DNA of 64,000 bases from Hyunsoonleella pacifica (lineage in GTDB: Bacteria > Bacteroidota > Bacteroidia > Flavobacteriales > Flavobacteriaceae). Where the stretch lies: contig NZ_SIRS01000002.1 in the NCBI RefSeq assembly GCF_004310335.1, positions 558,001-622,000 on the forward strand. The letters run 5' to 3'. The position numbers and the translations under genes were made by a program. The stretch's first letter is position 1, and each line of letters opens with the position of its first letter. Below the pieces are notes generated by a model. It worked only from the letters and a program-made list of their open reading frames with translations. It was not told where the DNA came from and did not search any database. Below are positions 1-64,000 of this stretch, in pieces.

Positions 1-3000
1 AGTTGTTTGCTTATAATCTTTATCAGATTTATAAGCATGTTCATGTACTTTTGCAGCCGTTTCATACTTCAAAGACTCAAAACATCTTATACGTCTAATT
101 CTATTAATTTTCTCTCCTTTTTTGTTAAGCATCCAAATCCCTTTATCTAAGGCTGATTTTAAACTTCCTCCTGCAGAAATCTCTAGTTTAACCTGTTCTT
201 CAATAATTTCTCCAACTGATTTATCAACAATTTTATTCTTAATTTCTTCTAAAGTTTTAAAACCATTTGAATTTGCATCCTTCTTAAAAACTAAATCTTT
301 TCTAATAACAAGTGAAATAGTATCTTCTAAAAGCATTTTGCTTTTTTCATCAAAAAGTACTTTGTTTTCTTCATCTCTTTTTGGTTGTTTTATTGCTCCA
401 TAAAAAGATTCTCCGTGTAATTGCCCTCTAACGGTATCGCCTTTTGCAATCAATGGAATTTTATTACCATAAACATCTAATTTAAAATGTTTTTTACCAT
501 TTTCATCAATAAAAGTAGCATATTGAATTCTGCCTCGTTTTCGCACTTTTTTAACTGATGGCGTTAACGCAGTGAACTCTAATTGGTTATTAATGAGTGT
601 TTCCTTCTCAAAATCTAAAATATATGATGGCTTAAAGTTTTCCCAATTTCTGGGCCTTTCATGATAGGTTTTACCTGTATGACTATCCTTTTCTTCATTA
701 TATTTTTCTATTATAGAATCTCTAACTGAAAATTTTGGAATTAATGTTAAAATAGCGGCGTCAATGGCATGGTGACTATGTTTTGTTCTATCTTTTTTGT
801 CGGAAGAAAGCTTTATATTATATACTTCTTTAAAAGCATTTACCACATTACCTTTTTGAACTTCTACCTTTTTAAAAACAGTTTTAAGATAGGGCAATGC
901 ATATTTTGTCATGGTTTGAGTGTCTCGTAATTGACTATTTTTCCATCCCGCTTTGTATTCTGTGATTGTAAATGTTTCTAACTTTTTCTTCCAATAATCC
1001 CGATTAAACCTATTATAATGACGCATTTGTATGCAATAGTCTTTATACTCTTTTGTACTTGCATATTTTGTCTTTTTTAGCCAATCGTCAAAAAGATTTT
1101 CATAATGTTCTAGTTTATCCTTTATAAATTGAAGACGAGGTTCTATTGCCGAATACTGTACGCCTTTAAAATCAACTGTTTCAGAATAATTGGGAAGTTG
1201 TGTTGGGATTTGCTTCTTTTTCACAGTTCGGTTATAAATTGCATCAGCAATAGTTAAATTTTTTAGTTCGTTGTCAAAACACATACTAGCAGGAATAGTA
1301 TGCTCAAAATCGTACTTATTACCACTAAATAAGTCACATACATTTATAGAATTCCCAGTGTAAATACATATTTTATTTTGTTCATTCCATAAACGTATTT
1401 TGTGGATTAGTGACATATCATTAGTGTCATAGCTTGTATCGCACTCTTTATTTATTTCTTCTATTGTTTTCTTGAAATTATTGTTTTCCCGTTCACGTTC
1501 AGCTTGCCATTTTTCAATCGCTTTTCTCTTGTTAGCATCATTTAATTCTCTTGCGATTTCAACAACAATACGCGTATCTTCATCAATTTGGTTAGTTTGT
1601 AAAAGATAATTAAGCAAGTGCCTTAATTTATGAAGCGTTTTTAATGCCATTGGGTTTTTAAATCCCTTTGAAAGAGGCTCTGGACTACCCAATAATTTTA
1701 ACGAGATAGCTTCCTGTTCCGCATTGGGGTTTTTGTACAAAAAGTTTTCTAAGTCTGAATCTTTAATGTAAACAGTATTTCCTTTTGCCTTTATTTCATG
1801 ATAGTATTCAGCATTACTATATTTTTCTTGCTCTGAAGGATGCCAAAGATATTTTTTATTTTCATCCGGTACTTGATATGTTTCCTGAAGCCAATTAAAA
1901 ATTCTATCATGCAACCGTGGTTGTTGTAAAAAACCTGTTTTTCTATTTTTTAAGAACTCCCGAAACTTTTCAGAAACATATGTTATAGCGAACTCTTTTT
2001 CATCTTGAGTATAACGACTCCAAGTTTTATCTCCAATAACTTGATTAAGTTTTTCATTCACTAATCTTTTTTCACTTTCGTCAAGAGCTCTGTCATCTTC
2101 AATGGCATAAGAATCAAACTTTATAGATTCGTCTTGTATTATAGCATTTACTACATTATTTAATAGTTTTTCATTATCAGTATCGACTAGTATTTTATCA
2201 ATTTCAGACGAGAAATATTCAATAGAATCATCAGTAATATCATGTGTTCCTAATACTTTGTGAATATTAGCGAGATACACGGCTTTACTATAAATAATAC
2301 CTTTTCTTAAATAAGGAAGTACTTTTTTTATTGCTGAAAGACTTAATGTAGCATAACCTTGTTGCAATTTTATTTTTGAAAATTTCTCTACTTTATCATT
2401 GCTTAAGTTAAGTTTTTCTTTTCCAAATTCTTCTAACTTATCTTGACTATCAAAAGTAAAAAGCACATGCCAAACATCTTCAAACGAATACTTTTTTTTA
2501 GTTTTCTTAATAGGCTGTTCTGGTCTTTCATTAATAGTATTCCAATTATATTCCTCCTGCCAGTTTTCTCCCAATAATTCTTGAAAAGAATTTAGAAGTT
2601 TAGCTGAAAGTACTTTAGTTTTGGGTCTATCTTTAAATCTGGACTCCATTTTAGCACCATCCTTTCTTAACTTATTAATAATCGTACTCAGTTTGAAATC
2701 GTTTGATGCCTTGTAAAAAAGAGGATATATATGCTGTAACAAGTAATTTTCAAGTTTCCATCCTTCAGGTTGTTTAATTTTTAAATTGTTTATAAAAACC
2801 CAAGTTCTATACTCTTCATATAATGGATGACTTACTGGCGCTCGTTTTTTGTTTTTCTCATAAGTACAAATACCAATTAATCCTTTTTGTGTTCGAAGAG
2901 GTCTTTGCCAAATAATTGATTTCCAAAGTTTTTTATAAAAATCTTCGTCTACCCCATGCGCATCACAAATTAGTTTTAGTTCGTTTTCATAATCTTTTCT

Positions 3001-3702
3001 TAAGTTGTAACGGTTTCTTATTCTATTTTGTTTCGTTTTCTTTTGGTAATGATATAATGCAGCTCCTAACGATTTATATTTGTTTAAATAAGTAGATATT
3101 TCGTTTCTACCAGGTGTTCCTGTTTTTTTACTTCCTTCAAGCATTGTTTTTGCTTCTTCTTCATCACGACCTTTAAAACCGCGTCGTTGTACTAATTGGT
3201 AAAATACACGTCCTAATATTTGAGGATTATCTTTGAACACTTTCTTAGAATCTGCATTACCACAAACTGCCTTGGTTCTAAAAATATAATAGCTTTCATG
3301 GTTGTCTTTTGAAAACAAATGAAAATCTGGTTTCCCATCGCCATTAAAATCAAAACGTAACCATTCAATAAATGCTTTACTACTTGGGTATTGACGTGAT
3401 TGACCTTTCGTGTATTTTCGCCATTGGTTAAGTTCCTCAATGGTTAAAGGACACAAATCATTTTTTATTAAGAGTTGCAATAATTCCCATTTTCGATATT
3501 TCTCTGCTTGATAGTTTCTCCTTTTTCCACGACTTTCGGTACGTTTTTTAACTTTAGGAAATTCAATGCCTTTTTCTTCTCCTACACCTTTATCAAAAGT
3601 TAGAACTCCTTTTTTAATAATTTGATTTTCCTTTTCCGAAGTGTTACGTATTGCCCAACCTATGGAGTTGGTTCCCAAATCTATACCAAGAGTAATGTTC
3701 AT
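1..3702 (-). CDS. cas9: CRISPR-associated endonuclease Cas9, type II-C-like (3' part outside window)
   Basis: RNA-guided DNA endonuclease that cuts both strands of invading DNA with its HNH and RuvC domains, guided by crRNA:tracrRNA. Reading the minus strand from ATG at 3702 gives 1234 residues without a stop; the C-terminal PAM-interacting end lies beyond position 1. RuvC-I (TLGIDLGTNSIGWAI) carries D8. An arginine-rich bridge helix follows at about residues 53-80. RuvC-II (VVEIAREL) has E715, the HNH motif FEHTIPAS has H801 with a partner asparagine near N824, and RuvC-III (HHAIDAA) has H978 and D981. All catalytic residues are therefore present. The length points to the large Bacteroidota group of II-C enzymes. 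A tracrRNA locus is divergent on its upstream side. cas1, cas2 and the array are expected to the left. Confidence 0.95.
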   Translation of the reverse strand, partial: MNITLGIDLGTNSIGWAIRNTSEKENQIIKKGVLTFDKGVGEEKGIEFPKVKKRTESRGKRRNYQAEKYRKWELLQLLIKNDLCPLTIEELNQWRKYTKGQSRQYPSSKAFIEWLRFDFNGDGKPDFHLFSKDNHESYYIFRTKAVCGNADSKKVFKDNPQILGRVFYQLVQRRGFKGRDEEEAKTMLEGSKKTGTPGRNEISTYLNKYKSLGAALYHYQKKTKQNRIRNRYNLRKDYENELKLICDAHGVDEDFYKKLWKSIIWQRPLRTQKGLIGICTYEKNKKRAPVSHPLYEEYRTWVFINNLKIKQPEGWKLENYLLQHIYPLFYKASNDFKLSTIINKLRKDGAKMESRFKDRPKTKVLSAKLLNSFQELLGENWQEEYNWNTINERPEQPIKKTKKKYSFEDVWHVLFTFDSQDKLEEFGKEKLNLSNDKVEKFSKIKLQQGYATLSLSAIKKVLPYLRKGIIYSKAVYLANIHKVLGTHDITDDSIEYFSSEIDKILVDTDNEKLLNNVVNAIIQDESIKFDSYAIEDDRALDESEKRLVNEKLNQVIGDKTWSRYTQDEKEFAITYVSEKFREFLKNRKTGFLQQPRLHDRIFNWLQETYQVPDENKKYLWHPSEQEKYSNAEYYHEIKAKGNTVYIKDSDLENFLYKNPNAEQEAISLKLLGSPEPLSKGFKNPMALKTLHKLRHLLNYLLQTNQIDEDTRIVVEIARELNDANKRKAIEKWQAERERENNNFKKTIEEINKECDTSYDTNDMSLIHKIRLWNEQNKICIYTGNSINVCDLFSGNKYDFEHTIPASMCFDNELKNLTIADAIYNRTVKKKQIPTQLPNYSETVDFKGVQYSAIEPRLQFIKDKLEHYENLFDDWLKKTKYASTKEYKDYCIQMRHYNRFNRDYWKKKLETFTITEYKAGWKNSQLRDTQTMTKYALPYLKTVFKKVEVQKGNVVNAFKEVYNIKLSSDKKDRTKHSHHAIDAAILTLIPKFSVRDSIIEKYNEEKDSHTGKTYHERPRNWENFKPSYILDFEKETLINNQLEFTALTPSVKKVRKRGRIQYATFIDENGKKHFKLDVYGNKIPLIAKGDTVRGQLHGESFYGAIKQPKRDEENKVLFDEKSKMLLEDTISLVIRKDLVFKKDANSNGFKTLEEIKNKIVDKSVGEIIEEQVKLEISAGGSLKSALDKGIWMLNKKGEKINRIRRIRCFESLKYETAAKVHEHAYKSDKDYKQTT

Positions 3703-3735
3703 AATTATGTTAAAAATTATATTTAAACAGGTTAT

Positions 3736-3768
3736 ATATATCGAAAATAATAAATATTTTTACACAAA
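3736..3768 (-). promoter_or_regulatory. Putative cas9 promoter with an 11-base site matching the tracrRNA upstream region
   Basis: On the minus strand, TATTTTCG (3749 to 3742) fits the Bacteroidota -7 consensus TAnnTTTG with one mismatch. It would start transcription about 34 bases before the cas9 ATG. A TTTG at 3768-3765 could be the -33 element, but the 15-base spacing is shorter than the usual 19-21. The 11 bases TTTCGATATAT (3746 to 3736) overlap the -7 box and are identical to the 11 bases directly before the repeat-like sequence of the tracrRNA locus (3873-3883, plus strand). Confidence 0.5.
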
Positions 3769-3883
3769 TGAAAAGAAAAGAGTATTTGTATACAGTACTT
3801 TGTTTTAAGTGTCCAAAACTTATCTCTGGTCTAAATTGACTTATCTTTTCATTCTTTTATAATTCTATCGACTTTCGATATAT

Positions 3884-3994
3884 GTTGTGAATTGCTTTAT
3901 TTTTTATATTTTTATAATCTGAAAGCTTTTCACAATAAGGCTATAAGCCGAAGAAAAATCTTAAATCCTGCGTACTCCGTGGGATTTTTATTTT
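3884..3994 (+). ncRNA. tracrRNA locus (possible long form starting further upstream)
   Basis: Trans-activating RNA that pairs with the crRNA repeat and binds Cas9. The anti-repeat is GAAAGCTTTTCACAATAAGG (3921-3940). It is followed by a nexus-like hairpin GGCT-ATA-AGCC (3939-3949) and a terminator with a 10-bp stem AAATCCTGCG / CGTGGGATTT (3963-3987) and T-rich tail. ACAATAAGGC after the duplex resembles known II-C tracrRNAs such as that of Neisseria. Directly upstream, GTTGTGAATTGCTTT (3884-3898) is complementary to the anti-repeat (7 bp, a TT/TT internal loop, then 5 bp). A small upper stem TTATA / TATAA closes the loop, so this one transcript can fold like a single-guide RNA. The 5' end is not known: a start near 3884 gives a short form, and a start upstream of about 3860 would include a guide-like segment. 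Confidence 0.82.
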
Positions 3995-4100
3995 CATGCT
4001 AATAAACTTAAACGCTATTAAAAGTTTTAGGGAAGTTTTTAAAAATAGTAAAAGTTTAATTATTAATGCAGAATTTTCGTAAAAACTATGAAAGTTTCTT
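3995..4100. other. AT-rich spacer with nothing recognised
   Basis: Stretch between the tracrRNA terminator and the structured RNA. I see no reading frame, repeat unit or hairpin worth naming here, only several scattered AGTTT-like words. Confidence 0.5.
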
Positions 4101-4200
4101 CCGCGCTAAGGATTGAACGGCATGTTTGAAATCCCCGACGTAGGAGGGATTGAGTAGTGAAAGCCTGACCTCCCGATAGCTATCGGGATGGTAGCGCCCG
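4101..4200 (+). ncRNA. Structured RNA, copy 1 (Flavo-1-like)
   Basis: A closing stem GCGCTA (4103-4108) / TAGCGC (4192-4197) encloses two hairpins: AATCCC / GGGATT (4130-4151) and a palindrome CCCGATAG / CTATCGGG (4172-4187). Conserved single-stranded blocks are GGATTGAACGGCATGTT and TAGTGAAAGCC. A second copy at 43732-43822 keeps both blocks but has different bases in all three stems, with pairing preserved. That is good evidence for an RNA structure. The layout recalls the flavobacterial Flavo-1 RNA motif, but I could not compare with that model. Strand is chosen because both copies read in the same sense and the blocks look like loop sequences. Its function is unknown. Confidence 0.65.
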
Positions 4201-4210
4201 TAAAATGATT

Positions 4211-4831
4211 CTAAAAAATCTCTAAACTTCCCTTGCCTTCTCTAATAACACTAGGTTCATCTACAGATAAATCAATTATTGTTGAGGGGTCGTTACCGCC
4301 ATAACCACCATCTATAACCAAATCTACTAGGTTGTCCCATTTTTCAAGAATAAGCTCTGGGTCTGTAGTGTATTCCAAAATTTCATCCTCGTCTCGAATA
4401 GAAGTAGAAATAATAGGGTTTCCTAACTGTTTTACTATTTCTAAGGCTGTGTTATTATCGGGCACTCTTATACCTACTGTTTTTCGTTTTTTAAAAGGGT
4501 TGGGTAAGGATTTAGATCCTGGTAAAATGAAAGTATAAGCGCCAGGGAGTGCACGTTTTAAGATTTTAAACGTGGAGGTATCTATTTGCTTTACATAGTC
4601 GCTAAGGTTACTTAAATCATGACAAACAAACGAAAAGTTAGATTTTTCTAACTTTACGCCTTTAATTCTCGCTACCTTTTCTAAAGCTTTAATATTAGTA
4701 ATATCGCAACCTAAGCCATACACTGTGTCTGTTGGATAAATAATGAGACCGCCATTTTTTAGTACTTGCACTACCCTATCAATTGCTTTAGGGTTTGGGT
4801 TTTCCTCATAAATTCTAATAAACTCAGCCAT
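4211..4831 (-). CDS. L-threonylcarbamoyladenylate synthase family protein (YciO-like)
   Basis: YrdC/Sua5-fold protein of 206 residues, the usual length for the short branch without a Sua5 C-terminal domain. Family members make threonylcarbamoyl-AMP from threonine, bicarbonate and ATP for the t6A modification of tRNA. The N-terminal part carries PTDTVYGLGCD, followed by a KGVK region, LPGAYTFILPG, GIRVPDN, and a final ST-I-D and REGKG segment. The start IYEENPNPKAI and the end VIREGKG match E. coli YciO better than TsaC, so whether it is the main t6A enzyme is uncertain. The gene stands alone, divergent from the lipoprotein hydrolase at 4879. The ATG at 4831 gives a full N-terminus. Confidence 0.85.
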   Translation of the reverse strand: MAEFIRIYEENPNPKAIDRVVQVLKNGGLIIYPTDTVYGLGCDITNIKALEKVARIKGVKLEKSNFSFVCHDLSNLSDYVKQIDTSTFKILKRALPGAYTFILPGSKSLPNPFKKRKTVGIRVPDNNTALEIVKQLGNPIISTSIRDEDEILEYTTDPELILEKWDNLVDLVIDGGYGGNDPSTIIDLSVDEPSVIREGKGSLEIF

Positions 4832-4878
4832 AATATTTATCTTGTACTAACGTTTACAAAGTAATTAAAAAAAAGCTC

Positions 4879-5748
4879 ATGCGAATAGAAAAATACACTT
4901 TTGTAGTATTGTTTATTGTTAGTTTGTTTTTTGGATGTTCTAACGAAACAGCTGATGTTGAAGAGACTTCAAACGATACTTTAGACACAAGCAAAGTTTA
5001 TGAAGAATTAAATATTTCTTACGGAAGCCATGAGCGTCAAAAGTTTGATTTGTACTTACCAGCGAATAGAACCTCTGTTACTAAAACTATTATTTTAATA
5101 CACGGTGGTGGATGGACATCTGGTGATAAAGGCGATATGGATGCTATTAAACTTTTAATCAATCAAGAACTTCCTGATGTGGCAATTGTAAATATGAATT
5201 ATAGGTTAGCAGATGCTAATAACCCACCATACCCTATGCAAATTGATGATATTTCCAGTTTAGTTGCATTTTTAAAGGTTAATAAAGACAGGTATTCTAT
5301 TTCTGAAGATATTGGGTTTGTTGGCACCAGTGCTGGGGCACATTTATCGCTTTTATGGAGCTATGCTTTTGATAATGATGCTAAAGTAGATATGGTTTGT
5401 AGTATTGTGGGGCCAACCAATTTTACTGATCCTGCTTATTTAAATAATACAAACCCTGTTTTGCAGGATCTGCTAAATGTTTTTGGAATTGACACTACAA
5501 CTGATTTCCTTGAAGAAGTAAGTCCGTTATTTCAAGTAAAAGCGTCTTCACCTCCTACTATACTGTTTTATGGTGGACAAGACCCGTTAATTCCTACCAC
5601 TCAAGGTACTGATTTAAGGGATAAACTTGAGGCTTTGGGAGTTAGTTTTGAATTTACTTTATATGAAAATGCAGGACATGGATGGACAGGATTAGAGTTA
5701 TTGGACACTTGGAGTAAATTAAAACTATTTATTGAAACATATTTATAA
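4879..5748 (+). CDS. Alpha/beta hydrolase lipoprotein (BD-FAE / esterase-like)
   Basis: Exported serine hydrolase of 289 residues. The N-terminus is a lipoprotein signal with the lipobox ending in FFGC, so Cys20 is the likely lipidation site. The oxyanion motif HGGGW lies near residue 75, and the nucleophile elbow GTSAG places the serine near 151. GGQDPLIP near 231 supplies the aspartate and GHGW near 266 the histidine. This order fits carboxylesterase/acetylesterase-type enzymes of the BD-FAE group. The substrate cannot be read from the sequence. It is followed after about 40 bp by an exported aspartyl protease-like gene in the same direction. Confidence 0.85.
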   Translation: MRIEKYTFVVLFIVSLFFGCSNETADVEETSNDTLDTSKVYEELNISYGSHERQKFDLYLPANRTSVTKTIILIHGGGWTSGDKGDMDAIKLLINQELPDVAIVNMNYRLADANNPPYPMQIDDISSLVAFLKVNKDRYSISEDIGFVGTSAGAHLSLLWSYAFDNDAKVDMVCSIVGPTNFTDPAYLNNTNPVLQDLLNVFGIDTTTDFLEEVSPLFQVKASSPPTILFYGGQDPLIPTTQGTDLRDKLEALGVSFEFTLYENAGHGWTGLELLDTWSKLKLFIETYL

Positions 5749-5790
5749 CTAAACTTTGTAACATTTTATTGATTTAGCAGTCTTTATAGC

Positions 5791-6753
5791 ATGAGCCGTC
5801 TTGTACTAACCTTATTTTTAATCCTTCCTATTGTTTGTTTTTCTGGAAACAAGAAAGTAAACCCACCGGTAATTTTTAAAAACGCTGAAATTTTAAATGC
5901 AAACACTACTAGAATTCCATTTAAATTGGTAGATCACCTAATGGTTGTTCAAGCTGAACTTTTAGATAAAAAAGGAAGTTTTATTATTGATACAGGGGCT
6001 GAGGCCATGATTTTAAATCAGGTGCATTTTAATAATCTGTATGAATTTCATAAAAATTCTAAAGAAGTTTCAGGTGTTAATGATGTCCTTGACTATTCTT
6101 ATGAAAAACGAATAGATGCCTTTGATTTAAGTGGGTTTAGACTTGAAAATAAAGTTTCAGATGTTATTGATTTGTCGCATGTGGAAAAAAGTAAAAAAAT
6201 TAAACTTTTAGGTATTATAGGCTATGATGTTTTAAAAGATTACGAGGTGTTTGTAGATTTATACTTAAAACAAATTACACTTACCAAAACAGATAAAAAG
6301 GGAAACCCACTTAACGATAAGATATATTTAGAGACTATTGTTGATAGCTTAGATTTTACTTTAAAAAAGCATACTATAGTTGTTAATGCTCTTATTAACA
6401 ACCAAAAACTTAAGCTAGGTATAGATACTGCAGCAGAATTTAACCAAATCAATAAAAGTGTTAATAAAAAAGCGTTGCGTTATTTTATTCCCAAGAAACG
6501 ATTAAAGCTTAGTGATGCTGGTGGTAAAAGTATTCGGGTTTTGGCAGGAAAATTGCATAGGGTTAAATTGAATAATAATGTTTATTTTGGTCCTATGTAC
6601 ACAGTTTTAACCAATTTAAATCAACTTAATGAAACCTTTGGTACACAGCTAGATGGTATTTTAGGGTATGAATTTTTTGCTCAAAAGCGCACTATTATCA
6701 ATTACAAAAAAGAAAAGTTGTATTTTATTGACTATCCTCTAAATACACAATGA
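5791..6753 (+). CDS. Exported retropepsin-like aspartyl protease family protein
   Basis: A 320-residue protein with an N-terminal signal peptide (SRLVLTLFLILPIVCFSG). It holds two retropepsin-like half sites: IIDTGAEAMIL near residue 66 and LGIDTAAEFNQI near 211, each with the D-T/S-G/A core. A second glycine-rich strand, GILGYEFF, lies near the C-terminus, as in Bacteroidota aspartyl protease family proteins. No PDZ domain is visible. The second site reads DTA rather than DTG, which may weaken catalysis. The stop overlaps the start of the next gene by 4 bases (ATGA), so the two are translationally coupled. Confidence 0.8.
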   Translation: MSRLVLTLFLILPIVCFSGNKKVNPPVIFKNAEILNANTTRIPFKLVDHLMVVQAELLDKKGSFIIDTGAEAMILNQVHFNNLYEFHKNSKEVSGVNDVLDYSYEKRIDAFDLSGFRLENKVSDVIDLSHVEKSKKIKLLGIIGYDVLKDYEVFVDLYLKQITLTKTDKKGNPLNDKIYLETIVDSLDFTLKKHTIVVNALINNQKLKLGIDTAAEFNQINKSVNKKALRYFIPKKRLKLSDAGGKSIRVLAGKLHRVKLNNNVYFGPMYTVLTNLNQLNETFGTQLDGILGYEFFAQKRTIINYKKEKLYFIDYPLNTQ

Positions 6754-7718
6754 AATCACTAAAAACATGTTTGCTTTTAATGTTTTTTAGTTTTATAAAT
6801 TTTGGTTTGCATGCTCAAGAAGATGCGTTAAAAGGTTATAAAATTGAAAACGACACTGTAGTGTTTCGTTTTGATGTAAGGGACTATTCAAAATTTACTC
6901 AAGAACACACAGGGCAACGCTTGGAGTTTTCAGATTTTAATATAGAAACTGTTGCTGTTTCTGGCGAGTTTAATCTTTGGTCTCGAGAAGGTTGGAGAAT
7001 GGAAAAGGTAAGTGATTATGTTTATGAGCTTAAAAAGTGTGTAACCGATTTTAATGATGCCTTTACCTGGGAGTTTAAATACGTCATAAATAACGCCTAT
7101 TGGGCAGAACCTTCAAAACGTGATGGAAATGTTTCTAAAGCTCTAAAAGACGGAAAAAAACTTAGAGGAATTTACAATCTTAAAATGTATACAGCTTATC
7201 CAACAAAAGAAGGTAATGTATATTTTAAGTTAAAAGGTTTTAAAGATGCCAAAAAGGTAATTCTTGCTGGATCATTTAATAAATGGAATGAACGTTTGTT
7301 TAAAATGAATAAAACCGATTTTGGTTGGGAATTAACACTTCAAATGAAACCTGATGTATATCAATATCGATTTATTGTGGATGGTAAATGGATGGAAGAC
7401 CCACATAATCCCAATAAGACCCCTAATGAATTTCACGAATACAATTCAGTTATAGATATACAAAAATATACCACTTTTGCTTTGGTTGGATACGCTAATG
7501 CTGAAGAAGTAATTTTAGCAGGTTCCTTTAATGACTGGAATGAAGTTGACTTTAAAATGAAAAAAACTATTGATGGATGGGTATATACTATACCACTTTC
7601 TGGGGGGAAACATCACTATAAATTTATTGTGGATGGCAAATGGATGACAGACCCAGACAATCCTATTAGAGAATATGATGCTGAGGGTCATATTAATTCA
7701 GTTTATATGGTAAAATAG
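6750..7718 (+). CDS. Exported protein with three glycogen-binding (CBM48/AMPK-type) domains
   Basis: The protein has 322 residues and a signal peptide (FFSFINFGLHAQ). It repeats an Ig-like carbohydrate-binding module three times, at about residues 65-150, 155-235 and 240-320. Diagnostic cores are GEFNLWS near 71, GSFNKWN near 172 and GSFNDWN near 257; the last two are followed by YRFIVDGKWM or YKFIVDGKWM and DP-NP. This is the E-set N-terminal glycogen-binding type seen in branching enzymes and AMPK beta. No catalytic domain is present, so binding of alpha-glucan at the surface or in the periplasm is the most that can be inferred. The start overlaps the upstream protease gene by 4 bases. Confidence 0.82.
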   Translation: MKSLKTCLLLMFFSFINFGLHAQEDALKGYKIENDTVVFRFDVRDYSKFTQEHTGQRLEFSDFNIETVAVSGEFNLWSREGWRMEKVSDYVYELKKCVTDFNDAFTWEFKYVINNAYWAEPSKRDGNVSKALKDGKKLRGIYNLKMYTAYPTKEGNVYFKLKGFKDAKKVILAGSFNKWNERLFKMNKTDFGWELTLQMKPDVYQYRFIVDGKWMEDPHNPNKTPNEFHEYNSVIDIQKYTTFALVGYANAEEVILAGSFNDWNEVDFKMKKTIDGWVYTIPLSGGKHHYKFIVDGKWMTDPDNPIREYDAEGHINSVYMVK

Positions 7719-7723
7719 TTTGC

Positions 7724-10075
7724 TTACCCTATTACCTCTAACTTAGCAAAACGCAATAATAGCTTTTTATTTCCACCAGATTCAAACTTAATTTCAGCTT
7801 TGGTATCAGCGCCTTTACCTTCAATTTTTAAAACCTCTCCTTTACCGAAGCGTATGTGTTTTACAATGTTTCCAACCGCTAATTTACTATCAAATAAATT
7901 TGAAGCGCCATTACTTGTTTTCGATACAGGTTTTAAGTTTTTTGGTGTGGTAGCTTGAAACTTTTCTGGTGTTTTTCTAGAGACGCCCTTTTTAGGTTGC
8001 AATTGTTTGGCTGGTTTAAATCTAATTTTATTTGGGGACGTTACTTTATTAGGTTCTATATCTCCAAAAATGCTAGCATCAAGCATTGGGTTATAGCGGC
8101 GTTCTTCAATTGGTGTTACAATATCTAAATATTGTTCATCTATTTCTTCGATAAAACGGCTTGGCTCTGCATCAATTAATTTTCCCCAACGGTAGCGTGA
8201 TAGCGCATAAGTTAAATAGGCTTGTTTTTCTGCCCTGGTTAATGCTACATAAAAGAGCCTTCGCTCCTCCTCTAGTTCGCTACGTGTATTCATACTCATA
8301 GCACTAGGAAACAAATCCTCCTCTAAGCCTACTATAAATACATAAGGAAATTCTAATCCTTTGGCTAAATGAATAGTCATTAATGCCACATGGTCACTAT
8401 CACCTTTGTCGTTATCTAAGTCTGTCGCTAAAGCTACATCTTCTAAGAATTCGGCTAAAGCCCCTGTAGCATCGGCAATTTCTTTTTGGCCTTCCACAAA
8501 ATCTTTCATACCATTTAGCAACTCTTCAATATTTTCCATACGAGCTACACCCTCAGGTGTACCATCTTTATTAAATTCTCTTATCAATCCGCTACTTCTA
8601 GTGATGTGTTCTGCTAATTCAAAAACATCAGCAGTTTGATTCATTACTTGGTAGCTTTCAATAAGCGTGGCGAAATTATCAAGTTTTGCTTTAGTGCCTG
8701 AATTGATTTTGACTTCTACCTTATCAAGGTTTTTAATAATATCAAAAATAGGTTTACCATATCCATTTGCAGCTACAACCAATCTATCAACTGTAGTTTG
8801 TCCTATGCCACGAGGCGGAAAATTTATTATGCGTTTTAAAGCCTCTTCATCAGCAGGGTTAATAACTAAGCGTAAATAAGACAATACATCCTTAATTTCT
8901 TTACGCTGATAAAAAGATAGCCCGCCATAAATGCGATACTTTATGTCTCTTTTACGTAATGCATCTTCTATAGCACGCGATTGGGCATTGGTACGATACA
9001 ATACAGCAAAATCCTTATTAGGAATATGCTCTTGCATTTTGGTTTCAAAAATGGTGCTAGCTACATAACGCCCTTCATCCCCATCGGTTAAAGAACGATT
9101 TACTTTTATTTTAGACCCTTCGTCATTAGCTGTCCAAACTATTTTTTCTAGTTTGGTTTGGTTTTTATCTATAATTGAATTTGCAGCATTTACAATATTT
9201 TTAGTGGAACGGTAATTTTGTTCTAATCGAAATACTTTAACATCGTCATAATCTTTCTGAAAATTCAAGATATTATTAATATTTGCACCACGAAACGCAT
9301 AGATACTTTGCGCATCATCTCCTACCACACATATATTTTGAAATTTATCAGATAACGCTCTTACTATTAAGTATTGCGAATGGTTAGTATCTTGATACTC
9401 ATCAACAAGTATATATTTAAATCGATTTTGATATTTAGCCAGTACTTCTGGAAAACGTGTTAATAGTTCATTGGTTTTCAATAGTAAATCATCAAAATCC
9501 ATTGCGCCAGCCTTAAAGCATCGTTCTACATAGGTCTTATAGATATCTCCCATCCTTGGTCGTCTTGCCATAGTATCAGCTTCAATCAATTCTGGATTTT
9601 GAAAATAGGCACGTACAGTAATCAAACTGTTTTTATATGACGAAATTCTAGAACGAATTTGTTTGTATTTGTATATATCCTTATCAAGATTCATTTCCTT
9701 AATAATAGAAGCTATTAATCTATCTGAATCTTGGGTGTCATAAATTGTAAAATTACTTGGATACCCTAACCTATCGGCTTCAATACGCAATATTTTTGCA
9801 AATACAGAGTGAAACGTTCCCATCCAAAGGTTTTTTGCTTCACTAGCTCCCACAATAGATGCAATTCGTTCTTTCATTTCACGAGCTGCTTTATTGGTAA
9901 ATGTAAGCGACAAAATATTAAAAGGATCAATGCCTTTACTCATCATATATGCGATACGATACGTGAGTACTCGCGTTTTTCCAGAACCTGCGCCCGCAAT
10001 TACAATCATAGGGCCATCAATTTGGATGGTAGGTTCTAATTGTGCACTGTTTAATTGATTTAAATATTTTTCCAA
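7724..10075 (-). CDS. ATP-dependent DNA helicase of the UvrD/PcrA type
   Basis: Superfamily 1A 3'-5' helicase acting in excision repair and replication restart. Walker A is AGAGSGKT close to the N-terminus. It is followed by LTFTNKAAREMKERI (motif Ia), DEYQDTNHSQ (motif II), GDDAQSIYAFRGA (motif III), LEQNYRSTKNI (motif IV) and MTIHLAKGLEFPYVF (motif V). The C-terminus has a basic linker and a Tudor-like PcrA tail (VGNIVKHIRFGKGEVLKIEG). The frame is open to an ATG at 10153. I prefer the TTG at 10075 because homologues begin at about EKYLNQLN and the extra 26 residues look unrelated. It converges on the preceding gene with a 5-base gap. Confidence 0.9.
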   Translation of the reverse strand: MEKYLNQLNSAQLEPTIQIDGPMIVIAGAGSGKTRVLTYRIAYMMSKGIDPFNILSLTFTNKAAREMKERIASIVGASEAKNLWMGTFHSVFAKILRIEADRLGYPSNFTIYDTQDSDRLIASIIKEMNLDKDIYKYKQIRSRISSYKNSLITVRAYFQNPELIEADTMARRPRMGDIYKTYVERCFKAGAMDFDDLLLKTNELLTRFPEVLAKYQNRFKYILVDEYQDTNHSQYLIVRALSDKFQNICVVGDDAQSIYAFRGANINNILNFQKDYDDVKVFRLEQNYRSTKNIVNAANSIIDKNQTKLEKIVWTANDEGSKIKVNRSLTDGDEGRYVASTIFETKMQEHIPNKDFAVLYRTNAQSRAIEDALRKRDIKYRIYGGLSFYQRKEIKDVLSYLRLVINPADEEALKRIINFPPRGIGQTTVDRLVVAANGYGKPIFDIIKNLDKVEVKINSGTKAKLDNFATLIESYQVMNQTADVFELAEHITRSSGLIREFNKDGTPEGVARMENIEELLNGMKDFVEGQKEIADATGALAEFLEDVALATDLDNDKGDSDHVALMTIHLAKGLEFPYVFIVGLEEDLFPSAMSMNTRSELEEERRLFYVALTRAEKQAYLTYALSRYRWGKLIDAEPSRFIEEIDEQYLDIVTPIEERRYNPMLDASIFGDIEPNKVTSPNKIRFKPAKQLQPKKGVSRKTPEKFQATTPKNLKPVSKTSNGASNLFDSKLAVGNIVKHIRFGKGEVLKIEGKGADTKAEIKFESGGNKKLLLRFAKLEVIG

Positions 10076-10205
10076 AGTATCCTCTTTTTCAACACGTGAA
10101 AATAACCAATGTTTATGGTATATTAGGTTTGAATTATCAATAATTATAAACAATTCGTCTTAATATATTTTTGAATATCTTTAGGCTTATTTTCAAAATT
10201 AACAC

Positions 10206-11777
10206 ATGGACAACGTTCTAAATTTTTTTTATAATATCCCTTGGTGGTTGTGGATTATTACGGTACTACTAATAATAACTTTACGAGATGTTTTTCAAAA
10301 AAAGCACACTATAATACATAATTTTCCTTTGGTGGGACACCTTAGGTATTGGTTGGAAAGCATAGGGCCAGAAATGCGTCAATATTTTGTGGCAAATAAT
10401 AGGGAGGAATTACCTTTTAATCGTATTGAACGTGGTTGGGTGTATGCTTCATCTAAAAAGGAAAACAATTATGAAGGTTTCGGGACAGATAGAGACATTT
10501 ATGAGCATCAGCATATTTTTATAAATAATGCCATGATGCCTTTTAAAATGGAAGAAAATCATCCAAATATAACTGATAGTACATTTCTTCCTTGTGCCAA
10601 GGTTATTGGGGCTTATAATAAGAGAAAAAAACCATATAGACCAGCTTCTATTATTAATGTGTCTGCAATGAGCTATGGCTCATTATCATCAAAAGCTATT
10701 GAGTCATTAAATAAAGGTGTAAACATGGCTGATGCCTATCATAACACAGGAGAGGGAGGATTGTCTCCTTACCATAGTAATGGAGGAGATGTTATGTTTC
10801 ATTTTGGAACTGGATATTTTGGAGTGAGATCGAAAGATGGTGGGTTTTCAATGGAGAAAATGGTAAAATTAGTTGAAGATAATCCCTTTGTAAGAGCTAT
10901 TGAAGTAAAATTGTCCCAAGGTGCTAAACCTGGTAAAGGTGGTGTATTGCCTGGCAAAAAAATAACAAAGGAAATAGCAGGTATTAGAGGTGTTGAAGTT
11001 AGTAAAACAGTACTCTCTCCTCCTACTCATAAAGCATTTTCAAATGTGCCTGAAATGGTAAATTTTATAGAAGATATTGCTGAAAACACAGGTTTACCTG
11101 TGGGAATAAAAGCGGCAATTGGAAAATTAGAACAATGGGAAGAATTGGCTGATTTAATGCTAAAAACTGGAAAAGGCCCTGATTTTATTACAATTGATGG
11201 TGGTGAAGGTGGTACTGGTGCTGCGCCTCCAAGTTTTGCAGACCATGTGTCTTTACCTTGGGTTTATGGTTTTGCTGATATTTATAGATTATTTAAATCT
11301 AAAGGCCTTACTGAGCGTGTTGTTTTTATAGGAAGTGGAAAATTAGGGTTCCCAGCTAAAGCAGCTATGGCTTTTGCTATGGGCGTAGATTGTATTAATG
11401 TAGCAAGAGAAGCTATGTTGAGTATTGGCTGTATTCAAGCACAAATTTGTCATACAAACCGCTGCCCAACAGGTATTGCTACTCAAAGTAAATGGTTGCA
11501 AAATGGTATTGATACGTCTTTAAAATCGGTACGACTTGCGCAATATTTTAAGACCTTTAGAAAAGAACTCATCGAAATTACGCATGCTGCGGGATATGAG
11601 CACCCATGTCAATTTAGAATGAGTGATATTGAAATGAATGTAGATGACCATAATTTATCTAAAAAGTTGGATAAAGCCTATATGTATAACAAAGCAATTG
11701 TGCCTTTTGAAAGCATGCAACATCTGAAAGATTGCGTATATTTGGGAGGTACTGAAAAAGTCCAAAAATCTAATTAG
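10206..11777 (+). CDS. FMN-binding glutamate synthase-like protein, membrane-anchored
   Basis: A 523-residue protein with a hydrophobic N-terminal anchor (WWLWIITVLLIITL). It has the FMN-binding barrel of the large glutamate synthase subunit: INVSAMSYGSLS, the long central barrel, the phosphate-binding FITIDGGEGGTGAAP near residue 333, and the cysteine-rich CHTNRCPTGIATQ near 415, which in GOGAT belongs to the 3Fe-4S cluster. The N-terminal glutaminase and the C-terminal GXGXG domain of GltB are missing, and no GltD is nearby. It is thus the stand-alone GltB2-like form, whose reaction is not settled. A small membrane-anchored gene follows after 14 bases. Confidence 0.87.
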   Translation: MDNVLNFFYNIPWWLWIITVLLIITLRDVFQKKHTIIHNFPLVGHLRYWLESIGPEMRQYFVANNREELPFNRIERGWVYASSKKENNYEGFGTDRDIYEHQHIFINNAMMPFKMEENHPNITDSTFLPCAKVIGAYNKRKKPYRPASIINVSAMSYGSLSSKAIESLNKGVNMADAYHNTGEGGLSPYHSNGGDVMFHFGTGYFGVRSKDGGFSMEKMVKLVEDNPFVRAIEVKLSQGAKPGKGGVLPGKKITKEIAGIRGVEVSKTVLSPPTHKAFSNVPEMVNFIEDIAENTGLPVGIKAAIGKLEQWEELADLMLKTGKGPDFITIDGGEGGTGAAPPSFADHVSLPWVYGFADIYRLFKSKGLTERVVFIGSGKLGFPAKAAMAFAMGVDCINVAREAMLSIGCIQAQICHTNRCPTGIATQSKWLQNGIDTSLKSVRLAQYFKTFRKELIEITHAAGYEHPCQFRMSDIEMNVDDHNLSKKLDKAYMYNKAIVPFESMQHLKDCVYLGGTEKVQKSN

Positions 11778-11791
11778 TCAAGTTCTCAATT

Positions 11792-12313
11792 ATGGATTCA
11801 AGCAGAATTATAGATTTGTTTTTATTTACACTTCCATCGTTAATAACAGGAGTAATAGCTTATTATTTTTTTCAAACTCATACCAAAAATGAAGATGGTA
11901 GAAGGCGTTTTCTTTTAAAAAAGGATTTGCAAACCACATCATTACCTTTGCGTTTACAAGCTTACGAACGGTTAACCTTATTTTTGGAACGTATTTCACC
12001 AAATAAATTACTTTTACGTGTTAAGCCAACATCTTCTAATAAAGAGGATTACGAATCCTTATTGATACAAAGCATTCAACAAGAGATGGAGCATAATTTA
12101 ACACAACAAATTTATGTTAGCGAAAAGTGTTGGAGTGTTATAAGTACAGCAAAAGCTGCTACAGTACAATTAATTAGAAAAGCAAATTTATCTGATAAAA
12201 CAGATTCCGCAGATAAACTTCGTGAGGTTATTTTAACAGAAATGATGGAACGTCATTCTCCTAGTGATGCTGCAATTTCAATTTTAAAAGAAGAGGTTAG
12301 GGAGTTGTGGTAG
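11792..12313 (+). CDS. Membrane-anchored hypothetical protein
   Basis: A 173-residue protein with one N-terminal transmembrane segment (LFLFTLPSLITGVIAYYFF). It is followed by a charged, helical cytoplasmic part that begins with LLKKDLQTTSLPLRLQAYERL and ends in LREVILTEMMERHSPSDAAISILKEEVRELW. I do not recognise a named domain; the pattern is one I associate with conserved Bacteroidota hypothetical proteins. It probably shares a transcript with the glutamate synthase-like gene 14 bases upstream. Its last 17 bases overlap the end of the convergent patatin gene. Confidence 0.7.
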   Translation: MDSSRIIDLFLFTLPSLITGVIAYYFFQTHTKNEDGRRRFLLKKDLQTTSLPLRLQAYERLTLFLERISPNKLLLRVKPTSSNKEDYESLLIQSIQQEMEHNLTQQIYVSEKCWSVISTAKAATVQLIRKANLSDKTDSADKLREVILTEMMERHSPSDAAISILKEEVRELW

Positions 12314-13229
12314 ACTCATCATCAAAGCGTAATTCATTAGATTTTGCTTGTTCGCATTTATTTTTAGCATAATCCCAACCTTGTTGCCACCAAGAAGTCA
12401 TCAGTTTTTTATTAAAAATCAATGAGTTTTCTGTCAGTTTAGAGGGGGTATAGTATAAGTTAAGTTCTACACCTTTATTCTTTGCAGCTAATTTTCCAAT
12501 GGTAATATCATTACGTTCTATTTGATCTGAAAGGTGTCCAAATAGATTAATAAGTAACGAGAAAGGATTCTTCCCTAAAACCTTATTATACTCCATACTT
12601 TCAGATTCTAAAACAATGGCGTCCACTTGAGTAGCACCTCTTAGAATTGCCTCCCTAATAGGGATTACGCAACCTAAACCACCGTCAGCATATTCAAATC
12701 CATTCTTCTTGACTAAAGACATAAATGGGATGTAATTGCAAGAAATCCATATCCATTCACAAAATTCATCATAGCTATAATCTTTAATAGACTTATACTC
12801 TACTCTGTTTTTTGAAAGATTAGAAACCGTTACAACTACATCATCTTTTGTTGCTTTAATTTTTTCATATTCCGCTTTGGTAAGGTGTTTTTTAATATGA
12901 CGCTTTAAAGCTTTACTTTCTCCAAAAGTTCGTTTCATTTTTATAAACTGCCAAAGCGTATTAATAAAATCTATAGAAACAAATTCTCGTTTTCCTTTTT
13001 TTCTTATGGTAAAAGGGTTTGTACTAAAAATATCGTTTTGATTAACATTGGTATACACATGATAAATTTTATCAATTTCTCCTGCGGCAAGATGAGGTAC
13101 TAATAGACTACCGGTAGATGTACCTAAAAACATATCATAATCACGTCCCTCAACTTCCATTAAATATTGAGCAACACCTCCAGCATAAGCGCCTTTACTT
13201 CCTCCTCCTGATATAACTAAGGCTTTCAT
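12297..13229 (-). CDS. Patatin-like phospholipase family protein
   Basis: Predicted lipid acyl hydrolase with a Ser-Asp dyad. From ATG 13229 the protein has 310 residues and begins MKALVISGGGSKGAYAGG, so the oxyanion motif GGGSKG lies near residue 8. The nucleophile elbow GTSTGS is near 39, and the aspartate is in YADGGLG near 181. All key residues are intact. The frame is open to an ATG at 13346, but the extra 39 residues are a poor hydrophobic stretch and homologues begin at the SGGGSKG strand. No signal peptide is visible from the chosen start, so it is probably cytosolic or peripherally membrane-bound. It overlaps the preceding convergent gene by 17 bases. Confidence 0.87.
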   Translation of the reverse strand: MKALVISGGGSKGAYAGGVAQYLMEVEGRDYDMFLGTSTGSLLVPHLAAGEIDKIYHVYTNVNQNDIFSTNPFTIRKKGKREFVSIDFINTLWQFIKMKRTFGESKALKRHIKKHLTKAEYEKIKATKDDVVVTVSNLSKNRVEYKSIKDYSYDEFCEWIWISCNYIPFMSLVKKNGFEYADGGLGCVIPIREAILRGATQVDAIVLESESMEYNKVLGKNPFSLLINLFGHLSDQIERNDITIGKLAAKNKGVELNLYYTPSKLTENSLIFNKKLMTSWWQQGWDYAKNKCEQAKSNELRFDDESTTTP

Positions 13230-13410
13230 AAAAATTATTTGCGCATAAATATAGTGAATAAGACCAGACTCAAACATTAATGTAGAGTAAATAATAATTA
13301 GAATACCTAACGATATGTATTTTAAAGAGAAAAAGCACGTTATCACGAAATTTTAAACATAAGCTAAAAAGAATATATATTTTAGTAGGGCTATTAACCT
13401 AACTTTTACC

Positions 13411-16400
13411 ATGCTAAAGAAATCCATTCTTGTTGCATTATTTTCTATTGTAATAATTGCATCGCTATTTGCTTTAAAGCATACGAATCCTGTTTTTCAA
13501 TATACATACAAAAGCTCTAATTCTTTTTTACCGCCTTCTGCATCTATTTCAGGCACAACAGAAGTGTGTTTGAATAGCAGCCCAAATCCAGAAATTACGT
13601 TTACAGGTTCTGGAGGTGCAGCGCCTTATACCTTTACATATACCATAAATGGAGGAGGCAATTTAACCATTTCCACTGTTGGTGCTAGCAGTAGTATAGA
13701 TCTACCCGTAAGTACAAATACAGCAGGAACATTCATCTACAGATTGGTCTCTGTTGAAGATAATACTGGAGATACCGATACAGCCAGTGGTGCCGCCACT
13801 ATAACTGTAAATACCCTTCCAACAGTAGATTTTACATTTGATAATAATGCAGCGTGCTCAGGTATAGCGGTAAACTTTACACCATCGGCTACAGGTAATG
13901 GCCCCTTTAGTTATAATTGGAGTTTTGGGGATGGAGACACATCTTCAAGCAACAATCCCTCTCATGTTTTTGAATCTCTTGGGTGTGGTAATCAAATTTT
14001 TAATGTTACACTTACCGTTACTGATGATAATGGGTGTACTGCATCTGTGACAAGACCTGTAACAGTGCAGCAAAAACCCTTGTTGGAATTTAGGGATGTT
14101 GATAGTCCTTTTGACCCATTTAACAATTGTGGTAATAACACCACAGATCCTTCTTATACCATTAATGTTGACATTAGTAATGTTTCTCCTTGCGTTAACT
14201 CGTATGATGTAGATTGGGGAGATGGCAGTGCAGTAGAAACAGGTGTTACTTTTCCAGCAACACATACTTATACGCAATTGGGTTCTTTTAACATGGAGAT
14301 AACTGGAAGAGGCACAAATTGTGATAATACAGTAACGTATTTAATTAAAAATTCCAGTAACCCTACAGGAGCTATAGTAAACCCTGGTAATACGGTAAAT
14401 TTATGTACTCCTGTAGATCCTATTGAATTTGCTATAGGTTCTTGGGCAACTAACCCACCTGATACAAATTATCAAGTAGATTTTGGAGATGGTACGTTTG
14501 AAAGTTATACACAAGCACAGTTAGAGGCTTCCACATATTTTAATGCTGCAGACCCCGTAAATTCACAAGATTTCCCTATTCCTCATACCTACACGGAAAC
14601 GAGCTGTCCTTTAAGTTATACTGTGTTTTTATCGATTACAACATCTTGTGGGCAAACTAATTTAACTGCTGGGCCTATTATTATATTGCGAAGGCCTGTT
14701 GTGGATTTTGAAGATCCTCCGATAAGTTGCGTTAACACTCCTGTGCAATTTGTAAATACCTCATTAGATGGATTTAGCAATAATTGTAGTGTTAATGATG
14801 GTTACTTTTGGGATTTTGGAGATGGTACCACATCAACCAATAGAGATCCTTCTCACATATACACAGCACCCGGCACTTATACCGTTTCGTTATATGCTGA
14901 AAATTCTTGTGGTGTAACTAATACTGTTACCAAAGATATTTGTATTGAATCTGATTTAACCACAGCCTTTACTTTAGATACCAATAACGGCTGTACGGCT
15001 TTAAATGTTCAGGCTACTAACACTACAGACTTAAGCAATAGTTGTGGTGGTGTAACGTATTTATGGGAAGTAGCCCATACTTCTGGGTTTTGTAATACTG
15101 GTATTGCCTCATGGAGCTTTACAAACGGTACGGATGAAAATTCTGCGTCACCCTCGTTTGAATTTAATAGTTCAGGAACTTATACATTAACCTTAACTAC
15201 TACCAATACCTGTGGTAGCAGTACTATTTCTGAAACTGTAGAAGTAAAACAACCTCCTACAGTTGTTATTAATAGTATTCCTGATTTTTGTGGAACAGCT
15301 TCCATTACACCAGTAGCCAATGTAGATACTTGTGCTCCAGCTTCTGAGACAATAACCTATAATTGGAGTTTCCCTGGAGGAACACCAGCTACTGTAACTA
15401 CACTAAATCCTGGGACTATAACATACAATACTCCGGGAAACTATCAAATTACATTTAGTGTGACTTCGAGTTGCGGTACTACTACCGATACCGAAGATTT
15501 TGTTATAAACGAAATCCCTACAATTACCAATACGGATTTAACGCAAACTATTTGTTCTGGAACAGAAACTAGCGAAGTGGTTTTAACTTCCGATATTTCT
15601 GGGACAACCTATAATTGGACCGCTACGGCTCCTGCAGGGGTAAGTGGTTTTATTGCTAATGCTACCACCAATATAATACCAGTACAAACACTATTTAATA
15701 CTAATACGACTTCAGAAGATGTTACGTTTACAGTAACACCATCAAATGGGACTTGTGATGGTGCTTCAGTAAATATTGTGATTACAGTTGATCCCGCACC
15801 ACAGTTTACCAGTCAGCCTCAAGATGAAACTATTTGTTTAAACGGTACTGTTTCGCCTTTAACGGTAAGTGTTAACGGTCCGGGAACACCATCTTACCAA
15901 TGGTATAGTAATACTGTAGATAATACCACAACAGGAACAGCTATTGCAGGAGAGACAACTGCATCCTATACTCCACCAAATGCTACTATTGGTGTTGTTT
16001 ATTATTATGTTACGGTCTCATTTACGTCAGGAGCTGGTTGTAACGAGATTACATCAAACACCTCTCGAGTTGAAGTTGTAGAAAGTATACAAATAGACTC
16101 AAACCCAATAACAACCCAAAGTGTATGTGTGGATGGTGCTGTGAACACTGATTTGGTTGTAACACACTCAGGAGGCACTGGCACCATTACTTATCAATGG
16201 TATTCCAATACTACAAATACAAATACTGGAGGTACTATTATTCCTGGAGCTACAGCAGCTACATATGCTCCACCTGCTTTTACAGTTTCTGGTAGTTATT
16301 ATTTTTATGTAATAATTACTGTAAGCGGCAGTGGGTGTTCGCCAATTACAAGCGATGTTTCGGAAGTTGTTGTGGCAGATGATCCTATTATAACCTCACA

Positions 16401-19400
16401 ACCTTTAATTTCCCAAGAGTTATGCCAAGGTACGGTGCCCCAAGATTTAGAAATTACTGCTTCTGGCGGTATAGGCTCAGGGTATTCATACCAGTGGTAT
16501 AGCAATACCACCAATACCAATACAGGAGGTACAGCCATTCCTGGTGAGACAAGTGCCATATTTACACCACCAACCAATACCGTGGGAACGCTATACTATT
16601 ATGTAGTTGTTACTGAAAATGAACCTGGGTGTAGTGTTACGAGTCAAACATCAGAAGTTATCATAAATGCTGCTCCAGCTTTTACCAGTCAGCCTCTTTC
16701 TGAGACCATTTGTTTTGGCAATACGTTTAACACGTTGTCTGTAGCGTTTGCCAACGGCGTAGGAACACCTACATATCAATGGTACAGTAACACTGTAAAC
16801 AACAACACAACTGGAACTGCTATCGCAGGAGAAACCACCAATACTTATACACCACCTTCAGGAACTATAGGTACTGTATATTATTATGCCGTGATAACAT
16901 TTTCTTCAGGAGGGTGTTCTGAAATTGTTTCTCAAGTTTCTGAGCAAACAGTTAATGAAACCCCAAATATTGGTAATACATCTACTATAATCTGTAGTGG
17001 TACATCTTTTAATATTACTCCCGATAGTTCTGGAGGAGATATTGCACCTGTGGGGACTACTTACACATGGGCAAATCCTGTTGTTAATTCAATAGGGACA
17101 ATTACAGGAGCATCTCAACAGTTAACGCCCCAAAATACTATTAGCCAGACATTAACCAACACAACAACAACGCCTTCTACCGTTACTTATACAGTAACCC
17201 CAACCCTTGGCATATGTGTAGGTAATACTTTTGAGATTGTAGTTACGGTTAACCCTTCTATAACCATTACTGCATCACAAACCAATAGCCTATGTTATTT
17301 AGATAATGGAGGTGCTTTAGAGATAGATATCACTGGAGGCGTACCATTTAGTTCAGGTGTGCCCTATCAAATAAACTGGACAGGACCTAATAGTTTTGTA
17401 AGTACTGATGAAGATATATTTAATTTAGCTCCTGGAGCTTACACGGTTTCAATTCTAGACGATGGTGGTTGCCCATACAATGAAACATTTACTATAACAG
17501 AACCTGATGAATTAGTTTTTAGCAACATAGACTTTGATCCTGAAACGATCTCGTGTTTTCAAGCTGATGATGGAGAAATTGAAATTGATGTATCTGGAGG
17601 TACTGCGCCTTATACATATAGCTGGACAAGAAATGGTACATCTTTTAGCTCTGATGAAGACTTATCTAATCTGTTACCAGGAACTTATATTTTAACAGTT
17701 GTTGATGCTAACAATTGTAGCCCGATTACTGAAAGTTTCGATATTATAGAACCACCTGAACTACAAGCAAGTTTAGATACAAAAGTTGATGTGATTTGTT
17801 TTGGTGAGGCTGCTGGAGCAATAAATATAGACGTTACTGGAGGAAGACCCTTTGAAAATTCCCCAGGTATTTTTACTTATACGTATAGTTGGTCAGGTCC
17901 CAATGGTTTTGCGAGTACAAACCAAAATTTAACAGGGTTATTTGCTGGAACCTACAATGTAACAGTAACAGATAGGTCGGGCTGTATAGATGACTTGGAG
18001 GTTATAGTTAACCAAACAGATGAAATTATTATTGATTATACGGCAACAGAAATAGAATGTTATAACGATAATGATGCGTCTATTACTATAAATTCTATAA
18101 CAGGTGGAAATGCCCCTTACACTATAGCTTGGAGTAATTTGGGCTCTGGAATGGTGCAAAACAATCTTTCTCCGGGTAACTATGTTATTACGGTTACTGA
18201 TGCTACCAACTGTGTTAAGCAAGAAACTGTGGTTATTGACTCTCCTCCTGTTTTCAGGATTAATCCACAAGTATCAAATGTCTCCTGTTTTGGAGAAAAT
18301 GATGCAAGAATTATACTTAACCTGGAAGGCGGTATAGCACCTATCAATCTTGTTTGGGATGATGACCCTTCTGCTGGTGTAGAACGCAATAACATTGGAC
18401 TTGGAACATATACAGTTACCATAACAGATAGTAAGCCTTGCGTTATTACAGAAACATTTGTAATTACAGAACCTGATCCTTTAGTTATTTCTGGAACAAA
18501 AACTGATGCCTTGGATTGTGATGATGCTAATAGTGGTTCTATCAACGCAATAATTACAGGTGGCTCCTTACCACTAACCTACCAATGGTCTAACGGCGCA
18601 ACTACAGAAGATTTAAGTAATATCCCTCCAGGAAACTACACATTAAATATTGTAGATGCCAACGGATGTGAAATATCAGAAGACTTTAGTATTAATCGTT
18701 TTGAGCCTCTAGCCTTAGATGTTGAAGTGATAACAAATCATAATTGCGACACAAGGGTTGTAGAACAATCTTTTATTGCCAATCCAAGCGGTGGTGTTCC
18801 TCCCTATCAGATTAGTTGGTCTAGTGGAACGATAACAGGTGCAAATAACGAAATAATGCAAACAGATACCAATGGATTAGTAGCTGTTGATATCACTGAT
18901 GCGTTGGGCTGTAGTAATACATTTTCTTACAATGTAGATATACCTGTTTTGGGAGACGCCGATTTTACTGTTTCTGCAGAGGCATTTGATACCTTTGGTT
19001 TTTATTCTATTGAAGACCCCATTCAATTTACAAATACAGCAATAGGAAGTTTTGTTAGTGTTTCATGGGATTTTGGAGATGGCACTTTTTCAAATGAAGA
19101 AAACCCTGTACATACCTACAAGGCTGTTGGGACTTATGAGATAATCCAAACCGTAGTGTATCCCTTTGATTGTGTTTATACTAAAACCATTAGTCTTGAA
19201 ATACAAAAAGGCTACAGCTTAATTATGCCTAATGCATTCACTCCAAACAATGATGACTTAAACGATTACTTCTTACCAGCACAAATAGCATTATCTAGTT
19301 TAAAATTAGAGATTTATAATACTTGGGGGAGCATGGTGTATTCTGAAGAAGACGATGAGAATATTGAAGGCTGGGATGGTAAAATAAAAGGCGATCCTGC

Positions 19401-19491
19401 CGAGAACGGTAACTATTATTATACGTTTTCTGGAGAAACATTCTATGGTAAAAAAATAGAAAGTAAAGGTGTTGTTGTTTTAATTAAATAA
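13411..19491 (+). CDS. Giant SprB-like surface adhesin with PKD, Ig-like and SprB repeats and T9SS type B sorting domain
   Basis: A 2026-residue exported protein. After a signal-anchor (VALFSIVIIASLFAL) come PKD domains with WSFGDGDTSS near residue 170, WDFGDGTTST near 468 and WDFGDGTFSN near 1887. About four tandem Ig-like repeats of roughly 98 residues follow, each with QWYSNT near 830, 928, 1029 and 1125. SprB-type repeats (SGGTAPYTYSW, GNYVITVTDA and similar) fill about 1275-1830. The C-terminus (about 1934-2026) is the gliding-motility-associated type B sorting domain: MPNAFTPNNDDLNDYF, IYNTWGSMVY, GWDGKIKG, NGNYYYTFSG. This domain sends proteins through the type IX secretion system. A PorP/SprF gene follows after 4 bases, as usual for type B substrates. 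Function: surface adhesion or gliding, inferred. Confidence 0.93.
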   Translation: MLKKSILVALFSIVIIASLFALKHTNPVFQYTYKSSNSFLPPSASISGTTEVCLNSSPNPEITFTGSGGAAPYTFTYTINGGGNLTISTVGASSSIDLPVSTNTAGTFIYRLVSVEDNTGDTDTASGAATITVNTLPTVDFTFDNNAACSGIAVNFTPSATGNGPFSYNWSFGDGDTSSSNNPSHVFESLGCGNQIFNVTLTVTDDNGCTASVTRPVTVQQKPLLEFRDVDSPFDPFNNCGNNTTDPSYTINVDISNVSPCVNSYDVDWGDGSAVETGVTFPATHTYTQLGSFNMEITGRGTNCDNTVTYLIKNSSNPTGAIVNPGNTVNLCTPVDPIEFAIGSWATNPPDTNYQVDFGDGTFESYTQAQLEASTYFNAADPVNSQDFPIPHTYTETSCPLSYTVFLSITTSCGQTNLTAGPIIILRRPVVDFEDPPISCVNTPVQFVNTSLDGFSNNCSVNDGYFWDFGDGTTSTNRDPSHIYTAPGTYTVSLYAENSCGVTNTVTKDICIESDLTTAFTLDTNNGCTALNVQATNTTDLSNSCGGVTYLWEVAHTSGFCNTGIASWSFTNGTDENSASPSFEFNSSGTYTLTLTTTNTCGSSTISETVEVKQPPTVVINSIPDFCGTASITPVANVDTCAPASETITYNWSFPGGTPATVTTLNPGTITYNTPGNYQITFSVTSSCGTTTDTEDFVINEIPTITNTDLTQTICSGTETSEVVLTSDISGTTYNWTATAPAGVSGFIANATTNIIPVQTLFNTNTTSEDVTFTVTPSNGTCDGASVNIVITVDPAPQFTSQPQDETICLNGTVSPLTVSVNGPGTPSYQWYSNTVDNTTTGTAIAGETTASYTPPNATIGVVYYYVTVSFTSGAGCNEITSNTSRVEVVESIQIDSNPITTQSVCVDGAVNTDLVVTHSGGTGTITYQWYSNTTNTNTGGTIIPGATAATYAPPAFTVSGSYYFYVIITVSGSGCSPITSDVSEVVVADDPIITSQPLISQELCQGTVPQDLEITASGGIGSGYSYQWYSNTTNTNTGGTAIPGETSAIFTPPTNTVGTLYYYVVVTENEPGCSVTSQTSEVIINAAPAFTSQPLSETICFGNTFNTLSVAFANGVGTPTYQWYSNTVNNNTTGTAIAGETTNTYTPPSGTIGTVYYYAVITFSSGGCSEIVSQVSEQTVNETPNIGNTSTIICSGTSFNITPDSSGGDIAPVGTTYTWANPVVNSIGTITGASQQLTPQNTISQTLTNTTTTPSTVTYTVTPTLGICVGNTFEIVVTVNPSITITASQTNSLCYLDNGGALEIDITGGVPFSSGVPYQINWTGPNSFVSTDEDIFNLAPGAYTVSILDDGGCPYNETFTITEPDELVFSNIDFDPETISCFQADDGEIEIDVSGGTAPYTYSWTRNGTSFSSDEDLSNLLPGTYILTVVDANNCSPITESFDIIEPPELQASLDTKVDVICFGEAAGAINIDVTGGRPFENSPGIFTYTYSWSGPNGFASTNQNLTGLFAGTYNVTVTDRSGCIDDLEVIVNQTDEIIIDYTATEIECYNDNDASITINSITGGNAPYTIAWSNLGSGMVQNNLSPGNYVITVTDATNCVKQETVVIDSPPVFRINPQVSNVSCFGENDARIILNLEGGIAPINLVWDDDPSAGVERNNIGLGTYTVTITDSKPCVITETFVITEPDPLVISGTKTDALDCDDANSGSINAIITGGSLPLTYQWSNGATTEDLSNIPPGNYTLNIVDANGCEISEDFSINRFEPLALDVEVITNHNCDTRVVEQSFIANPSGGVPPYQISWSSGTITGANNEIMQTDTNGLVAVDITDALGCSNTFSYNVDIPVLGDADFTVSAEAFDTFGFYSIEDPIQFTNTAIGSFVSVSWDFGDGTFSNEENPVHTYKAVGTYEIIQTVVYPFDCVYTKTISLEIQKGYSLIMPNAFTPNNDDLNDYFLPAQIALSSLKLEIYNTWGSMVYSEEDDENIEGWDGKIKGDPAENGNYYYTFSGETFYGKKIESKGVVVLIK

Positions 19492-19495
19492 AGAG

Positions 19496-20500
19496 ATGAA
19501 AGTAAAATTATATATAACACTTGTAGTAATTTGCTTTTGTTTCAAAATGAAAGCGCAAGACCCTATTTTTTCTCAGTATATGATGATGCCAGAAAGTTTA
19601 AATCCGGCGTTCTCTGGATTTGAACAGGCTACTTATTTTGGGGTAATACATCGTACACAATGGCCTTATTTAGATTTACAAGTAGATACAGATTATGCAT
19701 TTTTTAATACATGGTTAGAAAATGCAAAAGATGGTATTGGTATAGGTTTTAGTTTTTTAAACCAACGTGAAAATAGTACAAGCTATAATCATTTTCAGTT
19801 TAATGGAAATTTTGCTTACATCATAGGGTTGAATAACGATTGGTATTTTAGGCCAGCAGTAGAAGTAGGCTATGGTATGAAGTCCTTTAATTTTAGAAAC
19901 TTAGTATTGTCCGACCAAATAAATATTAATTCTGGTATGGTAAATCCAGTCAGTTCAGACCCTTTTGCTATGAATGCCAATAACAATATAGGTTTTATAG
20001 ATTTTACTGCAGGATTTGTATTTGATAAGAAAAACAGACGTAATGATACGGATTTATGGCTTGGGGCAGCGATTAAGCATTTAAACCAACCTAATATTTC
20101 TTTTTTTGATGAAGGCAATGTACCGTTGGATATTTTTTATACTGTACATGCTAGTTATAGGTTTCCTTATTACGACTATAATGATATGGTATTGTCTGCA
20201 AACTATATGCAACAAGGACGTTTTAATCGTTTGGATTTATCTGCTACTTTAAAGTTTAACAAACTTTTTGTGGGGGCTATGGCAGTTACCAATCCCGCGA
20301 AAAATAGTGGTAATAGCCATTTACTAACTTCCGTAAATGCTTTGGTTGGTGTAGAATTAGAACGTTTTAGATTTGGCTTTTCGTATGATTTTAATACCTC
20401 AAACATTGGTAGAACTGATGGTATATACGAAATCTCTATAACCTATCTGGCAGATTGTTTAATTTGTAGAAGTCCTGTAAACAACGAACGTAGAAAATAA
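19496..20500 (+). CDS. PorP/SprF family type IX secretion system membrane protein
   Basis: A 334-residue outer membrane beta-barrel protein with a signal peptide. The mature part starts QDPIFSQYMMMPESLNPAFSGF, the hallmark start of the PorP/SprF family. The rest is a regular alternation of aromatic beta strands, and the protein ends in a short cysteine-containing tail (ADCLICRSP). Family members help secrete or anchor the large adhesin encoded next to them; SprF is needed for SprB display in Flavobacterium johnsoniae. Here the gene starts 4 bases after the giant adhesin, which fits a dedicated partner. Confidence 0.93.
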   Translation: MKVKLYITLVVICFCFKMKAQDPIFSQYMMMPESLNPAFSGFEQATYFGVIHRTQWPYLDLQVDTDYAFFNTWLENAKDGIGIGFSFLNQRENSTSYNHFQFNGNFAYIIGLNNDWYFRPAVEVGYGMKSFNFRNLVLSDQININSGMVNPVSSDPFAMNANNNIGFIDFTAGFVFDKKNRRNDTDLWLGAAIKHLNQPNISFFDEGNVPLDIFYTVHASYRFPYYDYNDMVLSANYMQQGRFNRLDLSATLKFNKLFVGAMAVTNPAKNSGNSHLLTSVNALVGVELERFRFGFSYDFNTSNIGRTDGIYEISITYLADCLICRSPVNNERRK

Positions 20501-20535
20501 AAACACTCCTAAAATTATTGGTTTAGGAGATGTTT
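20501..20535. terminator. Terminator-like hairpin between convergent genes
   Basis: AAACA-CTCCTAAA, an 8-base loop, then TTTAGGAG-A-TGTTT. An 8-bp stem with flanking A and T tracts lies between two convergent stop codons, so it could act in both directions. Confidence 0.6.
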
Positions 20536-20551
20536 AAATAAGTAATTCCAA

Positions 20552-21607
20552 CTAAATAAAATTATCTGTAGATACTGTACACGTCACAGGAAAATGATCA
20601 GAGGATTTTGGGAAATCTTTATAAATAGGATTACCACTGCTCATATTAATTAAAATTTCTGCATTCGACACCCAGTTTTGTGGAGCTCTTGAATATAAGA
20701 TATGATCGATCCACGATCTTCTGTAGCTATTGTTAAAAATAGGATCTTTAAAGCTTGCTGTATACAGTGAGGTAAAATTTAACTCCTTTTTATGGCGGTC
20801 GCTCAGCGTGTCAAACATAGCATTGCCTAAACACAATTCTGGATGCCATATAGACCCCATTAAGCGTTCCACGCCACTTGCCATAATTTTCATTTCACTG
20901 GTATCAAAGCCAGGGCCATCATTAATATCTCCACACACAATAAGCGGGATGTCTTTTGTAGCACTATTTGTAAGATAGTCATTTAAAAAATGGGTTCTTA
21001 TTTGATGACATTGTGCCACAATCTTTTTTCTATTACCATCAGATTTAGACCACCATTTACTCCATTCTAACGATTGAAAAACCCCTTTACTCTTAAGGTG
21101 TAGTCCTAGTACCCTAAACGATTTTCCATCAGCTAAATTAATTGATGCGTATAAAGGTCGTCTTTCAAATTTATGTACTTCATCCAAGCCATCATTGTCT
21201 GTATCCATCCTAAACTCATTCGTTGCTGATTTTAATGTATTAGCCTCAGGAGAACCATCAATACTAAACCAGTCTATAGGTGTGGAACTAAACTTTCCTG
21301 TATCAGTTCGCACTGCAAGACTTACACTTTGGGCTCCTGCAGGTTGCACAACACATTCCCAATCGCCTACAACATCTGGCCTATCAAAAAATAGTTGTAA
21401 TTCTGAACTTTGATTGGGGCCTTCAACAATAACCCAAACATCTGAGTCTACATCATTAATAACCCCTCTTAAATCCCTAATGCGATCTCCAATAAGCTGT
21501 TTGGTCATATACCCTTTATCTGTGTCTGCTCTAAACACAGGTGGAGATCCTGTGAATAATTCATTAAACCATTCGGCATTCCATAGGGTAAATTTTAAAC
21601 TGGCCAT
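20552..21607 (-). CDS. Endonuclease/exonuclease/phosphatase family protein
   Basis: A 351-residue protein with the DNase I-like fold. The first strand is KFTLWNAEWFN. Motifs in order are VIVEGPN, where the glutamate would bind metal, FRVLGLHLKSKG, IVCGDINDGPG (the G-D-x-N motif), SWIDHILYS and SDHFPVTCTVS (the S-D-H-x-P motif). All metal and catalytic residues of the family are present. No signal peptide is visible. Whether the substrate is nucleic acid or a phospho-ester cannot be told. It converges on the PorP/SprF gene and stands apart from the next gene by about 120 bases. Confidence 0.87.
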   Translation of the reverse strand: MASLKFTLWNAEWFNELFTGSPPVFRADTDKGYMTKQLIGDRIRDLRGVINDVDSDVWVIVEGPNQSSELQLFFDRPDVVGDWECVVQPAGAQSVSLAVRTDTGKFSSTPIDWFSIDGSPEANTLKSATNEFRMDTDNDGLDEVHKFERRPLYASINLADGKSFRVLGLHLKSKGVFQSLEWSKWWSKSDGNRKKIVAQCHQIRTHFLNDYLTNSATKDIPLIVCGDINDGPGFDTSEMKIMASGVERLMGSIWHPELCLGNAMFDTLSDRHKKELNFTSLYTASFKDPIFNNSYRRSWIDHILYSRAPQNWVSNAEILINMSSGNPIYKDFPKSSDHFPVTCTVSTDNFI

Positions 21608-21728
21608 AATAAGATGCTTTTTTAAATTACAGATATGCCAATGTAAAACTTTTCTATCAAAAAAGATATAAGTACTTCTACGTAAAATTGTAAAATTACC
21701 AAACCTTAACTTTATGGTAAAGTAGTGT

Positions 21729-22475
21729 TTAATTCACTGGAGCTATGACCTTGGTTTTTTTGTAAAGTGGAATCCTGTAGGCCAATGTATACCCATAACC
21801 CACTCCTATTCGCGTACTGTCGTAGGTTTTGTTAAATCCAGGGATATAGATGTTTTGGAAGTTATCGGGTTTAGTCTCTGTGAGCAATACTTTAAGTTGC
21901 ACATTTAATCCAAAATAAAGATTGTTAAATAGTTCTGCTTTAATGCCTAAAATAAGTTCAGTCCATATAGCAGTTAATCCCTCTTTTTCAATACTTTCAG
22001 TTATAATATTTTGTGGAGCCCAATATTGGTCTGAGCTATATACTTGATATCTATTAATAGTATGACTAAACGAACTAAATGCTAAACGTGATCCAAAATA
22101 AACCATATTATCCATATCCAGCCAATTTTGGTATGTATTATAGTCTATTCCTGCCTTGAAGTAGCTCCCTTTTGTAGTGGTATTTAAAAAGTCAGTAATT
22201 ACAATACGTTCTTCATTACCCAGCTCACCAGCTAAGTAAAGTTTTTTGGTAAGGCGATAATCTGCAACTAATTCTATACCTGTATATTCATCATATAAAA
22301 AAGATCGTATTAGTTTTCCTGTATCTACACCAATACGTAAACCATATTTTAGTTTTACAACTGTAGAATCGTTTTTAGTTTTTGGAATACTATCGTTTTG
22401 AGCTTGTGCTGTTGAACAAACCAAAACCATCAACACTAAACTAATGTAATAATATAAAATGTGCTTCTGCTTCAT
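21729..22475 (-). CDS. Predicted outer membrane beta-barrel protein (DUF6048-like)
   Basis: A 248-residue protein with a signal peptide ending near CSTAQAQ. The mature part is a run of amphipathic strands (YGLRIGVDTGKLIRSF, YTGIELVADYRL, LYLAGELGNEER, YFKAGIDYNTY), typical of an outer membrane barrel. It matches the Bacteroidota family I remember as DUF6048, always next to a DUF6452 lipoprotein and rlmD, as here. The start overlaps the end of the lipoprotein gene by 35 bases, indicating one transcript. Function is unknown. Confidence 0.75.
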   Translation of the reverse strand: MKQKHILYYYISLVLMVLVCSTAQAQNDSIPKTKNDSTVVKLKYGLRIGVDTGKLIRSFLYDEYTGIELVADYRLTKKLYLAGELGNEERIVITDFLNTTTKGSYFKAGIDYNTYQNWLDMDNMVYFGSRLAFSSFSHTINRYQVYSSDQYWAPQNIITESIEKEGLTAIWTELILGIKAELFNNLYFGLNVQLKVLLTETKPDNFQNIYIPGFNKTYDSTRIGVGYGYTLAYRIPLYKKTKVIAPVN

Positions 22476-22998
22476 TTTCTACAATTTGATTATCATTTTC
22501 GGTTGTTATAGAGCGTATCCATTCGTCATTATCTACATCGTCTTCATCAATTCTTATTTGTACGTTGCTAAATACAGTTTTAAATCCGCATGCACGAGAA
22601 ACAAATACATCATCTCTAATATAGGTTATGGTAATAATATCTTCATTTCCAGTAATAATATCATCACTAGTATCATCTGGTGTATCATTATCATCTATAG
22701 CATAATCGCGATGTAACTTATATTGTGTGACGTCAGAATCTGTTCTAAGAGGTAAAATTAATTCACTTGAAGTAACCACATTATAATTCTCCAACACACC
22801 ATTACCTTCTCCGTTATCGTTTATACCTTCAATTCTCAAACCAAAGATATTCTTACTGTCATCAGGCAATGAAACATCAAAAGCTTCAATAACTAATCTA
22901 GCAGTGGTTTGAGTTGATTCTGGGCACAAATCATCACGTTCACAACCGTAGTTACCAACTACTAGTAGTATCAAAATAAGTACACTTACTTTTTTCAT
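22441..22998 (-). CDS. DUF6452-like lipoprotein
   Basis: A 185-residue predicted lipoprotein; the lipobox is VVGNYGC, followed by ERDDLCPESTQTT, a start typical of the DUF6452 family. The rest is beta-rich with acidic loops (DDNDTPDDTSDD), and a second conserved cysteine lies in VSRACGFKTVF. It sits 12 bases after rlmD and overlaps the barrel protein gene. The partner arrangement suggests a lipoprotein acting with that barrel in the outer membrane, but this is inference. Confidence 0.75.
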   Translation of the reverse strand: MKKVSVLILILLVVGNYGCERDDLCPESTQTTARLVIEAFDVSLPDDSKNIFGLRIEGINDNGEGNGVLENYNVVTSSELILPLRTDSDVTQYKLHRDYAIDDNDTPDDTSDDIITGNEDIITITYIRDDVFVSRACGFKTVFSNVQIRIDEDDVDNDEWIRSITTENDNQIVENEAEAHFILLH

Positions 22999-23010
22999 TT
23001 AAATAAATAA

Positions 23011-24426
23011 TTATCGTTTCTCTAAAAGCACAACATTCTCAACATGAAATGTTTGTGGAAACATATCTACAGGTTGTACTTTAGTTACTTTATACATATC
23101 ATTTAATAAAGCTAAATCTCTGGCTTGTGTAGCACTATTACAACTTACATAAACAATTTTTTTAGCAGCAATATTAAGCAATTGCGCTACTACATCCTTG
23201 TGCATACCATCACGAGGCGGATCGGTAATAACAACATCTGGTTGCCCATGTGTAGTAATAAAAGCATCATTAAAAACTTGCTTCATATCACCAACATAGA
23301 ACTCAACGTTATTAATGTTATTTAATTGTGCATTTTCCTTTGCTGCAATAATAGCATCTGGAACAGATTCTACGCCAACTACCTTTTTGGCTTTTTTTGC
23401 TACAAACTGTGCAATGGTTCCTGTACCTGTATACAAATCGTAAACCAATTCATCCCCATTTAATCCTGCAAAATCTCGTGTTATTTTATATAATTTGTAA
23501 GCTTGCTCTGAATTTGTTTGATAAAAAGACTTTGCGTTTATCTTAAATTTTAATCCTTCCATCTCTTCAAAAATATGGTCTTGCCCTGCGTAACAAACTA
23601 CGTCTTGATCGTATATAGTATCATTACCTTTTCCATTGATTACATATAATAACGAGGTAATTTCAGGAAACTCTTCTGAAATAAAATTTAAAAGTAATTC
23701 ACGTTTTTCTTTATCTTCTTTATAGAATTGAACCAACACCATAATATCTCCTGTACTTGAGGTACGAATCATCATAGTGCGCAAGAAACCTGTTTGGTTT
23801 CTGGTGTTGAAAAATTCTAAATCATTTTCAATCGCAAATTGTTTTACTGAATTTCTTATGGTATTAGAGGGATCTCTTTGTAAATGGCATTTATCAATAT
23901 CTAAAATCTTATCCCACATTCCTGGAATGTGAAACCCTAAAGCATTTCTGTTACCTAAATCTTTGTCAGATTTAATTTCCGCTTCTGTTAACCAACGGCT
24001 ATCACTAAATGAAAACTCCATTTTATTGCGATAAAAATATTGTTTTTTTGAGCCTAATATTGGTGTGACTTCTGGCAAATCTACATGCCCAATTCTAGTT
24101 AAATTATTAACGACTTCTTTTTGTTTGTAGTACAATTGATGTTCGTAGCCCATATCTTGCCACTTACAGCCACCACAAGTACCAAAATAGTTACACTCTG
24201 GCGTTACGCGTTTGTCAGATAGTTTATGAAAGTTTATAGCTTTACCTTCATAGTAAGCCTTACGTTTTTTAAAGGTTTGTACATCAACTATATCTCCAGG
24301 AACAGCATTTGGTAAAAACACTACTTTACCATCTGGAGCTTTGGCTATAGTTTTTCCTTTTGCACCAGCATCAATAACCTCTAGCTGTTCAAAGTTTTTT
24401 CTTTTAGAATTTCTTCTTCTTGGCAT
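23011..24426 (-). CDS. rlmD: 23S rRNA (uracil-C5)-methyltransferase RlmD
   Basis: SAM-dependent methyltransferase of the TrmA/RumA family, 471 residues. An N-terminal TRAM domain (residues about 10-70, ending in RKAYYEGKAINF) is followed by the iron-sulfur motif CNYFGTCGGCKW. Next come the SAM-binding DLYTGTGTIAQFVA, the motif VITDPPRDGMHKDV, and the catalytic cysteine in VYVSCNSATQARDL. The Cys set and length fit RlmD, which makes m5U1939 in E. coli 23S rRNA. It heads a three-gene minus-strand cluster with the DUF6452-like and DUF6048-like genes, a flavobacterial arrangement. A TATTTTTG box lies just upstream at 24438-24431. Confidence 0.93.
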   Translation of the reverse strand: MPRRRNSKRKNFEQLEVIDAGAKGKTIAKAPDGKVVFLPNAVPGDIVDVQTFKKRKAYYEGKAINFHKLSDKRVTPECNYFGTCGGCKWQDMGYEHQLYYKQKEVVNNLTRIGHVDLPEVTPILGSKKQYFYRNKMEFSFSDSRWLTEAEIKSDKDLGNRNALGFHIPGMWDKILDIDKCHLQRDPSNTIRNSVKQFAIENDLEFFNTRNQTGFLRTMMIRTSSTGDIMVLVQFYKEDKEKRELLLNFISEEFPEITSLLYVINGKGNDTIYDQDVVCYAGQDHIFEEMEGLKFKINAKSFYQTNSEQAYKLYKITRDFAGLNGDELVYDLYTGTGTIAQFVAKKAKKVVGVESVPDAIIAAKENAQLNNINNVEFYVGDMKQVFNDAFITTHGQPDVVITDPPRDGMHKDVVAQLLNIAAKKIVYVSCNSATQARDLALLNDMYKVTKVQPVDMFPQTFHVENVVLLEKR

Positions 24427-24430
24427 GCTG

Positions 24431-24438
24431 CAAAAATA
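24431..24438 (-). promoter_or_regulatory. -7 promoter box for rlmD cluster
   Basis: TATTTTTG on the minus strand matches the Bacteroidota consensus TAnnTTTG exactly. It lies 5-12 bases before the rlmD ATG, so the transcript would be almost leaderless or the start codon lies slightly further in. No clear -33 TTG is visible. Confidence 0.4.
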
Positions 24439-24547
24439 ACAATAGCACGAAATAAATGTTTATTTATTTCTATTAACTTTAAGAGATTTTCACTTTTGCA
24501 ATAAATAAAATGAACCTTTTTAGTTTTTTACCGTCTTTATATCAGAA

Positions 24548-25036
24548 ATGAAAGTAGAAAACACTCATAAGCGCATTATTAACCAACCTAAAGCTAAAAT
24601 AACAGCTTTAATACTAACATTATCTCAAAAGGATGATAAAGTATGGCCTAAACATTATTGGCCTGCAATACGATTTAAAGAAGGACTTAAAGTAGGATCA
24701 AGTGGAGGTCACGGTATCATTCGATATAAGATAACTGAATTTTTACCAGATAGTCACATCACATTCATGTTTTTAAAACCTATAGGATTTAATGGTCTCC
24801 ATAAATTTGAAATTGAGCGTGTAAATGAGAATTCTACCTGCGTAAGTCATAAGATAGTTATGAGTACAGAGGGTTTAGCTACACTTAAATGGTTAATAGT
24901 TATACGTTGGCTACATGATGCTTTAATAGAAAATACTTTTGATAGGATTGAAAACAATTTTTCAGAAACCAAAGTATTTACTAAATGGAGTTTATGGGTG
25001 CGTTTATGGCGTTTTATTTTTAGACTATTTAGATGA
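24548..25036 (+). CDS. SRPBCC-like protein
   Basis: A 162-residue protein with the START/SRPBCC pattern: an initial helix and PKHYWPAIRF, a strand GHGIIRYKITEFLPDSHITFMFL, HKFEIERVNENSTCVSHKIVM, and a C-terminal helix (WLIVIRWLHDALIENTFDRIE) ending in basic aromatic residues. No signal peptide is seen. The family binds hydrophobic ligands, but no specific ligand can be proposed. Its last 4 bases overlap the ECF sigma factor gene, so it belongs to the sigma cassette 24548-25954. Confidence 0.7.
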   Translation: MKVENTHKRIINQPKAKITALILTLSQKDDKVWPKHYWPAIRFKEGLKVGSSGGHGIIRYKITEFLPDSHITFMFLKPIGFNGLHKFEIERVNENSTCVSHKIVMSTEGLATLKWLIVIRWLHDALIENTFDRIENNFSETKVFTKWSLWVRLWRFIFRLFR

Positions 25037-25578
25037 AGACAGACAAGGATATCGTTTTGAAAATCCAATCTGGATATAGGCAAGAAATAACGGAGTTGGT
25101 TAGACGATGGCATAAACCATTTTGTGAAAAGGCATATTGGTTAGTTAAAGATGCTGATGTTGCTAAAGATATTGCTCAAGAAAGTTGGACAGTAATTATT
25201 GATAAAATTGACCAATTAGAAAAACCAGAGCGTTTTGGTAGTTGGGCATTACGTATCGTATGTAATAATTCAATGGATTGGCTTAATAAAACATCAAGAA
25301 CTCGTAATCATTTAAATCAATTAGAAAAAGAACAAGAAAATGTAGTTACAATAGACGATAAAAGCGATAATAGCCTCATTAAATTAAAATTACTGGAGGC
25401 TATTAAAAAGCTACCAATGCATCAGCAAGAAGTTCTCAGGTTGTTTTATACTGAAGATTGTTCTCTTAAAGAAATATGTAAGATATTGAATATCTCTGTT
25501 GGTACTGCTAAATCTAGATTATTTCACTCTAGAGAAAAATTAAAAAAACTTTTAAAACATTATAATTATGAAAACTAA
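25033..25578 (+). CDS. RNA polymerase sigma factor, ECF family (cassette 1)
   Basis: A 181-residue sigma-70 family protein. Region 2 is at about residues 20-90 (AKDIAQESWTVIIDKI, FGSWALRIVCNNSMDWL). Region 4 is at about 115-170, with LPMHQQEVLRLFYTEDCSLKEICKILNISVGTAKSRLFHSREKL, a helix-turn-helix that reads the -35 element. Sigma 1.1 and region 3 are absent, as in ECF factors. It overlaps the SRPBCC-like gene by 4 bases and the following membrane protein gene by 11 bases, so all three are one operon. The membrane protein is the obvious candidate regulator. Confidence 0.92.
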   Translation: MKTDKDIVLKIQSGYRQEITELVRRWHKPFCEKAYWLVKDADVAKDIAQESWTVIIDKIDQLEKPERFGSWALRIVCNNSMDWLNKTSRTRNHLNQLEKEQENVVTIDDKSDNSLIKLKLLEAIKKLPMHQQEVLRLFYTEDCSLKEICKILNISVGTAKSRLFHSREKLKKLLKHYNYEN

Positions 25579-25954
25579 TATGGAAGATATTGATAAACTA
25601 ATAAAGGAAACTTTAAATGAAGAGGAAAGTAAATTCTACGATGAATTAGAAGAACAAAATGTACTTCAGATGATTTGGGGTTTATTCAGAGGAAAAAATA
25701 AATGGATTATGTACATGATGAACTTTATGACCCTGGTGTTTTTTGGATTATTTATATACTGTATTGTACAGTTTTTTAATGTAGATAGTACTTCAGAGCT
25801 CATTAAATGGGCTACTGGAAGTCTTATATTCCTTATAGGTGTTAGTATGCTAAAAATATTTGCTTGGATGCAGATGGATAAAAATGCTTTGTTAAGAGAA
25901 TTGAAACGTTTAGAACTTCAAATTTCATCGCTTTCAACTAAAAAAAGAGACTAA
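25568..25954 (+). CDS. Small two-helix membrane protein, DUF6768-like, possible sigma regulator
   Basis: A 128-residue protein. The N-terminal soluble part (MEDIDKLIKETLNEEESKFYDELEEQN) is followed by two transmembrane segments at about residues 48-70 and 78-98, then a C-terminal helix with heptad spacing (ALLRELKRLELQISSL). The acidic N-terminus ahead of the membrane and the overlap with the sigma factor gene fit a role in holding or releasing the sigma factor. I recall the family as DUF6768; it lacks a recognisable zinc anti-sigma motif. It is followed by a strong terminator. Confidence 0.7.
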   Translation: MKTNMEDIDKLIKETLNEEESKFYDELEEQNVLQMIWGLFRGKNKWIMYMMNFMTLVFFGLFIYCIVQFFNVDSTSELIKWATGSLIFLIGVSMLKIFAWMQMDKNALLRELKRLELQISSLSTKKRD

Positions 25955-25957
25955 TAT

Positions 25958-25991
25958 AAAAGCCGCTAGTCTTGAAAGAAAAGCGGCTTTT
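25958..25991. terminator. Bidirectional terminator
   Basis: AAAAGCCGCT, a loop of 14 bases, then AGCGGCTTTT. The 10-bp stem carries A and T tracts on both sides. It lies between sigma cassette 1 and the convergent channel gene. Confidence 0.85.
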
Positions 25992-26009
25992 CAATTCAAA
26001 AAAATAAAT

Positions 26010-27179
26010 TTACTTATTATTAAATTTATCTAAAATTCTTTCCATTTGTTTACCTGCTGCTGCTCTTCCTCCTAATCCAAAAGAAAGAATTATAGTAAGC
26101 GCAACTGTAGCAAGGGTTATTCCAAAGGCTAAGTTTATAATATCATCTGCAATTCCCATCGTTCCTAACCCAATAGCTAAGAAAATAGAAATAATAGCTA
26201 TTCTTATAATAGAAGCGATGAATACATTAGATTCTTTCTTAGAAAAATTAGTAGCTGCTATAGACGATAACCAATTACCAACCATAAGTATAGCTAGTCC
26301 GAATAAAATCTTGCCAGAATAAGTTGTTACGGTATAAAGAATTTCAGAAAGGTAAGTAAACTCTAATTTTTCAACTGCAGTAGTTAATCCAAAAAGAACT
26401 ATAAAAAAGTAAATTAAACTCCCTATTACAGATACAATATTGGTACTTCCTGTTATTGTATCTAAACCAATTTTATTAAATAAACCATTAAGATTCATGC
26501 TGTTAAGCAAATCTTTAATCAGTCCGCTTAAAAAACGCCCGCCAACAATGAATAAAATTAAGATAAATACAGCTATAATTATTTTAGGTATGGCAGCAAA
26601 GAAGTCCTTTAACATATCTGTTGCAGGAACTGAAATCGCATCCATATTCAAAATATTGAATGCTGAAATTAAAAGAGGAATAAATATAAAAATAAAAACA
26701 ACCTTTTTTAGTATCTTAATTAAGTCGATATTTTCGGGTAATCTTAATTTTGGCACTAATTTTTGAATAGATTCACCTGATAGTTCAACAAGTTCTGATA
26801 CTATTGTTGCTAACATATAGCCAATATAACACACTAACCCTGCGCCTATTATGTTTGGTACAAAGCCCGTAAAATTATTAAGCATAGTTTTTAGTGGATC
26901 CAATACATTGCTCATGCCTAGTTTGTCTAAAGCTAGCATGAAAACAAAAATCATTATTAAAAAATAAATAAGTTTACTTATAAATTTTGATAAACTAATT
27001 TTTGAATTCTTTAATTTGTTGTCAACTCCAGTTTTTCTAATTAGTTTGGAGAACAAACGCTTAAAAAAACCTGCAATAAGCCAGCCTATAATGATGATTA
27101 GTAATGCGACTAAGGCATTAGTTAATTTTTCTCCGAGTGATACTGATAAATTGTCTAATAATTTTGTTACATAGTCCAT
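26010..27179 (-). CDS. Mechanosensitive ion channel family protein (TM-helix repeat type)
   Basis: A 389-residue integral membrane protein with about ten hydrophobic segments. It contains repeated conserved TM-helix units (LTNALVALLIIIIGWLIAGFFKRL; IPKIIIAVFILILFIVGGRFLSGLI; SGKILFGLAILMVGNWLSSI). Glycine-rich pore-type stretches occur in FTGFVPNIIGAGLVCYIGY, and the end is LGLGGRAAAGKQMERIL. The last motif is shared with MscS-related proteins with PF05552-type repeats. It is probably an inner membrane channel answering turgor. It ends against the terminator at 25958-25991 and has no partner gene. Confidence 0.8.
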   Translation of the reverse strand: MDYVTKLLDNLSVSLGEKLTNALVALLIIIIGWLIAGFFKRLFSKLIRKTGVDNKLKNSKISLSKFISKLIYFLIMIFVFMLALDKLGMSNVLDPLKTMLNNFTGFVPNIIGAGLVCYIGYMLATIVSELVELSGESIQKLVPKLRLPENIDLIKILKKVVFIFIFIPLLISAFNILNMDAISVPATDMLKDFFAAIPKIIIAVFILILFIVGGRFLSGLIKDLLNSMNLNGLFNKIGLDTITGSTNIVSVIGSLIYFFIVLFGLTTAVEKLEFTYLSEILYTVTTYSGKILFGLAILMVGNWLSSIAATNFSKKESNVFIASIIRIAIISIFLAIGLGTMGIADDIINLAFGITLATVALTIILSFGLGGRAAAGKQMERILDKFNNK

Positions 27180-27450
27180 GATAAAAATGATTTAATGGTT
27201 AATTATATCATTATGACACGGTATTAGAACAAAAAGACACATTTTAATTCAGTTTTTATTAGAAAATCGCTAATTTGCTCCTATATCCAGGGATGATTTC
27301 TCTCCCACGCTGCTTTTTCGAATTCTCGGAAGAATAAAGGTACAGAAGGAATGGTTATTTTACTCGGTTATCGAGATTGATTATTAATGTTCAGTCTAGC
27401 TATTAGTGGAATATTTATGTAGTCAAGAAATTTTAAAACTATTTTTTAAA
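27180..27450. other. Intergenic region upstream of rocD
   Basis: A 271-base gap between two divergent genes. I see no reading frame, no clear hairpin and no exact TAnnTTTG box in it. It must hold both promoters. An open frame extends the rocD reading frame to 27406, but its extra 15 residues are not family-like. Confidence 0.5.
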
Positions 27451-28731
27451 ATGGCTGTTTTAGAGCAATTAACGTCACAACAAGCAATTGAATTAGAGCA
27501 CAAATATGGTGCGCACAACTATCATCCATTACCTGTAGTACTAACCAAAGGTAAAGGTGTTTACGTTTGGGATGTAGAAGGCAAGAAATATTACGATTTT
27601 TTATCTGCATACTCAGCAGTTAATCAAGGGCATTGTCACCCAAAAATTATGAATGCTATGATTGAACAAACCAAAACATTAACACTTACTTCTAGAGCAT
27701 TTTATAATGATATGCTGGGGAGATACGAAAAGTATGCTACACAACTTTTTGGATTTGATAAGCTTTTGCCAATGAATACAGGAGCAGAAGCCGTAGAAAC
27801 TGCTTTAAAAATTGCTAGAAAATGGGCTTATGAAGTAAAGGGTATAGATGAAAACGAAGCTGAAATTGTGGTTTGTAAAAATAATTTTCATGGAAGAACA
27901 ACTACTATTATTTCGTTTTCAAATGATCCTGTAGCTCGCGAAAATTTTGGTCCGTACACAAAAGGATTTATAAAGATTGAATATGACAACCTTAAAGCGT
28001 TAGAAGATGTACTAAGAAAGAATCCAAATATTGCAGGCTTTTTAGTTGAGCCCATACAGGGAGAAGCTGGTGTTTATGTACCTAGTGATGGTTATTTAGT
28101 AGCGGCAAAAGCACTTTGCGAAACATATAACGTGCTGTTTATTGCTGATGAAGTACAAACTGGTATTGCACGAACAGGAAAATTACTGGCTACATGTGGT
28201 AATTGTAGTTGTAACAACGGAAATTGCTCTGACACACCTGATGTAAAACCAGATATTTTGATATTAGGAAAAGCGCTTAGCGGAGGCGCTTATCCGGTAA
28301 GTGCAGTTTTGGCTAAAGATAATATAATGGATGTGATTAAACCAGGTAATCATGGTAGTACTTTTGGGGGAAATCCAGTAGCAGCTGCAGTAGCTATTGC
28401 TGCCCTTGAAGTAATTCAGGAAGAAAATTTAGCTGAAAACGCATATATTTTAGGAAAACTGTTTAGAAGTGAATTAAATACATACATTAAAAATAGCAGT
28501 GTAGTTAAATTAGTAAGAGGTAAAGGCTTATTAAATGCCATAGTAATTAACGATGAAGAGAAAAATAATAAAGCTTGGGATATTTGTTTAGCATTAAGAG
28601 ATAATGGTTTATTGGCAAAACCTACACATAGAAATATTATTCGTTTTGCGCCTCCATTAGTAATAAATAAGGAACAGCTATTAGATTGTGTTTCAATTAT
28701 TGTGAAGACCCTAAGTGCTTTTGAAAAATAA
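27451..28731 (+). CDS. rocD: Ornithine--oxo-acid transaminase
   Basis: PLP-dependent class III aminotransferase that converts ornithine and 2-oxoglutarate to glutamate semialdehyde and glutamate. The 426-residue protein starts [20 protein letters not shown] at ATG 27451. [15 protein letters not shown] and FHGRT are cofactor-binding motifs, [14 protein letters not shown] holds the PLP aspartate, and K in ILGKALSGG near residue 273 forms the Schiff base. [11 protein letters not shown] closes the site. A short cysteine-rich insert with C249, C252, C254 and C259 sits between DEVQTG and the PLP lysine; Bacillus RocD has no such cysteines. An IS3-family element is inserted 16 bases after the stop, separating the gene from its terminator. 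Confidence 0.93.
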
Positions 28732-28744
28732 ATTTTATATTATT

Positions 28745-28747
28745 GAC
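28745..28747. repeat. Target site duplication, left copy (GAC)
   Basis: GAC directly before the left end of the IS3-family element, repeated as GAC at 30119-30121 after its right end. Confidence 0.7.
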
Positions 28748-28790
28748 TAGTCCTAAAAAACCGTTACAGTTTTAATTAGGATTAAAATTA

Positions 28791-29696
28791 CTAAAACTCT
28801 GAACAACCCATGGGTTGTTCAGAGTTTTTCTTTTTATAAGTTTTCACTTTGATTTTATCTTGTTTGTGCATTTGTTCTGGTGTTAGCATCTTGCATGATA
28901 AATGCGGTCTTTTGGTATTATAGATAGTAATGCTTTGCTTGATTATTTTTCGCATTGTTATCAGGTCTGATTTTTGGGTATTGATTAAAAACTCTTGCTT
29001 TAAGATACCGTTTACACGCTCGGCTATTGCATTTTGATACGGATCATAGGATTCTGTCATGCTACATATAATATTGTTTTTCAATAGTAATTCTTGATAA
29101 CCATCACTACAATACTGTAGACCCCCATCGGAATGGTGGATAAGTTTGTCATTGGGATACATCCTGCTTTTAATTGCTCGCCTTAATGTTTTGAGCGAAG
29201 CATCCACTTGCAGTGTATTGTCTAAATGGTAGCCTACAATCTTCTTAGAGTAGGCATCTGTGACTAAAGATAGGTACATCGGGTTCTGCCGATGTCCCAC
29301 ATAGGTAATGTCAGATACCCAAACTTGTTCTGGTCGGGTTACGGGTTTATCCTCTATCAGGTTCTTATGTTTTCTAAAACGGTGGTGTGAGTTAGTGGTT
29401 ATGTGGTAACTTCGTCTGGGCTTGATAAGCATTTTATTAGCTTTGAGAATGGCAAACAATCGATCCCTACCAACACCTAGCTCTTGTAATTCTACCTTTA
29501 GAATATGGTATAGCTTTCTGGTGCCAAGACGTGGTTGTTCTATACGGATACGCTGTACTAGGTCTATAACTTGATCTGCAATAGCTTGTCGTTTTTGCCT
29601 TGAGTTAATAGCTCTGTAATATACCTGCCTACTAAACCCAAGTAGCTCACAGGTGGTTGAGATACTCTCTTGATAATTGATTCTGAACATATCCAT
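28791..29696 (-). CDS. IS3-family transposase OrfB (DDE integrase domain)
   Basis: A 301-residue catalytic part of the transposase. An N-terminal HTH_21-like region (QRIRIEQPRLGTRKLYHIL, LFAILKANKMLIKPRRS) precedes the rve core. The DDE residues are in WVSDITYV, HHSDGGLQYCS and the NAIAERVNGILKQE segment, followed by YNTKRPHLSCKMLTPEQMH. Its ATG overlaps the stop of orfA by one base (TAATG). It also lies in the -1 frame reached from the heptamer A-AAA-AAC at 29717-29711, so an OrfAB fusion is expected. A 36-bp perfect palindrome forms the last codons (28793-28828). Confidence 0.93.
   Translation of the reverse strand: MDMFRINYQESISTTCELLGFSRQVYYRAINSRQKRQAIADQVIDLVQRIRIEQPRLGTRKLYHILKVELQELGVGRDRLFAILKANKMLIKPRRSYHITTNSHHRFRKHKNLIEDKPVTRPEQVWVSDITYVGHRQNPMYLSLVTDAYSKKIVGYHLDNTLQVDASLKTLRRAIKSRMYPNDKLIHHSDGGLQYCSDGYQELLLKNNIICSMTESYDPYQNAIAERVNGILKQEFLINTQKSDLITMRKIIKQSITIYNTKRPHLSCKMLTPEQMHKQDKIKVKTYKKKNSEQPMGCSEF
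28793..28828. terminator. Palindromic terminator inside the 3' end of orfB
   Basis: AAAACTCTGAACAACCCA (28793-28810) is followed at once by its exact reverse complement (28811-28828). On the plus strand it continues into a TTTTTCTTTTT tract, so it should stop transcripts entering the element from rocD. On the minus strand it ends orfB at the TAG codon. Confidence 0.75.
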
Positions 29697-30082
29697 TACT
29701 TGGGTTTGGAGTTTTTTCTGATTGGAATATTAAACTCTTTCTCTGCTAAATCTATCATCATATCGAACAAAATAGCTTTCTTGTCCGCGCGTTCTGCTAA
29801 GTGTTCTGCTCTGGCTTTTTGCTTCTCTAATAGCTTAACTTTCTCTTCAAGTTCTATGATACGCTGTTGTGGACTCTTAGACATAGGTTTGTAACTTTGG
29901 TTCTCCCAATCAAAGTTACCATATTTTCTAAGCCAATCCGTAATAGTGGATTTAGCTTGGATACCATACTTGACCAATGCCTGAGAACGTGTGAGTTCTC
30001 CTTGCTCAATCTCACGAACTACATCTAACTTAAAGGACTTCGGATAATCCTTCTGGGTACGTTTTACATATTTATTTTTCAT
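29696..30082 (-). CDS. IS3-family transposase OrfA (helix-turn-helix)
   Basis: A 128-residue DNA-binding part of the transposase. The N-terminal HTH is YPKSFKLDVVREIEQGELTRSQALVKYGIQAKSTITDWLRKYG. A leucine-zipper-like coiled coil follows (QQRIIELEEKVKLLEKQKARAEHLAERADKKAILFDMMIDLAE). Near the end the codons AGA AAA AAC contain the -1 slippery heptamer A-AAA-AAC (29717-29711) in the correct phase. Slippage there leads into the orfB frame. Confidence 0.92.
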   Translation of the reverse strand: MKNKYVKRTQKDYPKSFKLDVVREIEQGELTRSQALVKYGIQAKSTITDWLRKYGNFDWENQSYKPMSKSPQQRIIELEEKVKLLEKQKARAEHLAERADKKAILFDMMIDLAEKEFNIPIRKNSKPK

Positions 30083-30118
30083 TACACTTAAATTTAGTGT
30101 AACGCTATTTCAGGACGA

Positions 30119-30121
30119 GAC
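30119..30121. repeat. Target site duplication, right copy (GAC)
   Basis: GAC directly after the right end of the IS3-family element, identical to 28745-28747. Confidence 0.7.
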
Positions 30122-30181
30122 ATATTTAGATAATAAAAAAAACCAGAGCATATGCTCTGGTTTTTTTTATTATCTAAATAT
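30122..30181. terminator. 60-bp perfect palindrome acting as bidirectional terminator
   Basis: The left arm 30122-30151 and right arm 30152-30181 are exact reverse complements. The core is CCAGAGCAT / ATGCTCTGG, flanked by eight A on one side and eight T on the other. It lies after the TPR gene (minus strand). It was probably also the terminator of rocD before the IS3 element entered at its edge. Confidence 0.85.
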
Positions 30182-30197
30182 AGGTTATTGTCTCAGC

Positions 30198-31439
30198 TTA
30201 CATAGCTTCAACTATAGCCTTCATTTCTTTAAATTTTTCAGTTTCCCCGAGAACGCTATAAATATTCATCAAAGTTTTAGCGGAATTAGAGCTTTTTGGA
30301 TTAATCTCTAAAGCTTTGGATAAAAACGGAACAGCCTCTTTATAGATTGCTTGTCGCTTTTCACGTAATTCATCATAACGTCTGTTGTCAGCTGATGATG
30401 TTCCAAGTCCATTCATCTCTTCAATAATGTCTTTCTCTTTTCCTAATATTACTGCAGCACTATTAATATAAGCATTGATGTAATTTGGATCTAAATCAAT
30501 AGTTTTTTTATAATATTCCAAAGCTTCATCAGGTTGATTCGAATCAGCAGATATTACGCCCAAATTATATTGCAGTTCAGCATTTTCAGGATCTAACTTT
30601 GTAGCTGTTTCCATTAACTCTTTAAACTTTTCAGTATTACCCATTTTATAATAGATGTTTGCTTCTGAAAGAATTAAATTAATGTCATTAGGAGCTTCAG
30701 ATTTAGCATCTTTAATGGCTTGTATAGCTTTTTCATTATCTCCTTTTGATATGTAAATCAATGCAACATTTTTAACAATCTCACCTCGTTTTGAAGAAGT
30801 GACTTCATCAGTAGGGTCTTTATACAACTTTGCCTTAACTTGGAAGTCTCTCTGTGTTTTATCCTCAAAACGATCTTTTTGTCCTGATTCAACATTTACA
30901 GCAAAATACTGAGTTTCAATACCAGTATACTTTAAATCCTTAAGCTGTTGATATAAGCCTAATGCTCTATCGTAATCAGGGACATTTACAGCTGTGGCAG
31001 CAGCATAATATAGATATATTGTGTCACTTTGTCTTAAATTATATAACTTTTCAAAATGATCAGAAGCAACATCAAACTTTTTATCTTCATAAGCTTTGTT
31101 TCCTTTTTCTAAGAGCTTATTAATTACGTCATTATTTATTTTAGTTACTTCATCTTTATAAACTCCCTTAGCTTTATTTAAGAAACCTAATGCTGTATCA
31201 ATCTCTTCGTTTGATCCCGCTCCATTGGCATACAGGGCTAATCCTTTTAAATAATTATATTTAGTTAACAATTTGTCATCTAAAGAACTTAACATAGGTT
31301 CTACAATCTTTAAAGCCTCCTTTGCTTCCGCAAAGTTATTGGCTTTAACGGCTTTCTCAACAGCTTTCAACTCTTTTTTCTGTGCAAAAGAAAATGTGCT
31401 TAATGAAATAGCTATAGCTATAATTAGTTGTTTTTTCAT
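30198..31439 (-). CDS. Exported tetratricopeptide repeat protein
   Basis: A 413-residue protein with a signal peptide (QLIIAIAISLSTFSFAQ). It carries TPR units across most of its length, for example EKGNKAYEDKKFDVASDHFEKLYNL, VALIYISKGDNEKAIQAIKDAKSEAP, NIYYKMGNTEKFKELMETATKLDPENAELQYNLGVISADSNQPDEALEYYKKTIDLDPNYINAYINSAAV and the final PFLSKALEINPKSSNSAKTLMNIY. It is probably periplasmic and serves as a protein-interaction scaffold; the partner is unknown. It starts 20 bases after gyrA in the same direction, an arrangement that suggests co-transcription. Confidence 0.85.
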   Translation of the reverse strand: MKKQLIIAIAISLSTFSFAQKKELKAVEKAVKANNFAEAKEALKIVEPMLSSLDDKLLTKYNYLKGLALYANGAGSNEEIDTALGFLNKAKGVYKDEVTKINNDVINKLLEKGNKAYEDKKFDVASDHFEKLYNLRQSDTIYLYYAAATAVNVPDYDRALGLYQQLKDLKYTGIETQYFAVNVESGQKDRFEDKTQRDFQVKAKLYKDPTDEVTSSKRGEIVKNVALIYISKGDNEKAIQAIKDAKSEAPNDINLILSEANIYYKMGNTEKFKELMETATKLDPENAELQYNLGVISADSNQPDEALEYYKKTIDLDPNYINAYINSAAVILGKEKDIIEEMNGLGTSSADNRRYDELREKRQAIYKEAVPFLSKALEINPKSSNSAKTLMNIYSVLGETEKFKEMKAIVEAM

Positions 31440-31459
31440 TTTAATTCAATTTGTATTAT

Positions 31460-33997
31460 TTATTCGTTATTGTTGTTATCAGTATCATTATTATCAACAG
31501 TTGTGCCATCATTTGAAACATCAGTATTTTCAGTGGTTTCTACATCATCCACGTCATCCTCGTCGTGTCTAACTTTGGCAACTGCAGCAATAGAATCGCT
31601 CCCCTTTAAGTTTATCAATCTTACACCTTGTGTAGCACGTCCCATAACGCGTAAATCTTCTACAGCCATTCTTATGGCAATACCAGATTTATTGATAATC
31701 ATTAAATCGTCACTATCAGTTACATTTTTAATAGAAACTAGGTTTCCTGTTTTATCTGTAATAGAGATAGTTTTTACACCTTTACCTCCTCTATTGGTAA
31801 TACGATAATCATCTAAACTGGAACGTTTTCCGTAACCATTTTCAGAAACAACTAATATGTTACTTTCCATGTCATCTACAGCTATCATACCTATTACTTC
31901 ATCCTTGTCGTGTGCTAAAGTTATACCTCTTACACCTGAAGCATTTCTACCCATAGGTCTTGTCTTTGCTTCTTCAAAGCGAATGGCTTTTCCAGACTTA
32001 AGTGCCAACATCACTTGACTCTCTCCTGTAGTCAATTTAGCTTCTAACAACTCATCACCATTCTTAATTGTTATCGCATTGATACCATTTGTTCTTGGAC
32101 GAGAATACTGCTCTAAAGATGTTTTCTTTACTTGTCCTTTTTTGGTTGCCATAATGACATATTGGCTGTTTATATAGTCCTCATCTTTTAAATCTTGAGT
32201 ACAAATAAATGCCATTACCTTGTCATCTTGTTCAATATTTATGAGGTTTTGAATAGCTCTACCCTTTGAGGTTTTTGCGCCTTCAGGAATTTCATAAACA
32301 CGCATCCAGAAACATTTTCCTTTTTGTGTAAAGAATAGCATGTACTGATGATTCGTTCCTACAAATAAATGTTCTAAGAAGTCTTCATTTCTGGTAGTAG
32401 ACGCTTTTTGCCCAACTCCTCCTCTATTTTGAGTTTTATACTCGGTTAAAGATGTTCGCTTAATATAACCTGCATGAGAGATGGTAATTACCACTTTCTC
32501 ATTTGGTATCATATCTTCAATACTTAAATCTCCTCCAGCATATTCTATTACAGAACGTCTTTCATCACCATATTTATCTCTAATTACTTCCAATTCTTCC
32601 TTAATGATATTCATTCTACGATCTTTATTATCAAGAATATCTTTTAAATCGGCAATGGTTTTAATTATCTCTTCGTATTCTGATCGTAACTTGTCCTGCT
32701 CTAGTCCTGTTAATTGACGTAAACGCATTTCTACGATAGCACGCGCTTGAATTTCTGAAAGTTCAAAACGTTTAATTAAATTCTCACGCGCCTCATCTGC
32801 ATTTGAAGATGCTCTGATAATTTGAATAACTTCGTCTATATTATCAGAAGCGATAATTAAACCTTCTAAAATATGTGCTCTTTCTTCTGCTTTACGAAGT
32901 TCATATTGAGTTCTTCTAACTACAACTTCATGCCTATGCTCAACAAAATAATGAATGAGATCTTTTAAATTTAAAAGTTGAGGTCTTCCATTAACTAAAG
33001 CAATGTTATTCACACTAAATGAAGACTGTAGCGCAGTATACTTATATAATTTGTTCAAGACTATATTTGGAATTGCATCACGCTTTAACACATAAACAAT
33101 ACGCATACCTTTCCTGTCAGATTCATCACGGATTGTAGAAATCCCTTCAAGCTTTTTCTCGTTAACTAAATCGGCAGTCTTCTTAATCATATCTGCCTTA
33201 TTTACTTGATAAGGAATCTCATCTACAATAATGCACTCACGACCGTTAACTTCTTCAATATTTGCTTTTCCTCTCAGCACAACTCTACCACGACCTGTAT
33301 GAAATGCATCTCTAACACCGTCATATCCATAAATAGTTCCTCCTGTTGGAAAATCTGGTGCTTTTATAAATGACATTAATTCATCAATCTCAATCTCATC
33401 ATTATCAATGTAAGCAATGGTACCATTTACAACTTCGGTTAAATTGTGAGGTGGCATATTTGTAGCCATACCTACTGCAATTCCAGAAGCTCCATTCACT
33501 AGTAGTCCAGGTATTCTAGTTGGTAATACAGTAGGCTCTTGAAGTGTATCATCAAAATTCAGTTTATGATCAACTGTCTCTTTATCAATATCTGCAAGCA
33601 TCTCTTCAGAAATCTTTTGCATTCTTGCTTCAGTATAACGCATTGCTGCAGGACTATCGCCATCTACAGAACCAAAATTTCCTTGACCATCAACCAGCAT
33701 ATAACGCAAACTCCATTCTTGTGCCATACGCACCATGGTATCATAAACCGAAGTATCACCATGTGGGTGATATTTACCTAAAACTTCTCCAACTATTCTA
33801 GCTGATTTCTTGTGTGCTGAATTTGCTCTAACTCCTAATTCATGCATGCCGTAAAGCACACGTCTATGAACAGGCTTTAAACCATCTCTTACATCTGGTA
33901 GCGCACGTGACACAATGACCGACATTGAATAATCAATGTACGCAGATTTCATCTCATCTTCAATGTTAATAGGTATCAGTTTTTCTCCTTCTGCCAT
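31460..33997 (-). CDS. gyrA: DNA gyrase subunit A
   Basis: Breakage-reunion subunit of the type II topoisomerase that introduces negative supercoils. It has 845 residues, the usual length. The N-terminal part has [27 protein letters not shown]. The quinolone region is [19 protein letters not shown]; the position equal to E. coli Ser83 is Thr here, which is natural in several groups. The active-site tyrosine is in [12 protein letters not shown]. The C-terminal pinwheel includes the GyrA box QNRGGVGQK. The last residues are very acidic and Asn/Asp-rich ([19 protein letters not shown] and after). gyrB is not in the window. Confidence 0.96.
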
Positions 33998-34259
33998 ATA
34001 TAATTTAATTTAGTTTTTACGATTTTTTCAAAACATGCTAATATAATAATTTCGTTAGTGTGAATAAGTGATTTTTGCTTCTGTTTTAAGACTTTTTATT
34101 AACAATTTCACTACTATTTTTAGTTAATAACTATAAGGTTATAGGTTTTGATTTTTTGATTAATTTTTCGTCAATTAGCACGACTAATACATTTTAAGGT
34201 ATAGTTTTTGTCGTTAGTAAAAATGTTTTAGTATTTTTAATGCAGAAAGGTATTTAGTT
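33998..34259. other. Divergent promoter region of gyrA and clpC
   Basis: A 262-base AT-rich gap between divergent start codons. No exact TAnnTTTG box, hairpin or repeat is clear. TATAGTTTTTG at 34200-34210 is the closest to a -7 element for clpC. Confidence 0.4.
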
Positions 34260-36812
34260 ATGGATGATAATTTTTCCCCAAGAGTAAAAGATGTAATCGC
34301 TTATAGCAAAGAAGAAGCGTTGCGATTAGGGCATGATTTTATTGGCACCGAGCATTTGATGCTAGGATTGCTTAGAGATGGAAATGGAAAAGCAATAGAT
34401 ATATTAAGTGCGTTGGATGTAGACTTAAATCATTTAAGACGAAAAGTTGAAATTTTAAGTCCTGCTAATCCAAATATTAGTATCGCTTCAAATCAAAAGA
34501 AAAACCTGCACCTAACACGTCAGGCAGAGCGTGCTTTAAAAACCACTTTTTTAGAAGCGAAACTATTTCAAAGTACATCTATAAACACAGCACATTTGCT
34601 GTTGTGTATTTTACGAAACGAAAATGACCCAACTACCAAACTATTGAATAAGTTAAAAGTTGACTATGATAATGTTAAAGAACAATTTAAACAAATGATT
34701 ACAAACGATAATGATGATTATATAGAGCCTAAATCTGAATCGTTCCAAGATGATGATGCTAATTTAGGAGATGAATCTCAAAAGGATAATATTTTTAATT
34801 CCCCATCAGGCAAGTCTAATAAGAAGTCTAAAACACCTGTTCTAGATAACTTTGGACGTGATTTAACGGCTTTAGCTGAAGAAGGCAAGCTAGACCCTGT
34901 TGTGGGTAGAGAAGCTGAAATACAACGTGTTTCACAGATTTTGAGTAGACGAAAGAAAAACAATCCACTTTTAATAGGTGAACCAGGTGTAGGTAAATCT
35001 GCCATTGCTGAAGGTTTAGCTTTAAGAATTGTAAAACGAAAAGTATCAAGAATTTTATTTAATAAAAGAGTTGTTACTCTTGATTTAGCAAGTTTAGTAG
35101 CTGGTACAAAATATCGCGGTCAATTTGAAGAGCGCATGAAGGCTGTAATGAACGAACTAGAAAAGAATGATGATGTCATACTTTTTATTGATGAAATACA
35201 CACTATAGTTGGGGCTGGAGGTGCTACTGGGAGCTTGGATGCTTCTAATATGTTTAAACCTGCCTTAGCTCGTGGAGAAATTCAATGCATCGGTGCTACA
35301 ACACTTGATGAATACAGGCAATATATCGAGAAAGATGGTGCTTTAGAGCGTCGCTTTCAAAAAGTGATTGTGCAACCAACTACTGTTGAAGAGACTATTG
35401 AAATCCTTAACAACATTAAAGGAAAATATGAAGAACATCACAATGTTGATTTTACACCAGAAGCTGTAGAAGCTTGTGTAAAGTTGACTAATAGATATAT
35501 GACGGATAGATTTCTTCCAGATAAAGCTATCGATGCTTTAGATGAAGCTGGATCTCGTGTCCACATTACTAATATTGATGTGCCTCAACAGATATTAGAA
35601 CTTGAGAAACAATTAGAACAAGTTCGAGAAACAAAAAATTCTGTGGTAAAAAAGCAGAAATATGAGGAAGCTGCAAAATTAAGAGATGATGAAAAACGCT
35701 TAGAAAAAGATTTGGCTATAGCCCAAGAAAAATGGGAAGAGGAAACTAAGCAACATCGTGAAATTGTTACTGAAGAGAATGTAGCAGATGTAGTATCGAT
35801 GATGACTGGAATTCCTGTAAACAGAATTGCACAAACTGAGATTAATAAATTGGCTGAATTACCAAACCTTATTAAAGGTAAAGTAATTGGACAAGATCAA
35901 GCTGTAGTAAAGGTTGTAAAAGCTATACAACGTAACCGTGCAGGATTAAAGGATCCTAATAAGCCCATAGGATCTTTTATCTTCTTAGGTCAAACAGGTG
36001 TTGGTAAAACTCAATTAGCTAAAGTGCTATCTCGTCAATTGTTTGATAGTGAAGATTCTTTAATTAGAATAGACATGAGTGAGTATATGGAGAAGTTTGC
36101 AATATCCCGTTTAGTTGGCGCGCCTCCTGGATACGTTGGATACGAGGAAGGTGGACAATTAACTGAAAAAGTAAGACGTAAGCCCTACTCTGTTATTTTA
36201 TTAGATGAAATTGAAAAGGCTCACCCTGATGTATTTAATATGTTACTGCAAGTGCTTGATGACGGTCATTTAACTGATAGTTTAGGTAGAAAGATTGATT
36301 TTAGAAACACCATCATTATCATGACCTCAAATATAGGAGCAAGAAAACTTCAAGATTTTGGTTCAGGTATAGGTTTTGGTACTTCAGCTCAAAAAGCACA
36401 AGAAGATGCCAATGCTCAAAAAGTTATTGAAAATGCACTTAAAAAGTCATTTGCTCCTGAATTCTTAAATAGAATTGATGATGTAGTAGTCTTTAATCCT
36501 CTTGAGAAAGAAGACATTAATCAAATCATTGACATTGAGTTAGAAAAATTACTATCTAGAATTAAAGGTTTAGGCTATAATTTAAAATTAACCAAAACCG
36601 CCAAAGATTATATCGCTGATAAAGGTTTTGATAAGCAATATGGGGCAAGACCACTAAAACGTGCTATTCAGAAGTATATTGAAGATGCGTTAGCAGAAGA
36701 AATAGTAGCTTCAAATCTTCAAGAAGGCGATAAAATTATTATCGATTTAGATAAGAAAACGGAAGAACTAAAAATAGATATCGAAAAGGCAGAAAAGCCC
36801 ACAGAGTCTTAA
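34260..36812 (+). CDS. clpC: ATP-dependent Clp protease ATP-binding subunit ClpC
   Basis: HSP100-type unfoldase that feeds proteins to ClpP, 850 residues. The N-domain has two Clp_N repeats (residues about 5-140: FSPRVKDVIAYSKEEALRLGHDFIGTEHLMLGLL). AAA-1 has GEPGVGKSAIAEGLA near 240 and FIDEIHTIVGAG. The middle part holds a UVR-like motif (KKQKYEEAAKLRDDEKRLEKDL, near 465), which marks ClpC rather than ClpA or ClpB. AAA-2 has GQTGVGKTQLAK near 578, RLVGAPPGYVGYEEGG and LLDEIEKAHPDVFN, and a C-terminal D2-small domain. A linker of about 35 acidic and serine-rich residues separates the N-domain from AAA-1. A terminator follows. Confidence 0.95.
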   Translation: MDDNFSPRVKDVIAYSKEEALRLGHDFIGTEHLMLGLLRDGNGKAIDILSALDVDLNHLRRKVEILSPANPNISIASNQKKNLHLTRQAERALKTTFLEAKLFQSTSINTAHLLLCILRNENDPTTKLLNKLKVDYDNVKEQFKQMITNDNDDYIEPKSESFQDDDANLGDESQKDNIFNSPSGKSNKKSKTPVLDNFGRDLTALAEEGKLDPVVGREAEIQRVSQILSRRKKNNPLLIGEPGVGKSAIAEGLALRIVKRKVSRILFNKRVVTLDLASLVAGTKYRGQFEERMKAVMNELEKNDDVILFIDEIHTIVGAGGATGSLDASNMFKPALARGEIQCIGATTLDEYRQYIEKDGALERRFQKVIVQPTTVEETIEILNNIKGKYEEHHNVDFTPEAVEACVKLTNRYMTDRFLPDKAIDALDEAGSRVHITNIDVPQQILELEKQLEQVRETKNSVVKKQKYEEAAKLRDDEKRLEKDLAIAQEKWEEETKQHREIVTEENVADVVSMMTGIPVNRIAQTEINKLAELPNLIKGKVIGQDQAVVKVVKAIQRNRAGLKDPNKPIGSFIFLGQTGVGKTQLAKVLSRQLFDSEDSLIRIDMSEYMEKFAISRLVGAPPGYVGYEEGGQLTEKVRRKPYSVILLDEIEKAHPDVFNMLLQVLDDGHLTDSLGRKIDFRNTIIIMTSNIGARKLQDFGSGIGFGTSAQKAQEDANAQKVIENALKKSFAPEFLNRIDDVVVFNPLEKEDINQIIDIELEKLLSRIKGLGYNLKLTKTAKDYIADKGFDKQYGARPLKRAIQKYIEDALAEEIVASNLQEGDKIIIDLDKKTEELKIDIEKAEKPTES

Positions 36813-36834
36813 GAAAGTAACCGTAGATAAACAT

Positions 36835-36872
36835 AAAGCCTACATCTAATTTTAGATTGTAGGCTTTTTTTT
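36835..36872 (+). terminator. Terminator after clpC (copy A of a duplicated terminator)
   Basis: AAAGCCTACA, TCTAATTTTAGA, then TGTAGGCTTT with eight T. A nearly identical hairpin, including part of the downstream flank (TTGATAAAA), lies at 39204-39242. Confidence 0.88.
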
Positions 36873-36932
36873 GATAAAAACTGTAACACATCAAAAAAGT
36901 TATTCTCCTTATAATAGTAAACCAATTATTTT

Positions 36933-37496
36933 TTGACGCCTAACCACCAAAATATTGAAAATTTAATTGAACTGTGCATATCTGGTAATCAGTCTGCGCA
37001 ACTAGAAATATATAATAGATATTATAAAGCAATGTACAATACGTCTTTACGAATAGTAAAAAATAGTTTTGAAGCAGAAGATATTATGCAAGACTCGTTT
37101 TTAATGGCTTTTACAAAACTTAATACCCTAAAAGACAAAACAGTATTTGGCTCTTGGTTAAAACGAATAGTTATTAATAACAGTATACATCATTATAAAA
37201 AACAATCAAATAAACAAGAAACACCATTAAACGATACTTTATTTAAAGTTGAAGATCAGAACACTAATGACACTACTAATCATGCTGAAGTCTCATTAAA
37301 AATTAAGCAAGTATTAGATGGATTAAATAGTTTAAAAGACAATTATAGAGTTGCGCTTACATTAAATTTAATAGAAGGATTTGATTATGGGGAAGTAAGC
37401 GAAATAATGAATATAAGTAATGCTAATTGTAGAACTATAATTTCAAGAGCAAAAAGTAGTTTGCGTCAAAAATTAGAACACTTAAGAGTTAATTAA
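36933..37496 (+). CDS. RNA polymerase sigma factor, ECF family (cassette 2)
   Basis: A 187-residue sigma-70 family factor. Region 2 has LEIYNRYYKAMYNTSLRIVKNSFEAEDIMQDSFLMAFTKL and GSWLKRIVINNSIHHYKK. Region 4 has LKDNYRVALTLNLIEGFDYGEVSEIMNISNANCRTIISRAKSSLRQKL. The best start is TTG at 36933 (M-T-P-N-H-Q), because no in-frame ATG lies ahead of the conserved region. The anti-sigma-like gene follows after 9 bases. It resembles Bacteroidota ECF factors paired with small membrane regulators. Confidence 0.9.
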   Translation: MTPNHQNIENLIELCISGNQSAQLEIYNRYYKAMYNTSLRIVKNSFEAEDIMQDSFLMAFTKLNTLKDKTVFGSWLKRIVINNSIHHYKKQSNKQETPLNDTLFKVEDQNTNDTTNHAEVSLKIKQVLDGLNSLKDNYRVALTLNLIEGFDYGEVSEIMNISNANCRTIISRAKSSLRQKLEHLRVN

Positions 37497-37505
37497 CCTT
37501 AGAAT

Positions 37506-38075
37506 ATGAATAAAGATTACTTAGATAGTTTTTTTGAAACGGCAAAAGATGATTTTGATGTTGAAGAGCCTAGTGCTAACCATAAGCAACGGTTTCTTGA
37601 AAAATTAAATGATAAAGGCGAGCTATACCCTACTAGTGAAATTAGACAAAGGCGTCGTCTATGGAAACCGTTACTAGGTGTGGCCGCCTCTATTCTACTA
37701 GTTATAACACTAGGTCTTAGCTTTACTTCTCAAGATAATGAATTAAGGGACCTAGCAAGTGTATCACCAGAAATGGCTAGAACAGAAAATTTTTTCACTG
37801 TAACCATTTCCGAAGAGCTTTACAAACTTGAAAACGCATCTACTCCTGAAACACAACAATTAATTCAAGATGCAGTAAACCGATTAGCTAATCTTGAAAA
37901 GGCTTATGAAAATCTAAAAAAGGATTTAAATGAAAGTGGAGATGATAAACGCGTAATATTTGCGATGATTACAAACTTTCAAACGAGAATTGAAATATTA
38001 AAACACACACTTCAAGAAATAGATAATATAAAACAATTAAAAATCACATCATATGAAACGAACAGTACAATTTAA
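37506..38075 (+). CDS. Single-pass membrane protein, probable anti-sigma factor
   Basis: The protein has 189 residues. The N-terminal soluble part (MNKDYLDSFFETAKDDFDVEEPSANHKQRFLEKL) is followed by a basic patch, one transmembrane segment at about residues 56-75 (LLGVAASILLVITLGLSF), and an extracytoplasmic helical part (LEKAYENLKKDLNESGDDKRVIFAMITNFQTRIEILK). Topology and position directly after an ECF sigma gene point to an anti-sigma factor, although no zinc-binding motif is seen. The end overlaps the next gene by 23 bases. Confidence 0.78.
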   Translation: MNKDYLDSFFETAKDDFDVEEPSANHKQRFLEKLNDKGELYPTSEIRQRRRLWKPLLGVAASILLVITLGLSFTSQDNELRDLASVSPEMARTENFFTVTISEELYKLENASTPETQQLIQDAVNRLANLEKAYENLKKDLNESGDDKRVIFAMITNFQTRIEILKHTLQEIDNIKQLKITSYETNSTI

Positions 38076-39147
38076 ATCACTTATTACTTTTTTACTGATA
38101 CCACTCTTTGTTTCTGCATTAAGCAATTCAAATGATAAAGGTAAATACAGTAAGGAAAAGAAAATTAACAAAGAGTATTCGGTATCATCCGATGCCAACT
38201 TAAGTATTAAAAACAGTTATGGTAATTTAGATATTATCACTTGGAATGAAAATAGAATTGTTTTTGAAATAACAATCACTACTTCTGGTAACAATCAAGA
38301 AAAAGTTGAAGAACGTATAAATGATATAACTGTTGAGTTTGAAGGCAGTAGTAGTAATGTATCAGCCAGAACTAAGTTTGGTAAAGGAAAATCTAGTTCG
38401 TGGTGGGGGAATAATAAAAAAAACAATGTAAATATTTCGGTAAATTATATTGTTAAAATGCCAATTACCAATAGTGTTGCTTTAAATAATGATTATGGCA
38501 GCATAAACTTAGGAAAGTTAGAAGGACAAGCTAATATAAACTGTGATTATGGTAAGATAACCACAAAGGAACTTATGGCTGATGATAATGTTTTAACTTT
38601 TGATTATTCCAGTGGATGTTATTTTGAGTATATAAAATCTGGTAGTATAAATGCAGATTACAGTGGCTTTACAGTAGGAAAAACCAAAATGCTTAACATT
38701 AATAGTGATTACACCAAATCAAAAATCGAAATTGCTGAACAAGTAAATTACAATAGCGATTATGGCTCATTATACATAGAAAAAGCAAATATTATAAACG
38801 GTAATAGCGATTATGTAAATTTAAAATTTGGTAGTATTTATGATAAAGCCACTATAAAAGCCGGCTACGGTTCTATTAAAATAGAACAATTACAGAGTAG
38901 TTTGAAAGCTTTAACCATAAAGACTAGTTATACAGGTTCAAAAATTGGATTTCATCCAGACTTAAATTTTGATTTCGATTTGGATTTATCTTATGCAAAT
39001 CTTAGTGGAGATAATGATTTTGATTTTACCTATAAATCTGTAGAATCTACACAAAAAAGATATTCAGGATATTATGGAAATAAAGGTTCGGGAGCGAAAA
39101 TAATTATAAAATCTAATTATGGGGGCTTGAATTTTTATAAGAATTAA
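38053..39147 (+). CDS. Exported beta-helix-like protein (GIN/DUF4097-type adhesin)
   Basis: A 364-residue protein with a signal peptide (SLITFLLIPLFVSALS). The mature part is made of short repeating strands with a YG or DYG/DYS pattern every 20-25 residues (NSYGNLDIITWNENRIVFEITI, NNDYGSINLGKL, NCDYGKITTKEL, NSDYGSLYIEKA, KAGYGSIKIEQL, SNYGGLNFYKN). That pattern is characteristic of DUF4097/GIN-type right-handed beta-helix proteins. It is the last gene of ECF cassette 2, overlapping the probable anti-sigma gene by 23 bases, so it may be sensed by or controlled through that pair. Confidence 0.8.
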   Translation: MKRTVQFKSLITFLLIPLFVSALSNSNDKGKYSKEKKINKEYSVSSDANLSIKNSYGNLDIITWNENRIVFEITITTSGNNQEKVEERINDITVEFEGSSSNVSARTKFGKGKSSSWWGNNKKNNVNISVNYIVKMPITNSVALNNDYGSINLGKLEGQANINCDYGKITTKELMADDNVLTFDYSSGCYFEYIKSGSINADYSGFTVGKTKMLNINSDYTKSKIEIAEQVNYNSDYGSLYIEKANIINGNSDYVNLKFGSIYDKATIKAGYGSIKIEQLQSSLKALTIKTSYTGSKIGFHPDLNFDFDLDLSYANLSGDNDFDFTYKSVESTQKRYSGYYGNKGSGAKIIIKSNYGGLNFYKN

Positions 39148-39203
39148 AGATTGAAAAATGAGGAAAGCCTACGGAATCTTAAACTAGTTTTTTTCTAAAT
39201 ATT

Positions 39204-39242
39204 AAGCCTACATCTCTAATCTTAGATTGTAGGCTTTTTTTT
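39204..39242. terminator. Terminator after ECF cassette 2 (copy B of a duplicated terminator)
   Basis: AAGCCTACA, TCTCTAATCTTAGAT, then TGTAGGCTT with eight T. The sequence and the flank TTTGATAAAA match the terminator at 36835-36872. It sits between two convergent genes. Confidence 0.88.
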
Positions 39243-39274
39243 GATAAAATTGTAGCAAATTTGAAAAAGTGGTG

Positions 39275-40111
39275 TTAATCAAAAAACTCGTCATCTAGAG
39301 AGTAATCAAACGTACCCGTTACTTCATACGGCCCTTCATCTGGAGTTCCATCTTCATACACAAGAATATACTCAAACTTAAAGGTTCCTGTAATAACTCT
39401 CTCATCTAAATCAAACTTGCTAATAACAATTTCTCCCGGTAATTCCTTTGTACTTACTTCTCCTGCTTTATTTAAACCAAAGAAAGTATAAAAGCAAACA
39501 CCCTCAAAAACATCATTAAACTCATCATACAAAACATAAGAGCCTTCTTTCCATAGAGGTTTAGGTATTCTCAAATTTATCTCCCTATCTGTGTCAGCTA
39601 AAATCGTAGGTTTGGTATAACCACTATTTCCTTGTATCAATATATAATCATCGTCTGGTCTTGACAAAAAATCATTAACAGAAACTCCTCCAGGAAAAAA
39701 TAAATAACCATTGGGTTTCATGTCATTATACTCTTGTCCGTTAATATTAGCTGTCATAAACGCACGAACAGTAACAGAGGGGGTTTCGCCACCACTGTTG
39801 CCATCTCCACAATTTAAACTATTTATTAGTGTTTGGAACACACCATCATCATCTCCGCACAATTCTATTTGATGTTCTAATGCAGCTTTGTATGCACTAC
39901 ATAAATCCGAATAGTTTTCACTTGAAGAAGATGCTTCGGCAAAAGCTTGTGCCGCATTGGCAGTGTTCAATGTAGCCTCATCACATGACGAAGGTAAGTT
40001 AGTATTCGTTTGCTCTGGAATTTCCCCATCAAAAGGTTCAATGTTACATGAAACAAAAGTAAACGTTAGACATAAGGAAAGTAAAAGAAAAGCGTATTTG
40101 GTAAGTTGCAT
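39275..40111 (-). CDS. Hypothetical lipoprotein
   Basis: A 278-residue protein from ATG 40111 (MQLTKYAFLLLS), with a lipobox ending FTFVSC. The region after the anchor has a small helical segment with CDEATLN, FAEASSSSENYSDLCSAYKAALEHQIELCGDD and LNCGDG, in which the cysteines may pair. The C-terminal half is a beta-rich domain (VRAFMTANINGQEYNDMKP, VITGTFKFEYILVYEDG, GTFDYSLDDEFFD) like those in flavobacterial DUF6252-type lipoproteins, though I am not sure of the family. It stands alone, and its function is unknown. Confidence 0.7.
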   Translation of the reverse strand: MQLTKYAFLLLSLCLTFTFVSCNIEPFDGEIPEQTNTNLPSSCDEATLNTANAAQAFAEASSSSENYSDLCSAYKAALEHQIELCGDDDGVFQTLINSLNCGDGNSGGETPSVTVRAFMTANINGQEYNDMKPNGYLFFPGGVSVNDFLSRPDDDYILIQGNSGYTKPTILADTDREINLRIPKPLWKEGSYVLYDEFNDVFEGVCFYTFFGLNKAGEVSTKELPGEIVISKFDLDERVITGTFKFEYILVYEDGTPDEGPYEVTGTFDYSLDDEFFD

Positions 40112-40193
40112 TGTTAATAAAATTTGATTACCCAAAAGTAATCATAAGGCAATATCTACCTACGATTTTTCTCATAAAAAACTAGATTTTAGA

Positions 40194-41498
40194 TTAAATG
40201 CTTATTTTATCCTTTGTATTCACTCGAAATAATAAAACAATACCAATCAAAAAGAAAACAAATAGGAATAAAATAGCATATCTCATGGTGTATATTTGAT
40301 CTACAACAGCAAAAATGGACATTCCTATTACTATTCCAATTTTTTCGGCTACATCATAAAAACTAAAATAGGATGTTGTGTCCTCTGTCTCAGGTAAAAA
40401 CTTAGAATAGGTTGATCTTCCTAAAGATTGTACTCCGCCCATAACAAAGCCAACTATAGTGGCAGCGATATAAAATTGCACTGGGGTTTTCATAAAGTAA
40501 GCGTAAAAGCATAGCCCCATCCAAATAAAATTAACAATTATTAAGGCTTTAATATTTCCATATTTATCAGACATTTTAGAAGTGAGAAATGCACCAAACA
40601 CAGCAACAATTTGTATTACTAAAATACTTATGATTAAACCAAAAGTTTTTTGCTCATCGTTTTCCCATAATATTTCTTTCTCGCCAAAATATACCGCCAT
40701 TAACATTATGGTTTGTACTGCCATACTAAACACAAAAAAGGCATTGAGATACTTCTTCAATCTTAGATTATTCTTTAAATCGTTCCAAACAGATTTTAAT
40801 TCTTTAAAACCATTAAATATAACATCTTTGGTAATTTTATGACCTTTAGAACTCCCTTTAGGTAGATGATAAAAGCTGTATTGACTAAATAAAATCCACC
40901 ATAAACCAACGGTTATAAATGAATATTTCATCATCTCTATTTTTGCCTCTCCTGTATCTTGAGACATTACCATAACCAAATTTACAATTAGCAATATTAC
41001 GCTTCCAAAATAACCCCAGGCAAATCCTTTGGCACTTATACTGTCTTGTTGTTCTGGATAAGCAATATCTGGCAAATAAGAGTTATAAAACACCAAACTC
41101 CCCCAGTAACCTAATAATCCCATGAAATAAAATAAAATACTGGTATGTATGTAATCTAAATCAAAAAAGTACAAACCAATACACCCTAAACCTCCCATGT
41201 AGCAAAAGAATTTCATGAAATTCTTTTTATTGCCTACATAATCAGCTATACCAGACAATAATGGAGAGAGAAAAGAAACCACCAAAAATGTAAAAGCCGT
41301 AACTATTGAAATTAAAACCGTTTGTTTCATTTCAAAGCCAAAAGCTGTCACTAGCTCTTCTTTTGAATCAAACAAACTAGAATAAAATAAAGGAAAAATG
41401 GATGAAGCAATAGTTAAGGTATAAACTGAATTTGCCCAATCATAAAAAGCCCAGGCATTTAATAGTTTTTTGCTTCCCTTTTGTAAAGGTTCTTTCAT
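40194..41498 (-). CDS. MFS transporter of the UMF1 (Atg22-like) family
   Basis: A 434-residue inner membrane protein with about 12 transmembrane segments. The N-terminus KLLNAWAFYDWANSVYTLTIASSIFPLFYS is the family signature (W-x-x-Y-D-W-A-N-S). LLSGIADYVGNKKNFMKFF is the MFS loop 2-3 motif. VMGGVQSLGRSTYSKFLPETEDTTSYFSFYDVAEKIG is the conserved second-half motif of UMF1 members. The substrate is not known. I use ATG 41498; an upstream in-frame GTG at 41510 lies inside a terminator hairpin. The seven T of that terminator run directly into the ATG. Confidence 0.87.
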   Translation of the reverse strand: MKEPLQKGSKKLLNAWAFYDWANSVYTLTIASSIFPLFYSSLFDSKEELVTAFGFEMKQTVLISIVTAFTFLVVSFLSPLLSGIADYVGNKKNFMKFFCYMGGLGCIGLYFFDLDYIHTSILFYFMGLLGYWGSLVFYNSYLPDIAYPEQQDSISAKGFAWGYFGSVILLIVNLVMVMSQDTGEAKIEMMKYSFITVGLWWILFSQYSFYHLPKGSSKGHKITKDVIFNGFKELKSVWNDLKNNLRLKKYLNAFFVFSMAVQTIMLMAVYFGEKEILWENDEQKTFGLIISILVIQIVAVFGAFLTSKMSDKYGNIKALIIVNFIWMGLCFYAYFMKTPVQFYIAATIVGFVMGGVQSLGRSTYSKFLPETEDTTSYFSFYDVAEKIGIVIGMSIFAVVDQIYTMRYAILFLFVFFLIGIVLLFRVNTKDKISI

Positions 41499-41528
41499 AA
41501 AAAAAGTCACACTTTTATTGTGTGACTT
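41499..41528 (-). terminator. Terminator or leader hairpin touching the MFS start codon
   Basis: On the minus strand: AGTCACAC, a 7-base loop, GTGTGACT, then seven T that run directly into ATG. It lies 33 bases after the stop of the M48 gene and would end its transcript. Any message for the MFS gene starting from the -7-like AATATTTG at 41546-41539 would have to pass through it. Confidence 0.75.
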
Positions 41529-41561
41529 CTAAAATAAACAAATATTTTATTCTAAGCGATA

Positions 41562-42380
41562 TTAATTTTTAAATGATGTGACTCCAAATTTTCTAGCTTC
41601 TTTTTCTGCTAATGGCGCCCACTCTGTCAAATTTTTAATTCTAGTATCATTTGATGGGTGCGTACTCATAAATTCTGGTGGCGCTTGTCCCCCACTTTTT
41701 GCTTTCATACGTTTCCATAATTCTGCAGCTTCATATGGATTATATCCTGCAATAGCCATAAGATGTAGCCCATAATTATCTGATTGAGTTTCATGATTTC
41801 GGCTAAAAGGTAGCATTACTCCTACTTGGGAACCAATACCATAAGCTTGATTAAAAATAGCTCTAGTTTGTTCATCTTTGATTGCTACATTTCCAGCTAC
41901 AGCCCCTAACTGTTGAACTATACCTGCACTCATGCGCTGCTGTCCGTGATTAGCCAATGCATGAGCCACTTCATGTCCCATAATTGCTGCCACTCCTGCT
42001 TCAGTCTTAGCTATAGGCAAAATACCGGTATAAAATACAATCTTACCACCCGGCATACACCAAGCATTTACGGTTTCATCTTGAACTAAATTATATTCCC
42101 ACTTGTAATCTTTTAGATAGCCTTGATGACCATTAGCATTTAGCCAACGTTCTGCTGCTACAGCAATACGTTGCCCAACACGTTTTATCATTTCGGAATC
42201 TTTTGTTCCTGTTACCACTTTGTTTTCATTTAAAAACTGATTATACTGAGCAAATGCTGTTGGAAATAGCTGTGAATTTGGCACTAATGCTATAGTCTTT
42301 TTACCTGTAAATGGATTGGTAGCACACGCAACTAAAAGTAATGTGAGTCCGATACCAAGTATAACTTTATTTCGTTTCAT
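41562..42380 (-). CDS. M48 family metallopeptidase, lipoprotein
   Basis: A 272-residue zinc peptidase. The N-terminus is a lipoprotein signal with lipobox LLVAC followed by ATNPFTGKKTIALV, which is the usual start of this group. The zinc site is GHEVAHALANHG. The third ligand is in the downstream ETQSDNYGLHLMAIAGYNPYEAAELWKRM, and the end has STHPSNDTRIKNL. Homologues such as BepA/YcaL are periplasmic peptidases that watch over outer membrane protein assembly. It is transcribed alone and is followed by the terminator at 41499-41528. Confidence 0.9.
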   Translation of the reverse strand: MKRNKVILGIGLTLLLVACATNPFTGKKTIALVPNSQLFPTAFAQYNQFLNENKVVTGTKDSEMIKRVGQRIAVAAERWLNANGHQGYLKDYKWEYNLVQDETVNAWCMPGGKIVFYTGILPIAKTEAGVAAIMGHEVAHALANHGQQRMSAGIVQQLGAVAGNVAIKDEQTRAIFNQAYGIGSQVGVMLPFSRNHETQSDNYGLHLMAIAGYNPYEAAELWKRMKAKSGGQAPPEFMSTHPSNDTRIKNLTEWAPLAEKEARKFGVTSFKN

Positions 42381-42539
42381 AATAGCTTTGAATTTAGAGT
42401 TAAAAATACAAAATCGATATATAATAATAGGACACTTTTAATTTTAATTGGTCACAATACGCATATATATTTATATGAAATTAAAAAAGAAGTGTTATTT
42501 TAATTGAGAGGTATCGACATAATATAAAAAATTATTAAT

Positions 42540-43028
42540 ATGAAAAAAATCCTATCCCTAGTTGCAGTTATAATGGTATTTAGCTGCAATACATTAGCCC
42601 AAAAGAAAGAAAAAGCAACCGAAACGGAAAAGAGTTTTAAGGTTACTAAAACTGATGCTGAATGGAAAGCACAACTTACTGATATGGAATATTATGTGTT
42701 GCGACAAGCCGGAACTGAACGTTCTTTTTCAAGTGTTTTAAATAAGAATTATGAGGAAGGTACTTATGTATGTAAAGGTTGCGACACACCTCTTTTTGAA
42801 AGTAAGCACAAATTTGATTCTGGGACTGGATGGCCAAGTTTTGATAAAGAAATTAAGGGTAATGTTGCCTATTCTACTGATTATAATTTGGGCTATGCTA
42901 GAACTGAAGAACATTGTGCTACCTGCGGAGGGCATTTAGGACACGTGTTTAATGACGGCCCAAGAGATACTACTGGAAAAAGACACTGTATTAATGGAGT
43001 TGCTTTGAAATTTGTTCCGAAAGAATAA
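42540..43028 (+). CDS. msrB: Peptide-methionine (R)-S-oxide reductase
   Basis: A 162-residue enzyme that repairs methionine R-sulfoxide. It has an N-terminal export signal (LSLVAVIMVFSCNTLAQ), so it works in the cell envelope. The SelR domain covers about residues 35-160: EWKAQLTDMEYYVLRQAGTE and FESKHKFDSGTGWPSF. Zinc cysteines are in YVCKGCDTPLF and CATCGGHLGHVF. The catalytic cysteine is in RHCINGVALKFVP. Cys19 of the signal could alternatively be a lipobox. No msrA is adjacent. Confidence 0.92.
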   Translation: MKKILSLVAVIMVFSCNTLAQKKEKATETEKSFKVTKTDAEWKAQLTDMEYYVLRQAGTERSFSSVLNKNYEEGTYVCKGCDTPLFESKHKFDSGTGWPSFDKEIKGNVAYSTDYNLGYARTEEHCATCGGHLGHVFNDGPRDTTGKRHCINGVALKFVPKE

Positions 43029-43102
43029 TTGACTTTTAAATCCCAATAATCAATATTTAGGTTTTGGAATTTAGTATTTGTATATTGAAATTTTGAAGTA
43101 TC

Positions 43103-43654
43103 ATGGAAAGTTACTTAACCAGTGTTATTAAACAATTTGAATATTATAAATCTTTGGGAGATAAAACTTTTAAAGGTTTAACTTTTGAGGAATTGCAAAA
43201 GGAGTTTGTTGAAGATTCTAACTCTATATCAATTATTGTAAAACATATTGTTGGTAATATGTTAAGTAGATGGACTAACTTTTTGACTGAAGATGGTGAG
43301 AAAACATGGAGGCATCGTGACGAGGAGTTTATTGATACTTATAGAAGTAAAGCCGATTTGCTTGCTAATTGGGATAAAGGTTGGTCTTGCTTATTTGATG
43401 CTATTAAACCTCTAGCAGAAAACGATTTAGAGCGAATTATCTACATAAGAAATCAAGGGCATACAGTTACTGAAGCTATTAATAGACAGTTAGCACATTA
43501 TGCTTACCATGTGGGACAAATAGTTTTTTCAGGGAAATTGATTAAAGGTAAAAACTGGGATTCGCTTTCAATTCCAAAAGGTAATTCTTCAAAGTATAAT
43601 GTTGAAAAGTTTAGTAAAGCTAAAGAGCGTAAGCATTTTACTGATGATCTTTAG
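43103..43654 (+). CDS. DinB-like / DUF1572 family protein
   Basis: A 183-residue helical protein. The motif IIVKHIVGNMLSRWTNFLTEDGEKTWRHRDEEF and the C-terminal NRQLAHYAYHVGQIVFSGKLIKGKNWDSLSIPKGNS contain the three histidines expected for the DinB/YfiT-type metal site (KHIVGN, LAHYAYHVGQ). This pattern fits DUF1572 members, often thiol-transferase-like. No signal peptide is seen. The start ATG 43103 follows a 74-base gap after msrB, so co-transcription is possible. Confidence 0.8.
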   Translation: MESYLTSVIKQFEYYKSLGDKTFKGLTFEELQKEFVEDSNSISIIVKHIVGNMLSRWTNFLTEDGEKTWRHRDEEFIDTYRSKADLLANWDKGWSCLFDAIKPLAENDLERIIYIRNQGHTVTEAINRQLAHYAYHVGQIVFSGKLIKGKNWDSLSIPKGNSSKYNVEKFSKAKERKHFTDDL

Positions 43655-43731
43655 TGTTAAGAAAAATTAAGAATAGTTTGTTTTTATAAACTTTCTAAAA
43701 GCTATAGTTTTAGACTGTTGTTTTCAAGTAT

Positions 43732-43822
43732 GCCCTGCGAGAGGGATTGAACGGCATGTTGGAGCTCCTCACAGAGAGCGACTAGTGAAAGCCCGTTTGC
43801 CATTTTTCTGGCAACTCGCCCA
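43732..43822 (+). ncRNA. Structured RNA, copy 2 (Flavo-1-like)
   Basis: Same architecture as 4101-4200. The outer stem is GCGAG (43737-43741) / CTCGC (43815-43819). The first hairpin is GCTC / GAGC (43764-43779) and the second TTGCCA / TGGCAA (43797-43814). The conserved blocks GGATTGAACGGCATGTT and TAGTGAAAGCC are retained. Stem bases differ from copy 1 while pairing is kept, which is covariation. It lies between the DinB-like gene and the convergent NDH-2 gene, so it could also affect the 3' ends of both. Confidence 0.68.
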
Positions 43823-43829
43823 AATACAA

Positions 43830-45113
43830 TTAATCTTTATGTATACTTTTAAAGGGACGAATAATTAGGCGCGCTTCTCTATCAAACCTCACATAATTGT
43901 ATACCCAATTTACAAATACCACCATCCTATTTCTAAAACCTATTAAGAAAAAAAGATGTACAAACATCCATACATACCAAGCAAAAACACCTTGAAATTT
44001 CCAGTTTTTTAAATCGACAACGGCTTTATTTCTACCTATGGTTGCCATAGCGCCTTTATCTTTGTATTTGAAAGATTTGAGGGGCTTGTTTTCTATTATT
44101 CTAAGTAGGTTATTACCTAATTGTTCACCTTGTTGAATTGCTGGTTGTGCCATCATTGGTAGGCCATAAGGATGTTCATCGGAAGTCATACAAGCAATAT
44201 CTCCAACGGCAAAAATGTGCTTAAATCCTTGTACTTGATTGTATTCGTTTACAGTTATACGGTTACCTCTGGTAACGTAATCTTCTGCATCTAGCCCTTT
44301 AATTGTGGCGCCTTTTACACCTGCAGCCCAAACTACTGTTGCGGTTTCAAAGGTTAAATCTGTATCTGTACTTACTGTCTTACCATCGTAACTCGTTACA
44401 CGAACATTTTTCCAAATATTAACGCCTAGCTTTTCTAAAAAGTCTTCAGCTTTTTGTGATGCCTTGGCACTCATCCCTTTTAAAATACAATCTCCTGCTT
44501 GAATAATATGTATTTGTGCTAAACGTGTATCTAAATCTGGGTAATCTTTTGGTAAAATTCCTTTTTTAATTTCTGCTAAAGCTCCTGCAAGTTCAACTCC
44601 TGTTGGTCCGCCTCCTACTATAACGAAATTCATTAGCGCATTGCGCTCATTTAAATCTGAAGTTAATAGTGCATCTTCAAAATTTTCGAGAATTAAACTA
44701 CGTAAATTTAATGATTGTGGTATGGTTTTCATTGCCATACTGTGTTTTTCGATCTCAGAATTTCCAAAAAAGTTAGTTTTAGAACCTGATGCTACTACTA
44801 AATAATCGAATTTTAGTTCTCCTATGTTTGTTTTCACTTTATTCTTTTTAGTATCAATTTCTTCAACAGAGGCTAGTCTGAAGAAAAAGTTGGGAAAGTC
44901 TTTTAATATTTTTCTAATAGGATATGCTATAGAATCTGGCTCAAGTCCTCCTGTAGATACTTGATATAATAGGGGTTGAAATGTGTGATAATTATGCTTG
45001 TCCAACAACACTACCTGAACTTCTTGTTTTGATAATTTTTTAGCTAAAGCAACGCCTGCAAAACCCCCGCCAACAATTACAACTCGCGGAAAACTTGTTC
45101 TAGGTATATTCAT
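43830..45113 (-). CDS. Type II NADH dehydrogenase (NDH-2)-like FAD oxidoreductase
   Basis: Membrane-bound flavoenzyme passing electrons from NADH to quinone, 427 residues from ATG 45113 (MNIPRTSFPRV). The FAD-binding motif VVIVGGGFAGVALAKKL is followed by LLDKHNYHTFQPLLYQVSTGGLEPDSIAYPIRKI. The NADH-binding motif is FVIVGGGPTGVELAGAL. Then come HIFAVGDIACM and PMMAQPAIQQGEQLGNNL, the quinone-side segment typical of NDH-2. A C-terminal hydrophobic stretch (FAWYVWMFVHLFFLIGFRNRMVVFVNWVYNYV) anchors it to the membrane. A TACCTTTG box lies upstream at 45139-45132. Confidence 0.9.
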   Translation of the reverse strand: MNIPRTSFPRVVIVGGGFAGVALAKKLSKQEVQVVLLDKHNYHTFQPLLYQVSTGGLEPDSIAYPIRKILKDFPNFFFRLASVEEIDTKKNKVKTNIGELKFDYLVVASGSKTNFFGNSEIEKHSMAMKTIPQSLNLRSLILENFEDALLTSDLNERNALMNFVIVGGGPTGVELAGALAEIKKGILPKDYPDLDTRLAQIHIIQAGDCILKGMSAKASQKAEDFLEKLGVNIWKNVRVTSYDGKTVSTDTDLTFETATVVWAAGVKGATIKGLDAEDYVTRGNRITVNEYNQVQGFKHIFAVGDIACMTSDEHPYGLPMMAQPAIQQGEQLGNNLLRIIENKPLKSFKYKDKGAMATIGRNKAVVDLKNWKFQGVFAWYVWMFVHLFFLIGFRNRMVVFVNWVYNYVRFDREARLIIRPFKSIHKD

Positions 45114-45131
45114 ATCGTAAAAATTGCAGCA

Positions 45132-45139
45132 CAAAGGTA
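45132..45139 (-). promoter_or_regulatory. -7 promoter box for the NDH-2 gene
   Basis: TACCTTTG on the minus strand matches TAnnTTTG exactly, 19-26 bases before the chosen start. No clear -33 element at normal spacing. Confidence 0.5.
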
Positions 45140-45193
45140 GTAAAAGTTACAAATTTAGTACGCTTCTATATTCGTTATTCAAACTTCATTTTG

Positions 45194-45201
45194 TAAATTT
45201 G
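45194..45201 (+). promoter_or_regulatory. -7 promoter box for lpd
   Basis: TAAATTTG matches TAnnTTTG exactly, ending 18 bases before the lpd ATG, which gives a very short leader. No clear -33 TTG. Confidence 0.5.
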
Positions 45202-45219
45202 CAGCTTAAATTTTAACAC

Positions 45220-46596
45220 ATGAGTAAATACGATATTATAGTTCTTGGAAGTGGTCCTGGTGGTTATGTAACTGCTATTAGAGCATCACAATTAGGTTTT
45301 AAAACGGCTATTGTTGAAAAGGAAAATCTTGGAGGCGTTTGTTTAAATTGGGGTTGTATCCCAACTAAAGCCTTATTAAAATCTGCTCAAGTATTTGAAT
45401 ATCTGAAACATGCTGAGGATTACGGATTAAAGGTTAAAGATGCTGAACATGATTTTGATGCTGTTGTAAACCGTAGTAGAGGTGTTGCTGATGGTATGAG
45501 TAAAGGCGTGCAATTTTTGATGAAGAAAAACAAAATTGACGTTATTGAAGGCTATGGTAAAATTAAACCTGGTAAAAAAGTTGATGTTGATGGTACAGAA
45601 TATTCGGCAGACCATATTATAATTGCTACTGGTGCGCGTTCTAGAGAGTTGCCTAGTTTACCACAAGATGGTGAAAAAGTTATTGGTTACAGACAGGCTA
45701 TGACTTTGGAAAAGCAGCCTAAGAAAATGATTGTTGTTGGTTCTGGTGCTATTGGAGTTGAGTTTGCTTATTTCTATAATTCTATGGGAACTGAAGTCAC
45801 AATTGTTGAATATTTGCCTAATATAGTTCCTGTTGAAGATGAAGAGGTATCTAAACAATTAGAACGTTCTTTTAAGAAAAACGGCATTAAGATTAAAACT
45901 TCAGCTGAAGTAACTTCTGTAGATACTTCTGGAAAAGGTGTGAAAGCCACTGTAAAAACTAAAAAAGGAGAAGAAGTTTTAGAGGCTGATATTATTTTAT
46001 CTGCTGTTGGTATTAAAACTAACATAGAAAATATAGGACTTGAAGATGTTGGAATAGTAGTAGATAGAGATAAAATTTTAGTAAATGATTTTTATCAAAC
46101 TAATATCCCAGGATATTATGCTATAGGTGATATTACTCCTGGACAAGCGTTAGCACATGTTGCTTCTGCTGAAGGTATTTTATGTGTTGAGAAAATTGCA
46201 GGTCATCATGTAGAGCCAATAGATTATGGTAATATCCCTGGATGTACGTATTGTACTCCTGAAATTGCAAGTGTTGGTTTAACTGAGAAAGCAGCTAAGG
46301 AAAAAGGTTTTGATATTAAGGTTGGGAAATTCCCATTCTCTGCTTCTGGTAAAGCAAGTGCTGGAGGTAATAAAGAAGGTTTTGTGAAAGTAATTTTTGA
46401 TGCTAAATACGGTGAGTGGTTAGGATGTCACATGATTGGTGCAGGTGTTACAGATATGATTGCTGAAGCGGTTTTAGGTAGAAAACTTGAAACTACCGGG
46501 CATGAAGTATTAAAAGCAGTACACCCTCACCCAACTATGAGTGAAGCAGTTATGGAGGCTGTTGCTGCTGCTTATGATGAGGTAATTCATATTTAA
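45220..46596 (+). CDS. lpd: Dihydrolipoyl dehydrogenase
   Basis: E3 component of the 2-oxo acid dehydrogenase complexes, 458 residues. It re-oxidises dihydrolipoamide and passes electrons to NAD. The FAD-binding motif is VLGSGPGGYVTAIRASQLG. The redox-active disulfide is in GGVCLNWGCIPTKALLKS. The NAD-binding motif is IVVGSGAIGVEFAYFY, followed by GYYAIGDITPGQALAHVAS. The C-terminal HPHPTMSEAVMEA holds the His-Glu pair of the active site. It is transcribed alone, divergent from NDH-2, and ends at a strong terminator. Confidence 0.95.
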   Translation: MSKYDIIVLGSGPGGYVTAIRASQLGFKTAIVEKENLGGVCLNWGCIPTKALLKSAQVFEYLKHAEDYGLKVKDAEHDFDAVVNRSRGVADGMSKGVQFLMKKNKIDVIEGYGKIKPGKKVDVDGTEYSADHIIIATGARSRELPSLPQDGEKVIGYRQAMTLEKQPKKMIVVGSGAIGVEFAYFYNSMGTEVTIVEYLPNIVPVEDEEVSKQLERSFKKNGIKIKTSAEVTSVDTSGKGVKATVKTKKGEEVLEADIILSAVGIKTNIENIGLEDVGIVVDRDKILVNDFYQTNIPGYYAIGDITPGQALAHVASAEGILCVEKIAGHHVEPIDYGNIPGCTYCTPEIASVGLTEKAAKEKGFDIKVGKFPFSASGKASAGGNKEGFVKVIFDAKYGEWLGCHMIGAGVTDMIAEAVLGRKLETTGHEVLKAVHPHPTMSEAVMEAVAAAYDEVIHI

Positions 46597-46635
46597 AATA
46601 GTAGATTACAATACATCTACAACATACTATAACAC

Positions 46636-46673
46636 AAAACGGTTAAAAGTAACTCTCACTTTTAACCGTTTTT
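46636..46673 (+). terminator. Terminator after lpd
   Basis: AAAACGGTTAAAAGT, a short loop, then ACTTTTAACCGTTTT with further T. A 15-bp stem. Its right arm also holds the stop codon of a small minus-strand frame (46662-46814). Confidence 0.88.
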
Positions 46674-46814
46674 ATTTTTATGAATAAGTTTACGAGTTTC
46701 AGAAAGTATTTTTCTGTAATCTTTAATCTGCTTAGATAAAATTTTTTCAGATTTATATAGTATAATGCATAAAATTGAAATTACGCAAATCAGTATAAGT
46801 AGGTATAACAGCAT
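46662..46814 (-). CDS. Small predicted membrane protein, 50 residues
   Basis: ATG at 46814 opens a 50-codon frame: M-L-L-Y-L-L-I-L-I-C-V-I-S-I-L-C-I-I-L-Y, one transmembrane helix, then a strongly basic helical tail (KSEKILSKQIKDYRKILSE). The stop TAA lies inside the stem of the lpd terminator. The sharp split between a hydrophobic head and a charged tail, and the placement between terminator and aroQ, make a real gene plausible. Without comparative data it could still be chance. Its membrane topology would leave the basic tail in the cytoplasm. Confidence 0.4.
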   Translation of the reverse strand: MLLYLLILICVISILCIILYKSEKILSKQIKDYRKILSETRKLIHKNKNG

Positions 46815-46894
46815 CTTTTTTATTCTACTAAATAAGACACTTTTAAGCTAAAGAAGTCACAACAAAATGATGCTTAGTAACGTGAATTTTTAAA

Positions 46895-47311
46895 TTATTT
46901 AAAACTTCCTATAGCCAACTCATAGCTTTGTAAGCCAAATCCAAGTATTACCCCTTTCGCATTAGGAGAAATATAAGATTGATGTCTAAACTCTTCTCTG
47001 CCAAATGTATTAGAAATATGAACTTCAACAACAGGTGTTTCAATGCCTTTTATAGCATCCCCTAGACCTATAGATGTATGTGTATAAGCTCCTGCATTTA
47101 ATATTACACCATCATAACTAAACCCTACCTCATGTAATTTATCAATTAACTCTCCCTCTATATTTGATTGAAAGTAATCTAAATCTACTTTAGGATATTT
47201 TTGTTTTACTTCATCCAGAAATTCTGTAAAAGATAGACTTCCATATATATTTGGTTCGCGTTTACCCAATAAATTTAGGTTAGGACCATTAATGATGATT
47301 AATTTTTTCAT
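46895..47311 (-). CDS. aroQ: Type II 3-dehydroquinate dehydratase
   Basis: Third step of the shikimate pathway: 3-dehydroquinate to 3-dehydroshikimate. The 138-residue length is usual for the dodecameric type II enzyme. The N-terminus IIINGPNLNLLGKREPNIYG holds the catalytic region with the lid arginine and tyrosine. VILNAGAYTHTSIGLGDAI and VEVHISNTFGREEFRHQSYISPNAKGVILGFG complete the active site, including the HISN motif. It is transcribed alone, with the upstream gene terminated at 47341-47372. Confidence 0.95.
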   Translation of the reverse strand: MKKLIIINGPNLNLLGKREPNIYGSLSFTEFLDEVKQKYPKVDLDYFQSNIEGELIDKLHEVGFSYDGVILNAGAYTHTSIGLGDAIKGIETPVVEVHISNTFGREEFRHQSYISPNAKGVILGFGLQSYELAIGSFK

Positions 47312-47340
47312 GCGTTAAAAATACAAAAGTTATTGCATAA

Positions 47341-47372
47341 AAAAGCCGAAGCTATTAAGCTTCGGCTTTTTG
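47341..47372 (-). terminator. Terminator downstream of the 47390-47887 gene
   Basis: AAAAGCCGAAGC, a 6-base loop, then GCTTCGGCTTTT. A 12-bp stem with A and T tracts on both sides. Confidence 0.88.
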
Positions 47373-47389
47373 TTTTTTAATAAAGCTGA

Positions 47390-47887
47390 TTATAAACCAA
47401 ACATAATACCTAATGATACGATATTCCATGATCCACCATCTCTACTAACACCTCTATAAGCGGCTACAATATCTATAGCTTCGCTTACGCTATACTGAGC
47501 TCTTGGTGAGTAATAAAAACCTCCGTCATTGCCATCATTAATCCCTAAAGCATAACCTAAGTCTGCTCCAAGAGTAAAACTAGGGGCTACTTCAAATCTA
47601 GCTGATCCTGCAATAGGTAAAAATTGAACATCTTGAGCTTCAATGGTAATACTACCAAATGTTTGCTCCTCTCCAAAAGAATGAGAGTAACCGATAGTTC
47701 CACCGGCATCAAAATCATCAGATATTTCAAATAAATATCCTAAATCAACAGCTATAGCAAACGTCGAAAAGTCACCTGCGTCTCCAATTGGAATTCCTCC
47801 ACTGATACCCGCATTAAATTGACCTTGCGCATTTACACTAAGACTTCCAAAAATGGCAATTATAGCCACAAAAAATAATTTTTTCAT
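47390..47887 (-). CDS. Outer membrane beta-barrel protein
   Basis: A 165-residue protein with a signal peptide (LFFVAIIAIFGSLSVNAQ). Eight or so amphipathic strands follow (GQFNAGISGGIPIGDAGDFSTFAIAVDLGYLFEIS, GGTIGYSHSFG, FTLGADLGYALGIN, AQYSVSEAIDIVAAYRGV, NIVSLGIMFGL), ending in an aromatic-leucine terminus as in OmpA-like small barrels. No periplasmic domain. A TAATTTTG box lies upstream at 47924-47917. Function is unknown. Confidence 0.82.
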   Translation of the reverse strand: MKKLFFVAIIAIFGSLSVNAQGQFNAGISGGIPIGDAGDFSTFAIAVDLGYLFEISDDFDAGGTIGYSHSFGEEQTFGSITIEAQDVQFLPIAGSARFEVAPSFTLGADLGYALGINDGNDGGFYYSPRAQYSVSEAIDIVAAYRGVSRDGGSWNIVSLGIMFGL

Positions 47888-48109
47888 AATGTTTAAAGTT
47901 TATAGTTTGACAAGATCAAAATTAGATAAATTTCTAGTAAAATAATTACTACATCTTTACTTTATTAACAATATTATTAACATGAAAATTAAATTTCTGT
48001 TTTTCAGGTTATTAAATTAATGGTTATTAACAATTTTAAATAAAAACTATAAAGACATAGGTTTTAAAGCCTTCATTTATTTATGTTTTTTCAATACATT
48101 TACAGTTAT
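47888..48109. other. Divergent intergenic region upstream of xerD
   Basis: Holds the -7 box TAATTTTG (minus strand, 47924-47917) for the barrel gene. Otherwise AT-rich with no hairpin or frame that I can support. Confidence 0.5.
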
Positions 48110-49006
48110 ATGAAATGGCAAAATGCAATAAAAGACTATACTTTATATTTGAAGATTGAACGTGGTTTATCTCAAAATTCCATTGACAATTATACTTTAG
48201 ATATTCATAAATTAATAAAGTATTTAGAATTCAATAGTATTAGCTCTAGTCCTATTTCTATTTCCAAGGAAACTATACAACAGTTTATTTATGAAACGGC
48301 TAAAATAATTAATGAACGCTCCCAATCCCGATTAATCTCAGGGCTTCGTAGTTTCTTTAATTATCTGGTTTTTGAAGATTATAGAAATGATAATCCGTTG
48401 GATTTAATTGAATCTCCTAAAATTGGACGAAAGCTTCCCGACACACTTTCTGAAGAAGAAATAGATCAAATTATTAGTGCTATAGATTTAAGTAAACCCG
48501 AAGGCGAACGTAATAGAGCTATGCTTGAGACACTATACGGCTGTGGTTTACGTGTTAGTGAACTTATTAATTTAAAACTATCTGATTTATTTTTTGATGA
48601 AGGATTTATTAAAGTTACGGGTAAAGGAGATAAACAACGTTTTGTTCCTATTGTTGAAACAACAATAAAGTTTATAAATATTTACCGAAAACAGATTAGA
48701 AATCATTTAAACATTCAGGCGGGGTATGAAGACACCTTATTCTTGAATAGAAGAGGCAAACAGTTAACCAGAGCCATGGTATTTACTATAATTAAACAAT
48801 TAGTTGAAAAAATTGGGCTTAAGAAAAACGTATCACCTCATACGTTTAGACATTCTTTTGCGACACATTTACTTCAAAATAATGCTGATTTACGAGCTAT
48901 ACAATTGATGTTAGGACATGAAAGCATAACCACTACAGAAATATATGTACATATAGACAAAAGTCATTTAACAAAAGTGGTGGAACAATTTCATCCTAGG
49001 AAATAG
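48110..49006 (+). CDS. xerD: Tyrosine recombinase XerD
   Basis: Site-specific recombinase that resolves chromosome dimers at dif with XerC-like partners. From ATG 48110 (MKWQNAIKDYTLYLKIERGLS) it has 298 residues. The N-terminal SAM-like domain covers about 1-90. Catalytic residues are R in GLRVSELI, K in GKGDKQRFVPI, H-x-x-R in SPHTFRHSFATHLLQ, H in MLGHESITTTEIYVH and the nucleophile Y in the same motif. The frame is open to 48083, but the extra 9 residues are not family-like. The next gene, rny, is convergent. Confidence 0.92.
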   Translation: MKWQNAIKDYTLYLKIERGLSQNSIDNYTLDIHKLIKYLEFNSISSSPISISKETIQQFIYETAKIINERSQSRLISGLRSFFNYLVFEDYRNDNPLDLIESPKIGRKLPDTLSEEEIDQIISAIDLSKPEGERNRAMLETLYGCGLRVSELINLKLSDLFFDEGFIKVTGKGDKQRFVPIVETTIKFINIYRKQIRNHLNIQAGYEDTLFLNRRGKQLTRAMVFTIIKQLVEKIGLKKNVSPHTFRHSFATHLLQNNADLRAIQLMLGHESITTTEIYVHIDKSHLTKVVEQFHPRK

Positions 49007-49033
49007 TTAGTGGTTAGTGGTTAGTGGTTAGTG
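49006..49033. repeat. Tandem repeat GTTAGTG x4
   Basis: Four exact copies of a 7-bp unit that begin at the last base of the xerD stop codon. A short simple repeat; it is probably not functional. Confidence 0.8.
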
Positions 49034-49040
49034 AAATTAA

Positions 49041-49065
49041 AAAATCCAGCTTACACTGGATTTTT
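49041..49065. terminator. Terminator between convergent xerD and rny
   Basis: AAAATCCAG, a 6-base loop, then CTGGATTTT. A 9-bp stem with T or A tracts on either side. Confidence 0.85.
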
Positions 49066-49112
49066 CAATATTATATTTGTTCTATTCTCTATAACTCTTT
49101 TTCAGAAATATT

Positions 49113-50687
49113 TTATTTAGCAATGTTAACAGCTCTTGTTTCTCTTATTACAGTAATCTTAACTTGTCCAGGATATGTCATATCCGTTTGGATTTTCTGA
49201 GAGATATTAAATGACAACTCTGCTGCTTTTTCGTCATTTACTTTTTCACTTTCCACAATAACGCGTAATTCTCTACCTGCTTGAATTGCATAGGCCTTTT
49301 TAACCCCATTAAATCCAAAAGCAATATCTTCTAAATCTTTTAAACGCTGAATGTAACTGTCTAAAACTTGACGCCTAGCTCCTGGTCTTGCACCAGATAT
49401 AGCATCACATACTTGTACTATGGGGGCAAGTAAAGATTTCATTTCTATCTCATCATGGTGTGCTCCAATGGCATTACAGACATCTTCTTTTTCACCATAT
49501 TTTTCTGCCCATTGCATACCCAAAATAGCATGAGGTGTTTCCATGTCTGTTTCAGCATCTGGCACCTTACCAATATCATGAAGTAATCCAGCACGTTTAG
49601 CTAGTTTAGGGTTTAAACCTAACTCTGCTGCCATTACACCACATAGTTTTGCAACCTCTCTGGAGTGTTGTAATAGGTTTTGTCCGTAAGATGAACGGTA
49701 TTTCATTCTTCCCACAGTCTTTATTAATTCTGGGTTTAAATTATGAATACCTAAATCTATCACAGTACGTTTACCTACCTCAATAATTTCTTGCTCTATT
49801 TGCTTTTTGGTCTTTTTAACTATTTCTTCAATTCTAGCCGGATGAATCCTACCATCGGTTACCAACTTATGAAGCGACAATCTTGCAATTTCTCGACGCA
49901 CAGAATCAAAACATGATAAAATAATAGCTTCAGGAGTGTCATCTACAATAATTTCAACACCTGTTGCAGCTTCTATGGCTCTAATGTTTCTTCCTTCACG
50001 TCCAATAATACGTCCTTTTACGTCATCTGATTCTATATTGAATACAGATACACAGTTGTCAACAGCTTCTTCAGTACCTACTCTTTGAATTGTATTTATA
50101 ATTACTTTTTTAGCCTCTTGCTCCGCAGTCAGTTTTGCTTCTTCTAGTGCGCCTTGTATGTAAGCCATAGCGTCATTTTTCGCTTCACCTTTCAACGATT
50201 CTACCAATTGCGCTTTGGCTTCTTCTGCAGACAAACTAGAGATTACCTCTAATTGTTGTACTTGGCTTTTATGTAGTTTATCTATTTCGGCTTGCTTTTT
50301 CTCAAGCACGTTTATCCTATGGTTATAATCTTTTGCTTTAGTTTCAATTTCAACGTTGAGCTTTTTGTTTTTCGACAGCTCATTAGATACTTGAGATTCT
50401 TTATCTCTAGTGCGCTTTTCTGCTTCGGCCATTTTTTTATCACGAGACAGGATTACCTTTTCATGTTCTGCCTTTAATTCAATAAACTTTTCTTTAGCTT
50501 GGAGTATTTTATCCTTTTTTATAGTTTCCCCTTCACTCTTAGCCTCTTTTAGTATTGATGCTGCATCTTTTTTAGCACTTTTTATAAGTTTAGATGCATT
50601 ATTCTTTTCCATTGTCTTAGCTATAATAAATCCTATTATAAGCCCTACAATTACTCCTCCTACAATTAATATAATTGAGTTATCCAT
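49113..50687 (-). CDS. rny: Ribonuclease Y
   Basis: Membrane-anchored endoribonuclease that starts mRNA decay, 524 residues. The N-terminal transmembrane helix ([18 protein letters not shown]) is followed by a long coiled coil (residues about 30-190). Then come a KH domain ([31 protein letters not shown]) and an HD domain with [15 protein letters not shown], the HD pair in [10 protein letters not shown], and [10 protein letters not shown]. All parts are intact and the length is normal. The upstream gap holds a 6S RNA candidate on the same strand. Confidence 0.95.
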
Positions 50688-50712
50688 TTTAATTTAGTTG
50701 ATTTATATATAT

Positions 50713-50900
50713 AAAAAAACCTACATCAGTATGTGTTTTGTATAAACTCCTTAAAAACAAGTTTAGGGCTAACAAGCTGATCAAGGGTCTGCCCGAGATA
50801 CTAGAATAAACTAGCACTAGCAGCATGCTTTAACAACTTCAACTTACCCTTTTTAAAGAATTAACGTTGAGTTTATCAAAAAAATAACCGATGTAGGTAG
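50713..50900 (-). ncRNA. ssrS: 6S RNA (SsrS) candidate
   Basis: A minus-strand transcript of about 188 bases between zapA and rny. The ends close as ACCTACATCGGT (50897-50886) with ACTGATGTAGGT (50730-50719), 12 pairs with one G-U, and the 3' side runs into a T tract, so the stem doubles as terminator. Further in, ATAAACTC pairs with GAGTTTAT and TTAAAAA with TTTTTAA. The result is a long rod with an open middle, the shape of 6S RNA, which mimics an open promoter and binds housekeeping RNA polymerase. In E. coli ssrS also lies directly after zapA. A covariance search would settle it. Confidence 0.75.
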
Positions 50901-50927
50901 TAACTTTTTACTTTATTTTAAAGAACG

Positions 50928-51221
50928 TTAAGTGCTTAAATGAGCATCCAATATACTATTGATTGCTTCTAGCTTTTCTTCAACAGCCTCATTTTTCACT
51001 TCTTTATCTATAGTTTTTTGTTCCGCTTGCGATGCAAATTGTAAAGCACACATAGCTAGTACGTCTTGCTTATCTTTAACGGAATAACTTTGCTCAAATT
51101 GTTTAATCATAGTCTCAATGTTCTTAGCTGCTTTGCGTAAACCTTCTTCTTGAGAGATATCAATGGTTAAGGGATACACTCTATTTGCTATAGATAGCTT
51201 TATTTTAAGCTTTTCTGACAT
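50928..51221 (-). CDS. zapA: Cell division protein ZapA
   Basis: A 97-residue FtsZ-associated protein that bundles FtsZ at midcell. The N-terminal half KLKIKLSIANRVYPLTIDISQEEGLRKAAKNIETMIKQF is the ZapA globular domain. The C-terminal half is a coiled coil (CALQFASQAEQKTIDKEVKNEAVEEKLEAI). It lies 14 bases after a small coiled-coil gene and ahead of the 6S RNA candidate and rny. A TAACTTTG promoter box upstream of the pair is at 51557-51550. Confidence 0.9.
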   Translation of the reverse strand: MSEKLKIKLSIANRVYPLTIDISQEEGLRKAAKNIETMIKQFEQSYSVKDKQDVLAMCALQFASQAEQKTIDKEVKNEAVEEKLEAINSILDAHLST

Positions 51222-51235
51222 TGATTTTTATAACA

Positions 51236-51526
51236 TTAATCTGATAATTGCGCAATACAATGGTCAATATCTCTAATTAATGCATTTATTTTAAGCTTAG
51301 TTTCTCTTTTATTATCGTCACTACCAAGCATTGAGTTTGCAATTTTTAGAGCTTCATATTTTTCTTCCCAATCACTATTTACCTTTTTTTGGGTTTGAAT
51401 TTCTTGTCGAGCTGATGCTAAATCTTTTGACAACTCCAAATTAGTTTGCTTTAGAGCGTCTGCTTTTAATAGCACTTTACTAATTTTGTGTTCTAGAGAA
51501 TCAACAATATCTTCAATCTTACTCAT
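51236..51526 (-). CDS. Small coiled-coil protein upstream of zapA (ZapB-like position)
   Basis: A 96-residue protein, almost entirely helical with heptad repeats (IEDIVDSLEHKISKVLLKADALKQTNLELSKDLASARQEIQTQ). It ends with KLKINALIRDIDHCIAQLSD, which resembles the end of short Bacteroidota proteins found next to ZapA. No transmembrane segment. The position directly before zapA suggests a role with it at the division site, by analogy with ZapB, but sequence alone does not prove it. Confidence 0.75.
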   Translation of the reverse strand: MSKIEDIVDSLEHKISKVLLKADALKQTNLELSKDLASARQEIQTQKKVNSDWEEKYEALKIANSMLGSDDNKRETKLKINALIRDIDHCIAQLSD

Positions 51527-51549
51527 TTACAAAAACAATACTCAATTAA

Positions 51550-51581
51550 CAAAGTTAACATACCTTGCCCTAAATAGCAAT
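51550..51581 (-). promoter_or_regulatory. Promoter of the coiled-coil/zapA transcript
   Basis: On the minus strand a TTG is followed after 20 bases by TAACTTTG. This fits the Bacteroidota sigma pattern TTTG-N19-21-TAnnTTTG well. Transcription would start about 20 bases before the ATG at 51526. Confidence 0.6.
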
Positions 51582-51702
51582 TGTTTTTTCATAATTTTTC
51601 CAAAATTATTTCTAATACCTTCACTCCTATTTATGTGGCTTGATTTTTGTTTAATGCTTTGGAAATTGTACTCAAATTAATATTTTAGCCTAATACATAA
51701 AT

Positions 51703-53388
51703 ATGCGAATACTTCTTGCCCTAATACTTCTTCTTTCTTTACCAATTGGAGCTCAAAATATTTATCCTCAAGACTACTTTAGTAACCCTTTAGATATTCC
51801 TCTTGTGCTTTCAGGAACATTTGCTGAATTACGCTCAAACCATTTTCATTCAGGTATAGATATAAAAACCCAACAGCGAACGGGGTTAAAAGTTAAGGCT
51901 TCTGCTGATGGTTATGTGAGTAGAATAAAAATATCGCATTATGGTTATGGAAAAGCATTATACATTACTCATAAAAATGGATATACAACAGTTTATGCGC
52001 ATTTGAAAAGTTTCGCTCCTGAGATTGAAAATTACATCAAAGCAAAGCAATACCAGAAAGAATCTTATGAAATTGAGCTTTTTCCAAAAAATGATGAATT
52101 ATTAGTCGAAAAGAATAGTTTGATAGCTTACAGTGGTAATTCAGGAGGTTCTGGAGGACCACATTTACATTTTGAAATTCGTGATAATGCTGAACGCCCT
52201 ATTAATCCCATGTTGTTTGGTATAGAAATAAAAGATAGCAAATTGCCAACCGTTACATCAATTTATGCGTATCCACTAGATGATAGTTCATCTGTAAAAA
52301 ATTCTAATTCGAAACAAAATTTGAGATTAATTCCACTTAAAAATGGAGACTATACCGTTGAAAATATTGAAGCTTTTGGAAAAATAGGTTTTGGAATTAC
52401 CACTTGGGATAGACAGGATTTAGCTGTTAATAAAAATGGAGTTTATAATATTCAAACCTTCTCAAACGGTAGCAAAAATTTTGAGCTAGATTTTAAAAGA
52501 TTTACTTTTGATGAAACTAAACATATAAATCAATTGATAGATTATAAACAGTTTAAAACCAGTAAACAAAGAGTTCAAAAACTTTTTAGAGAAAACAATC
52601 CATTAAGTATTTACAAAGATTTATATAAAGAAGGTGTTTTAACTATTGAAGATAGCACATACGTTGTATATAAAATTAAGATAAGTGATTATAAAAATAA
52701 TACAGCTTGGGTTGCAATACCTATTAAAGGACAGAAAAGTAAAACTGTAAAAACTAAATCTAAAGCAACAACACCATATTACATTTATGCTAATAAAAGC
52801 ACCACTTTAAAAGAAAACAATATTAGTATTGCTATTTATCCTGATACGTTTTACCAAGATTTTTATATGGATTTTAGTGTAAGAGGTGATACATTAACAC
52901 TTCATAAAGACATCACTCCTTTAAAGAAAAATCTTAAAATTTCATATAATATTGATAAGTATACATCTGGAGATAAGAATAAACTTTTTATAGTTAGGTT
53001 ATCAGGCTATAAGAAAACGCCATATTATTCGTTTACTAAGCGTGAAGGTGATACTTTGTTATCTTATACTAAAAGACTTGGAACCTATACTTTGGCTTAT
53101 GATAATGAGAAACCAACTATAGTACCTGTAAACTTTAAAAAAGGACAATGGCTAAGTAAATATCGTTTTCTTAAATTAAAAATTAATGATGAAATTTCAG
53201 GTATATCTAATTACAGAGCTACAGTAAATGGCAAATGGATTTTAATGGAATATGACTATAAAACTAAAATACTAACTCATGATTTTAATGATGGCATTAT
53301 CACAGACACCAAAAATAATTTAAAAGTAATTGTTACTGATAATGTTGGAAATAGTTCTACTTTTGAAACTACATTTTACAGAAAATAA
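51703..53388 (+). CDS. M23 family metallopeptidase
   Basis: An exported 561-residue LytM-type zinc peptidase that cleaves peptidoglycan cross-bridges or activates other hydrolases. The signal peptide is ILLALILLLSLPIGAQ. The M23 domain lies at about residues 30-170. Zinc ligands are in HFHSGIDI (H-x-x-x-D) and HLHFEI, with VYAHL between. All ligands are present, so the enzyme is probably active. The C-terminal 390 residues are beta-rich repeats without a name that I recognise (KIKISDYKNNTAWVAIPI, NKLFIVRLSGYKK). A TonB-dependent receptor gene follows after 12 bases. Confidence 0.88.
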   Translation: MRILLALILLLSLPIGAQNIYPQDYFSNPLDIPLVLSGTFAELRSNHFHSGIDIKTQQRTGLKVKASADGYVSRIKISHYGYGKALYITHKNGYTTVYAHLKSFAPEIENYIKAKQYQKESYEIELFPKNDELLVEKNSLIAYSGNSGGSGGPHLHFEIRDNAERPINPMLFGIEIKDSKLPTVTSIYAYPLDDSSSVKNSNSKQNLRLIPLKNGDYTVENIEAFGKIGFGITTWDRQDLAVNKNGVYNIQTFSNGSKNFELDFKRFTFDETKHINQLIDYKQFKTSKQRVQKLFRENNPLSIYKDLYKEGVLTIEDSTYVVYKIKISDYKNNTAWVAIPIKGQKSKTVKTKSKATTPYYIYANKSTTLKENNISIAIYPDTFYQDFYMDFSVRGDTLTLHKDITPLKKNLKISYNIDKYTSGDKNKLFIVRLSGYKKTPYYSFTKREGDTLLSYTKRLGTYTLAYDNEKPTIVPVNFKKGQWLSKYRFLKLKINDEISGISNYRATVNGKWILMEYDYKTKILTHDFNDGIITDTKNNLKVIVTDNVGNSSTFETTFYRK

Positions 53389-53400
53389 ACTAAACAGCCT

Positions 53401-55860
53401 TTGAAAACGAATAGATTAATTACAATACTTTTCTTTTTTACAATTTTACTCGGTTTTTCACAAGAAGCCACCTTAAAAGGCGTAATACTTGATGAAAATA
53501 ATAAGCCCATAGAAAATGTATCAGTGAAAACTGGAAATATTGGAACTCAGACTAATGAAAACGGATTTTATTCTATTAACATTCCGGCTAATCAAAATGT
53601 AATCGTAGAATTTACCCATATTTCTCATAAAAAAGTGCTAGTTACTTTTAATTTAAAAAATGGTGTGATTCGAGAGTTTTATCCTGTAATGAGTACTTCA
53701 ATAGAACAAATAAATGAGGTAGTTATATCTGGAAAGCGCAGAAAAGAAGTTGAAGGTATTATTACTTTAGATAGAGAGACAGTAAAAAATATTCCTGGCG
53801 CAAATGCAGGTGTAGAGAATTTACTATTATCACTTCCTGGAGTAAATAACAACAATGAGTTGAGTACACAATATTCAGTAAGAGGTGGTAATTATGATGA
53901 AAATCTAGTGTACATAAACGGTATTGAGGTTTATCGTCCTTTTTTAGTAAGATCTGGTCAGCAAGAAGGGTTGAGTTTTGTAAACCCAGATTTGGTGCAA
54001 AATGTTGATTTTTCAGCTGGTGGTTTTCAAGCTAAGTATGGTGATAAATTATCCTCGGTTTTAGATATTACTTATAAAACGCCATATAAGTTTGAGGTAA
54101 ATGCAGATTTAAGTCTACTTGGAGCAGCCGTATCCGTCGAAAATATTAGTAAAGACTCAAAGTTGACAAGTATTATTGGGGCAAGATACCGTAACAATAA
54201 TCTTTTTGTTAATGCAAAACAAATACAGACTAATTTTCGTCCAATTTTTGCAGATTTACAAGGGTATTTTAACTATAAATTTTCAAACAAATTTCATTTA
54301 AGTTTTTTAGGTAATGCTTCTTTAAATGAATATGATTATGAACCACTAACCCGACAAACCAATTTTGGAACTTTAGCTGATCCTGTAGCTCTGATTGTAT
54401 TTTATGAAGGGCAAGAGAAAACAGAATACCAAACTTATTTTGGTGCTTTTCAAGGTACCTATTTTGCGAATAACGATTTAACTTTAAGTTTAACAGCATC
54501 TACATATCATACTACTGAGGAGGAGTATTTTGATATTTTGGCACAGTATAACTTAGGAGAGGTAAATGGTAACATTGGAGATGAAAATTTAGGAGAAGTT
54601 GAATTTACTGAAGGTATTGGTAGTCAATTAAACCATGGTAGAAATGATTTAGATGCTCTGATTTCAACCATACAGACAAAGGGTGATTTAAGAATTGATG
54701 ATAACAGATTTGAATGGTCAATAAAATATACAAACGAAGATATTAGAGATCGCTTAGTAGAATGGGAAGTTATAGATTCTGCTGGCTTTTCTATAAGACC
54801 TCCAAGAACTATTCCTAGAAATGAGCAGCCTTATGTAGCTTTTGAAGGTCCACTAGTACCTTTTACTAATGTTAGAGCTAGAAACAACACTCAAATTAGT
54901 AGACTTCAAGCCTATGCGCAATGGAGTAAACGATCTTATATAGGGGAAAGTGAAGTGTGGTATAACGCTGGAGTGCGGATACACAATTGGGGAGTTAAAG
55001 GCGATAATATTAGTGCCTCAAACCAAACTGTTGTAAGTCCTAGAGCCCAGTTTGCTATAAAACCCAATTGGAAAAAGGATATGCTATTTAGGGCAGCAGC
55101 TGGTTTGTATTACCAGCCGCCTTTTTATCGTGAACTTAGGGATTCTACGGGAACTGTTCAACCCAATGTGAAGGCGCAAAAATCATTTCATTTAGTTTTA
55201 GGAAATGATTATAGTTTCAAGATGTGGGACAGACCTTTTAAATTAACATCAGAGATATACTACAAAAACTTAACTGATGTTAATCCATATACTTTAGAAA
55301 ATGTGCGTATTAGGTATCGCGCACGAAACAATGCAAAAGCTTATGCTTATGGGCTAGACATGCGTTTAAATGGTGAGTTTGTGCCTGGTACAGAATCCTG
55401 GTTTAGCTTTGGTTATCTAAAAACAGAAGAAAATATCGATAATCGAGGTTACATTTCAAGGCCAACAGATCAGCGTTTGAAATTCGCAGCTTTATTTCAG
55501 GACTATGTGCCAAATATACCTAACATGCAAGTGTATCTCAATTTAGTATATAATACAGGACTTCCTGGAGGCTCTCCAAGTTATGCAGACCCATACGACT
55601 TCCAAATTAGATTACCTGATTATAAACGTGCTGATGTAGGTTTTCGATTTGTTTTGGTTGATGAAAATAAACAATTTAAAAGTGGCTGGAAAAAACCTTT
55701 TAAAAAGCTATCGTTTGGAGTTGAAATTTTCAATATTTTTGATGTACAAAACTCTATTACAAATACTTGGGTTAGAGATGTATCAAGCAAACGTCAATTT
55801 GCTATCCCAAATTTTTTGACCCCACGGGTTTTTAATGTAAGAACTACCATGAAATTTTAA
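53401..55860 (+). CDS. TonB-dependent outer membrane receptor with carboxypeptidase-like domain
   Basis: An 819-residue outer membrane transporter. After the signal peptide (LITILFFFTILLGFSQ) is a CarboxypepD_reg-like domain (residues about 20-95: LKGVILDENNKPIENVSVKTG). The plug follows (VVISGKRRKEVEG, GANAGVENLLLSLPGVNNNNELSTQYSVRGGNYDENLVYINGIEVY), then a barrel of about 22 strands ending in VFNVRTTMKF. The SusD-like partner is absent, so it is not a classic polysaccharide pair. The only start fitting the signal peptide is TTG at 53401. It is co-transcribed with the M23 peptidase. Substrate unknown. Confidence 0.9.
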   Translation: MKTNRLITILFFFTILLGFSQEATLKGVILDENNKPIENVSVKTGNIGTQTNENGFYSINIPANQNVIVEFTHISHKKVLVTFNLKNGVIREFYPVMSTSIEQINEVVISGKRRKEVEGIITLDRETVKNIPGANAGVENLLLSLPGVNNNNELSTQYSVRGGNYDENLVYINGIEVYRPFLVRSGQQEGLSFVNPDLVQNVDFSAGGFQAKYGDKLSSVLDITYKTPYKFEVNADLSLLGAAVSVENISKDSKLTSIIGARYRNNNLFVNAKQIQTNFRPIFADLQGYFNYKFSNKFHLSFLGNASLNEYDYEPLTRQTNFGTLADPVALIVFYEGQEKTEYQTYFGAFQGTYFANNDLTLSLTASTYHTTEEEYFDILAQYNLGEVNGNIGDENLGEVEFTEGIGSQLNHGRNDLDALISTIQTKGDLRIDDNRFEWSIKYTNEDIRDRLVEWEVIDSAGFSIRPPRTIPRNEQPYVAFEGPLVPFTNVRARNNTQISRLQAYAQWSKRSYIGESEVWYNAGVRIHNWGVKGDNISASNQTVVSPRAQFAIKPNWKKDMLFRAAAGLYYQPPFYRELRDSTGTVQPNVKAQKSFHLVLGNDYSFKMWDRPFKLTSEIYYKNLTDVNPYTLENVRIRYRARNNAKAYAYGLDMRLNGEFVPGTESWFSFGYLKTEENIDNRGYISRPTDQRLKFAALFQDYVPNIPNMQVYLNLVYNTGLPGGSPSYADPYDFQIRLPDYKRADVGFRFVLVDENKQFKSGWKKPFKKLSFGVEIFNIFDVQNSITNTWVRDVSSKRQFAIPNFLTPRVFNVRTTMKF

Positions 55861-55868
55861 TCTATAGA

Positions 55869-55890
55869 ATTCCTCGAGGCCCTGCCTCGG
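55869..55890. repeat. GC-rich hairpin between convergent genes
   Basis: CTCGAGGC-CCT-GCCTCGGG, an 8-bp stem with one G-T pair. No T tract. It could be a terminator or a dispersed palindromic element, like the CCCGATAGCTATCGGG palindrome in the structured RNA at 4172-4187. Confidence 0.5.
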
Positions 55891-55899
55891 GATAGTTCT

Positions 55900-57351
55900 C
55901 TATTTCAATACAACACTTAACCGTGTAACAACAGTATTTAGTGTGCCACCTACATTGTTAACAGACGCATATATTTCTATAGCATCCCCTGGTTCTAAAT
56001 TTACAATACCTATTAAAGTAAAATTACCTATGTCGTTATTAGAAAATCGCCTTTCTGAGGAGATTTCAGGCAAAATAGTAGGAGCACCTATATTGGGTAT
56101 TTTTCTGAGAGCAAATTCATAAATCCTTGCGTTTGGAGAGTTGGCATCATTATCCACAGTTCCAGTGCAAAATATTTCAAATTCTCTACTTTCCTTACCT
56201 TCATAGGTCAATCTATTGTCTGTTGATGACATTCTAAACAAGTTTGCAGAAGGTGTAGTAGCCCCTGCTATTTTAACATCAGTGCCTGCTGCACCAGCTG
56301 CTACAAAATCTGTAACTGTAGTATTTCCAGTCATATAATAATACCCTATTGATAAGGCATCGGATTCAGAAGGAAGGCCTGGACATTCAATATTCCAATC
56401 ATTTGTAAAATTATATCCTGGATAAGACCCAATAGTATATCTATTAACATAAGTCCCTGCTCCTGCAAAAGTTGTACTATTAATTACTCCGGTAGTAACT
56501 GTAGGGTTCGAACTTACATTTATACCTGTTGCGCCAGCAGGAACATTGCAAAAACCACTTATCTTTTCTATCAAAGAGAATGTACCAACATAAGTCTCGA
56601 AAGTTCCACCATTGGAATCAAACCAAGCCACATTACTAAGCAATAAATTACCGATGTTGGTATATGTTATTCCTGTTGTATTACCTACTAGCTGAATTAT
56701 ATTCATAAACACAACCCCAAAGGTATTAATAGCTCCAACACTATTAGCATTAGCAATAATGGAGTTTTGAAATATTAATGTTTGTGCTAAGGTCCCTGTC
56801 AAATTAAAAATACTTCCACCTGGTGCGGTTAATGTTAAATTCCTAATAGAACCTCCATTTGCGCCAGAGAAAATAGTTCCCCCAACATAAACCAAAATAT
56901 CCTCGTTAGCGTCTAAACCTGAAATATATGCATTATTTAAATCTATAGGAGCTGCTAACGCAATAGTACCATTAATTTCATAATATGTATTTTCATCCAG
57001 CATGTAGGTACTACCTCCTCCAGCAGTTAGCTCATCAGCTAAATCTGCAGCACTTTTTATTAATTTATAGTTATCTCTAACTGGAACACTTTCCAAGGGA
57101 AGCCATCCTGTACTATCATAAAAATAAAAAACACTATCATCAGTATCAAACACTAATAACCCCTCAGCAGGACTGGCAATTGCATTACGCTGCGTAGTGG
57201 TCATTCTTGGTGTTAAAACACCTTGAGTTGTAGATGTAATATCTAAAATGGCTGTTGGATCAGGATTAGTATTTCCTATTCCTATTTGGCTTTGTATTTT
57301 AATGCTTATAAGAAATAGAAAAACGGCTAGCAGAATAGTAGATCTCTTCAT
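55900..57351 (-). CDS. Exported hypothetical cell-surface protein
   Basis: A 483-residue protein with a signal peptide (FLFLISIKIQSQ). The mature N-terminus IGIGNTNPDPTAILDITSTTQGVLTPRMTTTQRNAIASPAEGLLVFDTDDSVFYFYDSTGWLPL is the common flavobacterial leader found in phage-tail-like or spine-type surface proteins. The middle is a series of short beta-turns suggestive of a right-handed beta-helix (NLTLTAPGGSIFNLTG, VAWFDSNGGTFETYVGTF). The end is a beta-sandwich-like domain. No T9SS sorting domain is visible. Function is unknown. Confidence 0.75.
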   Translation of the reverse strand: MKRSTILLAVFLFLISIKIQSQIGIGNTNPDPTAILDITSTTQGVLTPRMTTTQRNAIASPAEGLLVFDTDDSVFYFYDSTGWLPLESVPVRDNYKLIKSAADLADELTAGGGSTYMLDENTYYEINGTIALAAPIDLNNAYISGLDANEDILVYVGGTIFSGANGGSIRNLTLTAPGGSIFNLTGTLAQTLIFQNSIIANANSVGAINTFGVVFMNIIQLVGNTTGITYTNIGNLLLSNVAWFDSNGGTFETYVGTFSLIEKISGFCNVPAGATGINVSSNPTVTTGVINSTTFAGAGTYVNRYTIGSYPGYNFTNDWNIECPGLPSESDALSIGYYYMTGNTTVTDFVAAGAAGTDVKIAGATTPSANLFRMSSTDNRLTYEGKESREFEIFCTGTVDNDANSPNARIYEFALRKIPNIGAPTILPEISSERRFSNNDIGNFTLIGIVNLEPGDAIEIYASVNNVGGTLNTVVTRLSVVLK

Positions 57352-57488
57352 TGCAAATTTTTTTATTTGTTATGAGAGACTTTTCTTTTTAAATAGCATT
57401 ACCAATTTAGTGATTTTATCGATAAAAAACAAATTTTAAAGATAAAATGCGGTTTTTGTTTTTTAAAAAGAAATTGAAATGGTAAATT

Positions 57489-58643
57489 TTAACTGCTTGA
57501 AGAGCTTATATAGTCTTTTAAAATACCAACTACATAATCAATTTCTGCTTTTGTATTATAAATACTAAATGAAAAACGAATTGAGGGTAATTCTAGGTTT
57601 TTAGCGTTTAAAATTTCCGCTAAAACATGAGATTTAATGTTACTACCACTTTGGCATGCGCTACCCTTAGAACATGCTACTCCTTTTAAATCTAACTGAA
57701 ATAATAGCATGGCTGATTTTTTAGGAGTGATAGGTAATCTCACATTAACCAGCGTGTAAGTGCTTTTTTGTAAATCTTCAGAAAACCCATTAAACAAAAC
57801 ATTTGGAATTTCACTTTTTAGTTTTGAAATGAAATAAGTCTTCAATTCTTTGATATATTTTGTCTCAGATTCTAAATTTTCATAAGCTAAAGTTATCGCT
57901 TTTTCAAGTCCAACTATATTGTGAACACTTTCAGTACCTGCTCTCAATCCTCGCTCCTGTTCTCCTCCGTAAATCATTGGTTTTACACCACTATTCTTTC
58001 GTATAAACGCAAAACCTACACCTTTAGGTCCATGAAATTTATGTGCGCTAGCCGCTAAAAAATCTACTTTAATAGACTCCAGATCTATATTGTAATGCCC
58101 TATGGCTTGAACAGCATCAGTGTGAAAAAGAGCGTTGTGAGTATTACATAAGTCTGCAACTTTTTTTATATCTAAAATATTCCCTATCTCATTATTCACA
58201 AACATTAAGCTAACTAAAACATTTTCGTTATCAGTCAAGAGTGTGTCTAATTCGTCTAAATCAATATTTCCGTATGCATCTAAGTTTAAAAAATTTGCTT
58301 TTATACCATACTGTTTTTGTAATTCTTCAATAGTATGTAGTACTGCGTGATGTTCAATTTTTGATGAAACAATATGTCTAACACCAAGATCTTTTACAGC
58401 ACTTTGTAGAACTAAATTATCTGCTTCAGTACCTCCAGATGTGAAGATAATTTCACTAGCGGAAACATTTAAAAGATTAGCAATTACTTTTCTAGAATTT
58501 TCAATTAATGATTTGGATAATCTGCCTAAATTGTATGAAGATGAGGCATTTCCATAATTATTTTTTAACACATCTGTCATCACGGAAATTACTTCATCAC
58601 GCATTTGTGTAGTGGCAGCATTATCAAAATATACCTGTTGCAT
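57489..58643 (-). CDS. Cysteine desulfurase (NifS/IscS family)
   Basis: PLP-dependent enzyme that takes sulfur from cysteine for Fe-S clusters and thiolation, 384 residues. The N-terminus VYFDNAATTQMRDEV is the class V aminotransferase start. GGTEADNLVLQSA, the histidine in IVSSKIEHHAVL and VNNEIGNI bind the cofactor. AASAHKFHGPKGVGF holds the PLP lysine. The mobile catalytic cysteine is in CSKGSACQSGSN, with a short loop, as in group I enzymes. iscU or sufE partners are not in the window. A TATTTTTG box is upstream at 58668-58661. Confidence 0.92.
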   Translation of the reverse strand: MQQVYFDNAATTQMRDEVISVMTDVLKNNYGNASSSYNLGRLSKSLIENSRKVIANLLNVSASEIIFTSGGTEADNLVLQSAVKDLGVRHIVSSKIEHHAVLHTIEELQKQYGIKANFLNLDAYGNIDLDELDTLLTDNENVLVSLMFVNNEIGNILDIKKVADLCNTHNALFHTDAVQAIGHYNIDLESIKVDFLAASAHKFHGPKGVGFAFIRKNSGVKPMIYGGEQERGLRAGTESVHNIVGLEKAITLAYENLESETKYIKELKTYFISKLKSEIPNVLFNGFSEDLQKSTYTLVNVRLPITPKKSAMLLFQLDLKGVACSKGSACQSGSNIKSHVLAEILNAKNLELPSIRFSFSIYNTKAEIDYVVGILKDYISSSSS

Positions 58644-58660
58644 CAGTTCTTAATTTCTAA

Positions 58661-58668
58661 CAAAAATA
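58661..58668 (-). promoter_or_regulatory. -7 promoter box for the cysteine desulfurase gene
   Basis: TATTTTTG on the minus strand matches TAnnTTTG exactly, 18-25 bases before the ATG. No clear -33 TTG. Confidence 0.45.
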
Positions 58669-58717
58669 CTTCAAATAAAATTATTAGTAAATAGCTACGT
58701 TATATAGGCAATTCTAT

Positions 58718-58725
58718 TATTTTTG
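58718..58725 (+). promoter_or_regulatory. -7 promoter box for the 58742 lipoprotein gene
   Basis: TATTTTTG matches TAnnTTTG exactly, 17-24 bases before the ATG. It is back-to-back with the -7 box of the divergent cysteine desulfurase gene. Confidence 0.45.
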
Positions 58726-58741
58726 CTTAAAATAAAATTCT

Positions 58742-59749
58742 ATGAGATCTGTTTTTGTTCTGTTTTTGTCATGTAGTTTTTTACTCATTTTCTCTTGTAG
58801 TGATGGGGATGTTATAGATTTTGAATTTGATTTTGATGACGAATTTAGAGCTTGTGGAGAAAGTGAATTGTTATTATTCAAGACAAAAGAAGACCCTTCA
58901 GAAACCGTTTCTGTTTTGATTTTAAATTATACTGTAGATGAGATATTTTCTGAAGACGAGGAAAATGATTCTTTAGTCATTGAGAAAACTAATGTACGTT
59001 TTACATATAGAACGTATGACAGAATAGGTTTACCAGATAATGATGATTTATTTTGTGCAAGCATACCAGCAGAAGGCCTAAATATTGTAATTGATGAAAA
59101 TGATGAAACAGCTACAGCAACTATAATAAGGGTTTTAACCGAAGATGATAATGATGGAATTCCAAGCGAACTCGAAGGTCCAAATGGAATAGATCCACTA
59201 GGAGATACTGATAATGATAGGGTACCAAACTATCTTGATGATAATTCTAATGATAATTCTATCTTAGATGCTAATGGAATGATTGAAGAGGGCTTTGATA
59301 CAGATGGAGATGGTCTTCCTAACTTTATCGACGAAGATGATGATGGAGACAATGTACTTACTAAAAATGAAAATCCTGACCCTGATGATAATGGAGAGCT
59401 TTCTGATGCCCTAGATACTGACGGAGATGGTACTCCAGATTATCTAGACGCTGATGACGATGGAGACGGTGTATTAACTAGAGATGAGGAGAATGACACC
59501 CAAAATCAGAACCCGCTTGATGATATTACAAATAGTGACATAGGGCCAGATTATATAAACCCAAATGTTTCTAATACTATTGCCGCTGTCTCTTACAGAG
59601 AGCATGATATTATAAGAACTTATGTTGTAAGACTTATAGTGTCAAATATAAATATTAGCTTTTTAGGTCAAGATGAGTTAGATTTTGGAGTTCTAACAGG
59701 AGAATCCAATTTATCTGGTAGTAGAGTAATTACTCCTGATTTTCCTTAA
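58742..59749 (+). CDS. Acidic lipoprotein with thrombospondin type 3-like calcium repeats
   Basis: A 335-residue protein with a lipobox in LLIFSC. The next 120 residues are beta-rich. Residues about 138-255 are a run of aspartate-rich repeats, DNDGIPSELEG, DTDNDRVPNYLDD, DTDGDGLPNFIDEDDDGD and DTDGDGTPDYLDADDDGDGV, which match thrombospondin type 3 calcium-binding loops. The final 60 residues are beta-rich again. It is probably a surface lipoprotein stabilised by calcium. It resembles flavobacterial proteins found beside peptidyl-prolyl isomerases, but no such domain is seen here. It overlaps the convergent Smr gene by 4 bases. Confidence 0.75.
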   Translation: MRSVFVLFLSCSFLLIFSCSDGDVIDFEFDFDDEFRACGESELLLFKTKEDPSETVSVLILNYTVDEIFSEDEENDSLVIEKTNVRFTYRTYDRIGLPDNDDLFCASIPAEGLNIVIDENDETATATIIRVLTEDDNDGIPSELEGPNGIDPLGDTDNDRVPNYLDDNSNDNSILDANGMIEEGFDTDGDGLPNFIDEDDDGDNVLTKNENPDPDDNGELSDALDTDGDGTPDYLDADDDGDGVLTRDEENDTQNQNPLDDITNSDIGPDYINPNVSNTIAAVSYREHDIIRTYVVRLIVSNINISFLGQDELDFGVLTGESNLSGSRVITPDFP

Positions 59750-60300
59750 TTAGAATTTTGGTAAATATATACCTCAGTTGCTCCTACGCCGTATTTTTGG
59801 AAATTTGCATCGTAATACTTAATATTATCATATCTCCTAAAAAGGGTTGCTAATTCTTCTCTTAAAACACCTTCCCCAACTCCATGTATAAACACTATAC
59901 GTTGTATTCGTTTTTTAATAGCAAATTCTAATTGATATCTTGCTGTGTCAAGCTGTAAATTTAGCATTTCAAAATTAGTCATACCTCTTGAGGATTTCAC
60001 TAAATGATGGATATGTAAATCTACTTCCATTGCAGGTTGAGAACGTTCTTTTGGTTTTACTCGTTTTGATGGTTTTCTTTTAATCACTTCTTTTTCAGTG
60101 ATTATAGCATTAATTTTAGAGTTACTTAAGGTATTTTCTATAGAAATATTTGAATCTTTTATAACCAATTCAGATTCTAAAAAATCTAGTAAAAAGCCAT
60201 CTTTAGTTTCTACAGTAACAGTATCGCCACTTATACTCTTTACTATACCTGACAAGTCATCGTCTAAAACCAAAACCATATCTCCTACTGCAATAGCCAT
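59746..60300 (-). CDS. Smr domain-containing protein
   Basis: A 184-residue protein. An N-terminal SH3-like KOW-type part (AVGDMVLVLDDDLSGIVKSISGDTVTVETKDGFLLDF) is followed by a basic linker (KRKPSKRVKPKERS). A C-terminal Smr domain (residues about 95-180) carries VDLHIHHLV (the DLH motif) and VFIHGVGEGVLREEL (the HGxGxG motif). Smr domains are nucleases found in MutS2 and stand-alone proteins; this one lacks the MutS2 ATPase. It follows a small membrane protein gene after 6 bases, so the two are probably one transcript. Confidence 0.85.
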   Translation of the reverse strand: MAIAVGDMVLVLDDDLSGIVKSISGDTVTVETKDGFLLDFLESELVIKDSNISIENTLSNSKINAIITEKEVIKRKPSKRVKPKERSQPAMEVDLHIHHLVKSSRGMTNFEMLNLQLDTARYQLEFAIKKRIQRIVFIHGVGEGVLREELATLFRRYDNIKYYDANFQKYGVGATEVYIYQNSN

Positions 60301-60306
60301 TAAAAT

Positions 60307-60489
60307 TTATTTTTCTCCTTCTTGATTTTCCTCATTCTTGCTCGGGATAGTCTTTGTTATTCTATAGACACCTATCATTAAAACAACGATACCAACTATT
60401 AAAATAATTTGGTTTTGTGATTCGCCTGCTTTAGCATACATAGCTACTATTGCACCTATAATAATAAGTATATAATTAAAGTATTTCAT
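60307..60489 (-). CDS. Small membrane protein, 60 residues
   Basis: Two hydrophobic helices at about residues 4-22 (FNYILIIIGAIVAMYAKA) and 28-46 (IILIVGIVVLMIGVYRI), then a charged tail (TKTIPSKNEENQEGEK). No known domain. The arrangement with the Smr gene 6 bases downstream suggests a conserved pair, but I cannot name the family. Confidence 0.65.
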   Translation of the reverse strand: MKYFNYILIIIGAIVAMYAKAGESQNQIILIVGIVVLMIGVYRITKTIPSKNEENQEGEK

Positions 60490-60620
60490 AAAAGACTATT
60501 CCTTTCTAAAGAGACACAAATTTACATGAAAATAGTGATGATTGTACTTCATAATAAATCAAAATTCATATTAAAATATCGACAAAAAGCACATAAATAC
60601 GTTTAAATGATAAAATTTTG

Positions 60621-60628
60621 TATATTTG
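60621..60628 (+). promoter_or_regulatory. -7 promoter box for the T9SS protein gene
   Basis: TATATTTG matches TAnnTTTG exactly, ending 22 bases before the ATG at 60650. No clear -33 TTG. Confidence 0.5.
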
Positions 60629-60649
60629 CAATTGAAGCTCCAAAAATAA

Positions 60650-62635
60650 ATGACTTTAGCTGTTAATATACTTAGAAGACTTATTACCGTTAATTACACC
60701 TTCATAATTAGTAAAGTAATACTATTCGCCATTGTTATACTAGGTTTAAATAATTGTTTGGCTCAAGATTTATATGTAGATAATGACAGCTATCTATATG
60801 CTAGAGATGTTGTGCTTTTTGTTAATGATGATATCAGATTAGAAACAACTACTTCTAATATTTATATGAGGGGTAACGCTCAATTGATGCAAAACACAGA
60901 CATTAAAAACTCAGATGCTGGCGAATTATCCATCTATCAAAATCAAACTACTGGTATTTATGAATATAATTTTTGGTGTTCTCCAGTAGGGGTAAGTATT
61001 GATGGAACTACTAATGCAAATGTTGATTTTGATGGCACTAGTATTCATGATCCTGCCGATCATACAGATTTAACAAATGTTACTTCCAGTGCTTACGCTT
61101 ATACAAATTCTTACAATGGTAATGCTACTCAACTTTCCCAACGTTGGATTTATACTTTGATTTCTGCTGGAGGATATAATGGATGGGTATATCAAAGTAG
61201 TACAGGAAATATTGCTTCTGGATATGGATTTACATTAAAAGGTAGTCCTAATGTAAATAATGTTTTAGATTTAAGAGGCAGACCTAATAATGGAGATATT
61301 TCAATTGACTGTACATTTACAGGAGTGGATTTAGATCCGCTTTCAGGATCAACAACACAAGTGGAGACACTTACTGGGAATCCATATCCATCAGCATTAG
61401 ATTTAAAGTTGTTCTTAACTGATGGTTTTGATGGCACTACTTCCTTAACAGGAACAAATAATAGAAATATATTAAGTGGAGAAATATTTTTTTGGGAACA
61501 AGTACCTGTTGGCTCTCATAATCTTCAAGACTATCAAGGAGGTTACAGTGTTTATAATGTTGGTGACCCTTTAGACCTTTCAGATAATGGATCTTACGCT
61601 ACCGCTCCTTTTGAAAATTATAACTTAGATGGAAGTGTAAATGGAGCCACTGCAGGTAATACTCAAGATTTTACTGCAAATAATGCAAGACGATATGCTG
61701 CAATAGGCCAAGGTTTTATTGTAAGTAGTTTAGATAACGGAGGTGCTGCATCTGGCGGTACTGCTGTATTTAATAATGCCATGCGATTATATCTAGCTGA
61801 AGATTCTACTACAGGAGGTAATGGTTCTGTTTTTGCAAAAACTCAATCAAAAAATAAAACCGAAGAACATATAAAACCTCAGGTAATAGCAATGTCTCAT
61901 AATGGTATCGATTACCAGCAAATTATTAATAACCCTATAACAATTCCTGAAATAAGAATTCATACTAAAGTTGATAATACGTTTTACAGAGAGAGTGTTA
62001 TAGCTTTTAGAGATGGCACCCCAAATAATAATACCTACAATAGATTTTTTGATGGTAGAAATTATGAAGGAGGTTTAACAAGAGACGCTTACCTTTTATC
62101 TGAAGGCAAAGAATTGGTTATTAAGTCTATTAATTATAGTGAAGACACCAAAATCCCAATGGGTTTAAAAGCAAATAAGGATAATACTTCTTTTGAAATT
62201 ACAGTTCATAATCTTAGAGCGATTCCTGAAACTGTCTCTATTTATGTTCATGATAAATTAAACGATACATATACCGATATACGTAACGCTACATTTAGTG
62301 TTGTTTTAGAAGAAGGTATCTATAATGAAAGATTTGAGATTTCCTTTAGTAATGAGAGTACCTTAAATATAGAAGCAATAGATATATCTGATTTTAAAGT
62401 ATTTGAAAACTTTAAACGCCACCATTTAGAAATTATTAATCCAAAACGTAAAGAGATAAACACAGTAAAACTTTACGATGTCTCTGGAAAGCTAGTATTG
62501 CAACAAAATATTACTTCTACTAAGCGCAAAAACATAATATCCACAAGGTCACTAAGTTCAGGTATATATTTAGTATCCTTAAAATTATCAGATAATCAAA
62601 CACTTAACAAAAAAGTAGTGATTTCTGGTAACTAA
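60650..62635 (+). CDS. T9SS type A sorting domain-containing exported protein
   Basis: A 661-residue protein with an extended signal region (IISKVILFAIVILGLNNCLAQ). The mature part is Asn- and Gly-rich beta structure: NDDIRLETTTSNIYMRGNAQLMQ, GEIFFWEQVP, AIGQGFIVSS. The last 80 residues form the type A C-terminal sorting domain: IINPKRKEINTVKLYDVSGKLVLQQN, followed by LSSGIYLVSLKLSDNQTLNKKVVISGN. It is therefore secreted through the type IX system and held at the surface. No enzymatic domain is recognised. This is the same export route as the giant adhesin at 13411, though with the type A rather than type B tag. Confidence 0.88.
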   Translation: MTLAVNILRRLITVNYTFIISKVILFAIVILGLNNCLAQDLYVDNDSYLYARDVVLFVNDDIRLETTTSNIYMRGNAQLMQNTDIKNSDAGELSIYQNQTTGIYEYNFWCSPVGVSIDGTTNANVDFDGTSIHDPADHTDLTNVTSSAYAYTNSYNGNATQLSQRWIYTLISAGGYNGWVYQSSTGNIASGYGFTLKGSPNVNNVLDLRGRPNNGDISIDCTFTGVDLDPLSGSTTQVETLTGNPYPSALDLKLFLTDGFDGTTSLTGTNNRNILSGEIFFWEQVPVGSHNLQDYQGGYSVYNVGDPLDLSDNGSYATAPFENYNLDGSVNGATAGNTQDFTANNARRYAAIGQGFIVSSLDNGGAASGGTAVFNNAMRLYLAEDSTTGGNGSVFAKTQSKNKTEEHIKPQVIAMSHNGIDYQQIINNPITIPEIRIHTKVDNTFYRESVIAFRDGTPNNNTYNRFFDGRNYEGGLTRDAYLLSEGKELVIKSINYSEDTKIPMGLKANKDNTSFEITVHNLRAIPETVSIYVHDKLNDTYTDIRNATFSVVLEEGIYNERFEISFSNESTLNIEAIDISDFKVFENFKRHHLEIINPKRKEINTVKLYDVSGKLVLQQNITSTKRKNIISTRSLSSGIYLVSLKLSDNQTLNKKVVISGN

Positions 62636-62709
62636 ATTACTATATGTTAATTTCTCTGCGTTCTTAATTACTATCATTTTTACTATATTTAGCACAAATT
62701 CCACTACAA

Positions 62710-63009
62710 ATGCTACTAATTAGTGAACTTGAAGAATACATGCTTCCCTGCCTAAGTAAAAAGTATTTAGGAATTGAATGTATGGGGTGTGGCTTACAAC
62801 GTAGTTTAGCTCTTTTAATGCAAGGCGAATTCGTTGCGGCTTTTAAAATGTATCCTGCTATTTATCCATTAGTATTATTATTTATAATAATAGGTATAAA
62901 TACGTTTAAGCCATCCAAATATAGATACAAAGCAATTGTTTTACTTGGAATAATTTCTGCTACAGTAATAGTGGGTAGCTTTATAATGAAAACTTTTATA
63001 ATTAAATAA
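62710..63009 (+). CDS. DUF2752 domain-containing membrane protein
   Basis: A 99-residue protein. The motif CLSKKYLGIECMGCGLQRSLALLMQGEFVAAFKMYPAIYPL matches DUF2752: C-P/L..K..G..C.GCG..R. Two membrane helices follow (PLVLLFIIIGINTF and AIVLLGIISATVIVGSFIM). The cysteines are conserved in the family, but their role is unknown. It lies 9 bases ahead of the CCC-motif membrane protein, in the usual flavobacterial order. Confidence 0.85.
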   Translation: MLLISELEEYMLPCLSKKYLGIECMGCGLQRSLALLMQGEFVAAFKMYPAIYPLVLLFIIIGINTFKPSKYRYKAIVLLGIISATVIVGSFIMKTFIIK

Positions 63010-63018
63010 TCAAATACA

Positions 63019-63351
63019 ATGGAACAACAAAAATTACCTAATTCAACGCTCATTTTAGTCTTCGGAATCTTATCTATAGTAACTTGTTGCTGCTATGGAA
63101 TAGTAGGTTTAATCCTTGGTATAGTTGCAATAATATTAGCAAAAAAGGCAACTCAAGTTTATTCCAAAAATCCAGAGCAATACTCAGGTTTTCAAAATGT
63201 AAAAACTGGTAAAATTTTAGCAATAATAGGTATTGTATTAAGTGCTTTAACTTTGATATACTTCATCTGGATATTTTCGGTAATAGGAATAGAGGGTATG
63301 CAAGATCAAGAATTGATGCAAGAAAAAATAAGAGAAATGATGGGTGGATAA
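63019..63351 (+). CDS. CCC motif membrane protein (DUF4190-like)
   Basis: A 110-residue protein with two membrane helices. The first, LVFGILSIVTCCCYGIVGLILGIVAIILAKKA, has the three consecutive cysteines that name the family. The second is ILAIIGIVLSALTLIYFIWIF. A middle loop (KNPEQYSGFQNVKTGK) and a short helical tail follow. It is paired with the DUF2752 gene and followed by a terminator at 63386-63417. Function is unknown. Confidence 0.82.
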   Translation: MEQQKLPNSTLILVFGILSIVTCCCYGIVGLILGIVAIILAKKATQVYSKNPEQYSGFQNVKTGKILAIIGIVLSALTLIYFIWIFSVIGIEGMQDQELMQEKIREMMGG

Positions 63352-63385
63352 ATAACACATTACATTATTATTCTCTATAAAAAAT

Positions 63386-63417
63386 GCCTTGAAATAAAAA
63401 TATTTCAAGGCTTCTTT
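63386..63417 (+). terminator. Terminator after the CCC motif gene
   Basis: GCCTTGAAATA-AAAA-TATTTCAAGGC, an 11-bp stem, followed by TTCTTT. Confidence 0.85.
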
Positions 63418-63419
63418 AT

Positions 63420-63446
63420 GTCGGGGTGGCAGGAATTTCGAAACTA
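63420..63446 (-). other. Degenerate 3' end of a tRNA-like sequence (possible attachment site remnant)
   Basis: The plus strand reads GTCGGGGTGGCAGGAATTTC, continuing GAAACT. On the minus strand this resembles the T-arm and acceptor end of a tRNA (GGTTCGAATCCTGCCACCCCGAC) with three extra bases in the T-loop region, and the rest of the tRNA is missing. It cannot be functional. tRNA 3' ends are common integration sites, which would leave such a fragment. Confidence 0.5.
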
Positions 63447-63697
63447 CCTTAACCTTTATCATTGCTGCTATTTTGAATATTTCAACAATGTATATTAACC
63501 TATTTGCACACTATCTTATAAAAGAACTATTAAAGCATAAAATTTGCTTGTCTTTAATGTCATTTAAAGATATAAATTATATTGCATTCTAATTTATTTT
63601 ATCGTTACCTCTTTTCTTCTATTGACTACGTTTAAGCTTCTACTAGCCATCTATTTGTTGTATTTATCCCTTCAATTTTGGGGTTTAACAAATTAGT
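63447..63697. other. Intergenic region without recognisable features
   Basis: A 251-base AT-rich stretch between the tRNA-like remnant and a decayed regulator gene. I see no frame or hairpin worth naming. Confidence 0.5.
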
Positions 63698-64000
63698 GTG
63701 AAAATATTATTCAAGAACATGATCCTAATATATACATCAACAAGAGCGGTTCACGTTACCAACCTTTCTAAATATGAGCGCAACCTTTCGATTCCCTCCT
63801 TGGAAGTTGCCAGGCTATGGCCGAAGTATTGGAGATTTCTTTGGATAGATTGGTTCATGGCGAGAACATGGCACGGGACACCATAGAGGACATGGATTTG
63901 CTCACATTATTTAACAAGGCTTAAAAACTCTCAAAAAAACAAAAGGAAACCGTTAAAGATTTCCTCTCTGCATTTATCCTTAAAGCTAACCTCACTCAAA
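63698..64000 (+). pseudogene. Decayed XRE/Cro-CI-type transcriptional regulator (continues past the window)
   Basis: The frame starting GTG 63698 contains HVTNLSKYERNLSIPSLEVAR, the recognition half of a helix-turn-helix. After a one-base frameshift near 63810 the expected continuation is MAEVLEISLDRLVHGENMARDTIEDMDLLTLFNKA. It then meets TAA, after which the family-like tail KLSKKQKETVKDFLSAFILKANLTQ continues in the same frame. So there is one frameshift, one in-frame stop and a missing first helix. Base composition is visibly richer in G and C than the neighbours, as in DNA from a mobile element. The true end lies beyond 64000. Confidence 0.75.

Follow-up and report, generated by a model that had tools for sequence, protein, structure and literature searches.

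Upstream of cas9 in the window analysed here, a stretch of 64,000 nucleotides from Hyunsoonleella pacifica, lies a region which likely encodes a natural guide RNA for the adjacent type II-C Cas9; the enzyme would bind its own promoter and block cas9 transcription without cutting. In the mechanism we propose, a long transcript would begin at a putative start near 3765-3770 and comprise a leader, the guide, a repeat copy and the tracrRNA. Folding predicts that the repeat copy and the anti-repeat pair in cis to form a single guide. Cas9 loaded with it would then bind 3736-3746 beside the PAM-like ATAACC and block cas9 transcription, presumably without cutting because the match ends after 11 bases. 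Since the target is next to the putative divergent promoter from which the guide RNA would be transcribed, the guide may also damp its own production. Relatives would follow the same logic with other sequences, in fused or split form, and the comparison of loci suggests that eight Cas9s turn themselves down without cutting.

The system of the window is of type II-C, in agreement with the sequence-only reading, which had called it II-C-like. To the left of the window, the remainder of cas9, cas1 and cas2 share one strand, with the array on the opposite one; the Cas1 and Cas2 families are matched by NCBIfam, and Cas9 has its HNH domain. Thus cas9, cas1, cas2, an array (repeat of 46 nt, spacers of about 30 nt) and a tracrRNA are present, in an operon with neither csn2 nor cas4. 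Inspection of the open reading frames of at least 90 aa in L024 found no additional cas-like neighbour of the operon. At its upstream end (L024, about 5572-5632), the array carries a degenerate repeat which lacks its first part.

The features of the guide region are collected in Table 1. The 11-mer TTTCGATATAT occurs at two sites only in the 64 kb scanned, 3873-3883 (+) and 3736-3746 (-), exactly the pair that the sequence-only reading had pointed out. The second site sits 34-44 bases upstream of the cas9 ATG (3702-3700, -), as that reading had also stated, and overlaps the cas9-strand box TATTTTCG (3749-3742), which by motif bears out its placement across the likely cas9 -7 box. Its minus-strand 3' flank reads ATAACCTG. 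Directly 3' of the guide copy stands GTTGTGAATTGCTTT (3884-3898), which matches bases 1-15 of the array repeat exactly and recurs at 29 array places on the same contig; the claim that the guide abuts a repeat-like segment pairing with the anti-repeat is therefore upheld by an exact 15-base repeat copy and by the predicted fold. In 100 dinucleotide shuffles the 11-mer matched 0.03 times on average and was seen twice in none. A junction-anchored match of at least 11 bases within the 430 bases upstream arose in one of 1000 dinucleotide shuffles, and two of 187 pseudo-junctions in the window reached at least 10 bases. These values fit the earlier estimate of a chance match as unlikely, not impossible. 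From this single locus a chance origin of the 11-base match is unlikely, and it is the relatives which settle the question.

Table 1. Coordinates of the elements in the cas9 upstream region of the window
Feature	Positions	Strand	Basis
cas9, first 1234 codons (1405 aa in all)	1-3702	-	NCBIfam TIGR01865, E 5e-96; HNH domain
PAM-like flank ATAACCTG of target	3728-3735	-	NNA[A/G]CC in six of six type-A guide loci
Target of the guide, TTTCGATATAT	3736-3746	-	11-mer match
cas9 -7-like box TATTTTCG (predicted), overlapping the target	3742-3749	-	motif; TAnnTT at the target edge in seven of eight good loci
-7-like box TATTTTTA, putative divergent promoter of the long RNA	3755-3762	+	weaker than the TAnnTTTG of relatives
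Structured leader RNA	3768-3852	+	closing stem 3768-3775/3845-3852; hairpin 3807-3821 with loop UCCAA at 3812-3816; z about -2
Guide, matching part	3873-3883	+	unpaired in the predicted fold except for the last base
Repeat copy GTTGTGAATTGCTTT	3884-3898	+	identity to array repeat; pairing with anti-repeat
-7-like box TATATTTT, which may drive a short tracrRNA	3905-3912	+	motif read from the letters
tracrRNA anti-repeat	3921-3936	+	pairing, fold
tracrRNA tail: short hairpin and terminator-like hairpin	3937-3992	+	fold; core common to 25 type-A loci

Relatives were collected along several routes. A cas9 search of a collection of 84,980 species, with only close relatives in reach, returned 15 loci. 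Pattern scans for the tracrRNA core covered 397, 88, 395, 320 and 365 genomes (overlapping sets, the fourth with a narrower pattern) and matched in 28, 4, 25, 15 and 12 genomes, respectively. After removal of 8 duplicate loci, near-copies being kept, 70 distinct loci were counted: 25 of tracr type A (core AAGCCGAAG) and 45 of type B. Loci of tracr type C (core AAGGATTATTCC) were located by comparing the L018 array with 173 genomes, a search swamped by other arrays; the sample comprises 40 array neighbourhoods, 38 of which hold the tracr core, and together with L113 and L114 this makes 40 loci. The apparent candidate L114 turned out to be a second, partial copy of the tracrRNA core, about 100 bases before the tracr core (minus strand, 8381), and no guide. 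Scans of viral contigs, plasmids and phages for the tracr pattern found nothing.

We counted as a repeat copy any segment that differs at no more than 4 positions from the complement of the locus's own anti-repeat. Six of the 25 type-A loci carry one 5' of the anti-repeat, always starting with GTTGTRAAT, and the other 19 come no closer than 5 or 6 mismatches. These six are the window, L013 (Epilithonimonas caeni), L014 (Salegentibacter sp. R32), L018 (a Chryseobacterium MAG), L023 (a Chitinophagaceae MAG) and L097, and each of them has a junction-anchored match of 10-11 bases upstream of its own cas9, on the cas9 strand. Among the 40 type-C loci two further guides were found, with 11 (L132) and 13 (L141) matching bases.

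In these eight good loci the guides are all different, and each matches the upstream region of its own cas9 over 10-13 bases as against 4-8 bases in the regions of the other seven. The two sites hence vary together in eight of eight loci (6 type A, 2 type C), which supports the self-targeting reading; a lack of such co-variation had been named there as a refuting result. Numbers of shuffles reaching the observed length, per 1000 dinucleotide shuffles, were 1 for the window, 2 for L013, 4 for L014, 1 for L132 and 0 for L018, L023, L097 and L141. Pseudo-junctions with at least 10 bases numbered 0-2 of 187 in seven of the eight; the 24 of L132 are explained by the duplication of its region. The assignment of the guide to the cas9 promoter rests on this comparative evidence, while transcription, Cas9 loading, the PAM and repression of cas9 are what we infer.

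The matches break off early: in six of the eight loci the first mismatch falls at position 12, and the exceptions are L014 (position 11) and L141 (position 14). A natural single guide, tracr-L, was reportedly described by Workman in 2021 for the type II-A system of Streptococcus pyogenes. According to the accessible part of one source (PMC11417352), tracr-L uses an 11-base match to the cas promoter; the matches found here, which stop at 10, 11 or 13 bases, are close to this length, known to suffice in S. pyogenes.

Two of the 45 type-B loci, which are of the Flavobacterium type, gave weak candidates. The match of L045 has 12 bases, on the other strand and in low-complexity sequence; 2 of 1000 shuffles reached it, and the same guide matches foreign regions over 12 and 10 bases, the only source of such large off-diagonal matches. 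The L070 guide is anchored over 8 bases (13 of 14 if one mismatch is allowed), a length reached in 68 of 1000 shuffles. A 13-base match in L017 was rejected, as its 'junction' is the cas9 start region and it has no repeat copy.

The flanks of the targets provide a second line of comparison. The six type-A targets are followed by ATAACCTG, TGAACCTG, ACAACCTA, TAAACCTA, AAAGCCAA and TTAACCAG. NNA[A/G]CC is present at all six, as against 30 of 5404 background positions in the same regions; the naive chance of six out of six is 3e-14, uncorrected for the choice of the motif after the six flanks had been viewed. The type-C flanks differ, with TAAAATAT and AGAAATGA at the two sites of L132 and GAAACATT in L141. 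We predict NNA[A/G]CC to be a candidate PAM-like motif for a group of Cas9s. In the window genome the 11-mer followed by NNA occurs at two places, with CC next at the cas9 site and TT next at the other. With four occurrences of the reversed control pattern, chance alone would be expected to supply a second copy.

The literature search found no PAM for this Cas9 group. The published Riemerella PAM (PMC6008519, as far as its accessible text goes) was set aside, as the two genomes with Riemerella-like repeats differ in tracrRNA type and encode Cas9s of 1538 and 1534 aa. No spacer-derived PAM emerged from comparing the arrays or array-bearing stretches of L024, L014, L018, L011, L012, L009, L158 and L161:9000-15001 with the phage collection (L010, L016 and L019 were left out). 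The strong matches are to repeats in Riemerella phages and the others are weak (E about 0.1 to 8); L012 and L161 gave none. In a same-genus search, one array spacer (L024, 5982-6011) matches the chromosome of its own genome exactly over 30 bases, at G000:C1:91721-91750 (L115, 2222-2251), inside an open reading frame of 287 aa. The 3' flank of this self-match, CTCGCATC, does not contain NNA[A/G]CC.

Riemerella phages CRP19 (L098, 2001-2289), RAP44 (L099, 2001-2107) and GDF21 (L101, 1501-1633) carry a small CRISPR-like array made of II-C type repeats and one 30-base spacer (CRP19 has two additional spacer copies); a terminator-like hairpin comes after it. One of the array comparisons listed 12 Riemerella phage records and one labelled Shigella. 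The latter, Shigella phage Henu10 (OQ791282.1, hit H41), shows the match pattern of Riemerella phages like PT15 and may therefore carry a mistaken host label. It is possible that the mini-array serves as an RNA-based anti-CRISPR or as a weapon between phages. Compared with the cas9 upstream regions of the 40 type-C loci, its spacers gave nothing beyond one 9-base match.

For the window, folding of guide, repeat copy, anti-repeat and tail together predicts a single guide (z -5.3; 0 of 200 shuffles reached this stability). Ten bases at the 5' end stay unpaired; the repeat/anti-repeat stem comes next, and then short hairpins and the terminator-like hairpin. Similar folds, again with ten unpaired bases, were obtained for L014 (z -5.4), L023 (z -2.8) and L097 (z -5.3). 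The region thus has two marks of a natural single guide: a repeat-like segment which pairs in cis with the anti-repeat in the predicted fold, and a short seed match upstream of its own cas9 which ends at the repeat junction, the promoter being assigned from motifs.

In this fused form (the window, L014, L023, L097) the repeat copy lies 42-47 bases 5' of the tracr core. In the split form (L013, L018, L132, L141) this distance is 125-191 bases, and a terminator-like hairpin with a T-run follows 3' of the repeat copy. The split forms would be separate crRNA-like RNAs which need the tracrRNA in trans. L013 is the least clear of them, since its hairpin can join a longer stem. In L132 the repeat copy reads GTTGTGAATTACTTTC and the anti-repeat GAAAGTAATTCAC, and the 31 array repeats in the fetched stretch read GTTGTGAATTGCTTTC; judged by these letters, the regulatory RNA and the tracrRNA have changed together, with the array unchanged.

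The distribution of the guides among relatives is scattered. The cas9 start is 194-357 bases from the tracr core in the six type-A guide loci as against 36-120 bases in 16 loci without a guide (22 of the 25 type-A loci measured). A tree of Cas9 N-termini, built by a quick method from 92 of 106 rows (14 with short or missing N-termini omitted), places guide loci beside guide-less ones: the window with L015, L014 with L011, L013 with L016, L020, L082 and L084, L141 with L123, and L132 with L138. The guide module is frequently gained or lost. It is dispensable, because 19 of the 25 type-A loci and 38 of the 40 type-C loci have none, a point against the proposed mechanism.

Promoter-like boxes surround the targets. 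In seven of the eight good loci, L097 being the exception, the cas9 strand has a TAnnTT box no more than 12 bases from the target start. On the guide strand, TAnnTTTG follows 6-25 bases past the target in all seven relatives; the window has the weaker TATTTTTA, 9 bases past. We take these boxes to be the Bacteroidota -7-like promoter motif. As they flank the target on both strands, Cas9 bound there would be expected to influence cas9 and possibly also the guide RNA.

Between the divergent box and the guide, the leader can fold as a closed junction with hairpins. The conserved leader with the UCCAA hairpin is found in the window, L013, L014, L018, L023, L132 and L141. UCCAA stands in a leader loop in seven of the eight loci (L097 is without it) and in both copies of L132, with 0.04-0.18 occurrences expected per leader. 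The closing stems vary in sequence, from ATGAAAAG/CTTTTCAT in the window to GAAATAAG/CTTATTTC in L141. Folds of single leaders have z values from +0.2 to -3.0 and are energetically convincing in few, so the case for structure rests on the pattern and not on energy. RNAalifold found no consensus on a MAFFT alignment of the leaders. The UCCAA loop presumably resembles the tRNA-Trp loop, in the manner of an anticodon loop. ARAGORN found no tRNA in window positions 3700-4100 or in seven relatives, and all Rfam matches stayed under the gathering scores. L132 has a tandem duplication of target, box and leader, some 190-560 bases ahead of its tracr core (at 6026); the copies have diverged and both keep the 11-base target and the UCCAA hairpin.

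Such a leader invites a wider reading, which we consider unlikely: Cas9 and the short guide would control a two-way promoter serving cas9 and the leader, the latter being a sensor or toxic RNA freed when Cas9 is lost or blocked. To our knowledge, an RNA switch or addiction module guarded in this way would be the first for Cas9. Quite unlikely, too, is a version modelled on CreTA, in which transcription from the divergent promoter yields a toxic or sensing RNA, namely the leader or a part of it, and guided Cas9 shuts this promoter off; the effect on cas9 would then be secondary or a second function. The order of target-promoter, RNA, and guide with repeat copy is that of creTA, to the extent described in the available text of PMC9458426; the conservation of the leader (UCCAA hairpin in seven of eight loci) exceeds what a guide needs, and the joint duplication in L132 with the 11-base match kept at both targets also speaks for it. 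However, the target lies close to the cas9 start and, in seven of the eight loci, at a cas9-strand box, the module is often missing in close relatives, which is little like addiction, and no toxic product of the leader is known.

That both 11-mers are one promoter or operator element, the alternative offered by the sequence-only reading and here taken to be bound by a protein, is very improbable. The target does overlap a promoter-like box, and the match of L141 includes such a box. But the sequence differs at every locus, the match stops at the repeat junction and NNA[A/G]CC occurs on the target side only; a shared element predicts neither the junction nor the one-sided flank nor the exchange of sequence. 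Just as hard to credit is the idea that the inverted copies terminate a small mobile element or form a stem inside a single RNA: although they frame a cassette which comes and goes (194-357 as against 36-120 bases) and whole-stretch folds pair both copies in several loci, the loci have no end sequence in common, the divergent -7-like box lies past the target in eight of eight so that a divergent transcript would be without the target, and neither the flank motif nor the break-off at about 11 bases is accounted for.

If the self-targeting guide is real, Cas9 self-regulation by natural guides reaches beyond type II-A to type II-C and to another phylum, with fused and split guides coexisting among close relatives. 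The eight distinct guide-target pairs would form a natural experiment on the seed bases which permit binding without cutting. How common a built-in brake is in Cas9 systems becomes directly testable, and a conserved leader RNA has been brought to light. The literature searched contained no cas9-directed natural guide in type II-C, an earlier report elsewhere being possible; what it did yield, available in part, was work on the II-A case and on CreTA, reviews, and a paper on a Neisseria scaRNA.

Repression by a natural single guide has been shown in type II-A, according to the accessible parts of two sources (PMC11417352, PMC8730458). From these same excerpts, the present guide is like tracr-L in the fusion of a repeat-like segment to the tracrRNA, in the 11-base match to a cas promoter beside a PAM (here PAM-like) and in the predicted binding without cutting (PMC11417352, PMC8730458). 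Unlike tracr-L, it belongs to a II-C system in Bacteroidota, with a divergent promoter geometry, a structured leader before the guide and another PAM-like motif; four of the eight good loci have split forms, and its repression is inferred. With CreTA of type I-B it would share, in the portion of PMC9458426 at hand, an ectopic repeat, a partial spacer match to an adjacent promoter (here putative) and the order target-promoter, RNA, guide; the effector here would be Cas9 in place of Cascade, and the target also overlaps the putative cas9 promoter. The scaRNA of Francisella novicida is likewise a degenerate-repeat RNA with which a catalytically active Cas9 represses transcription through a short match, and it is apart from the tracrRNA, as in the split forms here (PMC9458426, PMC8730458, both in part). 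Its targets, in the same partial texts (PMC9458426, PMC8730458), are lipoprotein genes, whereas the guides described here match the region upstream of cas9 itself.
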